Source: a virus. From it: a DNA stretch of 38,105 nucleotides. The DNA lies in IMG/VR virus record IMGVR_UViG_3300025669_000099, positions 1-38,105 of that record. One strand, given 5' to 3'. The notes beneath the pieces were generated by a model, which saw only the letters and a list, made by a program, of their open reading frames with translations, was not told the origin of the DNA and ran no database searches. Positions 1 through 38,105 of the stretch are shown here, one piece after another. The translations under genes and the position numbers were made by a program. Position 1 is the stretch's first letter. Each line of letters begins with the position of its first letter.

Positions 1-99
1 GGAGTTGCAGGAGTTGCAGGAGTTATTAGTATCTTCATCTATTGTATATTTAGATTTATCTAATGGTTTACCATACTGTGATATTGAATAGTTGTTCAT
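1..99 (-). CDS. Truncated N-terminus of a Cys-rich repeat protein (partial at left edge)
   Basis: The frame opens with ATG at 99-97 and stays open to base 1, giving 33 codons beginning MNNYSISQYGKPLDKSKYTI. It then runs into Asn-Ser-Cys triplets encoded by a 9-base tandem unit (GGAGTTGCA on the + strand) right at the edge. TAACCCC lies 8 nt upstream of the ATG, as before several other genes here. The N-terminal pattern reminds me of metagenomic phage proteins that continue into Cys-rich short-period repeats, but this is memory of a pattern and not a domain call. It is read away from the late genes and has its own promoter and structured leader. The rest of the gene lies outside the window. 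Confidence 0.55.
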   Translation of the reverse strand, partial: MNNYSISQYGKPLDKSKYTIDEDTNNSCNSCNS

Positions 100-138
100 A
101 TTATATTGGGGTTATTTAGTTATATTGTTACTACCCTA

Positions 139-252
139 AAAACACCCAACCAAAACAGCTCCGACAAAAGAACCTCAACGTAGTGATTGGGTGTTTCAAA
201 GATAATAAAAACGATGGTGGTTGAGGTTTGAACATAGTTGGTGTCGGAGCTA
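139..252 (-). ncRNA. Candidate H-type pseudoknot leader RNA
   Basis: Three helices are visible. P1 pairs 242-251 with 157-166 (10 bp, AGCTCCGACA). P2 pairs 220-228 with 171-179 (9 bp, AACCTCAAC) inside P1. P3 pairs 184-197 in the P2 loop with 139-152 outside P1, so the helices cross and form a pseudoknot. Read as minus-strand RNA, P3 is 14 contiguous pairs including two G-U wobbles (139/197 and 150/186), and P1 gains a G-U at 156/252. On the + strand these become mismatches, which favours minus-strand RNA. The element starts about 12 nt after the predicted transcription start and ends 40 nt before the ATG at 99. I do not recognise it as a known riboswitch or ribozyme. Confidence 0.7.
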
Positions 253-270
253 AATTTGTTTGCGTGAAGA

Positions 271-299
271 ATACTAACACAGATCCAAAAATAAATCAA
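271..299 (-). promoter_or_regulatory. Sigma-70-like extended -10 promoter for the leftward gene
   Basis: On the minus strand, TTGATT (299-294) is followed by 17 nt and TAGTAT (276-271), with TGT just before the -10. Transcription would start near 264, placing the pseudoknot at the very 5' end of the message. The -10 is imperfect (4 of 6). Confidence 0.5.
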
Positions 300-373
300 G
301 AAGAAAGTATTTTAACCCTCTTGTGATTAGTGGTATTTTTGTATACTATAACATATCAGTAAAAAAATAGTCT

Positions 374-876
374 GGGGGTAAAGTTTGGAAAAAAAGAGCT
401 CAACTTTAGCACCAACTTTACCCCCTAGAGGCCTTTTCTGTATATAACACCACATATTATATCATAATCTTGACATAATGTGATAGAAAACTGGTGATAT
501 TGGAGGGATATAATATAATAGAAATTTACCAAGTCAAGAAAGTTGGTGGCTTAAAGACTTGGTTTCTCTTAATACATAAATTTAAAATGTGTCATAATTA
601 AACATAAGTGCCAAAAAAGTCAAATTTTTCTCATTTGGCTAAGGTCAGATATGAATTCGTGTTGGAAAATTGTTGTACAAATATACAAAGGGGTAAAGTT
701 GACGTTTTAATTTCAAACTCTACCCCCAAACTTTACCCCTACGATTTTGTAGTAGATAAGCTCTTTTTTTTATACTAGGGGGTAAAGTGTTAAAGTTATC
801 TCTCTATCTTATAGGTATCATAATAGTAGTAAATATATGTAATAACAATGGGGCTGATTTTTTTCAACTTTACCCC
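374..876. repeat. Six GGGGTAAAGT(T) elements in three inverted pairs
   Basis: Copies on the + strand lie at 374-385, 690-700 and 778-788. Copies on the - strand (AACTTTACCCC) lie at 414-425, 729-739 and 866-876. Weaker copies are at 401-408 and 716-727. Each + copy is followed by a - copy, with about 28, 28 and 77 bases between them. The pattern fits binding sites of a phage protein (operator array or replication iterons). As RNA each pair could also form a hairpin. Confidence 0.65.
521..567. repeat. Inverted repeat (hairpin) ACCAAGTC/GACTTGGT
   Basis: ACCAAGTC (528-535) pairs with GACTTGGT (556-563) around a 20-nt loop. GAAA (521-524) can add pairs with TTTC (563-566 region) after a three-base bulge. 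It lies between iteron pairs one and two. Function unknown. Confidence 0.45.
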
Positions 877-983
877 TTTGAGGGGGGTTGACATAAAAAA
901 TGTGTTCAACAAATTTCCTCCTTGATTTTTTCAGCCTCACCAACCTCATTTGACTTTTCCCCTTAAAGGTGTATTTTAAAAAT

Positions 984-1373
984 ATGGAAGACAAGCCACC
1001 ATACACACCAGAAGAAGATGAAGATATCAGAGAGGCACTTGCTGTAGGAGCAAGCACAGCTCAGGACATTTGTTTTGAAACCGGATTAGACTACATGAAG
1101 ATCATGGAATGGTTTGGGCATGGAGATAATACTAAAGAGGCTGAGAGGTTAAGCCAACAGCCATTGTGGGATGCCAAGAAGAAAGTATTGGGTGGTGGCA
1201 AAGAGGACACAGCTACGGCCAAGTGGCTCTTAACTCACCACAAAGAAACCAAAAGGGATTGGGGTGATCGAATTGAGCATGATGTTGAGGGTGAATTAAA
1301 ACTCAAGGATTTATCGGATGAAGAATTGAAAGAAAGGGCTGCAGAGATAATGAGTAAGGTGCTTGGGAAATAA
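984..1373 (+). CDS. terS: Terminase small subunit-like protein
   Basis: This 129-residue protein is the candidate TerS, the DNA-recognition subunit that loads phage DNA for packaging. It is short, has a helical N-terminal part compatible with a helix-turn-helix (AQDICFETGLDYMKIMEWFG), a Lys-rich middle and an acidic helical tail (residues ~95-129), and lies directly before TerL. I chose ATG at 984 over an in-frame GTG at 969 because nearly all genes here start with ATG in an AT-rich context. TTGACT at 949-954 could belong to a promoter with a very short leader, but its -10 is weak. TerS proteins diverge fast, so the call rests mainly on size and position. Confidence 0.7.
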   Translation: MEDKPPYTPEEDEDIREALAVGASTAQDICFETGLDYMKIMEWFGHGDNTKEAERLSQQPLWDAKKKVLGGGKEDTATAKWLLTHHKETKRDWGDRIEHDVEGELKLKDLSDEELKERAAEIMSKVLGK

Positions 1374-1387
1374 TAAACAAAATTATT

Positions 1388-1465
1388 ATGCAATTATTTA
1401 TAGATTTACTCCAATGTGTTGCTATACTTGCAATTGTTTTTGGTTGTAAATGGAAAAAGTTTTAA
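1388..1465 (+). CDS. 25-residue single-pass membrane microprotein
   Basis: ATG at 1388 sits in the same ATTATT-ATG context as the strong genes nearby. It encodes 25 residues: a hydrophobic stretch (residues ~2-19, CVAILAIVFG at its core), then Cys-Lys-Trp-Lys-Lys-Phe and a stop 3 nt before the terminase gene. This looks like one short membrane helix with a basic cytoplasmic end. It fills the gap between terS and terL. Homology cannot be judged at this length, so the call depends on context, hydrophobicity and spacing. Confidence 0.45.
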   Translation: MQLFIDLLQCVAILAIVFGCKWKKF

Positions 1466-1468
1466 CCT

Positions 1469-4051
1469 ATGCCAACAGTAGATGAACAAATAAAAGCAAA
1501 ATTAAAAAAACTACCTCGTGAAGATGTGCAGGAATTTTTGGCTATTAAGGATGAGTTGGATAAAAGGCAGGTAGAAAATATGGCTGAAACATTTGTGCCC
1601 AATGTGAAAACAGAAGAGTTTATTAAGCAAGTTGGAGAGAACAAGGCATTTGTTAATATGTTTGTGGCTGCTAATGGGGTTGGTAAATGCCTTAAGAAAG
1701 ATGCTCCTGTTTTAATGGCTGATGGTTATTATAAAAGAATGGATGAAATAGTTGCTGGTGATATGATATTAGGACATGATTATGAAAGTGGATTAGCAAA
1801 ACCATCAAAGGTTATTGACATTTGGGATTCTGGCAAAAAAGAAGTTTATCGTGTTAATTTTAAAGATGGTACATTTGTTGAGGCTTCTGGGAATCATAGT
1901 TTTCCAATGAGAATGAGAAGTGGAAGAAAGTCAGCTATAAAAAAACGAAGATTAGATGAGATTATAGATAGAAAGATAAATAATGTTGGTGGAAAATTAA
2001 AATTTTTACAACCGAAACAAATTGAATTTGATAATAATTCTCATTTACCTATTGATCCATATCTTTTAGGTGTGTTATTAGGTGATGGTTGTATTAGAGA
2101 AGGGCATGGGCTGTCATTTACTAGTTTTGATAAAGAAGTGCCAATTAGAATTGGTAAAATAGTAAAGCAAATGGGAATGAAAATGAATAAATCAAAAGAT
2201 GGTAGTAATAGTTTTAGTATTACTGAGCCATCATTAAAGGCTACTGGGCAGGTGAATAGATTGAAAGAATCGTTAAAAGAGCTTGGAGTATATGGTTTAG
2301 GCTCAGGCGATAAGTTTGTACCTCACATGTATAAAACTGCTTCAATAGAAGACAGAAAGCAGATATTATCAGGCTTAATAGATACTGATGGAACTTATAA
2401 AGAATATTTAAGTAAGAGTAAAAGACTTGCAAATGATTTTGTATTTCTAGTTAGGGGCTTGGGTGGAATAGCGAATTTAAAAGAAAGAAACATAATAACT
2501 AATTTTACCAATGGTAAAGAAAAAACATTTTACAGAGTATATTGGAAGTTTGATTACGAATTACCATTATCATTAAAAAGGAAGCAAAAGATTTCAAAAA
2601 AACCTGTGGACTATTCTAATCGTTTTGTAGAGAATATTGAATATGTTGGTGAGTTTGAATGTATGGGGTTAGAAGTTGACCATCCTAAACATTGTTTTAT
2701 TACTCATGATTTCATTTCTACCGGCAATTCATGTGCTATGGTCAACATCCTAAATGCTATTTGTTTTGGTGCTCCTAAGCATGATCTTAACCGGAGCAGA
2801 TGGAAAGAGAAATGGGGTGTGCCACCTGAATCATTCTTTGATTATCCATTATTTAATGACTTTCCTTATCTCAAGGTGGGTAGAATTGTATCAGATCCAA
2901 CTACAATCAAGATGAAGATTGTGCCGGAACTCAAAAAATGGTTTCCATCCAACAGGTACAATGTTAAATATGATACAAGGAAAGAGGGTAAGCAATACGA
3001 AAGCCGATGGACTACTGATACTGGCTTTGAGTTCGATATAATGACTACAGAACAGGATGCTAAAGAGTTTGAGAGTACAGATCTTGGCTTTATATTGTTT
3101 GATGAGCCAATACCAAAAGCTATCTACAAGGCCTGTATTGCTCGTGGTAGACGTGGGATGATTGTGATTTGGGGCTTCACTCCATTGTCATATTCAGCCT
3201 GGATAAAGGATGATATTTACGATAAGAGGGATGGCAAAATGGTTGAATATGTAAATGCTACTGTATGGGATAATTGTGAAGATGTTGAGGGTACAAGAGG
3301 AATATTAGAAAGGGTAAACATTGATAAAATGATCTCTCAATATGATGAAAATGAGATTGAATCAAGAGTTGGTGGTAAGTTCGGCCACCTCTTAGGTCTG
3401 GTACATAAGGGCTTCGAGCCTAAGATCCATTTGATAGATCCATTCGATATTAATAAAGATGATTATGTTGTGGCAATGGCACTTGATACTCATCCAAGAG
3501 TACCGGATGCTTTGCTATGGATGGCCATTGATAATAAGGGCAGAAAGTTCATCATTGCTGAATTGTTTTATAAGGGTACGGATGCTGAACTCAAGGCAGA
3601 GATACAACGTATTGAGGTTGGTATTAGGCTAATTGATAGGCTTATTGATCCATCGGGTTTTAATGAGGATGATAGAACAACTGAGGTAAGCTTTGGTGAA
3701 AGGCTAAAGAAACAAAAGCTAGACTTTAGGCCTGGCTCTAAAAAGTTGCATGAGTGTATTAGGAGAACTGATAATGCTTTCAAATATGAATATCGTGATG
3801 GCCAGATGATTAGTGCTCCTGAATTGTATATCTTCAGGTCATGTACCGGATTGATTAAGGAGTTGCAAGGTTATGTTTGGGATGAGTACAAAGGTAAAAC
3901 TGCTGATGAGAGGACATCTAAGGGGCAACCAAAGGACAAAGACGATCACTTTATTGAGGATCTACATCGCTTATTGATTGAGGAATATAAGTGGACACCT
4001 ATTATTAGACGTAAAAAGAATACATCATTTAATAAGTTTGCTCATATTTAA
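1469..4051 (+). CDS. terL: Terminase large subunit interrupted by an intein
   Basis: TerL is the ATPase-nuclease motor that cuts and pumps DNA into the prohead. The precursor is 860 residues; removing the intein leaves 513, a normal TerL length. The extein has Walker A AANGVGK-S split after Lys73, Walker B FILFDE (Asp545-Glu546), a coupling-type GFTP just after, and an RNase H-fold nuclease with acidic residues in ALDTHPR (Asp673), LIDPSG (Asp727) and DDHFIEDLHRL (~825-835). Because the intein splits the ATP-binding loop, packaging needs protein splicing. TerS lies before it and portal after it. The start ATG follows the microprotein stop by 3 nt. Confidence 0.95.
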   Translation: MPTVDEQIKAKLKKLPREDVQEFLAIKDELDKRQVENMAETFVPNVKTEEFIKQVGENKAFVNMFVAANGVGKCLKKDAPVLMADGYYKRMDEIVAGDMILGHDYESGLAKPSKVIDIWDSGKKEVYRVNFKDGTFVEASGNHSFPMRMRSGRKSAIKKRRLDEIIDRKINNVGGKLKFLQPKQIEFDNNSHLPIDPYLLGVLLGDGCIREGHGLSFTSFDKEVPIRIGKIVKQMGMKMNKSKDGSNSFSITEPSLKATGQVNRLKESLKELGVYGLGSGDKFVPHMYKTASIEDRKQILSGLIDTDGTYKEYLSKSKRLANDFVFLVRGLGGIANLKERNIITNFTNGKEKTFYRVYWKFDYELPLSLKRKQKISKKPVDYSNRFVENIEYVGEFECMGLEVDHPKHCFITHDFISTGNSCAMVNILNAICFGAPKHDLNRSRWKEKWGVPPESFFDYPLFNDFPYLKVGRIVSDPTTIKMKIVPELKKWFPSNRYNVKYDTRKEGKQYESRWTTDTGFEFDIMTTEQDAKEFESTDLGFILFDEPIPKAIYKACIARGRRGMIVIWGFTPLSYSAWIKDDIYDKRDGKMVEYVNATVWDNCEDVEGTRGILERVNIDKMISQYDENEIESRVGGKFGHLLGLVHKGFEPKIHLIDPFDINKDDYVVAMALDTHPRVPDALLWMAIDNKGRKFIIAELFYKGTDAELKAEIQRIEVGIRLIDRLIDPSGFNEDDRTTEVSFGERLKKQKLDFRPGSKKLHECIRRTDNAFKYEYRDGQMISAPELYIFRSCTGLIKELQGYVWDEYKGKTADERTSKGQPKDKDDHFIEDLHRLLIEEYKWTPIIRRKKNTSFNKFAHI
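1688..2728 (+). mobile_element. LAGLIDADG intein in TerL Walker A
   Basis: The element encodes precursor residues 74-420 (347 aa). It begins with Cys74 and the typical block A run CLKKDAPVLMADG, has a block B-like GNHSF with His143, two LAGLIDADG motifs LLGVLLGDG (199-207) and LSGLIDTDG (300-308), and ends in FISTGN followed by extein Ser421. Splicing restores GKS of the P-loop. The endonuclease motifs retain their acidic residues, so it may be an active homing element. The residue before the terminal Asn is Gly, where most inteins have His; this variant exists in some working inteins but may slow splicing. Confidence 0.92.
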
Positions 4052-4083
4052 ATTTGCTTTTTCCCAAAGTATTTAGTATTGTC

Positions 4084-4124
4084 AAATTACATTCGTGTCG
4101 CAAGTATCGTTAATCTTGTAATTT
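4084..4124 (+). promoter_or_regulatory. Inverted repeat in the portal leader
   Basis: AAATTAC (4084-4090) pairs with GTAATTT (4118-4124) around a 27-nt loop that contains TATCGTT. A T-run follows (4131-4137) up to the ATG of the portal gene. A similar arrangement precedes the gene at 6182. It could be an attenuator, a processing site or an initiation element. Confidence 0.35.
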
Positions 4125-4137
4125 AACGTCTTTTTTT

Positions 4138-6099
4138 ATGGAAACAAAAGAATACACACAAGCTAAGTATACTCCGATAGAGGAAGAGTATAGATCATTG
4201 CTTATGAAGCAAATGACTAATGCTAAAAATCAGCGTGAGCAACCTCATGATGAATTTAATGGTATGAGTTATTCTGAATGGTGGGTGGAAAATGCTAAAG
4301 TTCGTAATGGATATAAAGAACCAAAGCAAAATGATAATGAGGTGAGGATAACATCTGGTACTGTGATGGAGAAAACCAACTCAATAGTTTCATCCTTATT
4401 GAATTTGAACCTTGAAGCAAATATTGATGCTTATGATGAAAAGGGTGGATTGGTTGATCAGGCTGGTACATTGGCAGAGGATCTTATCAAAAAATCAAAT
4501 GAATTGGAAGAGCCAACTTACGATGAAAAGGAAGCTGGTATTATTGATGAGTTTTGTGGGCAAGGTACAGTTTATACAAGAGAGTATACAAAAGAGTTTG
4601 TTATTCCTGATAAGACTATTACTGAATTGAATTTAAAAGAGGCTGATAAAGTGAAATGGACTGAGGGAATGGAAAAGTATCATAGATACTGCGATACTAA
4701 AGTATTAATTGGGTTGAATGTATATCTTGGAAACATCAAAGAACCACATATACAAAAACAGCCTTTTATTTTTACTCGTGAGCTTATCCCTAAAGAAGAG
4801 GCAAAGGCAATGTATGGTGAATGGTCAAGGTGGGAGAATGTACCACAAAACCAAGAACAGTTTACAACTGAGGGTGATGATACTGATAGTAAGAAGTTTA
4901 ACAATTGGGTATTGATAAAATTTGATTCACTTTTTGTAGAAGAAATCAATTTTTATGATAAGTGGGGAAACAATTATATGAAGTTGTTGAATGGTGTGAT
5001 GATGTTTCCTGTTAAGAAAGTAGGTAGCAGATATTCCACAATTCCTCTTTCTGCTATTTTGGGTGTTAGTGTTTATCCTGTTGCTAAAGGTGATTATGAG
5101 ATCATAGGCAATTGGGCTTACTCTCGATCAGTTCCATCAAAAAACATTACAGATGAAAAATTGTTTGATGAGTTTTTGAGATCCATGATAATCAAAACTC
5201 GTCAATCATATAATCCACCAATTACCAATAATACAGGTGAAGAGTTGGGTGATGATATTTTTAATCCTGGTACAATATGGGATGGTATCGATGCTGACAA
5301 GATAACACCTTTGATTGATTCTCAAGGTGTAACTTCATCTGAGTTTAATATGTCGCAATTCCTTGCAAAAATGATTGATAAGAAATCAGTATCACCATCT
5401 TTTGAGGGGCAAGAGGGGCAGAAAGGTCGTACATTGGGTGAGATTAATATAGAACAAAGACAATCAATAAAGAATATGGCTATGGCTGTAAGGGGATTAT
5501 CTGGCTTTGTTAAACAGCGTACCTTGTTACGTTTATACAATATTATAAATACATGGACATTACCGGAGAAACTGAAGAATGGTATTACCCAAATGAAAGA
5601 TGAGTACAAAACAATTACAGTTGATACTACTTTGGATGATGGTGATGGCAAACGTATAATTGAATTTACAAAAGATTTGCCTATGGAACAGCAGGCTCAA
5701 GCTGATAGTAGAATATTGTCAAAGATTAAAGGGATGAGAATACAAAAGGATTTTGTAAATCCTGTTATATTCAGACAGGCATTAAAATATTCTTGGAAAA
5801 TGACTGTTAATCCAACTCCTAAATCTGATTCTGCATTGAGGATCGCACAATTCTCTGAATTCGTTAAGAATGAAATGGCTCTTAGTCAGGCTTTGGGTGT
5901 TCAATTGAAAGGTGAAGATATTATGAGAAGAATGGCAATACTAAATGATGAAGATCCTGATGATATAATTCAGGAACAAGTTCCAATGCCTCAAGGTATG
6001 CCACAAATGCCTGGTGGTGCTCCAATGCCTGGTGCTGGTCAACAACTTCAACCTAAAGCTCAAGCACAACCAAGTGTTAATACAATGGTAGGGGCTTAG
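4138..6099 (+). CDS. Portal protein
   Basis: This 653-residue protein follows TerL directly and has the size of podovirus-type portals, the dodecameric ring through which DNA enters and leaves the head. Its N-terminal half is acidic and mixed in structure. Around residues 420-470 is the long helical region beginning QFLAKMIDKKSVSPSFEGQE, which resembles the stem and wing region of portals. The C-terminus (~620-653) is Pro/Met/Gln-rich and low-complexity, as in many portals with a flexible tail. It stops with TAG, which is rare in this genome. No enzymatic motif is expected. The call rests on order (terS-terL-portal), length and overall style. Confidence 0.88.
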   Translation: METKEYTQAKYTPIEEEYRSLLMKQMTNAKNQREQPHDEFNGMSYSEWWVENAKVRNGYKEPKQNDNEVRITSGTVMEKTNSIVSSLLNLNLEANIDAYDEKGGLVDQAGTLAEDLIKKSNELEEPTYDEKEAGIIDEFCGQGTVYTREYTKEFVIPDKTITELNLKEADKVKWTEGMEKYHRYCDTKVLIGLNVYLGNIKEPHIQKQPFIFTRELIPKEEAKAMYGEWSRWENVPQNQEQFTTEGDDTDSKKFNNWVLIKFDSLFVEEINFYDKWGNNYMKLLNGVMMFPVKKVGSRYSTIPLSAILGVSVYPVAKGDYEIIGNWAYSRSVPSKNITDEKLFDEFLRSMIIKTRQSYNPPITNNTGEELGDDIFNPGTIWDGIDADKITPLIDSQGVTSSEFNMSQFLAKMIDKKSVSPSFEGQEGQKGRTLGEINIEQRQSIKNMAMAVRGLSGFVKQRTLLRLYNIINTWTLPEKLKNGITQMKDEYKTITVDTTLDDGDGKRIIEFTKDLPMEQQAQADSRILSKIKGMRIQKDFVNPVIFRQALKYSWKMTVNPTPKSDSALRIAQFSEFVKNEMALSQALGVQLKGEDIMRRMAILNDEDPDDIIQEQVPMPQGMPQMPGGAPMPGAGQQLQPKAQAQPSVNTMVGA

Positions 6100-6133
6100 T
6101 GTCAAGTTGATTGATTTGCGTTTTGTAAAATAA

Positions 6134-6169
6134 TAAGTTATATCTTGATTGTTATCGTTTCGTAACTTA
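6134..6169 (+). promoter_or_regulatory. Inverted repeat in the leader of the 6182 gene
   Basis: TAAGTTA (6134-6140) pairs with TAACTTA (6163-6169) around a loop containing TATCGTT, the same heptamer as in the portal leader loop. It ends 12 nt before the GTG start. TTG-rich sequence before it may hold a weak promoter, but no good -10 is seen. Confidence 0.3.
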
Positions 6170-6181
6170 CGTTAAAGTTTC

Positions 6182-6577
6182 GTGAAAATTAAAACATACA
6201 TCAAAAGTCTTTTTAAAAAATCTGCTCCTAAATCAAAGGAGGGGTTTTTGTATTTAAGCGATAATATCAGAAAGATCAAGGGCGAGGAACTGAACAATAT
6301 TAAACTGACTATTCAGAATTATGTTGGTGATGATGTTCTGAGTAGATTGATCACTTCTAAGGCCAATCAGATAAAGGAAGAGGGTATACAGAAATGCCAC
6401 AATATAATTGAAACTGCTAATTCAGTTGAAGAGGCTGGAAAAAAGGCCGGACTGATTATGCTTGGGGTTAGCTTTAAATTAAAGGGGCTTGAGGAATTGG
6501 TTGATGAAATCAAATTCTTTGCCAAAAAAGAACCACAAGCGAGTAATCAACAGACTGATCCACATGCACATATTTAA
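6182..6577 (+). CDS. Hypothetical virion-module protein, 131 aa
   Basis: I do not recognise this protein. It starts at GTG (6182), the only plausible start since the next Met in frame is far inside. It is basic at the N-terminus (KTYIKSLFKKSAPKSK), mainly helical and charged in the middle (residues 30-110), and ends Gln/His-rich. It has no signal peptide or membrane segment. It lies between portal and the scaffold candidate, so a role in head assembly is plausible. It is followed after 2 nt by the next gene, suggesting one transcript. Confidence 0.75.
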   Translation: MKIKTYIKSLFKKSAPKSKEGFLYLSDNIRKIKGEELNNIKLTIQNYVGDDVLSRLITSKANQIKEEGIQKCHNIIETANSVEEAGKKAGLIMLGVSFKLKGLEELVDEIKFFAKKEPQASNQQTDPHAHI

Positions 6578-6579
6578 TT

Positions 6580-6843
6580 ATGAAAAACATTATTTACATC
6601 ACAAGTGATAATCCTAAGCAGATATTTAAGTACCAAAATAAAATAAAAGAAGAAAAGACTCAGGATGGTAAAGAATATGCTGGTGTGGTTGATGACAATG
6701 ATTGTGTGGTAGTACCAACTCATCATTCATTACAAACTTTAGATACTAATAAGAAGGGTGAATATGACTCATCTAAAAAGAATGATGTTTATAAAATTAT
6801 TATTGAAGATAATGGTGTGGCATCTATAACAAAACTTACATAA
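6580..6843 (+). CDS. Small hypothetical protein, 87 aa
   Basis: Unrecognised small soluble protein starting MKNIIYITSDNPKQIFKYQN. It alternates short hydrophobic strands with charged turns (for example CVVVPTH and YKIIIEDNG near the end), suggesting a small beta-rich fold. ATG follows the previous stop by 2 nt and shows the usual ATT-ATG context. It sits between portal and scaffold candidates. No catalytic motif is visible. Confidence 0.7.
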   Translation: MKNIIYITSDNPKQIFKYQNKIKEEKTQDGKEYAGVVDDNDCVVVPTHHSLQTLDTNKKGEYDSSKKNDVYKIIIEDNGVASITKLT

Positions 6844-6849
6844 CATTGA

Positions 6850-7104
6850 ATGTTAATGACACCTGATCCAACAATCAAACCAAAGATACCAAGAGCACAT
6901 TTACGATTAATGCATTGGTGGAATCAACTTATTAATGTGCCGGATGGTCATGGAGGATTTACAAGAAAATATAGATTTGGCTTTCCTCTCACAATATATG
7001 ATCATCCAGTAATTAATTATCCTGTATTTAATAAGATAAGTGGTTGGTACAGAAAAGTGTGGAATTGGATAAAGTCATTATTTAAAAGGAAAAAACAATC
7101 TTAA
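6850..7104 (+). CDS. Small basic Trp-rich hypothetical protein, 84 aa
   Basis: The product is basic and aromatic: HLRLMHWWNQLINVPDGHGG in the N-terminal half, then a beta-like middle, and a C-terminal amphipathic stretch KVWNWIKSLFKRKKQS. The C-terminal helix looks membrane- or nucleic-acid-binding rather than transmembrane. A second in-frame ATG at 6856 is an equally good start. It ends 16 nt before a hairpin that may end this transcription unit. I do not recognise the family. Confidence 0.65.
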   Translation: MLMTPDPTIKPKIPRAHLRLMHWWNQLINVPDGHGGFTRKYRFGFPLTIYDHPVINYPVFNKISGWYRKVWNWIKSLFKRKKQS

Positions 7105-7120
7105 CAATAAAAAACAAACT

Positions 7121-7141
7121 CAGCCCTCAAAATAAGGGCTG
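7121..7141 (+). terminator. Terminator-like hairpin
   Basis: CAGCCCT (7121-7127) and AGGGCTG (7135-7141) form a 7-bp GC-rich stem with a 7-nt loop, the strongest hairpin in this AT-rich stretch. It is followed by GAACTTG and then TATTTTATTT, a broken T-tract, so it may be a weak intrinsic terminator or an mRNA-end stabiliser. Confidence 0.5.
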
Positions 7142-7179
7142 GAACTTGTATTTTATTTATAAATTAACACAAAAATATT

Positions 7180-7815
7180 ATGGCTACATATATTGATGAA
7201 GAGGGTAATGAAATTGAAATAGATGCTACCCCTGAAGAGTTGGCAAAATTACCTGAACTCTTAAAAGGTAATGAGAAACTAGAAACTTTGCAAACTGAAC
7301 ATGATGAACTTAAAATTAAATTTTCAGGTTTAGAAAGCAAAGATTTTAATTTTCGTAAGTTTGAAAAAGCTAGTGAGGAAGAAAAAGCCAAGCTAACTGA
7401 AAAAATGACTGAGGTTGAAAAGGCTGCTGTTACTAAAATATCAGAACTTGAAACTCAAATAAATAGTGGTAAGAAGGATGAACAGGATGGCTTAAAGGCA
7501 AAGGCTATTACTGCCTTATCTGCTGGTGATGAAGAGCTTGGAAAAGAGTTGGAAAAAGCTTATGAGAAATCATTAGAGTTTGGAGGTGAGCCAAAATCAC
7601 AAGAAGATGTTATTACCAGGATGAATGAGGCTTACAGGTATATTAAGGGTGTTGTTCCTCCTGTTAATGCTTTGAACCAATTTGTTCCTAATACTCCTGT
7701 TTTAGAGAAAAAAGATAAGGAAAGGTACACTAATACAGAAAAGGGTAAGTCTATGCTACAAGAGAATTTCCCTCATCTGTACCCTAAAGAAAAGAAAGAG
7801 GAAGAGAAAAAATAA
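7180..7815 (+). CDS. Coiled-coil acidic protein, candidate scaffolding protein
   Basis: The 211-residue product is acidic and Glu/Lys-rich, with heptad-like helix over residues ~25-105 and a charged KEKKEEEKK end. This is typical of phage scaffolding proteins, which template capsid assembly and leave before DNA fills the head. The N-terminal MATYIDEEGNEIEIDATPEE forms a small acidic cap. It lies between portal and capsid genes, where scaffolds are expected, but four small genes intervene before the capsid. There is no protease motif. Scaffold identity is inferred from position and composition only. Confidence 0.6.
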   Translation: MATYIDEEGNEIEIDATPEELAKLPELLKGNEKLETLQTEHDELKIKFSGLESKDFNFRKFEKASEEEKAKLTEKMTEVEKAAVTKISELETQINSGKKDEQDGLKAKAITALSAGDEELGKELEKAYEKSLEFGGEPKSQEDVITRMNEAYRYIKGVVPPVNALNQFVPNTPVLEKKDKERYTNTEKGKSMLQENFPHLYPKEKKEEEKK

Positions 7816-7851
7816 TAATCATTTTAATTTAATATTTAATAAAACTATATT

Positions 7852-8592
7852 ATGGATAACGAAATAGACAATTTAAGAAAAGAATATAAAGGTAGACATC
7901 CTGAAAACAATGAGCCTCTTCCTGCTTGGGATGCGGATGAATTAAGGGTTAAGATTAGTGAATTTAAGACTGTTGAACCTGCTAAAGAAGCTACTGAAGT
8001 TGTTAATACTGATACTGGAATGACTGAGGATGATGGTAAGGAAAAGACTTATAAGCTTACAGAAGATCAGTTACAACAGATTATGAGTGGTCAAAGGCCA
8101 CAAAACATTTTTGAAAGGGATTTAGAGCCAGTAGAAGAAAAAGCTGCTAAGCCAAGAACTTATACTTGTAAGGTTGCTCTTTGGCAAAAAGATGCTGATT
8201 CTCCTTTGGGTGTTGTTACTGATTTAAAGACTATTAGACATGATCAAGATCCAATTACAAAACTTCATAATGTTGATATTATAAGAGCTACTATTACTTT
8301 TGAGAATGAAAAAACTCATAATTTTGAATTTCCTATTGGGGATCTTATTAAGATATTTACATTAAGAGAAGAAGTTATTATAGTGAAAGAAGAACGTAAG
8401 AAAATGAAAATGGATAGAGGTATGGTACATAAGGTTAAGACTGTTAAAGAGGGTGGTATCAATACAAGAATGGCTGGGGAAGTTACTAATGTGATGATAC
8501 CACTTAGGGAAAGGTTTTTAATACCAATTATCACTATCAAGCGTAGAAATGGGCAAGTTTTAGTTTTACCACCTAGAGTAGTAAATATTTAA
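7852..8592 (+). CDS. Hypothetical protein, 246 aa, head module
   Basis: The first ~100 residues are charged and probably disordered, with DQLQQIMSGQRPQNIFERDL as a helical peptide. Residues ~105-246 look like a compact beta-rich domain with many alternating hydrophobic strands (YTCKVALWQK, RATITFENEK, EVIIVKEERK, LIPIITIKRRNGQVLVLPPR). Its stop overlaps the next ATG by one base, so translation is probably coupled. I do not recognise it. A role in DNA binding or head assembly is possible from the basic middle but is not shown. Confidence 0.7.
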   Translation: MDNEIDNLRKEYKGRHPENNEPLPAWDADELRVKISEFKTVEPAKEATEVVNTDTGMTEDDGKEKTYKLTEDQLQQIMSGQRPQNIFERDLEPVEEKAAKPRTYTCKVALWQKDADSPLGVVTDLKTIRHDQDPITKLHNVDIIRATITFENEKTHNFEFPIGDLIKIFTLREEVIIVKEERKKMKMDRGMVHKVKTVKEGGINTRMAGEVTNVMIPLRERFLIPIITIKRRNGQVLVLPPRVVNI

Positions 8593-8870
8593 TGAAGAAA
8601 GAATGTACACAACAACAGCTTGATGAACTTTTAGCATTGGGTTACAAAGGAGGTAATACGATTGGAGATTTTATAGAGTTCTTAGGAGATGATTTAATTG
8701 CTATTGGTAATCATAAAGATCATTGGTACTTATCCCACATAGTTCCAATTACAGATCCATTATGGGCTGGTGTAAATAAAACAAAAGAAAAGAAAACAAT
8801 ACGAAAAAAACTTATAGATGTCTTATGTAAAGCAGTTAAATATAAAATAACAAACAATAATTATGCCTGA
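8592..8870 (+). CDS. Small hypothetical protein, 92 aa
   Basis: It starts inside the previous stop (TAATG) and stops with TGA inside the next start (ATGCCTGA), so three genes are read as a coupled run. The sequence opens MKKECTQQQLDELLALGYKG, a helix-turn pattern, followed by a Trp/His-rich middle (LIAIGNHKDHWYLSH) and a basic C-terminus. It lacks a membrane segment. Unrecognised family. Confidence 0.7.
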   Translation: MKKECTQQQLDELLALGYKGGNTIGDFIEFLGDDLIAIGNHKDHWYLSHIVPITDPLWAGVNKTKEKKTIRKKLIDVLCKAVKYKITNNNYA

Positions 8871-9612
8871 TCAAAAAGAAAAAGAAATTGCAACTATCAA
8901 CAATGAAAAGCATTTGGATCTTATAACTGATAGGGTAACACCTTTGTTGAGAAATTGTCTTATTGAGAACATAAGAACAATGGAAACATCCAATGTTACT
9001 ACCAGGATTAGATTAATTACAGAACAAGCTTTTGAAAAATTGGAATTTAAAGATCCATTACTTAAGGCTGGATTAAAAGCTTTATTCCTCAAAAAATCAA
9101 AAGAATTACTGGAAAAATCCACAATTAAGGCTTCTAGTGATGAAAATAATAATAAGATTGAATCAATAGCTTTGTCAATTTTGCCTGAAATATTGGATGG
9201 TTCACTTTTTGAAGAAGATGATGAATGGCTTGATCAATATATTGATGGCCAACTTTTAATGTTTGTACATAATTTACTCAAGCATTATTTCAATATGTAT
9301 TTCCAAAAGGTTGAATTTGCAATGCTAAAGAATTGGGATGATGCTGAATTATTGACTTTTGGCAAAGAGCAATCAAGATTTACAATGGCTGAACTCGATA
9401 ATATCATTAAAAGTGGACAGGGATTTAATGCGTGGCTTGGGAAGAAAAGGAAAGGGAAAATCATTTTAAGGGAGTTGGCTGAGGAATATTGCCAACTTCT
9501 TCATAATAAGATTGATAAAGAATTTGTTGATGAGGTTGTGGATAAAACCAATGCCTGTTCCTGGAACGCTGACTTTAGGACATTCTGTTTAAAGAAATAT
9601 GATGAAAAATAA
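8863..9612 (+). CDS. Helical hypothetical protein, 249 aa
   Basis: The protein is almost wholly helical and acidic, with long amphipathic stretches and no Cys pair, signal peptide or membrane span. Its start overlaps the upstream TGA by 8 nt. The C-terminal third (from ~165) is more basic (NAWLGKKRKGKIILRELAEE). It precedes the capsid promoter. No known domain is recognised; a structural or assembly role is only suggested by position. Confidence 0.7.
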   Translation: MPDQKEKEIATINNEKHLDLITDRVTPLLRNCLIENIRTMETSNVTTRIRLITEQAFEKLEFKDPLLKAGLKALFLKKSKELLEKSTIKASSDENNNKIESIALSILPEILDGSLFEEDDEWLDQYIDGQLLMFVHNLLKHYFNMYFQKVEFAMLKNWDDAELLTFGKEQSRFTMAELDNIIKSGQGFNAWLGKKRKGKIILRELAEEYCQLLHNKIDKEFVDEVVDKTNACSWNADFRTFCLKKYDEK

Positions 9613-9614
9613 TT

Positions 9615-9770
9615 ATGGCAAAAACTTGTAATGTAAAAGCTACAGTAAGGGGTAATGCGTATATCTTGGAATTAGGAGATTTTGAAGTAAATGGTGTTAA
9701 AGATTGTATTTGTATTTATAATTTGAAAACTAAGAAGTGGCGATTGTTTAGTCCTCCTGGAAAAAAATAA
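9615..9770 (+). CDS. 51-aa hypothetical protein
   Basis: ATG at 9615 follows the previous stop by 2 nt in the usual AATT-ATG context and encodes 51 residues to a TAA just before the promoter at 9772. The sequence alternates hydrophobic strands (AYILELGDFEV, CICIYNL) with basic turns and ends KKWRLFSPPGKK. It could be a small beta-barrel (SH3 or OB size) but no family is recognised. It is basic, with three Cys residues and no metal motif. Confidence 0.65.
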   Translation: MAKTCNVKATVRGNAYILELGDFEVNGVKDCICIYNLKTKKWRLFSPPGKK

Positions 9771-9771
9771 T

Positions 9772-9801
9772 TTGACACATTAATTAGTAGTGTGTTATTT
9801 T
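9772..9801 (+). promoter_or_regulatory. Promoter for the capsid genes
   Basis: TTGACA (9772-9777) is followed by 18 nt and TATTTT (9796-9801), with TGT forming an extended -10. Transcription would start near 9808, leaving a leader of about 100 nt before the ATG at 9911. The leader contains CCC/GGG and ATGG/CCAT inverted pairs and a T8 run (9882-9889), perhaps mRNA-stability or attenuation signals. It fits the high demand for capsid protein. Confidence 0.6.
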
Positions 9802-9910
9802 AAAAATACATTCGGAGATCCCACGTTACGGGAATTAATCTTTTCGGAGGTTTTTGCGTATATGGATTCGCACCCATGTCTTTTTTTTATTTACTTAATT
9901 TTTAATTATT

Positions 9911-10327
9911 ATGGCTAATTTTGTTTTACCAGCCAATTCTAAGCAATGGAAAACTGAGAAATTTTCTTCAAAAACTACTACTGCTTATGATCAAGGCGAG
10001 TTAGTATACAATGATGGTACTAACACAGTTCCTGGTACAACTACCAACAGGCGAATGGATGGTATTTGTCAGGATGCTAAAGCTGTAGGGGCAACTGCTA
10101 CTACTTCTTTAAAATATCTCGTACCACGAGAACCAAATGCAGGTATGATCATGGATGTAGGTACAGGTACTATTGCAAAAACTGATGAAGGTCAATGTTT
10201 TGATCTTACATCTTCAACAACTGTTAATGCTAATGCTTCTACTTATTCACCAGTTAAACTTATTAAATTCTTAAGTACCACTAAAGGTATTTTCGTATTT
10301 AATTATGAGATTGGTGTAGATGCTTAA
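9911..10327 (+). CDS. Head decoration-like protein, 138 aa
   Basis: The protein is small, Thr/Ala/Gly-rich and beta-rich, with no charge clusters. It opens MANFVLPANSKQWKTEKFSS, contains AYDQGELVYNDGTNTVPG and ends in a strand IFVFNYEIGVDA. This composition and the position immediately before the major capsid gene resemble capsid stabilising proteins (lambda gpD or DUF2190 types), which bind the outer shell after expansion. It is the first gene after the strong promoter at 9772-9801, as expected for a protein needed at capsid-like copy number. Function is inferred from position and composition. Confidence 0.6.
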   Translation: MANFVLPANSKQWKTEKFSSKTTTAYDQGELVYNDGTNTVPGTTTNRRMDGICQDAKAVGATATTSLKYLVPREPNAGMIMDVGTGTIAKTDEGQCFDLTSSTTVNANASTYSPVKLIKFLSTTKGIFVFNYEIGVDA

Positions 10328-10378
10328 TCAGTTATTCTTTCCGTTACTCTTTAATTTTACTCTTTAAAAATTTTTATT

Positions 10379-11398
10379 ATGGCTACTGTAACTACTACTG
10401 TAAACCAAATGACGTTTACAGAACTTGCAGACACTACTAAAAGAGTTGTAGCAGATCAATATAAAGCCGATGATGGCTTGAATGAAGTAAAATCTTTGTA
10501 TACTGTTGATACTATTCCAAAAGGTACAGGTACTCAAAGAACTTTCACTTCTTATGGTTCTGATTCTTATGCTAACCGCATGGATGAAAGTGCTGATGCT
10601 CGACTTAATCAGAGTGTGCAAGGTAAATCCAAAACTATGTATATGTATCGTTTTGGTAAAAATTCTGCTGTTTCTTATATAGCTTCTAATTTCTCAAATA
10701 CTCCAAAGGTAATTGATGATTTGACAGCTTTATCTAAATACATTCCTAACAGAATGGCTTTAGATCTTACTCATCGTTTCACTTATGCTACTGCAACATC
10801 TTATACAGATATGGATGGTGAAACTGTAGATACTACTATTGGAGGTGATACTCTTGCTGTTATTTATGGAACTCACACTCTTAATGGATCTGCTACAACT
10901 GTTACTAATGTTATTACTGCTAATCCTCGTTTTTCTAAAGGATCTTTTGAGGTTGCTAAAAATGTTGCTAAAGCTGCATCCCTTGATGAGTTTGGTATTC
11001 CGGTTACAATGAACTGGAATACAATAGTAACTGCTAATGAGGCAACTACTATTGATGCTGTTTCTATTCTTAAACGATCTACAACAGATCCAACACAAGA
11101 TAATTCTGGTGTAGTTAATACACATAAAGGAGAATTCCGCCATGTTGTTCTTATAAAACTTGATACTGATGCTCAGGGTGCTTATGACACCACAAAACAG
11201 TATCGTTGGTTTTGGATGGCTGCTGGTCGTGGAATGGAATATTGTACATTCCATTGTGGGATTTGGGAAGCGGCTCATGGTGTAGCACAAGATATTGATA
11301 TTAATAATGATGATAAAACTATGGGCACTCGTGGTTCATGGGGTATTTGTGTTACTGATCATCGTGGAATTACAATGTCAACAGGAAATGGTGCTTAA
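10379..11398 (+). CDS. Major capsid protein
   Basis: The 339-residue protein has the size and composition of an HK97-fold coat protein: neutral, Thr/Ala-rich, few Cys, with an N-terminal helical arm (MTFTELADTTKRVVADQYKA), a spine-helix-like region around 110-130 (IDDLTALSKYIPNRMALDL) and a C-terminal beta domain. It lies after the decoration candidate, under the strongest late promoter. No signal for a protease-cleaved prodomain is visible. The fold is inferred; no residue motif defines HK97 coats. Confidence 0.85.
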   Translation: MATVTTTVNQMTFTELADTTKRVVADQYKADDGLNEVKSLYTVDTIPKGTGTQRTFTSYGSDSYANRMDESADARLNQSVQGKSKTMYMYRFGKNSAVSYIASNFSNTPKVIDDLTALSKYIPNRMALDLTHRFTYATATSYTDMDGETVDTTIGGDTLAVIYGTHTLNGSATTVTNVITANPRFSKGSFEVAKNVAKAASLDEFGIPVTMNWNTIVTANEATTIDAVSILKRSTTDPTQDNSGVVNTHKGEFRHVVLIKLDTDAQGAYDTTKQYRWFWMAAGRGMEYCTFHCGIWEAAHGVAQDIDINNDDKTMGTRGSWGICVTDHRGITMSTGNGA

Positions 11399-11470
11399 AT
11401 TTTAATTCAATTATCAGCCTATGATTTTGAGGTCGGTGGTGGGGCAGATAAATACAAACTTATTAATTCT

Positions 11471-12457
11471 ATGAATAATAAAGCTTATCAACAAGCTTTA
11501 CTGAATATGGTTGCACAAGCTGTACCCACTTTTGGTAGAGTTTTTATTAAAATGAACTCATCTGATACAGATGAGGAAAATTATCAGAGGTTACAAGAAA
11601 CATTTACTCCGGTAGATGGTCAACCTCGATTTTATACAAGTCTTTCCGGTGTTAATACAGCTATGGAAAGCAACAATGATGATGTTTGTCTTATTGATGC
11701 TAATAGTACACATAGCCAAGCTATGCTAACTGTTGATGGACATAGAAAACATTTTATTGGAATGGATGGTGGAGGTCGTAAGAACTCACAAGGTTCTAAG
11801 ATTTTTACTCCTGCAACAGATGTTGCCGCTAGTATTGCTGCTATTCTAAACACAGGTACTCGTAACACTTTTAGAAACTTAAAAATTGCACAGCAAGGTA
11901 CAAACGCTGCTCAGATTAATGGATTTATTGATACTGGTGAAGGTACTTTTATGGAGCATTGTAATCTTGATATTTATAGTAACCTTACAACAGCAGAGCA
12001 TTGTGCTCTAAAATTTGCAGGTGATACTTGCCATTATAAGAGTTCTCAAATTGGTGGTTCTACAGTAAAGCATGATGAAGCTAATCAAGCTCCTTTTAAT
12101 ATTCATACTCATGCTGGATCTACTGCTAGATATTCAATTTTTGAAGATTTAGATATTATCCAATTTTCAACCGAAACAGATGCTTCTTGTATTAAGGTAG
12201 ATGAAGCTGCTGGTGTAATTGGATGGCTCAAATTCAAAGATTGTTTCTTGCTATCAGCAAATAAGGGTGATGGTGCTACTACTGCTGGAACTATGGCTGA
12301 GGCTGTAACTTCTAGTGCTACTGCTGGTTATCTTTACTTTCAGCATAGCTCTTCTGCTTTCGCTACTGCATTTGCTGAAGCGGCAGCACTAATTTATGGT
12401 GATGCTACTTCTCCAACAGCAGGAAAAGTTGGTGAAATTATGGTAATTGCTGCTTAA
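11471..12457 (+). CDS. Virion protein with beta-helix-like repeats, 328 aa
   Basis: After a helical N-terminus (residues 1-60), the sequence becomes a regular series of short strands and Asn/Gly turns (FRNLKIAQQG, FMEHCNLDIYSN, YSIFEDLDIIQFS, LKFKDCFLLSAN), like the rungs of a right-handed parallel beta-helix. The C-terminus is Ala-rich (SAFATAFAEAAALIYG). It directly follows the capsid gene, so it could be a capsid-surface decoration or head-fibre protein rather than a tailspike. No catalytic residues can be assigned. Confidence is good for a structural role and moderate for the fold. Confidence 0.65.
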   Translation: MNNKAYQQALLNMVAQAVPTFGRVFIKMNSSDTDEENYQRLQETFTPVDGQPRFYTSLSGVNTAMESNNDDVCLIDANSTHSQAMLTVDGHRKHFIGMDGGGRKNSQGSKIFTPATDVAASIAAILNTGTRNTFRNLKIAQQGTNAAQINGFIDTGEGTFMEHCNLDIYSNLTTAEHCALKFAGDTCHYKSSQIGGSTVKHDEANQAPFNIHTHAGSTARYSIFEDLDIIQFSTETDASCIKVDEAAGVIGWLKFKDCFLLSANKGDGATTAGTMAEAVTSSATAGYLYFQHSSSAFATAFAEAAALIYGDATSPTAGKVGEIMVIAA

Positions 12458-12468
12458 TCAATTAGATT

Positions 12469-12633
12469 ATGGTTCATGTAAGTAAATTCACAACAAACGA
12501 GAGAAGAGTTCTTGATAGGGCAGAAGAAAATGCCTACAAGAGATCGCAACCTCGACCTCAAAGGGTGAATCCACCGGTTTATAGAAATATGCAAAATATT
12601 ATCGATAAAGCCAAACGTGGAGAAAAACTTTAA
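12469..12633 (+). CDS. 54-aa basic hypothetical protein
   Basis: ATG at 12469 lies 11 nt after the previous stop in a GATT-ATG context. The product is 54 residues, basic, with a helical N-terminus (TTNERRVLDRAEENAYKRSQ), a Pro-rich linker and a helical tail (NIIDKAKRGEKL). It overlaps no other good gene and fills the gap between two structural genes. Unrecognised; it could be a minor head protein. Confidence 0.6.
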   Translation: MVHVSKFTTNERRVLDRAEENAYKRSQPRPQRVNPPVYRNMQNIIDKAKRGEKL

Positions 12634-12652
12634 TTTTTTAACTTTTATTTTA

Positions 12653-13069
12653 ATGAAATATTTTTATATTAACTCAAAGGGTGATCGTGAAGAATACCCT
12701 TTGGCTGGTAATGAAACCATCCAATTAGGTGCAGATGGTACTTATCGTGTTTTGGTTGATACCGGAATGGAAACTTATCATAAACCTGGTATTGTTTTAC
12801 AAGCTATTAAAGAAGAAACTAAAGAAGAAAAAGAGGCTATAAAAGAAGCTGAAAAGGAAGAAAAGAAAAGATTAGCTAATATTAAAAAGGAGAAAGCTGA
12901 GGCTGAGGCTAAAGCCAAAGAAGAGGAAGAGGCTAAAGCTGATGCTGAAAAATTAGAAGCTGATGCTAAAGTAGCAGCTGAAACGCATGCTAAAGAAGAA
13001 GAGGCTGAGGCAAAAGCAAAGGAAGTACCACCTCCTCCTGCTACTCCTGTTAAAGAAGCAAAAAAATAA
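12653..13069 (+). CDS. Protein with N-terminal beta domain and Ala/Glu/Lys helix, 138 aa
   Basis: I chose ATG at 12653 over an in-frame GTG at 12617, which would lie inside the upstream gene. Residues 1-50 form a small beta domain (MKYFYINSKGDREEYPLAGN). From ~50 to 120 the chain is almost only Glu, Lys and Ala, predicting a long single helix or coiled coil. It ends in a Pro-rich tail with Lys. It may be a structural stalk or head-completion component; no family is recognised. The extreme composition can give spurious coiled-coil hits in searches. Confidence 0.7.
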   Translation: MKYFYINSKGDREEYPLAGNETIQLGADGTYRVLVDTGMETYHKPGIVLQAIKEETKEEKEAIKEAEKEEKKRLANIKKEKAEAEAKAKEEEEAKADAEKLEADAKVAAETHAKEEEAEAKAKEVPPPPATPVKEAKK

Positions 13070-13082
13070 GAAATATTGATTT

Positions 13083-13113
13083 CTTACATGGGGGGCGAAA
13101 GCCTCTCTGTAAG
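13083..13113 (+). ncRNA. Strong RNA hairpin with GAAA tetraloop
   Basis: The + strand folds as CTTACA, bulged U, GGGGGGC, GAAA loop, GCCTCTC, TGTAAG: 13 pairs including two G-U wobbles and a GNRA loop. The wobbles fit + strand RNA. There is no T-run after it, so it looks more like an mRNA stabiliser or processing signal than a terminator. It separates the coiled-coil gene (stop 13069) from the next gene (13149). Confidence 0.65.
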
Positions 13114-13148
13114 TAATTAAAACAATTTACTTCTTAATTTACTAAATT

Positions 13149-13592
13149 ATGTCTGATAAAGATCAATTTCCATACGATGCTATAGGTACTGCTACTGCAC
13201 CAGCTACATTAACTGCTGCATATACTGGCAATACTAAAACATTATTATGTAAATATTTACCTCATTTGCACATAGATGCGATTTACACCCCTGAAACAGG
13301 GCAAACTGATAGATATGTTGAGGTGCTTATTGAAGTAAGCAATGATGAGGGCACTACTTTTTATAAAAGAACAGTACAATCCAATTCAACAACTGAATCA
13401 AAGGTTTATGAGGATAATGATACAGGGGTGGCCTTTATTCTACCTGGTGATAAAACTTCTACTGGTGGGGTTGCTTATGATTTTGCTTTTGATGATGCAA
13501 ATGTTATTGGAGATCAAATAAAAATTTCTGCTAGAGAGAGTGGAGCTGCTAACTTTGGTACTTTATCTTTGAGAGTTACATTATCTGATTAA
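13149..13592 (+). CDS. Beta-rich virion protein, 147 aa
   Basis: The protein is acidic, Thr-rich and built of alternating strands (KTLLCKYLPHLHIDAIYTPE, RYVEVLIEVSNDEGTTFYKR, DQIKISARESG, TLSLRVTLSD). It looks like a compact jelly-roll or Ig-like domain. It starts 35 nt after the GAAA-loop hairpin. The location between head and tail genes suggests a head-tail joining or decoration role. No family is recognised. Confidence 0.65.
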   Translation: MSDKDQFPYDAIGTATAPATLTAAYTGNTKTLLCKYLPHLHIDAIYTPETGQTDRYVEVLIEVSNDEGTTFYKRTVQSNSTTESKVYEDNDTGVAFILPGDKTSTGGVAYDFAFDDANVIGDQIKISARESGAANFGTLSLRVTLSD

Positions 13593-13610
13593 TTTTAACC
13601 CCTTTATAAA

Positions 13611-15986
13611 ATGAAGAATTTTTTTAAAAAACTATTCCTTAGTTTACTTATATTCTCTTTAAGTTTTAGCATATCTGTATATGCACAAAATATGGTAGAT
13701 GGAGGAGATAATATGGTAGGAATATGGATGTTTAGTGATGATAGCACAGAAATCCTACCTACTGACTCTGTTGATATTGATTTTAATGAAAAGAATCTTG
13801 ACAATGGTGCTGTAATTTATCTTAACGAACAGGCTGAAGCAAGTGCTGATATTACTGGTCAAGGTCAGTTTTGGGTAGATACAGCAACTCCTAATATTCC
13901 GTATTTTACTGATGATGCAGGTACGGATTGGCAATTAGGATTAGGTGGTGGTGGTGCAACAACAGCTTTGGATAATCTTGCTGCTGTTGCTATAAATACA
14001 TCACTTTTACCTGGTGTAGCAAATGCTATTGATTGGGGAAGTGAAGCATTATTTGGAAGAAAGATTTATATTGCATCTGATATTAGTTTTGAGGGTGCTA
14101 CTGATAATGATTTCCAAACAACTTTAACTGTAACTGATCCGACAGTATCTGATAAAACTATCACATTTCAGGATGCTGATGGTATTGTGGCAATGGATGC
14201 TACAGCAGTTACAGATTTAGAAGGTACAGCTTTATCGATTACAACAGGAACATTAAATGTTACTGAGGCTGATCCGCTATCTGCTACAAAAGCACTGGAT
14301 AATTTAGTGAGTGTTGCCATAAGTGAGTCATTAGTATCAGATACCGCTTTAACTGATGATTTGGGAACAGAGGCAATACCTTGGTTAAAACAATATCTTG
14401 GTTCATCAATTAGTTTTGAGGGAGCTACGGATAACGATTACCAAACTACATTTTCTGTTACTGATCCTACTGCTGATAGAACTGTTACCTTTCCTGATGC
14501 TGATGTTACACTTAATGCTGCTGGAGATTTATCAGGAGGTACTTTAGCTGCTGGTGTATTAGCATCTTCACTTACAAGTGTTGGTACTCTTGCCTCATTA
14601 GTAGCCACTACAGCCGATATAAACGCTGGTACATTCGATGGTACTATTGGAGGTACAACACCTGCGGATGGTTCATTTACTACTCTTAGTGCAACTGGTA
14701 ATGTAAGTTTAGATGCTGGGGCAGGTAATGCTCCAATATTATATTTAATTGATGGAGATGATAAATATCTTGCTTTCAATAAACTTGATGCAGGTGAAGC
14801 ACAAATAGTAAATAATGAAGGTGCTTTGCATTTAATGCCAAGTGCTGATACTAATGATTATCTTTCAGTTTCAACTACTACTAATGTAGTTACACTTGAA
14901 ACCATTGCTAATGGCGATGGCGATCTAGTAATTAAAGCAGGTGGTGGTGATATAAGTTTTGATAATGATAATCTAATAACTACTGGTACTTTGGGTGCTG
15001 GTGTTACAACTTTAGGTACAGCGAGTTCAGCAACAGGACAGCTTGTTTACCAAAATTCAACTAATGCAAATACAGTAACCTTACAAAGTGGTGCTACATC
15101 AGGTAGTTATACTATGACCTTACCTCTAGCGATTGCTGGGGCTGGTGAAGTTCTAACTGATGCAGCAGGTAATGGTGTATTAAGTTGGGCGGCCGCTGAT
15201 GGAGGTGCTAATGCTGTACTTTCTAATTTAACAGCAGGAAGTGTAGCTATAAATACCTCATTAGTTTCAGATACAGATATAACAGATGATTTAGGTACTG
15301 GTGATGTAAGATGGAAAGATACATGGTTTCAAACATTAAGTGCTGGTTTAACCGCAACAGATACTCTTAAGTTAAGAGGTTATGATGTCGATGGAACAGC
15401 TTATGTAGATATTTTAACAATTACCTCAGCTAATACAGTTACAGCAGATTTGAGTTCTACTGTAACAATAGGAGGTAATGCAATTTTAGATGCAACTTCT
15501 ACTACTTCCGCTTTAACGACAGTAGGAGCTTTAACATCAGGCTCTTTAGGAGCAGGATTTACAGATGTACCAATTGCTCAAGGTGGTACTGGTGCTTCAA
15601 CACTAGCTGGTGCAAGTATTCCTACATATACAAGTACAAACACATTTACAAATAAGCGTATAACTTCAAGAGTAAAAACATTTGCTTCTGATGCAACACC
15701 TGATATTGATTCAGATGATTACGATGCAGTAACAATAACAGCTCAGACAGAAGCTATTACTGATGTGAATGTAACTGGTACTCCCACTAACTTCCAAAAA
15801 CTTACTTTTAGAATTAGAGATGATAATGATGCTGGTGGTTATGCAATTACTTGGGGGGGTGATTTTGAAGATGCTGGGGTAGCTTTACCAATAATTACTG
15901 TGGCAGATAAAATATTAACAGTAGGATTTATTTATAATACAGTTACCTCTAAATGGGGATGTGTTGCTGTAGCAAATGAAACTTAA
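13611..15986 (+). CDS. Tail-fibre-like repeat protein with Sec signal peptide, 791 aa
   Basis: The N-terminus is a textbook signal peptide: basic KNFFKKLF, hydrophobic core to ~20, then SVYA|QN as likely cleavage site. The rest is Thr/Ala/Gly/Asp-rich beta sequence with imperfect repeats, e.g. SFEGATDNDFQTT and SFEGATDNDYQTT about 110 residues apart, and ALDNLAAVAINTSL, ALDNLVSVAISESL and LSNLTAGSVAINTSL units. QFWVDTATPNIPYFTDDAGT and ADGSFTTLSATGNVSLD are phrases typical of phage tail-fibre and receptor-binding proteins. The C-terminal ~120 residues form a separate globular-looking domain. TAACCCC lies 8 nt before ATG. A cleavable export signal is unusual in a virion protein. Confidence 0.75.
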   Translation: MKNFFKKLFLSLLIFSLSFSISVYAQNMVDGGDNMVGIWMFSDDSTEILPTDSVDIDFNEKNLDNGAVIYLNEQAEASADITGQGQFWVDTATPNIPYFTDDAGTDWQLGLGGGGATTALDNLAAVAINTSLLPGVANAIDWGSEALFGRKIYIASDISFEGATDNDFQTTLTVTDPTVSDKTITFQDADGIVAMDATAVTDLEGTALSITTGTLNVTEADPLSATKALDNLVSVAISESLVSDTALTDDLGTEAIPWLKQYLGSSISFEGATDNDYQTTFSVTDPTADRTVTFPDADVTLNAAGDLSGGTLAAGVLASSLTSVGTLASLVATTADINAGTFDGTIGGTTPADGSFTTLSATGNVSLDAGAGNAPILYLIDGDDKYLAFNKLDAGEAQIVNNEGALHLMPSADTNDYLSVSTTTNVVTLETIANGDGDLVIKAGGGDISFDNDNLITTGTLGAGVTTLGTASSATGQLVYQNSTNANTVTLQSGATSGSYTMTLPLAIAGAGEVLTDAAGNGVLSWAAADGGANAVLSNLTAGSVAINTSLVSDTDITDDLGTGDVRWKDTWFQTLSAGLTATDTLKLRGYDVDGTAYVDILTITSANTVTADLSSTVTIGGNAILDATSTTSALTTVGALTSGSLGAGFTDVPIAQGGTGASTLAGASIPTYTSTNTFTNKRITSRVKTFASDATPDIDSDDYDAVTITAQTEAITDVNVTGTPTNFQKLTFRIRDDNDAGGYAITWGGDFEDAGVALPIITVADKILTVGFIYNTVTSKWGCVAVANET

Positions 15987-15987
15987 T

Positions 15988-17511
15988 ATGAAAAAACTTT
16001 TAACTTTAATTGTAGGATTATTGGTTGGTACAGCTATGGCTGCTCCTATTATATTAAATGGAAATGGAGCTGAAACTAGGCCAATCGTAAAACGCTATTA
16101 CAATGCTGATCATTATGATAATGGAGATGGTACAATATCAGCTTCTATAAAAGGGAAATGGGTTAATTATATGGAAAAGGATGATAGTTGGCAACCGATT
16201 AATGAGCATTTTGAAGATGTTGGAACTCATTTTGAAATGAGTGAAGCTCCATTTATTGCTAAAGTTCCAAAACTTTCAACTGGTACAGCTACATTTAATT
16301 CAAATAATCGTTATGATATTTGGGATAAAAAGAAAATTAAGGATGAGCCATTAACAATGCTTACTACCGCAGAGGGTGTGAATGAAGTGATTGGAAAAAT
16401 AGAAACAGGAGATTTAGGATGGGGAGAAACTACTTATGTAGTATATGAAGGTGCTTATAATTTTGGAGATTTAATATTTGTAGTTCATAAAGCTAGAGGT
16501 ACTCGTTTAACTCGTTTGGTACGTTTTAATGAAGCCCCTAGTGAGGACTTACAGATAACTTTTGATTTAGATTTTTCTGATAAAATAAAAATCCGTAATA
16601 ACGGAAAGACATGGAATCAGAAAGGCGATTTAAAAACAAATAAGGTTATTTCAATGAGAAGCGACAATCTTACTAATACAAGTAAGCGTGGTATTGGATT
16701 GAGAAACTTTTACATGTGGAGTGATTACAATAACAGAACATCTATTGAGGTTGATATTAAGAAACAGGGGAATGATTATACTCTGACTAAAAATATTCCA
16801 ATTAGTTATTTTAATGAAGAAACTGTTTATCCTGTTTATACAGATGATAGTACCAGTTTCAATCCTGATGCTAACCCTGAAACTACATGTATTGATGGTA
16901 GCGTACTAAGATATGTGGTACCAACTGGTGAAGATTGGGCAGACATGAGAACTAAGGCTGGGACAGATTCGCAAAAAGCAACTGCAACCACCTATTTTGC
17001 AAGAGTTCAAGCTGTAAATGTTTCTGATAAGTGGCAAAGAATTGAAAGGGGTATATTCTTGTTCGACACTTCATCAATAGGGGCAGGCTACGAAGTAGAT
17101 AGTTCTGATTTTAAATTAACAGGAACATTTAAGAATAATGATTATAGTGGTAATGTAGATTTAGTTACAAGTAATCCAGCATCAGACACAAATATCGATA
17201 CCCCGGATTATGACTATCAGGATTTTGGAACAACCATACTTGCACCCTCTATTTCAATTGCAACATTTGATGATGCTGGACTTAATACATGGGCTTTAAA
17301 TGAAAGTGGTATTGCAAATATAGATATGGAAGATATATCAAAATTTGGTATAAGAATAAGTCATGATACTACTAATACAGAACCAACATGGTCATCTAAC
17401 GGTGTTGATTATGTGTATGGTAATTATGCTGACAATGGCTCAAATGAACCAACATTAGATGTAACTTATAGTGAAGTTTCGGATTCTGGAAATATGTTCT
17501 TAATGTTTTAA
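15988..17511 (+). CDS. Exported beta-rich protein with signal peptide and DNRLRE-like C-terminus, 507 aa
   Basis: I chose ATG at 15988, one base after the upstream stop, rather than the overlapping ATG at 15976. The product starts MKKLLTLIVGLLVGTAMAAP, a signal peptide with likely AMA|AP cleavage. The middle (~60-290) is mixed beta sequence. The C-terminal ~190 residues (from about 310) resemble secreted DNRLRE-type domains: RGIFLFDTSSIGAGYEVDSS, a strand series, LNTWALNESG and a final LDVTYS strand. It pairs with the gene before it, also exported. It may be a fibre-associated or host-surface protein. Family match is from memory of the motif. Confidence 0.7.
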   Translation: MKKLLTLIVGLLVGTAMAAPIILNGNGAETRPIVKRYYNADHYDNGDGTISASIKGKWVNYMEKDDSWQPINEHFEDVGTHFEMSEAPFIAKVPKLSTGTATFNSNNRYDIWDKKKIKDEPLTMLTTAEGVNEVIGKIETGDLGWGETTYVVYEGAYNFGDLIFVVHKARGTRLTRLVRFNEAPSEDLQITFDLDFSDKIKIRNNGKTWNQKGDLKTNKVISMRSDNLTNTSKRGIGLRNFYMWSDYNNRTSIEVDIKKQGNDYTLTKNIPISYFNEETVYPVYTDDSTSFNPDANPETTCIDGSVLRYVVPTGEDWADMRTKAGTDSQKATATTYFARVQAVNVSDKWQRIERGIFLFDTSSIGAGYEVDSSDFKLTGTFKNNDYSGNVDLVTSNPASDTNIDTPDYDYQDFGTTILAPSISIATFDDAGLNTWALNESGIANIDMEDISKFGIRISHDTTNTEPTWSSNGVDYVYGNYADNGSNEPTLDVTYSEVSDSGNMFLMF

Positions 17512-17530
17512 TTCTTAATTTAACAATTTT

Positions 17531-17737
17531 ATGTTCAAAAAAATTAGAAATTTAGTGTGGGGATTTTTTACAGGCAAAGATATGAAAGCTTTATATTGGT
17601 ATACATTTGCACAGTTTATAGCTGCTGGTTGTGATATAGTAATCCAAACTTTAACTGCATGGAATCCTGAAGCTTGGCAGACTATTGCTGCTGGTTTAAT
17701 AATTTCTCGTATTACTAAAAAGCTTAATACAAAATAA
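17531..17737 (+). CDS. Small membrane protein, candidate holin, 68 aa
   Basis: The 68-residue protein has a basic start, a first hydrophobic span (~20-40, ALYWYTFAQFIAAGCDIVIQ) and a second (~48-61, AWQTIAAGLIISRI), ending in basic TKKLNTK. Two short membrane helices with charged ends match small class II holins, which time host lysis by opening the inner membrane. It is followed after 2 nt by another one-span protein, so the two could be holin and antiholin. It lies away from the endolysin candidate at 29085. Confidence 0.55.
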   Translation: MFKKIRNLVWGFFTGKDMKALYWYTFAQFIAAGCDIVIQTLTAWNPEAWQTIAAGLIISRITKKLNTK

Positions 17738-17739
17738 AT

Positions 17740-17928
17740 ATGTCAAAATCTTCAGACACAATAATAGGAGAAATGCATACTGACATAAAATGGATAAAAA
17801 CAACCCTTGAAAAAAAAGCTAATAAATGGGTGGAAAGGGTTATCGCAATAGGAATGTTGGGGTGTGTAGGATGGGCAGGTAATCAATTATTAGGCTTAAT
17901 TCCTAAAGTGCAAGCATTATTTAATTAA
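17740..17928 (+). CDS. XhlA-like single-span membrane protein, 62 aa
   Basis: The first 28 residues are soluble and helical (MHTDIKWIKTTLEKKANKW), followed by one hydrophobic span (~33-54, VIAIGMLGCVGWAGNQLLGL). The order IKWIKTTLE, charged helix, then C-terminal membrane anchor resembles haemolysin XhlA-type phage proteins, which act with holins. It overlaps no gene and ends 5 nt before the next ATG. Function is inferred from topology and neighbourhood. Confidence 0.55.
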   Translation: MSKSSDTIIGEMHTDIKWIKTTLEKKANKWVERVIAIGMLGCVGWAGNQLLGLIPKVQALFN

Positions 17929-17933
17929 TTAAT

Positions 17934-19346
17934 ATGTCAGCAAAATCTTTACAAAAAGCATCGATAATCAATATAACTTCATCAAAAATCAGGATTAAAC
18001 ATCCTGATATTGATAAAAATCCAAATACCATTATGGCTAATGGTATTGCTGCAGCTGGAGTTACTTTAACTGTTTTAGATAATAATGGATTTGCAGATGA
18101 TGATTTTATGATATTGGGGGCGATAGGAGATAACCAAACAGAAGCAATAGATGTAAATGGTGCTGTTGCTCGTGGAACTTCAATGACTATAACCAATACA
18201 TTGAAATTTCCACATGTATTAAATGATCCTGTTACAAAAATTTACGAAAAACAAATTAAGATTTATGGTGCAGCTACGGATGGTGGAACTGGAACAGTAA
18301 TTAAGACACTTGATATTGAATGGAATAAACAATATACAGAATATAGTTTAATAACTACTGATACGGCTTATGCTTATTATTATGCTACTTATTATGATGG
18401 AACTACAGAGGGTGCTGTTAGTGATTATATTTTGGCTGCTGGTTTGGGTTCTGCAACTGTATTTGGTGTAATCCAACAAGCTTTAGATATTGTTGGAATT
18501 GATATTGATACTAAGATAACTCTTAAAATGTGTACTAGATATGCTCAGGATTGCCAATTAGCTATTTCTCAATTTGTTTATCATAAGCCACGCACAGGTA
18601 AGGAAACACCAATTGATTGGGGGCATGAACTCACAGAAGATATTACTTCTTTATCAATTGATGAAAATCAAAATAGGTATGATATATCATCTTTGAATTT
18701 TAAATATACTGCTGCAAAATCAGTTACAAGTGTAAGGTTAGGGGATCTGAAAGCTATGGATAAGATTAATCCGGTTGAAATGGATGCAGAATTAGCCTAT
18801 AGGCCTTATACTGAAGTGGCAACTCAAGCTGAAATTGCCGATATTACGCTTGTGGTTGATTCTAATGTAGAATATTCAGATACAGGTAATCTTTATCTTG
18901 GTAGCGAGATAATTACTTATACAGGAAAAACTGGAACTACAACATTTACAGGAATACCTGCTTCAGGTACAGGTTCAATAACCGCACAGCATTTAGTTGA
19001 TGCTCCTGTATGGCAAAATGCTGCTCCTACAAAGCCTACAAAGTGGACAGTATTTGAAGATTATTTAATTTTAAATCAACCGCCTTCTGATGATTATGAA
19101 GATTATGCTATTAAAATAAAGTATTACAAAACATTAACAGCTTTAACGGAAGTTTCTGATTCTATCACCATTCCTTTTTACAATGTTTTCCAATATTACA
19201 TAGCTTCAAGAATTGAACAAAGGAGAGGAAACACAGAGGAATCTTTATTATTGATGAACCAATTTGAAAAGATGGTATTCCAAAATTCTCAATTTAGGGA
19301 TGTTTTACCAAAAGCTAAAAAAACTTATAAAAACTATGCAGTATGA
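17934..19346 (+). CDS. Tail connector/adaptor-like structural protein, 470 aa
   Basis: The N-terminal ~330 residues are Thr/Ala/Gly-rich beta repeats (TLTVLDNNGFADDDFMILGA; a similar EIITYTGKTGTTTFTGIP near 325). Near the C-terminus is a helical segment FYNVFQYYIASRIEQRRGNT followed by ESLLLMNQFEKMV. That helix with RRG resembles the end of head-to-tail adaptor proteins (P22 gp4-type and related accessory factors), which dock tail to portal. The stop overlaps the next start (ATGA). Adaptor fusion to a beta module is an interpretation. Confidence 0.55.
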   Translation: MSAKSLQKASIINITSSKIRIKHPDIDKNPNTIMANGIAAAGVTLTVLDNNGFADDDFMILGAIGDNQTEAIDVNGAVARGTSMTITNTLKFPHVLNDPVTKIYEKQIKIYGAATDGGTGTVIKTLDIEWNKQYTEYSLITTDTAYAYYYATYYDGTTEGAVSDYILAAGLGSATVFGVIQQALDIVGIDIDTKITLKMCTRYAQDCQLAISQFVYHKPRTGKETPIDWGHELTEDITSLSIDENQNRYDISSLNFKYTAAKSVTSVRLGDLKAMDKINPVEMDAELAYRPYTEVATQAEIADITLVVDSNVEYSDTGNLYLGSEIITYTGKTGTTTFTGIPASGTGSITAQHLVDAPVWQNAAPTKPTKWTVFEDYLILNQPPSDDYEDYAIKIKYYKTLTALTEVSDSITIPFYNVFQYYIASRIEQRRGNTEESLLLMNQFEKMVFQNSQFRDVLPKAKKTYKNYAV

Positions 19347-20791
19347 TATTACAACGTCTAAATTTCTTGGCAGGGGGAAACACAAATGTTTCACCATTTA
19401 TAGCTGAACCAAATAGTTGTTTTGTATTATCTGGTGCTAATGTTTCGCACAAATTAGGGGCAATGCTGAAAGATGTGGGGTACAGCCAGGTTGGAGATAC
19501 TCTTGAGGCAGGTAAAGGGGAAACAGGTCTTTTTGATTGGAGGCCAGCCGGAGGTACACAAAAGACATTAGCCACTATTAATAATACTGCAGGAACTAAT
19601 TTAACCTTAAAATACAATAATGCAGGAACGTGGACTGATATTGTTCTTGGTGGGGCTTGGGATGCTTATGAGGATTGTAAGGTAGAATTCGAAAATTTTA
19701 TTGGATATGCTTTTGCTGTTGGATATGATGCAACGGATAAGGTATTTTTACCAGTTGGATCTTTAACTGGTACAACATTTTCAACTGTAACGAATGTTAC
19801 AAATATGCCACAGGGTAAATATGTAGTAAAATATCACGATAGACTTTATGTTTTAAATTGTAAAATAGGAGCTACTTTATATCCATATTCAGCTTATTAT
19901 TCAGAAATACCAGTTGGTGGAACAGTAACATGGACACCATCAGCTATTAATGTTGGCTATGGTGAGGAAATAACAGGTGGTTGTGTTAATTGGGAAAGGT
20001 TAATGGTCTTTACTGATCAGAAGGCTTACATGTACGATGGAAGCTCATTTAAGCAAGTTTGGGATGAGGGGGCTTATCATCGTACTATTAAAAATAATGG
20101 TCAATTCATGGTCTTTTGTAACCAAACTAATGTTTGGCTTACCACAGGTGGGCAACCAATGCCTATTGGTGGGAAAATAATTGATTTTATTAGAAATGGT
20201 ACACCATCTTCATTTTTTGCTGAAGTTGTTGATGAAGAATACAATTTATATGTTGGTACTGTTACAGTTGATGGTATAACTTATACTAATTGTAAATTGA
20301 CATATAATTTTGCTACACAAGGTTGGAGGTGGAGAGAGCTTTATGATGATATTACTATATTTGCAAAAAAATTAGATTCAGGAAGAGAAAGGTTATATAT
20401 GGGTTGTGCTGATGGTGAAGTTATGAATAAAGCCAAATATACTGATGCAGCTCTTGTTTCGGCAGATGATGGCCATGATATTGCTTCTTATTTTGAATTA
20501 GCTCCTATTATTATTAATGATTTGACTTTTGAAAAGGATATGCAGGAATTGAGAGCTTATTCAGAAAGAGCACAGGGGTTGAAATTATTTGCTAGAGTGA
20601 TTGATACAAACTCAAGGGCAGCTTCTGAATTTCTACCTATTGGTATGCTAACTAAATTCATTAATCAATTTGAAGTAAATGTTAAGAATGGGGTTATTTT
20701 ACAAATAGCTGGTTCTGAAAAAAGCTCATTACCATATTGGAGTTTCTATGGTATTGAAATGGATGTACAAAAAGCTTCTAAAATTTTATAA
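19343..20791 (+). CDS. P22 gp10-like tail hub / stabilisation protein, 482 aa
   Basis: Length is close to P22 gp10 (about 470), the tail-needle hub that stabilises packaged heads. The sequence has repeating blade-like strands with Trp and Tyr (WERLMVFTDQKAYMYDGSSF, FMVFCNQTNVWLTTGGQPM, LYVGTVTVDGITYTNCKLTY, RERLYMGCADGEV), as in a beta-propeller. It opens LNFLAGGNTNVSPFIAEPNS, similar to the start of such proteins where a binding loop precedes blade one. It is coupled to the adaptor candidate by ATGA overlap, the same relative order as podovirus tail genes. Confidence 0.6.
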   Translation: MILQRLNFLAGGNTNVSPFIAEPNSCFVLSGANVSHKLGAMLKDVGYSQVGDTLEAGKGETGLFDWRPAGGTQKTLATINNTAGTNLTLKYNNAGTWTDIVLGGAWDAYEDCKVEFENFIGYAFAVGYDATDKVFLPVGSLTGTTFSTVTNVTNMPQGKYVVKYHDRLYVLNCKIGATLYPYSAYYSEIPVGGTVTWTPSAINVGYGEEITGGCVNWERLMVFTDQKAYMYDGSSFKQVWDEGAYHRTIKNNGQFMVFCNQTNVWLTTGGQPMPIGGKIIDFIRNGTPSSFFAEVVDEEYNLYVGTVTVDGITYTNCKLTYNFATQGWRWRELYDDITIFAKKLDSGRERLYMGCADGEVMNKAKYTDAALVSADDGHDIASYFELAPIIINDLTFEKDMQELRAYSERAQGLKLFARVIDTNSRAASEFLPIGMLTKFINQFEVNVKNGVILQIAGSEKSSLPYWSFYGIEMDVQKASKIL

Positions 20792-20794
20792 GTT

Positions 20795-23029
20795 ATGCCT
20801 AGTATTGCCGATCTTGGCTATAAAAACAATGTTAAACCAATATCTGTAATAACGGAGGATCTTCCGTTAGCTTCTGTAAATCAGGAAATACCAAACAAAA
20901 GTATTGATTTATCCAAAATGACTATAGATACTTTTCAGGTTAATCAACACATGAGAGGCGGTGCAAGTGGATATAATGAGGGAATTGGATGGTGGATAGG
21001 AAGAGATGCGGATGGTACAGCCTTATTATTTTTTGGTGATAGCACAGGAAATAAGGTTACATGGGATGGTACAACTTTAACCATTGCTGGTTCTTTAACT
21101 GCTGGTGAAATACATATACCGGATAAAACAACAGCAAATTCATATCATGTTAATAGTGATGGTGATATGTGGATTGGATGTAATGTAGCTGATTTTGCTT
21201 CTGATAATGATAATGCTGCAGCTTATATTCTTAAAAATGGAGCATCTAAATTTCAAAATATAATATTAGAAAGTAATGTTACTATAAAAGATTTACAAAC
21301 AGGATCAGAAATTGCAATACAAGGATGGCAATTTAATGGTGCTTATAGTGCAACGGATTATAGGGTGGTGGCATGGGCATCTGGTACTTTAAGATTAATG
21401 GATAGCACTACTTATGCAATAACTAGCGGTAATACTGGCAATATGACTGCTGGTGTTACTAACTATATTTATTTGGATATAGCGGTTTCAGCTACAGGTT
21501 TTCAGGTTACTACAACTGCTGCTACTGCTGTTGGTTCAGGAAAAATTTTAGTAGCTGTTGCAAAACCTGTAGCTGATGTGGCTAAAGATGCTGAATATCA
21601 AGTTTTTGGTGGTAAAGGTGGTAGTAGTCATTTAATTTCAGTTAATCAGATTGTTGCTAATTCTATTACAGCTAATGAGATGAATGTATCTCAAATATCT
21701 GCGATTACTTCTAATTTAGGTACAATAACAGCCGGTACAATAACAGGTGCAACAATACAAACAGCAGCAAGTGGAAGTCGTGTAGTTTTGACTTCTGATA
21801 ATCTTCTTGCTTATGATGATGATGGTGATGTAATTTTTCAGATTAATTTAACTGGAACAGATGTAGGAGATGTAATAACTGGAGATTATGTTGGTGGAAA
21901 GGGAATGAAATGGGATAAATCGGCTAATCAATTACTTATTCAGGGGGATATGAGTAATGTGGCTTTTGATCAGATAATAATTACAGGAGATTCAACTATT
22001 AATGGGATTAATCCTGTTGTATCGAGTTTTGGAGGTGATGGTTCTGATGGAATATTAAATGTAACATCAGGAACAACAAATATAGCAATTCAAAAATGGC
22101 AGTATAACGCTATTTCTGTAGCATCAGGGGCTACACTTTCAACAACTGGAACTACTGGAATAATGTACCTTCTTTGTCAGCAGGATATGACTGTTACTGG
22201 TACTATTGATTTTAGTGATAAAATTACTGATTTAGCTGCTACATCTGCTGTTAATTTATATAATGGTGATACTTTTACACCAACTGGAAAGAAGAATGGT
22301 AATGGAGGTGGAGGAGGAGGAGGTTCAAATTATGGTGCTACTGCTTATTTTGGTGGTGATGGAGGTGATGGTACTGGTGGTGGTGCTGGTGGAAAAGGTG
22401 GTGGTGGAGGACTTGATAGAGGTGGTGCAGGTGGTGGTGCATCAGGAGGTTCAACACCACTTGGTAATGGTACAGATGGTGTAACAGGAGTAAGTGCAGA
22501 TGATGCAATTGATAGTGCTGGTGGTGGAGGTGTTTATTCTACTTCTGCTGGTGGTGCTGGTGGTGGTGCTGGTACTGTAGGTGGAAGTGGATATGGTGTA
22601 GGTGCAGATGGTGATACAGGATTTGGTGCAGATGGTGGGGATGGTATGGCAGGTGGTGGTGCTTCTGGGGGTGAAAGTGGTAATGGAGGTGTAGATACAA
22701 TAATTAATATAGGTGCAGATTTTGATGGTACAAGTGGAACTATTAAATGTGATGGTGGTGATGGAGATGCAGGAGGTGATGGTGGAGATGCAGGAGGTGG
22801 TGGATATGGAGGTGGAGGAGGTGGTGGAGGTGATGGTGGGGATGCAGGTGAATTAAGATTAGTTTATGGAGAATCTTATGTAGCTCCTACAATAACAATA
22901 GGTGCAGGTGCAGCAGGTGGTGCAGGTAATGGTGGTGCAGGTACAGGTGATACTGGAGATAATGGTGTAGTAGGTGATATAGGTGCAAGTGGTTCATCAA
23001 CAATTAAAACAGTTCCAAATGTATATTAA
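20795..23029 (+). CDS. Tail fibre/adhesin with glycine-rich C-terminal domain, 744 aa
   Basis: Residues 1-60 bind the tail, judged by order. Residues ~60-420 hold beta segments common in phage tail fibres (SVNQIVANSITANEMNVSQI, ITAGTITGATIQTAASGSR). From ~500 to 700 the chain is dominated by Gly with Ala, Ser, Asp and Asn, including runs such as GNGGGGGGGSNYGATA. Such domains form polyglycine-II sandwiches in T4-like adhesins (S16 gp38) and contact host receptors. The last ~50 residues are Gly/Ala-rich with strands. It is the best receptor-binding candidate. The gene starts 3 nt after the hub gene. Confidence 0.75.
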   Translation: MPSIADLGYKNNVKPISVITEDLPLASVNQEIPNKSIDLSKMTIDTFQVNQHMRGGASGYNEGIGWWIGRDADGTALLFFGDSTGNKVTWDGTTLTIAGSLTAGEIHIPDKTTANSYHVNSDGDMWIGCNVADFASDNDNAAAYILKNGASKFQNIILESNVTIKDLQTGSEIAIQGWQFNGAYSATDYRVVAWASGTLRLMDSTTYAITSGNTGNMTAGVTNYIYLDIAVSATGFQVTTTAATAVGSGKILVAVAKPVADVAKDAEYQVFGGKGGSSHLISVNQIVANSITANEMNVSQISAITSNLGTITAGTITGATIQTAASGSRVVLTSDNLLAYDDDGDVIFQINLTGTDVGDVITGDYVGGKGMKWDKSANQLLIQGDMSNVAFDQIIITGDSTINGINPVVSSFGGDGSDGILNVTSGTTNIAIQKWQYNAISVASGATLSTTGTTGIMYLLCQQDMTVTGTIDFSDKITDLAATSAVNLYNGDTFTPTGKKNGNGGGGGGGSNYGATAYFGGDGGDGTGGGAGGKGGGGGLDRGGAGGGASGGSTPLGNGTDGVTGVSADDAIDSAGGGGVYSTSAGGAGGGAGTVGGSGYGVGADGDTGFGADGGDGMAGGGASGGESGNGGVDTIINIGADFDGTSGTIKCDGGDGDAGGDGGDAGGGGYGGGGGGGGDGGDAGELRLVYGESYVAPTITIGAGAAGGAGNGGAGTGDTGDNGVVGDIGASGSSTIKTVPNVY

Positions 23030-23312
23030 ATTTTTAAAAGACAACAACGGGTTTGTAACAGGATTTTTATCTCATATTCCAAAAAATAAATTGTATAAAC
23101 ACAATATTAATGATTTACATCAAATTAAAAATACAGATTATAAAATATTATTTTATTATTTATTAGGTAGAGAAAATGTTAAAATAAAAAGTGGAATAGG
23201 CTCAGTTAATATAGGAGGTATAAAATTAAAAGATGAAGGTGATCACGATATAAGACATGAAAAATTACAAAAAGATATATTTAAACGCAAATCTAATCAT
23301 TTACTAAATTAA
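23019..23312 (+). CDS. Small basic protein after the tail fibre, 97 aa
   Basis: ATG at 23019 overlaps the fibre stop by 11 nt and gives MYIKFLKDNNGFVTGFLSHI. An earlier in-frame start inside the Gly-rich gene is unlikely. The product is basic and mixed: a strand-rich first half, then NVKIKSGIGSVNIGGIKLKD and a basic tail. Genes placed directly after a fibre often encode fibre chaperones or small adhesins, which is a reasonable guess here. No family is recognised. Confidence 0.65.
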   Translation: MYIKFLKDNNGFVTGFLSHIPKNKLYKHNINDLHQIKNTDYKILFYYLLGRENVKIKSGIGSVNIGGIKLKDEGDHDIRHEKLQKDIFKRKSNHLLN

Positions 23313-23316
23313 TACT

Positions 23317-24894
23317 ATGACATATTTATCAGCAAAAAAAGAAGGATTTACAGGCTCTTTCAATGATTGGGTTGATCAAGATAGGCCAAATACTGCATAT
23401 GAAATATTTGGTGGATCTGCCAAAGCTCAAAGGGAATACGAAAGTGAAATTCGTCAGCAAGGCTTAATCAAGGAACTTGGGGCTACTGATCTTATAAATT
23501 TAATGACTACACGAGAGGGTAAAAATCAAGTTAAATGGACACTTGATGAAGCAAGTCGTGAACTTAGAAATGTAGGTAGAACATCAAGTCGTGGGCATGA
23601 ACTCACTCCATCATATTTAGCAGGTCTTGTTAAACAGCACATGAATCAAGATATGTTCAAAATGACATATGGTGGATACCAAAGCCCTGAACATGAAAAA
23701 GACTGGGATGTTTTAAGTTCAGTTCTTCCTAGTTATGTATCAGCAATATTTGATCCTGAAAACAAGGATATACATGTAAGAAATGCAGCTACATCATTAA
23801 ATAGTCTTTTACCAGATGCAGGGTTTGGTGATACTATAAAAGCATATGAGGAACAGGACAAAGTAGAAAATGAAGATAAAATGCAGGATGCACAAAGTAT
23901 GTCATATACTGGTTTTAAAAGAATATACCCAGAATCTTCACAAGAACAATATAGCCAATTAAAAGAACAAGGTATTAACGGAAGAGAGGTTGATACAACA
24001 AGGCCTGGAGAGGGTACTATTTCAGAACAGAATAAAACAGGTGTGCCTTATCCTACTTGGGCTGCACAGCAACAATCACAAGGCAAACCATCTTCTTATC
24101 AGGATTGGCTAAGTGCTAAACCAACAACCGGAGGTCAAGCTGGTGCAAATGCAAATGCGACTACTACACCAACTGGGCAAAATGGAGAACAAGCTGGTGC
24201 TTCTGTTGGAGCAGACGATAATACAACTTTGGCTTTACAACAATTAGATGCTGCTGTTGCTAGTGGATTACTTAACCAAGATACTGCAAGTTTATTTAAA
24301 ACAGTTGTAAGGAATTGGGATGTTAATAAGGAATTGAATATGGATAATGTTTTAAAAGAATTTGATACTATTTCTGAAAGTACAATTTCACCATATTTTG
24401 CAGAACAAGCGGATATTTTTAAAAAGGATGTTCAAACTGCTTATGGTAATTTGGAACAATCAAGATCAGAGGAATTAGAAGCTCAGGGAATACAGGCAGG
24501 AGAAAGGATTGAGGGTACTCAGGAGGATTTGGCTAGACGAGGTTTAACTTTCAGCTCAGAGGGTGCTAAACAACTTGGTACTGAATCAGCTTTTGGTGGT
24601 AAAGTGCCATTTGGAGGTGAAAAACCAGTTGGAGAAGGATTAGTGCCAACTCAAAATAGATTAATATCATCCGGTTCACAAAGATCTTATCAGCAAGCTA
24701 TTGATACTCTTGGTAGGCAGGCAGAGAATACTTTAGGACAGAATAACCTTGTACAAGGCTTTACTCCTAGAGGTGTTTCACAAGGTACAATAGATCAAAA
24801 TAAACAAACTGCTGAAGCTAATGTACTTTCTGGCTTAGCAGGTCAGCAAAGACAAAATTTCGATTATCAGAAACCACTTAATTTTAATTTTTAA
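23317..24894 (+). CDS. Candidate internal virion (ejection) protein, 525 aa
   Basis: The protein is hydrophilic, Gln/Ser/Ala-rich and largely helical with a low-complexity linker near residues 255-305 (GGQAGANANATTTPTGQNGE). The N-terminal part repeats short motifs of the type GSFNDWVDQDRP and SYQDWLSAKP (and YPTWAAQQQ), an aromatic D/W pattern. The C-terminal half looks like long helices. It is first of three large genes before the lysis gene, the position of ejection proteins in podovirus genomes. No enzymatic domain is visible. Confidence 0.55.
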   Translation: MTYLSAKKEGFTGSFNDWVDQDRPNTAYEIFGGSAKAQREYESEIRQQGLIKELGATDLINLMTTREGKNQVKWTLDEASRELRNVGRTSSRGHELTPSYLAGLVKQHMNQDMFKMTYGGYQSPEHEKDWDVLSSVLPSYVSAIFDPENKDIHVRNAATSLNSLLPDAGFGDTIKAYEEQDKVENEDKMQDAQSMSYTGFKRIYPESSQEQYSQLKEQGINGREVDTTRPGEGTISEQNKTGVPYPTWAAQQQSQGKPSSYQDWLSAKPTTGGQAGANANATTTPTGQNGEQAGASVGADDNTTLALQQLDAAVASGLLNQDTASLFKTVVRNWDVNKELNMDNVLKEFDTISESTISPYFAEQADIFKKDVQTAYGNLEQSRSEELEAQGIQAGERIEGTQEDLARRGLTFSSEGAKQLGTESAFGGKVPFGGEKPVGEGLVPTQNRLISSGSQRSYQQAIDTLGRQAENTLGQNNLVQGFTPRGVSQGTIDQNKQTAEANVLSGLAGQQRQNFDYQKPLNFNF

Positions 24895-24915
24895 TGTTTA
24901 ACTTCAATATATAAT

Positions 24916-27042
24916 ATGGCTAACTTAGAAGCATTAGAAGCATCAAGAGCAGCACAGGAAGCAAGTGGTTTTAGTGAGCCAACTGCACCTGCTAGAGATC
25001 CAAGCAGGGAAGCTACTAAAATTAATGAGCTTGGCCTTGATCCATCCCAAATAACTCCTGATATTGAAAAGGATTTGTTTGAAGCTACTTATTCACCTGA
25101 TGAATTAAGTGGTTTGACTGATTATAAAACTTTGGTGAAAGGCCAAAGCAAATTGGCCGGACAGGCAGGTACAGCAATGGGGGAAGCTCAAGCTGCTTAT
25201 ACTGGATTTAAGCCCGAACAAATGATGGGGGTACTAGAAGATGCCTTGAGGACTAAAACAGACGTAGGGGCACAACCATTGGGTACTAGCGAGCTATTTA
25301 AGGATGCTGGTATACCACAAACAGGTGTAGCAGGTTTTACTACGCTTATGCAGTCAATGGATCAAAATTCCAAAGCTATGCAAGATAGATATGGTAGTTT
25401 TACTAATGTTCTTGATAAAGCTGGTACATTTGTAAGTGAGGAATATAAATCCTTAGCAAATAATTATGAATTTGCCATAAATCAGTATAATGAAGAAAGA
25501 GGTCGGCTTGATGGTATGATTAGTAATATTGTACAACAGGAGCAAGCAATGGCTTTAGTGGAAAGAGAAGTAGATTTGTTTAAGGAAAAGGAAAATTTCT
25601 TAAGAGGCCTAGAACCTACAGCATCAGAAAAATTAGATGCTCAAGAAAAGGGTTACACTTATGTTAATGGTGATTATGTACCTACAGGTAGTTTTGAAGG
25701 CATGTTTGCTGATATTGGTGATCCTAATAGTGATTTATACGGAGAATGTGCTTATATGTCTAATAGAATTACAACTGGTGAATCTGGTGATGCACAATGG
25801 CTTGGTAATAGTTTTGAGGATAAAATAGGAAAAGTAACTCATTATGATAATCCTACTATTGGGGATAAGCTAGTTACTAAAAATAATACACAATGGGGGC
25901 ATGCTAGTACAGTAATAGATTGGAATCCTGAAACAAGGAATGTACAAGTAGTTGAATGGAATAAAAAAGGTGATCACAAAATGGAAGTTAATGACTATAA
26001 TATTGATGATTTAAGCAATTCTTATTCAGATACAGCTAGTGGTGAGGCTAATTGGGGTTTTGTTGAAGCTAATTTAAAGCCTGAGATAGCACAGAAATTG
26101 AGTGGAATTTCAGATGGTGGAGATATGCAATTTGATCAGAGTGTTATAGATTGGGGTAATCAAATTATGGAGGGTGAAGCTAAAATAACTGCTGTACCTA
26201 AAGAGTTAAGAGATGATGTAAATAGATATAATGAAGTTTTTGAAGATAGTATTCAGAAAAAAATAGATGATGGCACAATAGAAAAAGGAGGTATGAGTTA
26301 TAATACATTACCACAGGAAAAACAATTAATTGCAGAATTAGCATCACAATATAAAGTTGATCCAGCAAAAGTAGAATCTATAAGAAGTGGTGCTAGATCA
26401 AAAATATTTGCTGCAGCAAGAGAGTTAAATCCGGATTTCGATCCTATTAAGTTGCCTGGTAAATACAAGTTTTATCAAAGTTATCAATCAGGTGATTTTT
26501 CCGAAAACATGAGAGTGGCCAATGAAATAGCTGGTGATTTGGAAGTATTGAATGAAAAAGCTTCAGCATTAGGAACTACTTGGTTGCCTAAGTGGAACGC
26601 TATTGAACAAACATTTAAAGCTGAAACAGGTAAGCCAGAAGTTAAAGCATTTAGAATTGTTGCTCAAGGTATGTCGCAAAAATTAGGTAGATTATTTAAG
26701 GGTGGTAAGGGTGTAGTTCCTGAAGCGGAGGCAGAAAGATGGTTAAAAGAGTTGGTTGAAAGTGAATCTCCTGAACAGATGAGAGCTTCTTATGCTGGTG
26801 TTATGGAATTGGTAGGAATGAATATAAGATCTATGAGAGAACAGTATGAAAGAACAATGGAAGAAACAATACCACAACCTATTTTTAGTGAAGAATCAAA
26901 AAGGCTTTTACTTAAAAATGGTATTGATTCAGAAGAATTTGATCCAACTACTGAGAGCAATGAATATCCAAAAGGTACAGTAGTAGAAGTGGCTGGTCAA
27001 AAATATTTATCCAATGGAGATGGAACCTTTAACCCACAATAA
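24916..27042 (+). CDS. Internal virion protein with CHAP peptidoglycan hydrolase domain, 708 aa
   Basis: Residues ~270-365 form a CHAP-type cysteine amidase/peptidase: LYGECAYMSNRITTG with Cys278 in GEC, NPTIGDKLVTKNN, GHASTVIDW with His329, and QVVEWN as the third strand. CHAP enzymes cleave peptidoglycan peptides or amide bonds. The domain is flanked by long helical regions (1-260 and 400-690), so it is more likely a virion-carried enzyme that opens the wall at DNA entry than a free endolysin. It is second of three adjoining large proteins. A short strand region ends the chain (KYLSNGDGTFNPQ). Confidence 0.75.
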   Translation: MANLEALEASRAAQEASGFSEPTAPARDPSREATKINELGLDPSQITPDIEKDLFEATYSPDELSGLTDYKTLVKGQSKLAGQAGTAMGEAQAAYTGFKPEQMMGVLEDALRTKTDVGAQPLGTSELFKDAGIPQTGVAGFTTLMQSMDQNSKAMQDRYGSFTNVLDKAGTFVSEEYKSLANNYEFAINQYNEERGRLDGMISNIVQQEQAMALVEREVDLFKEKENFLRGLEPTASEKLDAQEKGYTYVNGDYVPTGSFEGMFADIGDPNSDLYGECAYMSNRITTGESGDAQWLGNSFEDKIGKVTHYDNPTIGDKLVTKNNTQWGHASTVIDWNPETRNVQVVEWNKKGDHKMEVNDYNIDDLSNSYSDTASGEANWGFVEANLKPEIAQKLSGISDGGDMQFDQSVIDWGNQIMEGEAKITAVPKELRDDVNRYNEVFEDSIQKKIDDGTIEKGGMSYNTLPQEKQLIAELASQYKVDPAKVESIRSGARSKIFAAARELNPDFDPIKLPGKYKFYQSYQSGDFSENMRVANEIAGDLEVLNEKASALGTTWLPKWNAIEQTFKAETGKPEVKAFRIVAQGMSQKLGRLFKGGKGVVPEAEAERWLKELVESESPEQMRASYAGVMELVGMNIRSMREQYERTMEETIPQPIFSEESKRLLLKNGIDSEEFDPTTESNEYPKGTVVEVAGQKYLSNGDGTFNPQ

Positions 27043-27044
27043 AA

Positions 27045-29051
27045 ATGTCAATTACTTTAGCTGATTTACAAAAAAAGGGTGATATTAAAACAATATCTTT
27101 AGCTGATTTACAGAAAAAAGGTAATGTTAGTATAGTTTCTCAACCTAAACAACAACCACAAGCACAACAACCAGCACAACTACCTGAACAAATCCAAAAA
27201 CCAGACTCTGGCAATTTTGTTAATAGATTTTTAAAAGCATCAAGACAAGCACGTCAAGAAGGAATAGACATAATGAATAGGGGTACTGAACAGCGTATCT
27301 TAGGAGATACTAAGCGTGAAAAGGCTACTGGCTTTCTTAAAGAAGTACAAGGTACTGTTAAGGGTACTGCTGGTGCTCCAATTGCCGGATTAGTTGCTGT
27401 TGCTGAACCATTAATAAAGTGGATTACTGGAGGTGGAGAAAAGTTAGGAGAAGATTTTAAATCAGGATTAAGTGCAATTATTCCTGATTTTATTGAAAAT
27501 CCACTTAAAGAAAAGGCTTTAAAAGAAATTACTAAAGCTGTTGAGGGTGGGAAATTTTTATCAGATAAATTAGAACCAGAAACAAAAGAACTTATAGGAC
27601 AGTCTGGATTAACAGCTGTACAGTTGTTAGATTTTATCCCATATGTAGAATCTTTTGCTATTGGAAAAGCTGTTGCTTCGACAACAGAAACTGTTGTTAA
27701 GGCTACTCCAAAGGTTGTTGAAGCAGTAAGCGAATCAATGACAAAATTAAGAACAGCATTAAAAGCTTCAAAAACACCAAAAAAAGATATTTTAGCGAGT
27801 TTAGACGAGGGAGTAATTAAAACTTTTGAAGCTGAACAATTGGCTGCTGAATATGGTATAGAATTACCAGCTTCATCTTTTGCATCTCCAGCAAAGGCAA
27901 AATCAGAACAAATATTGGCAGAGGGATTTTTTGGTGGTAAATTAAAAGCAAGAGCAACTAAAGCAGTTGATGATTTTACTAAAGTTGTTGATGATATACA
28001 AGCAAAGGCTGCTACTAGTGGTGAATTAGGTGAAGAAATTTTAACTAAATTCAAATCAGTAGAAACTGAAAGAAAGGCTGTCATTAAACAGCTTTATGAT
28101 GATGTAGCTGAAATAGAAACTCGATTGCCGATCAATGAAAAAATTGTTATTGAAACCACAAATGCACAAAAATTAATTACAGAATTAATAGATAGAAAAA
28201 AAACAGCTCTTAAAACAGGAGTTGGCAGTCCAACTGAAATAAAACAATTAAAGGCAATGCAAAAGGGGTTAAAAAATAATAAAGATTTAAAAACAATGAG
28301 GGCAGCTCTTCAAGAAGTTGGTGATTTAGCTAATTTTGATTCTTTTGTGCCAACAACTAATGAAAAATTATTTAGAAAATTATATGGATCATTAAAAAAA
28401 GATATTGATAGTGCAATTACAGCACAAGTGCCAGAACTTGGTGAAGCATTAACAAGTGCTAATAAGGCATTTTCAGAATTTGAAACATTAAAACAAAGAC
28501 CTTTTGTAAAAAGTATTCAAAAGTTAGGTAAAGCAGGTGATGTAGATACCATAGCTGATAGATTGACGAAAACAAAGGTATCTACTAATGAGATTGAACA
28601 AATTTATTCTACACTTGGAGCAGAAACAACAGAACAGATACAAAGGAAAATAATATCAGATATTTTAGAAAGTGCAAAATCTCCTAATGTTGGATTCAAA
28701 CCAGCTGGATTTTCAAAACAATTAAAATCTATAGGAGATGAAAGACTGTCTGCCTTATTAGAACCAGAACAAATTAAACAATTAAAAAACCTAGATAAAA
28801 TAAATCAATTAATAGCAAAAGGAACTGCTGTTAGTAAAGGAAGTCAAACAGCATTAATTCAACAAGTAGTAAGAATATTATCTGCTCCGGCCACAGGTGG
28901 AACTTCTGTATTAGGAGAATGGATTATGGCTAGAGTGTTTAACAGTAAAAAAGGACAATTGTGGCTAAAGGGATTAAATAAAAAAACAGTGGAAGCTTTG
29001 AAAAAAGCTAAGGTTAAATCAAAAATAGATGCTACAAATATTGTTAAATAA
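27045..29051 (+). CDS. Large helical internal virion protein with duplicated N-terminal motif, 668 aa
   Basis: It begins with a tandem motif TLADLQKKGDIKT then SLADLQKKGNVS, encoded by near-identical DNA. A Gln/Pro linker follows. Residues ~85-125 and ~190-215 are moderately hydrophobic (GTAGAPIAGLVAVAEPLIKW; LTAVQLLDFIPYVESFAIGK), and most of the rest is Lys/Glu-rich helix. Amphipathic and hydrophobic stretches in a large helical protein suit an ejection protein that crosses the envelope with DNA. It starts 3 nt after the CHAP gene. There is no catalytic motif. Confidence 0.6.
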   Translation: MSITLADLQKKGDIKTISLADLQKKGNVSIVSQPKQQPQAQQPAQLPEQIQKPDSGNFVNRFLKASRQARQEGIDIMNRGTEQRILGDTKREKATGFLKEVQGTVKGTAGAPIAGLVAVAEPLIKWITGGGEKLGEDFKSGLSAIIPDFIENPLKEKALKEITKAVEGGKFLSDKLEPETKELIGQSGLTAVQLLDFIPYVESFAIGKAVASTTETVVKATPKVVEAVSESMTKLRTALKASKTPKKDILASLDEGVIKTFEAEQLAAEYGIELPASSFASPAKAKSEQILAEGFFGGKLKARATKAVDDFTKVVDDIQAKAATSGELGEEILTKFKSVETERKAVIKQLYDDVAEIETRLPINEKIVIETTNAQKLITELIDRKKTALKTGVGSPTEIKQLKAMQKGLKNNKDLKTMRAALQEVGDLANFDSFVPTTNEKLFRKLYGSLKKDIDSAITAQVPELGEALTSANKAFSEFETLKQRPFVKSIQKLGKAGDVDTIADRLTKTKVSTNEIEQIYSTLGAETTEQIQRKIISDILESAKSPNVGFKPAGFSKQLKSIGDERLSALLEPEQIKQLKNLDKINQLIAKGTAVSKGSQTALIQQVVRILSAPATGGTSVLGEWIMARVFNSKKGQLWLKGLNKKTVEALKKAKVKSKIDATNIVK

Positions 29052-29084
29052 AGCTTTCACACTTTATAACTTAATTTAAATATT

Positions 29085-29564
29085 ATGATTAAATATTTTT
29101 CTCAACTTGATCCTAGTTGGGCTAGAAAAACATTGGGTAATACAATTTATACAATAATGAATTGGGGGTGTGCAAATACTACCATCTGCAATGCCATCCA
29201 AAAAATCTATAAAGTTTTTGATTTTTCTCCTAAACATGGGGCAGAATTATTTAAATATACGGATGATGGGAAGATAATACATGATTCTATCAAATTTAAG
29301 GATATGAAAACAAAGCGTGTATGGGGTAGGCCTGATAATAAAACATTTATTGAATATGCTAATAGCGATAATAAAGCAATAGGAGTAAGAATGGCTTATA
29401 ACCCACAACATTGGATATTAGTTACTGGCTGGACTGTATGGTGGAAATTTTGGTTTTTAGCAGCAGATCCATATTCTTATAATCCGGTTACAAAGACTTG
29501 CAGAATTGTAAGAAAATTAAAACGCAATATTGATGGAGCATTTTTGTTTAGCAAGCCAAAATAA
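29085..29564 (+). CDS. C39-like cysteine peptidase, candidate endolysin, 159 aa
   Basis: The start MIKYFSQLDPSWARKTLGN matches the opening of C39-like peptidase domains. The triad can be placed at Cys29 in MNWGCANTTI, His109 in NPQHWILVTGW and Asp128 in LAADPYSYN. C39-like domains in phages often cleave peptidoglycan cross-links, so this is a good endolysin candidate at the end of the late operon. It has no signal peptide, so it would need a holin (candidates at 17531 and 17740). It ends 12 nt from a convergent gene with no obvious terminator. Confidence 0.65.
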   Translation: MIKYFSQLDPSWARKTLGNTIYTIMNWGCANTTICNAIQKIYKVFDFSPKHGAELFKYTDDGKIIHDSIKFKDMKTKRVWGRPDNKTFIEYANSDNKAIGVRMAYNPQHWILVTGWTVWWKFWFLAADPYSYNPVTKTCRIVRKLKRNIDGAFLFSKPK

Positions 29565-29576
29565 ATGTGTTTATCA

Positions 29577-29846
29577 TTAAAAGATTAATATTCTGTTACA
29601 TTTAATGTACATTTCTTCCCTTATTTTATCTATTATTTCTGGGGTTATTTTTCCATCTATAATTAATTGTAAGTAATGTTTACTTTCTTCTGCAATATCA
29701 CGAATTTCTGGACTATAAACAGCATGGTTTTGTAAAGCTATTACAATACTTCTCATTTTATTCACAGCGTTTACATAACTATATGCCCTATCATCTACTA
29801 CCTCTCTTACTAGATTTTCCATATCTATTGGTTGTGGTTTTTCCAT
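29577..29846 (-). CDS. Small helical hypothetical protein, 89 aa
   Basis: The product is helical and charged (MENLVREVVDDRAYSYVNAV, PEIIDKIREEMYIKCNRILI) with no metal or membrane motif. It is last in the leftward operon and meets the late operon head to head. Its start region carries a 26-base sequence also found before the gene at 30245. Unrecognised; most likely an early host-interaction or accessory protein. Confidence 0.65.
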   Translation of the reverse strand: MEKPQPIDMENLVREVVDDRAYSYVNAVNKMRSIVIALQNHAVYSPEIRDIAEESKHYLQLIIDGKITPEIIDKIREEMYIKCNRILIF

Positions 29847-29866
29847 AATCTTATTGTTAGTTGGTA
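29841..29866 (-). repeat. 26-base leader repeat, copy 1
   Basis: An exact 26-base copy of 30240-30265 covers the ATG and the 20 bases before it (minus strand TACCAACTAACAATAAGATT then ATGGAA). Identity extends over the start codon, suggesting a shared translation-initiation or regulatory element. Confidence 0.75.
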
Positions 29867-29870
29867 TTGG

Positions 29871-30245
29871 TTAAGCGTTATTAGTATGTGATACATTGAT
29901 AATCATTCCATTTGAAACATCTACACTTTCACCTTTGATTAATGTCCCATCGCCCCTACTCTTTGAGTGATAAGTGATTGTATATACCACATTGTTGTGA
30001 TATGGATTATCATCAAATACAAGTTTTACAACTTCCTCATACGAGATTTTGCAAGTATGCCATTTTTTAGATTTTGTGTTTACAATAATCTCAATACCTT
30101 CCTCAACAATTTCTTCTACAACTTCTTTATATCTGCTGGGTAGTAATAGTACTGGTTCATTTACATGGATATTAAACATAACTGGTATACCATGCAATTT
30201 TGCGATTTCGCTTATGCTTTTTTTAAATTTATTTACGTCTTCCAT
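29871..30245 (-). CDS. Candidate ubiquitin-like (multiubiquitin-type) beta-grasp protein, 124 aa
   Basis: Residues ~50-124 match my memory of a bacterial ubiquitin-like domain found in multiubiquitin (PF14452-type) proteins: IEIIVNTKSKKWHTCKISYE, EVVKLVFDDNP, VVYTITYHSKSRGDG, TLIKGESVDVSNGMIINVSH. Typical members read like I-VN--W---ISYEQVV-LA, YTVTY-G, G-LV-GESVKVK-GMIFNVT. There is no C-terminal Gly-Gly; the chain ends TNNA. Residues 1-45 form a separate helical-strand cap. No E1, E2 or protease gene is seen nearby. It could mimic or jam a host ubiquitin-like defence or simply use the fold. Confidence 0.55.
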   Translation of the reverse strand: MEDVNKFKKSISEIAKLHGIPVMFNIHVNEPVLLLPSRYKEVVEEIVEEGIEIIVNTKSKKWHTCKISYEEVVKLVFDDNPYHNNVVYTITYHSKSRGDGTLIKGESVDVSNGMIINVSHTNNA

Positions 30246-30265
30246 AATCTTATTGTTAGTTGGTA
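30240..30265 (-). repeat. 26-base leader repeat, copy 2
   Basis: Identical to 29841-29866, placed over the start of the ubiquitin-like candidate. The two copies are 399 bases apart in the same orientation relative to their genes. Confidence 0.75.
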
Positions 30266-30268
30266 AGG

Positions 30269-30541
30269 TTATTTAAATTTTGAAGGTCTTAAATTCTTCT
30301 CATGCAACTTCCCAAATCTCAAGGCTCTTATACGTTCCTCAACTTCTAGGTTTAAATCTTCCTCATTTAGTCCTGATCTAGTATAAGTAATAATTTGAGC
30401 AAGTTCATTTAGATTGTCATTTTCCTCTGTTAAAAGTAAATGCTCTTTGTGTATGCCCATTGTACGCATAATATTATCTCGTCTTTCAAGGACTTCATCT
30501 CTGAGTTTTTCAGTTTCATTTGATAGGGTTTCTAATTTCAT
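30269..30541 (-). CDS. Small helical hypothetical protein, 90 aa
   Basis: The protein is Glu/Leu-rich and helical: ETEKLRDEVLERRDNIMRTM, then LTEENDNLNELAQIITYTRS, and a basic end. The Glu-rich middle vaguely recalls MazG-type pyrophosphohydrolases, but the ExxE and ExxD metal motifs are not clear, so I do not assign it. It starts inside the stop of the upstream microprotein (ATGA), so translation is coupled. Early operon. Confidence 0.65.
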   Translation of the reverse strand: MKLETLSNETEKLRDEVLERRDNIMRTMGIHKEHLLLTEENDNLNELAQIITYTRSGLNEEDLNLEVEERIRALRFGKLHEKNLRPSKFK

Positions 30542-30621
30542 ATCATTATAATTACCACCATTCCGACTGCAAACATGAACCCAAATGCAAATCCGATGGT
30601 GAAAGGAAATAAAATATTCAT
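30538..30621 (-). CDS. 27-residue membrane microprotein
   Basis: ATG (30621) overlaps the zinc-ribbon stop as ATGA, and its TGA (30538-30540) overlaps the next gene's ATG as ATGA. Both junctions being coupled makes a chance ORF unlikely. The product is one hydrophobic helix: NILFPFTIGFAFGFMFAVGM then VVIIMI, with almost no charge. It could be a small membrane effector or inhibitor. No homology can be judged at this length. Confidence 0.65.
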   Translation of the reverse strand: MNILFPFTIGFAFGFMFAVGMVVIIMI

Positions 30622-30800
30622 GATTTTTTTATAGGTTTTGGGTTAGCACATCCTTTACATATAATTTTGCCATCTGCACGTTCATATAGTGGTGATCCAC
30701 ATTGGCAGAACTTACCAGAAAAAATTAATGAATGGGATGGTGGGCTTAAAATTACACCTTTTTGTATATATGCAGGTAGGACATATTTAAAGCTATTCAT
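30618..30800 (-). CDS. Zinc-ribbon protein, 60 aa
   Basis: I chose ATG at 30800 (context AATATT-ATG) over upstream starts inside the neighbouring gene. The C-terminal half has CQCGSPLYERADGKIICKGC, a CxC-17-CxxC zinc-ribbon-like knuckle, and a basic tail PKPIKKS. The N-terminal half is hydrophobic and Tyr/Pro-rich. Such mini-ribbons are common in phage early operons as nucleic-acid or RNA-polymerase binders. The gene follows the lysozyme-like gene by 4 nt. Confidence 0.65.
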   Translation of the reverse strand: MNSFKYVLPAYIQKGVILSPPSHSLIFSGKFCQCGSPLYERADGKIICKGCANPKPIKKS

Positions 30801-30804
30801 AATA

Positions 30805-31404
30805 TTAAAATTTAAAGTGTTTATTTTGAGAATGTCTTTTGTAATATCCATAGAAAGCTCCTGGTCTTTTTTTGAATACTTCATAACAATATTCAATCTG
30901 CTTTCTCCAATCATTAAATTCATCTGAATCTATAAAATTTGAGTGCCATTGATAGTTAAGTTGGCATAATCCATAATCATAATATCCATTAGCTCCAATA
31001 ATATTTGATCTCCTATTAGGATCTATCGTGCCATTTTCAGCCCTTAACGTGTAAAGAAAATCTTTATTATTACTTAGCCTATAAGCATATCTCATTATTT
31101 CATTCTGAAATGCTGAATGATCAGGCATTGTAACTTTGTGAATTTGCCATTTTAAGACTGTTTCAGGCGGTAAAAGATTAAATGTAAGTATTTCCCCATT
31201 CTCATCTGTTATGTAGCACTCAGGGCTATTAGCACAATAATCATCAGCATTTACATCTTCTACTATTTTGAATATCTCAGGATGAGCCAATTCTTTTAAT
31301 TTTAAATCCTGATCTGTTGTCTTTAGGTCGCATTGCCCCAATACAAGTAGTGCGAGAATTATAAATATTATTAAGATCATTTGATCGAGTTTTGTTCGTT
31401 TCAT
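30805..31404 (-). CDS. Membrane-anchored lysozyme-like (SLT-type) protein, 199 aa
   Basis: An N-terminal hydrophobic helix (~9-24, MILIIFIILALLVLG) anchors or exports the protein. Residues ~105-195 resemble lytic transglycosylase/goose lysozyme folds: AYRLSNNKDFLYTLRAENGT with likely catalytic Glu123, then GYYDYGLCQLNYQWH, the conserved Y-G-L-Q-N loop. Four to five Cys residues suggest disulfides outside the cytoplasm. It could help DNA-entry repair, act as a signal-anchor endolysin, or modify host wall. It lies in the early-direction operon, apart from the late lysis genes. Confidence 0.65.
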   Translation of the reverse strand: MKRTKLDQMILIIFIILALLVLGQCDLKTTDQDLKLKELAHPEIFKIVEDVNADDYCANSPECYITDENGEILTFNLLPPETVLKWQIHKVTMPDHSAFQNEIMRYAYRLSNNKDFLYTLRAENGTIDPNRRSNIIGANGYYDYGLCQLNYQWHSNFIDSDEFNDWRKQIEYCYEVFKKRPGAFYGYYKRHSQNKHFKF

Positions 31405-31516
31405 TTTTATTTTTGTTATTTAATAAGTGGTCGGTGAACTCTACAACTGAATGTGTAAGTAAAGCTCCTATTAAGCAGAAAGCCATTAGCCATACTGCTA
31501 GTAAAAAATTTGTCAT
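31277..31516 (-). CDS. Small membrane protein overlapping the lysozyme-like gene, 79 aa
   Basis: ATG at 31516 lies in a typical A-rich leader with a repeated CCAAAAACAAA block. The start MTNFLLAVWLMAFCLIGALL is one membrane span, followed by a hydrophilic Asn/Lys-rich tail. Its last 43 codons overlap the lysozyme-like gene in another frame by 128 bases, a long overlap even for phages. It may be real with a nested start downstream, like spanin or lysis-inhibitor pairs. Otherwise the part after ~31404 is a by-product. Confidence 0.45.
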   Translation of the reverse strand: MTNFLLAVWLMAFCLIGALLTHSVVEFTDHLLNNKNKNETNKTRSNDLNNIYNSRTTCIGAMRPKDNRSGFKIKRIGSS

Positions 31517-31582
31517 TTTTGTTTTTGGTTATTTGATATTTGTTTTTGGCTCGTGTCAGAGCTGTTTAAATATTATTAGTTA

Positions 31583-31611
31583 GACCGGCATGGTTTTTCA
31601 CAATGCCGACC
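31583..31611 (-). terminator. Hairpin after the secreted-protein gene
   Basis: In minus-strand RNA, GGTCGGCAT (31611-31603) pairs with ATGCCGGTC (31591-31583), 9 bp with two G-U wobbles that do not pair on the + strand. The loop is 11 nt. The stop of the secreted protein lies 9 nt upstream. TAACTAATAATATTT follows instead of a clean T-run, so termination may be partial. Confidence 0.55.
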
Positions 31612-31619
31612 TTAAAATA

Positions 31620-31907
31620 CTATTTACTTAACCATTTGCCCACTTCAGCAACACGAGTAAAAAATCGTGATGTGCGTGTTTTAGCCCTTATAGACTTAAT
31701 TTCATTGTCAGTAAGACAATTTACATTAGTATTTCCCAATGATGTGATATACCTTCCATCACAAACAAAGATTGTGCTCTTTGCTGATGTTAGATATAAA
31801 TAGCCACTTTCTGATTCAGCTCTATAGCCATTGTCAAAGTGATCTACTGCAAAAGCTGATGGAACAAAAGCTAATACAGCTATTAAAGTGATTAAAAATT
31901 TCTTCAT
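31620..31907 (-). CDS. Secreted small protein, moron candidate, 95 aa
   Basis: I chose ATG at 31907; an earlier in-frame start at 31997 would lie before the promoter and read AT-rich leader as coding. MKKFLITLIAVLAFVPSAFA is a signal peptide with AFA|VD cleavage, leaving ~75 residues. The mature part is beta-like (GYLYLTSAKSTIFVCDGRYI) with two Cys (FVCDGR, VNCLTD) that could form a disulfide in the periplasm or outside, and a basic helical end. It has its own strong promoter and a hairpin after it. Such cassettes often encode superinfection exclusion or host-changing proteins. No family is recognised. Confidence 0.75.
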   Translation of the reverse strand: MKKFLITLIAVLAFVPSAFAVDHFDNGYRAESESGYLYLTSAKSTIFVCDGRYITSLGNTNVNCLTDNEIKSIRAKTRTSRFFTRVAEVGKWLSK

Positions 31908-31955
31908 GTTATAGAAATTATGAAATAAATTATTTAAGTAGTTGTTTATATTGTT

Positions 31956-31984
31956 ATTATAGCATATCATATAATAAAAGTCAA
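31956..31984 (-). promoter_or_regulatory. Near-consensus sigma-70 promoter for the secreted protein
   Basis: On the minus strand TTGACT (31984-31979), 17 nt, TATAAT (31961-31956), with TGC giving an extended -10. This is the best promoter in the window. The start site would be near 31949, about 42 nt before ATG 31907. The HTH gene ends at 31990, directly upstream. Confidence 0.75.
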
Positions 31985-31989
31985 TATTA

Positions 31990-32190
31990 TTAATCATTAT
32001 ATATTACTTCTACGTCATTCTTTTGTAATACCTCTTCCAATCTGTTCATAGCTGTTTCCGGTATATGACCTCCTTTTATCCATTTTCTTATTGTATCTGT
32101 ACCTCTAACCATTTGCCTGGCTAAATAGTCTTTTGTGATCCTTCCATTAGTTTGATCAATAGTAGCTTTTAAGTTTATTGTTTTTGGCAT
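31990..32190 (-). CDS. Small helix-turn-helix regulator, 66 aa
   Basis: The central segment ITKDYLARQMVRGTDTIRKW then IKGGHIPETAMNRLEEVLQK has the layout of a Cro/XRE- or MerR-like HTH: helix 2, turn, recognition helix, then a capping helix. At 66 residues it is close to Cro size. It sits directly upstream of the promoter at 31956-31984, so it may regulate that promoter or the whole early operon. No C-terminal dimer or protease domain, so it is not a CI-type repressor. Confidence 0.65.
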   Translation of the reverse strand: MPKTINLKATIDQTNGRITKDYLARQMVRGTDTIRKWIKGGHIPETAMNRLEEVLQKNDVEVIYND

Positions 32191-32194
32191 TTGA

Positions 32195-32626
32195 TTATAA
32201 GTTATTGATTATTGCTTCCAACTGTTCTTCTGTTGGTGGTGGGGGCGGTGTTTCGATAAATTGTTTAGTAAAGTCAATTGCTTCTTGGTGTCCTTTGCAT
32301 ACTTGGGCTACTACCCCATTACAAGAGTTAAGATCGGCAATCCATATTTTTTGCTCAGGGCTTGTTACACCTCCTTTTTCCTTTTTCATTTCTATAAATA
32401 GAATTTGTCCTTGATTATTTTCTCTAAGCTTGGGTGGGATCACTAGCACTAAATCAGGTAATCCTTTTACTACTCCGGCCATTCTATTTTGGTTTATGGC
32501 TTTCCAACTATCTGTAAATGTTGATTGAGCAATAGCACATACTTTTATTCCCTGTTCTCGTGCCCATTGCACAAATTTTGCTTGGTGCTTTAATTCTGAT
32601 AATGGTTTGTTTGGATCTAATTTCAT
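32195..32626 (-). CDS. VRR-NUC nuclease, 143 aa
   Basis: The order of motifs matches VRR-NUC (PD-(D/E)xK superfamily): ELKHQAKFVQWAREQGIKVC at the start, RMAGVVKGLPDLVLVIP with Asp58, LFIEMKKEKGGVTSPEQKIW with Glu79 and Lys81, then DLNSCNGVVAQVCKGHQEAI. Such phage proteins act as structure-specific nucleases, probably Holliday-junction resolvases. A Pro5 run (127-131 region) and acidic tail follow. Its ATG overlaps the upstream stop (ATGA). It belongs with the exonuclease, SSB and annealing genes. Confidence 0.85.
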   Translation of the reverse strand: MKLDPNKPLSELKHQAKFVQWAREQGIKVCAIAQSTFTDSWKAINQNRMAGVVKGLPDLVLVIPPKLRENNQGQILFIEMKKEKGGVTSPEQKIWIADLNSCNGVVAQVCKGHQEAIDFTKQFIETPPPPPTEEQLEAIINNL

Positions 32627-32895
32627 GATACTTGATTCATAAATTTTTCTAATTCAGGATCTTCCTCAACCTTTTCTGCTACACTCTTATAAGCAGTATT
32701 TTTACTTACTTCCGGTGCTATGGCCTTTCCATATTTAGCAGCCTCAGCACGTTCTTTCATTTTTTCTTGAGGTGTTTGGTATTTTTTGGCCTTAGTGCCC
32801 AATATATCCTCAGCCTGTTTGGCCATTATATGCTTACAAGTTTGTTTAGTACCAAACTTAAATGAGGGGCAAGAGCAGACTGGTTTTCCATTCAC
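32623..32895 (-). CDS. SWIM-type zinc-finger protein, start uncertain
   Basis: The motif VCSCPSFKFGTKQTCKHIMA is a CxC...CxH SWIM finger, used for DNA or protein binding. The tail is charged and helical. The only ordinary start in frame is GTG at 32895, but it falls inside the first strand of the finger (YTIIEVNGKPVCSC). Upstream in the same frame the chain stays open for 21 more codons, to an A9 run inside the end of the SSB-like gene. So the true product may be a -1 frameshift extension of that gene, or may start at a rare codon. It is coupled to the VRR-NUC gene by ATGA. Confidence 0.7.
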   Translation of the reverse strand: MNGKPVCSCPSFKFGTKQTCKHIMAKQAEDILGTKAKKYQTPQEKMKERAEAAKYGKAIAPEVSKNTAYKSVAEKVEEDPELEKFMNQVS

Positions 32896-32948
32896 CTCTA
32901 TAATTGTGTAATCACCAGTCTTGCCTTTAATCTTGCTTGTTTTTAAGT

Positions 32949-33359
32949 TTAGTCGCTTTTTTTTTCAGCATCTTCATCCTCAAAAGGAGCTTCTTCATCC
33001 TTTTTAGATTTAGGTTTTTCTAATTCTTCAATAGTTATTACATTACAATATTCATTACCATTTGTAGCTTCGGTAATCTTAGTTGTAAATTTAACTATTT
33101 TATCTTTCAACGCTTCGGTATCAAATTTACCTTCAGCCTTATCAAGCTTAATGCCTGCAATTACCAAAATCTGATCAAATGATTCAAATCCTGGAGTGAA
33201 GAAAGATTTAAAAAGTGTTCCATCTTCTAATGTGAATTCCACAATGAGCTTATCTGCTCCATTGGGATTGTTATAGATGCTTACTGCATGTATGACTGCA
33301 TTATAATCACCATCTGCAATCATATTTGTTGCACCTCTTGTGTAAGGAAATTCTGCCAT
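32949..33359 (-). CDS. ssDNA-binding-like protein with acidic tail, 136 aa
   Basis: Residues ~14-95 form an OB-like strand series (YNAVIHAVSIYNNPNGADKL, IVEFTLEDGTLFKSFFTPGF), followed by an acidic end DEEAPFEDEDAEKKSD like the tails that recruit partners in SSB and gp2.5 proteins (DUF669-type in phage operons). It lies between exonuclease and SWIM/VRR-NUC genes, as in recombination modules. TAACCCCC lies 7 nt before ATG. Its last codons hold nine A in a row, a possible -1 slippery site. Confidence 0.65.
   Translation of the reverse strand: MAEFPYTRGATNMIADGDYNAVIHAVSIYNNPNGADKLIVEFTLEDGTLFKSFFTPGFESFDQILVIAGIKLDKAEGKFDTEALKDKIVKFTTKITEATNGNEYCNVITIEELEKPKSKKDEEAPFEDEDAEKKSD
32957..32965 (-). 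other. A9 run, possible -1 frameshift site
   Basis: On the minus strand the SSB-like frame reads GAA AAA AAA AGC GAC TAA. Slipping back one base on A-AAA-AAA continues into AAG CGA CTA and then in frame through the SWIM domain to 32623. An 8-bp inverted repeat (32877-32884 with 32914-32921) lies ~35 nt downstream, rather far for a classic stimulator. An assembly error in the homopolymer is the main alternative. Confidence 0.5.
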
Positions 33360-33386
33360 ATAATATGGGGGTTAAGAATTATAAAA

Positions 33387-33989
33387 TTATTTTAGCATAT
33401 TTTCTATTTCTTTAATTCTGTTTGTGCCTTTTGAAATGCCAATTTTCAATTTCTCTTGCATTTCAGGATCTATTTCAAATCTATGTATGATCAGGGATTT
33501 TGTAAAATTTGGATTGTATGCAACGAATACGCAATACTTTCTTTCACATATCAACATTTGCATTTGCATTTGACATATATATTCTTTTTTAATGCCATTA
33601 ATTCCTAATACCATTAGTTTTAAGAAGTTTTTATCATTTGGGCACTTCACCTCCACCATGCCCTCTTTATCGTCAATAAACTTATCAGGTGAGCAACCTG
33701 CACACCCATCATCTGATGATACAAATCCAACTGTTTCAGTTTTTACTTTTGCTTCCATTTCATACATATCTATAGCTTGAGATTCAAGCTCATTACCTCT
33801 TTCCATATCTTCATTACTATAACTTTCAGGTTCAGCAAATGAGAACTTTCTAGCCATAGTGTCTAATACTACTGTTTCAAGGCCATCCTTAGCAACACTA
33901 ATTGCATAAGCATTAGAAGCTGTGAGCTTTCCAGCTCTCAATTCGTGCCATTCAGGTGTATTTTGTTCAATATTATTGTGGATCTTCAT
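33387..33989 (-). CDS. YqaJ-like viral exonuclease (lambda-Exo type), 200 aa
   Basis: The motifs are those of phage recombinases of the YqaJ family: NTPEWHELRAGKLTASNA near residue 10, ERGNELESQA (Glu67, Glu69), GCSPDKFIDDKEGMVEVKCP with Asp102, Glu113 and Lys115 as metal and catalytic residues, and YICQMQMQML with Gln140. The enzyme digests 5' ends of dsDNA to make 3' single strands, which an annealing protein then joins. Annealing-protein and SSB candidates lie in the same operon. Length is normal. Confidence 0.88.
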   Translation of the reverse strand: MKIHNNIEQNTPEWHELRAGKLTASNAYAISVAKDGLETVVLDTMARKFSFAEPESYSNEDMERGNELESQAIDMYEMEAKVKTETVGFVSSDDGCAGCSPDKFIDDKEGMVEVKCPNDKNFLKLMVLGINGIKKEYICQMQMQMLICERKYCVFVAYNPNFTKSLIIHRFEIDPEMQEKLKIGISKGTNRIKEIENMLK

Positions 33990-33991
33990 GA

Positions 33992-34906
33992 CTATTTAAG
34001 GTTATAGGTTGCTATCTTTTTATAAAGTATTTTTGTAGTTTGAGTAGTGATTACATGAAAATCATCTTGAGTTTCAGTAGTACATCCATTATCAGTTAGA
34101 AATTTGATATATTCATCTTCCTTTTCAAGTTCAGCTTGCTTCTCAGCTTCTGCTTTCTTTTCTCTTTCTTCTTTATCCTCAGCTTCAATTCTTTTTCTTT
34201 CATCTTCTTCTTGCTTATCAATTAGATCTTGTTTTTCCTTTTCAGCTTTCTCTTCAACTTCTTTAACTGCATCTATTTTAGCTTGTTCAGCCTCTTCTGC
34301 TTTCTTTTTGGCTTCCTCTTTGACCTCCTTTGCCTTTGCTTTTCTTTCTTCTTCAGCTTCTTCCTCAGCTTTCAATCGTGATTCCTTTTTAGCATCCTCA
34401 ATTGACTTAGCTCTAGCAACTTCCTCTTCAGCTTCTATTATTTTTCTTTCTTTTTCCTCAAGGTATTCAGTCTTTTTTTCATTATAGAATGTTGTAAATT
34501 CTTCAGGTGATAATAACAATAATTCAGCATCAGAAATTTCTACACCAATTTCTGCAAGCCTTTCTTTTCTTTCCGGTAGTAATTCTTGCCTTTCAGCAAT
34601 TACTTTTTCCTCATCAATTTTAATTTGCTTTCCTAGTAATTCATTTTCAACAGGCTCAATCAATTCAATCAATTCTTTTTCTTTGGATATTACAGCCCTT
34701 TGAAAATCCAAAGCTTCTTGTCTTAATCCCTTTCCTGTTTTTTGTAGTTCTACTCTTACTTTTTTTAGATCCTTTCTTGCTTCATCTACTGCCTGATATC
34801 CCTCTTTATCATCAACTCCTTTGATTGTAAGGGCTTTATATTTATCAGCTAGTGTTAGTAGTTCAGCTTTTTTTGGAGAGAACTTATCCATGCTTAATTC
34901 AGTCAT
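33992..34906 (-). CDS. Long coiled-coil protein of the recombination module, 304 aa
   Basis: I chose ATG at 34906, which overlaps the upstream TGA by 8 nt (ATGACTGA), over an earlier ATG at 34936. Residues ~15-110 are helical with regular charges (DKYKALTIKGVDDKEGYQAV). Residues ~150-260 are an almost continuous Glu/Lys/Ala helix, ending in a small domain (TDNGCTTETQDDFHVITTQT). This resembles DUF1351-type proteins next to phage exonuclease and annealing genes, role unclear. It stops with TAG just before the exonuclease gene. Low complexity can mislead searches. Confidence 0.7.
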   Translation of the reverse strand: MTELSMDKFSPKKAELLTLADKYKALTIKGVDDKEGYQAVDEARKDLKKVRVELQKTGKGLRQEALDFQRAVISKEKELIELIEPVENELLGKQIKIDEEKVIAERQELLPERKERLAEIGVEISDAELLLLSPEEFTTFYNEKKTEYLEEKERKIIEAEEEVARAKSIEDAKKESRLKAEEEAEEERKAKAKEVKEEAKKKAEEAEQAKIDAVKEVEEKAEKEKQDLIDKQEEDERKRIEAEDKEEREKKAEAEKQAELEKEDEYIKFLTDNGCTTETQDDFHVITTQTTKILYKKIATYNLK

Positions 34907-35093
34907 TTTTAGGTTTGTTAGGTAGTAAAAATTCATTCATTGGTAATTTGTGCCATCCTGTTGTGTGCCTATCATCATTATATTGATATACACCCCCCTC
35001 TTCAGTTAGTCCATATAGTACATGAAGTATATCTCCAATTGCATTTATAGCTGTACCACACGCTATCTGCTTGAATTTAAGATTATTTGGCAT
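34899..35093 (-). CDS. 64-aa hypothetical protein
   Basis: The small protein reads like a mini beta fold with conserved-looking Gly/Tyr positions (INAIGDILHVLYGLTEEGGV, YQYNDDRHTTGWHKLPM). It overlaps the annealing-protein gene by 11 nt upstream and the coiled-coil gene by 8 nt downstream, so it is translated within a coupled run. The repeated W/Y pattern recalls one blade of a propeller or a tachylectin-like unit. Unrecognised. Confidence 0.65.
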   Translation of the reverse strand: MPNNLKFKQIACGTAINAIGDILHVLYGLTEEGGVYQYNDDRHTTGWHKLPMNEFLLPNKPKND

Positions 35094-35775
35094 CTTCTTT
35101 GGGGTTAGATTCTAATTCTTTTTTACGATCAGTAACAGCTTTACTAAATTCTTTACCTCTTCCCTCATTTTTCTTCCAATACTTTTTAAGCTCATCCACA
35201 GTTTCGAGAGCTTCAAGCTCTTCTTTGTACTGGCTTTCAGGCTCTTCAACATCTTCCATATCCTGAGTTACAAAATCTGAAGAACCTGTTGATGTAATAG
35301 TGCCATCAACCATAGCTCTTTTTTTAGCCATTTTAAGAACAGTATTAAACTGATCTTCTTTTTTAGGATTTTCAATTTGAGTTTCTTCTTGCTTCTCAGT
35401 TTCAGGATTAAATTTTTTAACTTTCCTATATCTATATTTTGATTCCATTGAAGAACAACTACCTACACCTTGAGCTAGTTTCATGCCATCAGAATTTCTA
35501 AACATTGAGCAAGTAACTATATATTCAACATGGCCATCAGGTAAATCTATTCTTTCAACCTCATACTCAGGATGAATTCCAAAGCATAAAGCTACTATTT
35601 CAGCACCAGCCTTATATAGAGTTCTCTTTTTTGTGCCAGGAATAATACCATAATGCTCTTTGTCCTTTAAAACATTTTTCATTAACTCAGTAAGTTGAGC
35701 CTTTTGTAAAAGGATTTCTTCAACTGAAAGACCTGTATTTTGGGTTTTGGTTGTTAGCTCTTGATCATCAGGCAT
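35083..35775 (-). CDS. Candidate ssDNA-annealing/recombination protein, 230 aa
   Basis: Residues ~25-180 match a phage family I associate with Rad52-like annealing proteins: LMKNVLKDKEHYGIIPGTKK, LYKAGAEIVALCFGIHPEYE, QGVGSCSSMESKYRYR, FNTVLKMAKKRAMVDGTITS and TGSSDFVTQDMED. The GIIPGT, KAGAE and KMAKKRA blocks are its signature. The C-terminal 50 residues are a charged helical tail. It precedes the coiled-coil protein, exonuclease and SSB, a full lambda-Red-like set. The Rad52 link is by memory of family context, so moderate confidence. Confidence 0.65.
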   Translation of the reverse strand: MPDDQELTTKTQNTGLSVEEILLQKAQLTELMKNVLKDKEHYGIIPGTKKRTLYKAGAEIVALCFGIHPEYEVERIDLPDGHVEYIVTCSMFRNSDGMKLAQGVGSCSSMESKYRYRKVKKFNPETEKQEETQIENPKKEDQFNTVLKMAKKRAMVDGTITSTGSSDFVTQDMEDVEEPESQYKEELEALETVDELKKYWKKNEGRGKEFSKAVTDRKKELESNPKEDAK

Positions 35776-35786
35776 GGTATTTTGGG

Positions 35787-35915
35787 TTATTGGTATAGTT
35801 TATTATCAATATCTTCAATTGGTGATTCATAATCCTCATCCATCAAATCAAAAGTAGGATCGTCTGCTCCGGTATATTCTCCATCTTCGTTGTAACCTTT
35901 TGGGATGTTGGACAT
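35787..35915 (-). CDS. 42-aa acidic protein, first gene after the recombination promoter
   Basis: ATG at 35915 gives 42 residues, very acidic (MSNIPKGYNEDGEYTGADDP, then TFDLMDEDYESPIEDIDNKL). The stop TAA also forms part of the TAACCC element 8 nt before the next ATG. It is first behind the promoter at 35998-36026 and its hairpin leader. Small acidic early proteins often inhibit host nucleases or mimic DNA, which is a guess here. Confidence 0.6.
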   Translation of the reverse strand: MSNIPKGYNEDGEYTGADDPTFDLMDEDYESPIEDIDNKLYQ

Positions 35916-35938
35916 ATTGTTATAGTTATTGATTGTCT

Positions 35939-35983
35939 AGGAATCGGGTAATCTATTTTGCCTATTGGCTAGATGGGATTCCT
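35939..35983 (-). promoter_or_regulatory. Structured leader hairpin before the recombination operon
   Basis: Three nested stems: AGGAATC (35939-35945)/GATTCCT (35977-35983), ATCTA (35951-35955)/TAGAT (35970-35974) and GCC/GGC (35960-35962/35967-35969) with a TATT loop. It begins about 8 nt after the predicted start site and ends 24 nt before ATG 35915. It could be an operator, stability element or attenuator. Confidence 0.55.
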
Positions 35984-35997
35984 TTGACTGCATGAGA

Positions 35998-36026
35998 ATA
36001 ATATCATAGATTTTAATAATAAGCAA
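35998..36026 (-). promoter_or_regulatory. Extended -10 promoter for the recombination operon
   Basis: Minus strand TTGCTT (36026-36021), 17 nt, TATTAT (36003-35998) with TGA before the -10. It reads into the 42-aa gene and probably the annealing, coiled-coil, exonuclease, SSB and VRR-NUC genes. Confidence 0.6.
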
Positions 36027-36081
36027 GGGATATTCATGTAATTAGCCCTTTTTTCACTTGACACAATTTTAATATATGTTA

Positions 36082-36225
36082 TCAACTATTAACATATTCA
36101 CACGAATTACACCACTTTTTCTTTCTATTGGTTTTGTAATTGCCACAGGCATCACATATATCCTTTTGATTCATCTTATCCAGCTCCTCATCATCTTCTA
36201 CTGATGTTTCATAAGTGTGATTCAT
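36082..36225 (-). CDS. 47-aa zinc-finger protein
   Basis: The ATG overlaps the upstream stop as ATGA, and TAACCCC lies 6 nt before it. Residues 1-20 are acidic and helical. The rest is CDACGNYKTNRKKKWCNSC, a CxxC-12-CxxC zinc ribbon with a basic loop. It is too short for an enzyme; nucleic-acid or polymerase binding is likely. It is the last gene before the internal promoter at 35998-36026. Confidence 0.65.
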   Translation of the reverse strand: MNHTYETSVEDDEELDKMNQKDICDACGNYKTNRKKKWCNSCEYVNS

Positions 36226-36518
36226 ATTTTTGGGGTTACTTGATGTTTGAAGCATAAATCCCTACCCCTTATTAATTGACTGGCTCTCTGTTGCCTTTGA
36301 CTGATTCTTTGCCCACAATCCTCACAGAATATGGTAATAGTATTTTCAGTTTTGTTTAACCGGATAAGTTCTGTTAGGGCTTTTTCTTCTCCACCATGCT
36401 TTTCAATAAAGACTGTCAATAGCTTCCGGCCTGAAATTTTTACGAGTTCAGGTTTCTTTTTTATCATAAAGGGATGCAGAATCCACCACTCGAAAAGCAA
36501 TCTACGTCTATTGTTCAT
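36222..36518 (-). CDS. Basic hypothetical protein with Cys/His cluster, 98 aa
   Basis: The start overlaps the upstream stop as ATGA. The protein is basic (MNNRRRLLFEWWILHPFMIK), with a helical middle, and has CEDCGQRISQRQQRASQLIR ending in a further Cys-Phe-Lys-His (LCFKHQ). These Cys and His could bind one zinc. Similar small CxxC..C..H proteins are common in phage early operons and DNA-binding roles are plausible. Family not recognised. Confidence 0.6.
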   Translation of the reverse strand: MNNRRRLLFEWWILHPFMIKKKPELVKISGRKLLTVFIEKHGGEEKALTELIRLNKTENTITIFCEDCGQRISQRQQRASQLIRGRDLCFKHQVTPKI

Positions 36519-36910
36519 AATATTCTATTACCTTTACTTGAATTACAGGATCGACATAAAGGTTGGATGTTAGTGATAAAATTAGTTCCTTTTTTTGTTA
36601 GAGGGATAACATGATCTCTAGTAAGTTTCATATCAGGATATTGTCCACGATATACTCCACATCTACGTATTTCTGAATGTGTCGGGCAAGGTGGTGAACT
36701 CCAAATAAAATCATACTCTTTATAGTGGTCTAATAGGTATTGGTGAGCATCAGTTACAATTATTTGGTCTTTAGGAAAGAAGTCAGAATAAATCTTAGCT
36801 ATATCTTTATCCCACTCCACAGCAGTTATATCGTGTCCTTCCCATAGTTTTCGATTACCGCCCAGACCACTATAAAGATTTAAAATAGATAATTTCTTTT
36901 TTTTCTGCAT
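36515..36910 (-). CDS. Chimeric gene: truncated C5-methyltransferase fused to an HNH fragment, 131 aa
   Basis: Residues 1-96 are the N-terminal part of a C5-cytosine methyltransferase: motif I LNLYSGLGGN, VEWDKDIAKIY, TDAHQYL and the catalytic PPCP motif (SSPPCPTHSE, 73-76), ending YPDMKL. Intact phage enzymes continue with the ENV and QRR motifs and a target-recognition domain, all missing here. Instead residues 97-131 read TRDHVIPLTKKGTNFITNIQ and PLCRSCNSSKGNRIL, the C-terminal half of an HNH endonuclease. The join (about 36623) looks like a deletion between two genes. Neither half should be active. Overlaps: 31 nt upstream, ATGA downstream. Confidence 0.8.
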   Translation of the reverse strand: MQKKKKLSILNLYSGLGGNRKLWEGHDITAVEWDKDIAKIYSDFFPKDQIIVTDAHQYLLDHYKEYDFIWSSPPCPTHSEIRRCGVYRGQYPDMKLTRDHVIPLTKKGTNFITNIQPLCRSCNSSKGNRIL

Positions 36911-37461
36911 ATTTTTTGTATTTTATTAAAACAATTTTTACAATAACTTTGTGCTTTTTTGTTACTAAATGTATGTTTTTCTTTTATATTCCATTTTTTA
37001 CATTTAATACAAAAATATTCACCTCTATCATTTGGTAATATACATCTTCTTGGTTTTATCCCATTTTTTCTTGCATTTATGTTCCATTCTTGTTTAGCAC
37101 ATTCCATACAAATATGGCTAGGTGTTTTATGTTTTAATGTTTTTCTTTTATAGAAGCTATCTAGTGGTAATAACTTTTTACAAATTTTACAAGGTTTTAA
37201 AATCCATTTACCATTTTTTTTAATCCAACCTGCGTGTATTCTAAAGTGGTCTGACTGAGTTACAAGCTCTAAATTATCAATGTGCCAATTTGCTTTATCC
37301 TCATCTATATGATGGAGTTGATAACCTTTTGGCTTTTTACCATATCTTTTTTCCCACACTAAGACGTGTACTTTTTTGTTCTTTCCATTGACCCACACTG
37401 TTGCATAGCCCTTTTTATCGAGCCATACTTTCTGACCGCAGTATAAGTTCAGTATCTTCAT
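36880..37461 (-). CDS. HNH endonuclease with zinc fingers and methyltransferase-like first residues, 193 aa
   Basis: I chose ATG at 37461, one base after the helicase stop. Residues 1-9 (MKILNLYCG) match the start of the C5-methyltransferase family, while the next gene again reads ILNLYSGLGG. From residue 10 the protein is an HNH_3-type homing endonuclease: KVWLDKKGYATVWVNGKNKK, KGYQLHHIDEDKANWHIDNL with His50-His51 and Asn63, then two paired CxxC knuckles (91/94 with 118/121; 151/154 with 174/177). It probably inserted at the 5' end of a methyltransferase gene. Confidence 0.8.
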   Translation of the reverse strand: MKILNLYCGQKVWLDKKGYATVWVNGKNKKVHVLVWEKRYGKKPKGYQLHHIDEDKANWHIDNLELVTQSDHFRIHAGWIKKNGKWILKPCKICKKLLPLDSFYKRKTLKHKTPSHICMECAKQEWNINARKNGIKPRRCILPNDRGEYFCIKCKKWNIKEKHTFSNKKAQSYCKNCFNKIQKICRKKRNYLF

Positions 37462-37462
37462 A

Positions 37463-38105
37463 TTAATTATTAACAAAATCTAAAGCTGCCGGATGAAAAC
37501 TAATCAGTTCCGGTCTAAAATTTTCCACATATAAATTTTCCATATCTCTTGCCCTTGATAGAGCCACATAAACTTGAGAGTGAGTAAATATTTTGTTCAA
37601 ATCACAATACACTTTATCCAGGCTCATGCCCTGAGCTTTGTGGATCGTGATTGCCCATGATAGCCTTAATGGTATTTGGCCTATTTTAGCCACCTCAACC
37701 ATTTGTCCATCTTTCTGTTTTTCTATTGGCATATATTCTCTTTTAACAATTATATCTTCTCCATTATCAAATCTCACCAATATCTTATTATCCATAATAT
37801 CCATAATTGTACCCGTGCTACCATTGGCCACCCCTAAAGCTATATAAGTATTTTTAAGCATCATTACCCTTGATCCTTTCTTTAAATCAACCTTTCTTTG
37901 TATGAGAGAATTTTGGAAAAACCAGTTTATTTCGTATTGATCCCCATCTGTAGAAGCCCAAAATTCTTTTAATGGATCTTTTAGCTCTTCCAATTTTGAG
38001 TAATTGATATTATCACATTCTCTATTTGTAGGGTAAAGCCTCACATAATCTTCATGAGGTCTATCTATACAACATTTGGCTTCAAAGCTTTTAAAATCAC
38101 TATAG
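37463..38105 (-). CDS. Pif1/Dda-like SF1 helicase, C-terminal part (partial at right edge)
   Basis: The frame is open to base 38105, so the N-terminal ATPase half lies beyond the window; the GTG at 38044 is an internal Val. Visible are VRLYPTNRECDNIN (a helicase motif following motif IV), GSRVMMLKNTYIALGVANGS with TGTIMDI (an SH3-like insert typical of Pif1/RecD2/Dda), the UvrD-C-like LSWAITIHKAQGMSLDKVY (motif V) and SQVYVALSRARDMENLYV (motif VI). It unwinds DNA 5' to 3', in replication or recombination. The stop is followed after 1 nt by the HNH gene. Confidence 0.88.
   Translation of the reverse strand, partial: YSDFKSFEAKCCIDRPHEDYVRLYPTNRECDNINYSKLEELKDPLKEFWASTDGDQYEINWFFQNSLIQRKVDLKKGSRVMMLKNTYIALGVANGSTGTIMDIMDNKILVRFDNGEDIIVKREYMPIEKQKDGQMVEVAKIGQIPLRLSWAITIHKAQGMSLDKVYCDLNKIFTHSQVYVALSRARDMENLYVENFRPELISFHPAALDFVNN

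Follow-up and report, generated by a model that had tools for sequence, protein, structure and literature searches.

The window analysed here is a linear virus record from IMG/VR (IMGVR_UViG_3300025669_000099; 38,105 nt). Its late genes run on the plus strand from position 969 and comprise the small terminase subunit, the large subunit (with a probable intein) and structural genes, and recombination, nuclease and helicase genes lie on the minus strand at 29.6-38.1 kb. The intergenic region between the late and early gene sets contains the element described here, which points towards a gene truncated by the end of the window (Table 1). Only about 30 codons of this gene remain (...NSCNSCNS). The same stretch between early and late genes holds GGGGTAAAGTT modules, repeated at positions 374-425, 689-740 and 778-877; two of them share an arrangement in which 28 nt separate inverted 12-mers and a third half-site is added, and we regard the modules as candidate operators or a candidate origin. 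The large terminase genes of the window (1469-4051) and of contig L003 (1266-3977) each carry a probable intein, which in the window matches a Pfam intein family weakly; part of the similarity between the two terminase sequences comes from this insert.

Table 1. Features of the proposed early-gene leader region (window coordinates)
Feature	Position	Strand	Remarks
Promoter-like site TTGATT-17-TAGTAT	271..299	minus	-35 at 299-294, extended -10 at 276-271 with TG upstream; from sequence; predicted RNA start about 264
P1	252-242/166-156	minus	11 bp (10 Watson-Crick, 1 G-U)
P2	228-220/179-171	minus	9 bp
P3 core	197-184/152-139	minus	14 bp, including 2 G-U
P1 5' arm (P1a)	242..252	minus	pairs with 166-156
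P2 5' arm (P2a)	220..228	minus	pairs with 179-171
P3 5' arm, extended (P3a)	184..212	minus	pairs with 152-124; core 197-184
P2 3' arm (P2b)	171..179	minus	partner of 228-220
P1 3' arm (P1b)	156..166	minus	partner of 252-242
P3 3' arm, extended (P3b)	124..152	minus	core 152-139, then short U run; alternative partner is the start region
TAAC box	111..114	minus	-15 before ATG of leader gene; common to many genes of the phage
First early gene, Cys-rich repeat	1..99	minus	ATG 99-97; cut by window end

Positions 139-252 contain three exact inverted repeats of 10, 9 and 10 bp in pseudoknot order. Read 5' to 3' on the minus strand, the helix arms follow each other as P1a, P2a, P3a, P2b, P1b and P3b, so that P2 is nested within P1 and P3 crosses both, which is the potential for an H-type pseudoknot. 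The element measures 114 nt and its helices 9-27 bp. The original prediction had given helix lengths of 10, 9 and 14 bp, which are correct, but it under-called P3: on the minus strand this helix extends to 212-184/152-124 and comprises 14 bp, a mismatch, 10 bp, a mismatch and 3 bp (27 bp in total). It had also judged such helices very unlikely to arise by chance, and shuffling bears this out. Among 3000 shuffles of the intergenic region 97-970 that preserved dinucleotides, not one placed three disjoint perfect helices, each 9 bp or longer, inside 130 nt, and such a three-helix cluster was likewise absent from 40 shuffles of the whole window.

We asked on which strand the structure is better formed. 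Eight of the 29 positions of extended P3 are not Watson-Crick pairs; six of these are G-U pairs when read on the minus strand, against none for plus (binomial P about 0.003 for their number and 0.016, one-sided, for their direction). These minus-only pairs mark P3 as an RNA feature of the strand that bears the downstream gene. G-U pairs had been predicted to extend two stems on the minus strand only, which holds for P1 and P3, but P2 gains one G-U pair on the plus strand (170-229). Folding of the 99-nt stretch 219-121 gave z=-5.97 as minus-strand RNA versus -1.02 as plus-strand RNA, and 264-97 gave -3.76 versus -2.35. When only 130-270 was folded, a stretch too short to include the whole of the long P3, plus came out slightly better (-3.39 versus -2.64 for minus), and the case for the minus strand therefore rests on extended P3. 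Overall, the reading as a minus-strand leader RNA is well supported.

The promoter in front of the element is less convincing than had been proposed. The elements of a 17-spaced extended -10 promoter are present, but with 8/12 consensus positions the site fell under the threshold of our consensus scan and is weak by sigma-70 rules. The start codon lies 39 nt after P3b, close to the 40 nt given originally, and opens what is indeed a fragment of a Cys-rich repeat protein. Shine-Dalgarno motifs are absent before genes across the window. Instead, 14 of the 41 other gene starts in the window are preceded by a TAAC box beginning at -15 to -13, and TAAC occurs in 21/42 upstream windows versus 4.6 expected from random places. 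The box often reads TAACCC; examples lie at 114-111 (minus), 13611, 27045, 32949 and 35083. It may possibly be an unusual translation-start signal. A TAAC box exactly at -15 supports the ATG assigned to the leader gene.

Can all helices form at once? With the 14-bp P3, the connector between P1b and P3b is only 3 nt long (155-153) and would need to span all of P1. Full P1 and full P3 are therefore probably mutually exclusive, and the H-type pseudoknot originally described stands as far as P3 crosses P1 and P2 but probably not with both helices at full length. Judging from the loop lengths, P3 could still coexist with P2, or a P3 of 10 bp with P1. The predicted fold energy of 264-97 was -40.4 kcal/mol with P1 and P2 and -35.6 kcal/mol with P3 forced. 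Since the two states are near-balanced and hard to hold together, the leader may act as a switch. Outside P3, P3b is predicted to pair with the UAACCCCAAUAU start region, which is then 14% unpaired, versus 62-81% when the fold is constrained to contain P3 or to mimic the pseudoknot. The P3b-start hairpin alone was no better than shuffles (z=-0.47), and for this reason we put the switch forward as a proposal.

Sequence searches agreed with the original statement that no phage RNA of this form is known. No Rfam 15 family scored above its gathering threshold in the window, the best weak matches being far below, and the phage and plasmid collections yielded no match to the leader. A Vibrio plasmid hit covering 31 AT-rich nt (E 0.04) was discarded as chance. 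The sole other copy is on contig L002 from another metagenome, which is 99.99% identical over 9954 nt. The two sequences part at window positions 95-99, once ATGAA of the leader gene has been passed and close to the ends of both contigs; this divergence reflects either variation of the gene downstream of a constant leader or an artefact of assembly. Searching viral contigs for the arm pattern returned the near-identical contig and one match within a DNA methylase gene (L005), which we also attribute to chance because a pattern of 24 fixed bases and two 31-wide gaps has an estimated ~0.3 expected matches in the collection. Queries with the right-end helicase, the portal, the phrog_10048 gene or the L045 gene found no diverged relatives with a leader. 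L128-L132, the closest contigs by terminase, have no other genes in common with the window and no such leader in the parts covered. HDV-like, twister and attC structures were discounted on helix length and order, and nothing favours the ligand sensor or ribozyme that had been suggested.

We then looked for the same architecture irrespective of sequence. Terminase profiles yielded about 150 related loci, whose intergenic regions were searched, after removal of duplicates, with an H-type pseudoknot scanner that requires two contiguous helices within fixed loop limits. At a score of at least 52, 10 of 524 regions were found versus 0.0 from shuffles; the scanner was written after the window had been seen, the window is one of these ten, two others (L028 and L034) are mutually homologous, and L108 is doubtful. 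At a score of at least 48 there were 13 regions versus 0.5 from shuffles. None was found among 99 regions of more distant relatives or 97 regions of eight control records. The excess over shuffles is thus clear, whereas the difference between the clade and the controls is weak (about 0.04, estimate). Nor was the enrichment replicated in 34 kb of L237 and L238 (Parcubacteria), where no element reached the set threshold. The hit in L108/L013 (score 52) is doubtful because its P1 arm falls within a coding frame and its hairpin is part of a repeated element; it was counted nonetheless. In the L108 contig a structured element (CTTACCCATCAACCC...) occurs twice, in diverged form, at 12539-12618 and 13215-13295. 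The highest-scoring candidate of one scan, in L158, was rejected because its P1 arm lies upstream of its own promoter.

Leaders of the same topology precede start codons in L045, L161, L135 and L166. In L045 a promoter with 11/12 consensus positions (TTGACA-17-TATATT) is followed 7 nt past the -10 by P1a; the leader has a 12-bp P1 and a 12+9-bp P3 with a U tract, and the start codon of a 758-aa gene without Pfam match follows 27 nt on. The L161 leader stands directly downstream of TTGACT-17-TATAAT (11/12) and has helices in the window's order (ATTAACC/GGTTAAT, CCGCTAAAGG/CCTTTAGCGG and TAGCACTTAGG/CTAAGTGCTA), then AAAGGAG and ATG; its P3a has a local competing partner, CUUAGGUGUUA. L135 combines a 21-bp P1, about 11 nt past the -10, with a 10-bp P3, and its start codon lies 1 nt behind the element. 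In L166 three helices cross one another 9 nt before the start codon. L028 and L034 have a 20-bp P1 with one compensated pair between them and a less well kept P3; a 654-aa portal-like gene and then a small ORF precede the element, and an acidic, scaffold-like gene follows it. These large pseudoknot-capable intergenic RNAs (L028 9480-9689, L034 9160-9360) are 78-85% identical and have no Rfam match. The nested P2 is significant by shuffling in the window only; in L161, L135 and L045, P2 or the outer helix is not. Since the same topology recurs at different genes without shared sequence, the recurrence argues for a function of the fold and does not imply common origin. The genes behind these leaders differ, and no common regulator is therefore evident.

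Two known phage systems come closest. The gene 32 mRNA leader of T4 and RB69 contains a pseudoknot of about 28 nt, with adjacent UUAAA/UAAA repeats before gene 32, which is a translational operator bound by gp32, so that the gene is repressed by its own product (PMC535899). As there, a pseudoknot in the window's 5' leader would act in cis from a place 5' of the mRNA start region and is followed by a loose A/U-rich stretch of ~40 nt holding the start site, and in both the fold can persist through changes of sequence. In contrast, the window element spans 114 nt with helices of 9-27 bp and precedes a Cys-rich repeat protein fragment rather than a known single-strand binding protein gene. In phage HK022, the putL RNA folds just downstream of an early promoter (PMC9378689); put RNA suppresses termination further downstream. 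The put RNAs, however, are about 70 nt long, consist of two stem-loops without a pseudoknot and are conserved in sequence, whereas the window has crossing helices, a larger element and a weak promoter, and the arrangement of two stem-loops in ~70 nt adjoining an early promoter was not found. By analogy, gene 32 would be the nearest in working and putL the nearest in position, and membership in neither class can be claimed. Pseudoknotted riboswitches and leader motifs in Rfam resemble the element in the cis control of expression that is predicted here, but they are recognised by conserved sequence and their stems are much shorter.

From the structure potential, the strand preference, the place before a start codon and the recurrence with related terminases, we infer a transcribed, regulatory leader. 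The explanation we favour, with a confidence that stays a little short of even, is a pseudoknotted 5' leader of the early minus-strand operon that acts in cis on translation initiation and/or mRNA survival. RNA synthesis would start shortly upstream of 252, and the nested P1/P2 hairpin would fold first. Its loop (P3a) would then capture the downstream strand P3b, forming an H-type pseudoknot ~40 nt before the start codon, and would affect the downstream gene after transcription has started. In the most specific form, P3b would pair either with P3a, giving the knot and an open start region, or with the TAACCCC start region, closing it, with the balance set by a phage or host protein or by folding kinetics. 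Of the earlier idea of a regulatory leader with its own promoter, we retain a minus-strand, pseudoknot-capable RNA at the 5' end of the first early gene's mRNA, with a weak promoter.

Transcriptional control is an unlikely though serious alternative. The element would then be a promoter-proximal attenuator or antiterminator, in which a terminator made of P3 and UUUUUA is set by P1/P2 or RNA polymerase is modified in the manner of put. Its position right behind the early promoter region is like that of putL (PMC9378689), and a U run follows P3b here, with a stronger one (UUUUGUUUU) behind a GC-rich hairpin in L045. However, the 31-nt P3 loop is long for a terminator and outside the limits of our scan, which called no terminator at the site; the similar leaders in L135, L161 and L166 lack a U run, and sequence conservation of the put kind is absent.

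We consider it improbable that the knot is purely an mRNA stabiliser, shielding the 5' end from 5'-end-dependent RNases without any regulatory switch. Control of RNase E decay by 5'-terminal base pairing is established (Bouvet and Belasco 1992, as cited in PMC3997798) and provides a precedent, the architecture recurs without conserved sequence, and P1a follows closely behind the -10 in L045 and L135. Against this, about 12 nt would be unpaired at the window's predicted 5' end, and a plain hairpin would suffice.

A free-standing, trans-acting small RNA that ends at P3 and precedes the gene by position only would explain the compact fold and the U run at its 3' end, but is very improbable given a start codon with a TAAC box 39 nt behind it and similar elements whose ends lie 1 nt (L135) and 9 nt (L166) from the following start codon. 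We can hardly credit a role at the DNA level, as inverted repeats that bind a protein or as a site of replication or packaging close to the terminase genes: the adjoining region 374-877 does contain repeated modules of the operator or origin type, but six of the eight P3 imperfections are one-strand-only G-U pairs, needless for DNA, and the arms lie 37-75 nt apart.

A scan of 84,980 prokaryote genomes matched the terminase lineage only in two Parcubacteria assemblies, L237 and L238 (46-47% identity). This is a lineage-level hint at CPR hosts for part of the lineage, in which binning errors are possible.

It is possible, though we hold this rather more doubtful than the leader itself, that very large H-type pseudoknots at mRNA 5' ends are a general regulatory device of this phage lineage, which has a large terminase in common, serving early and late operons and conserved in architecture rather than sequence, and that the window's copy opens and closes its start region by strand exchange of P3b. 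Pseudoknots in phage mRNA leaders are already known; this one is unusual in its size, and its architecture recurs. An architecture that recurs at phage gene starts without conserved sequence would escape Rfam-style searches, which need sequence and covariation. The leader would make a small system in which to study how a knot and a blocked start site might interchange. If our reading is true, phages of little-known bacteria bear a class of large mRNA-leader pseudoknots.
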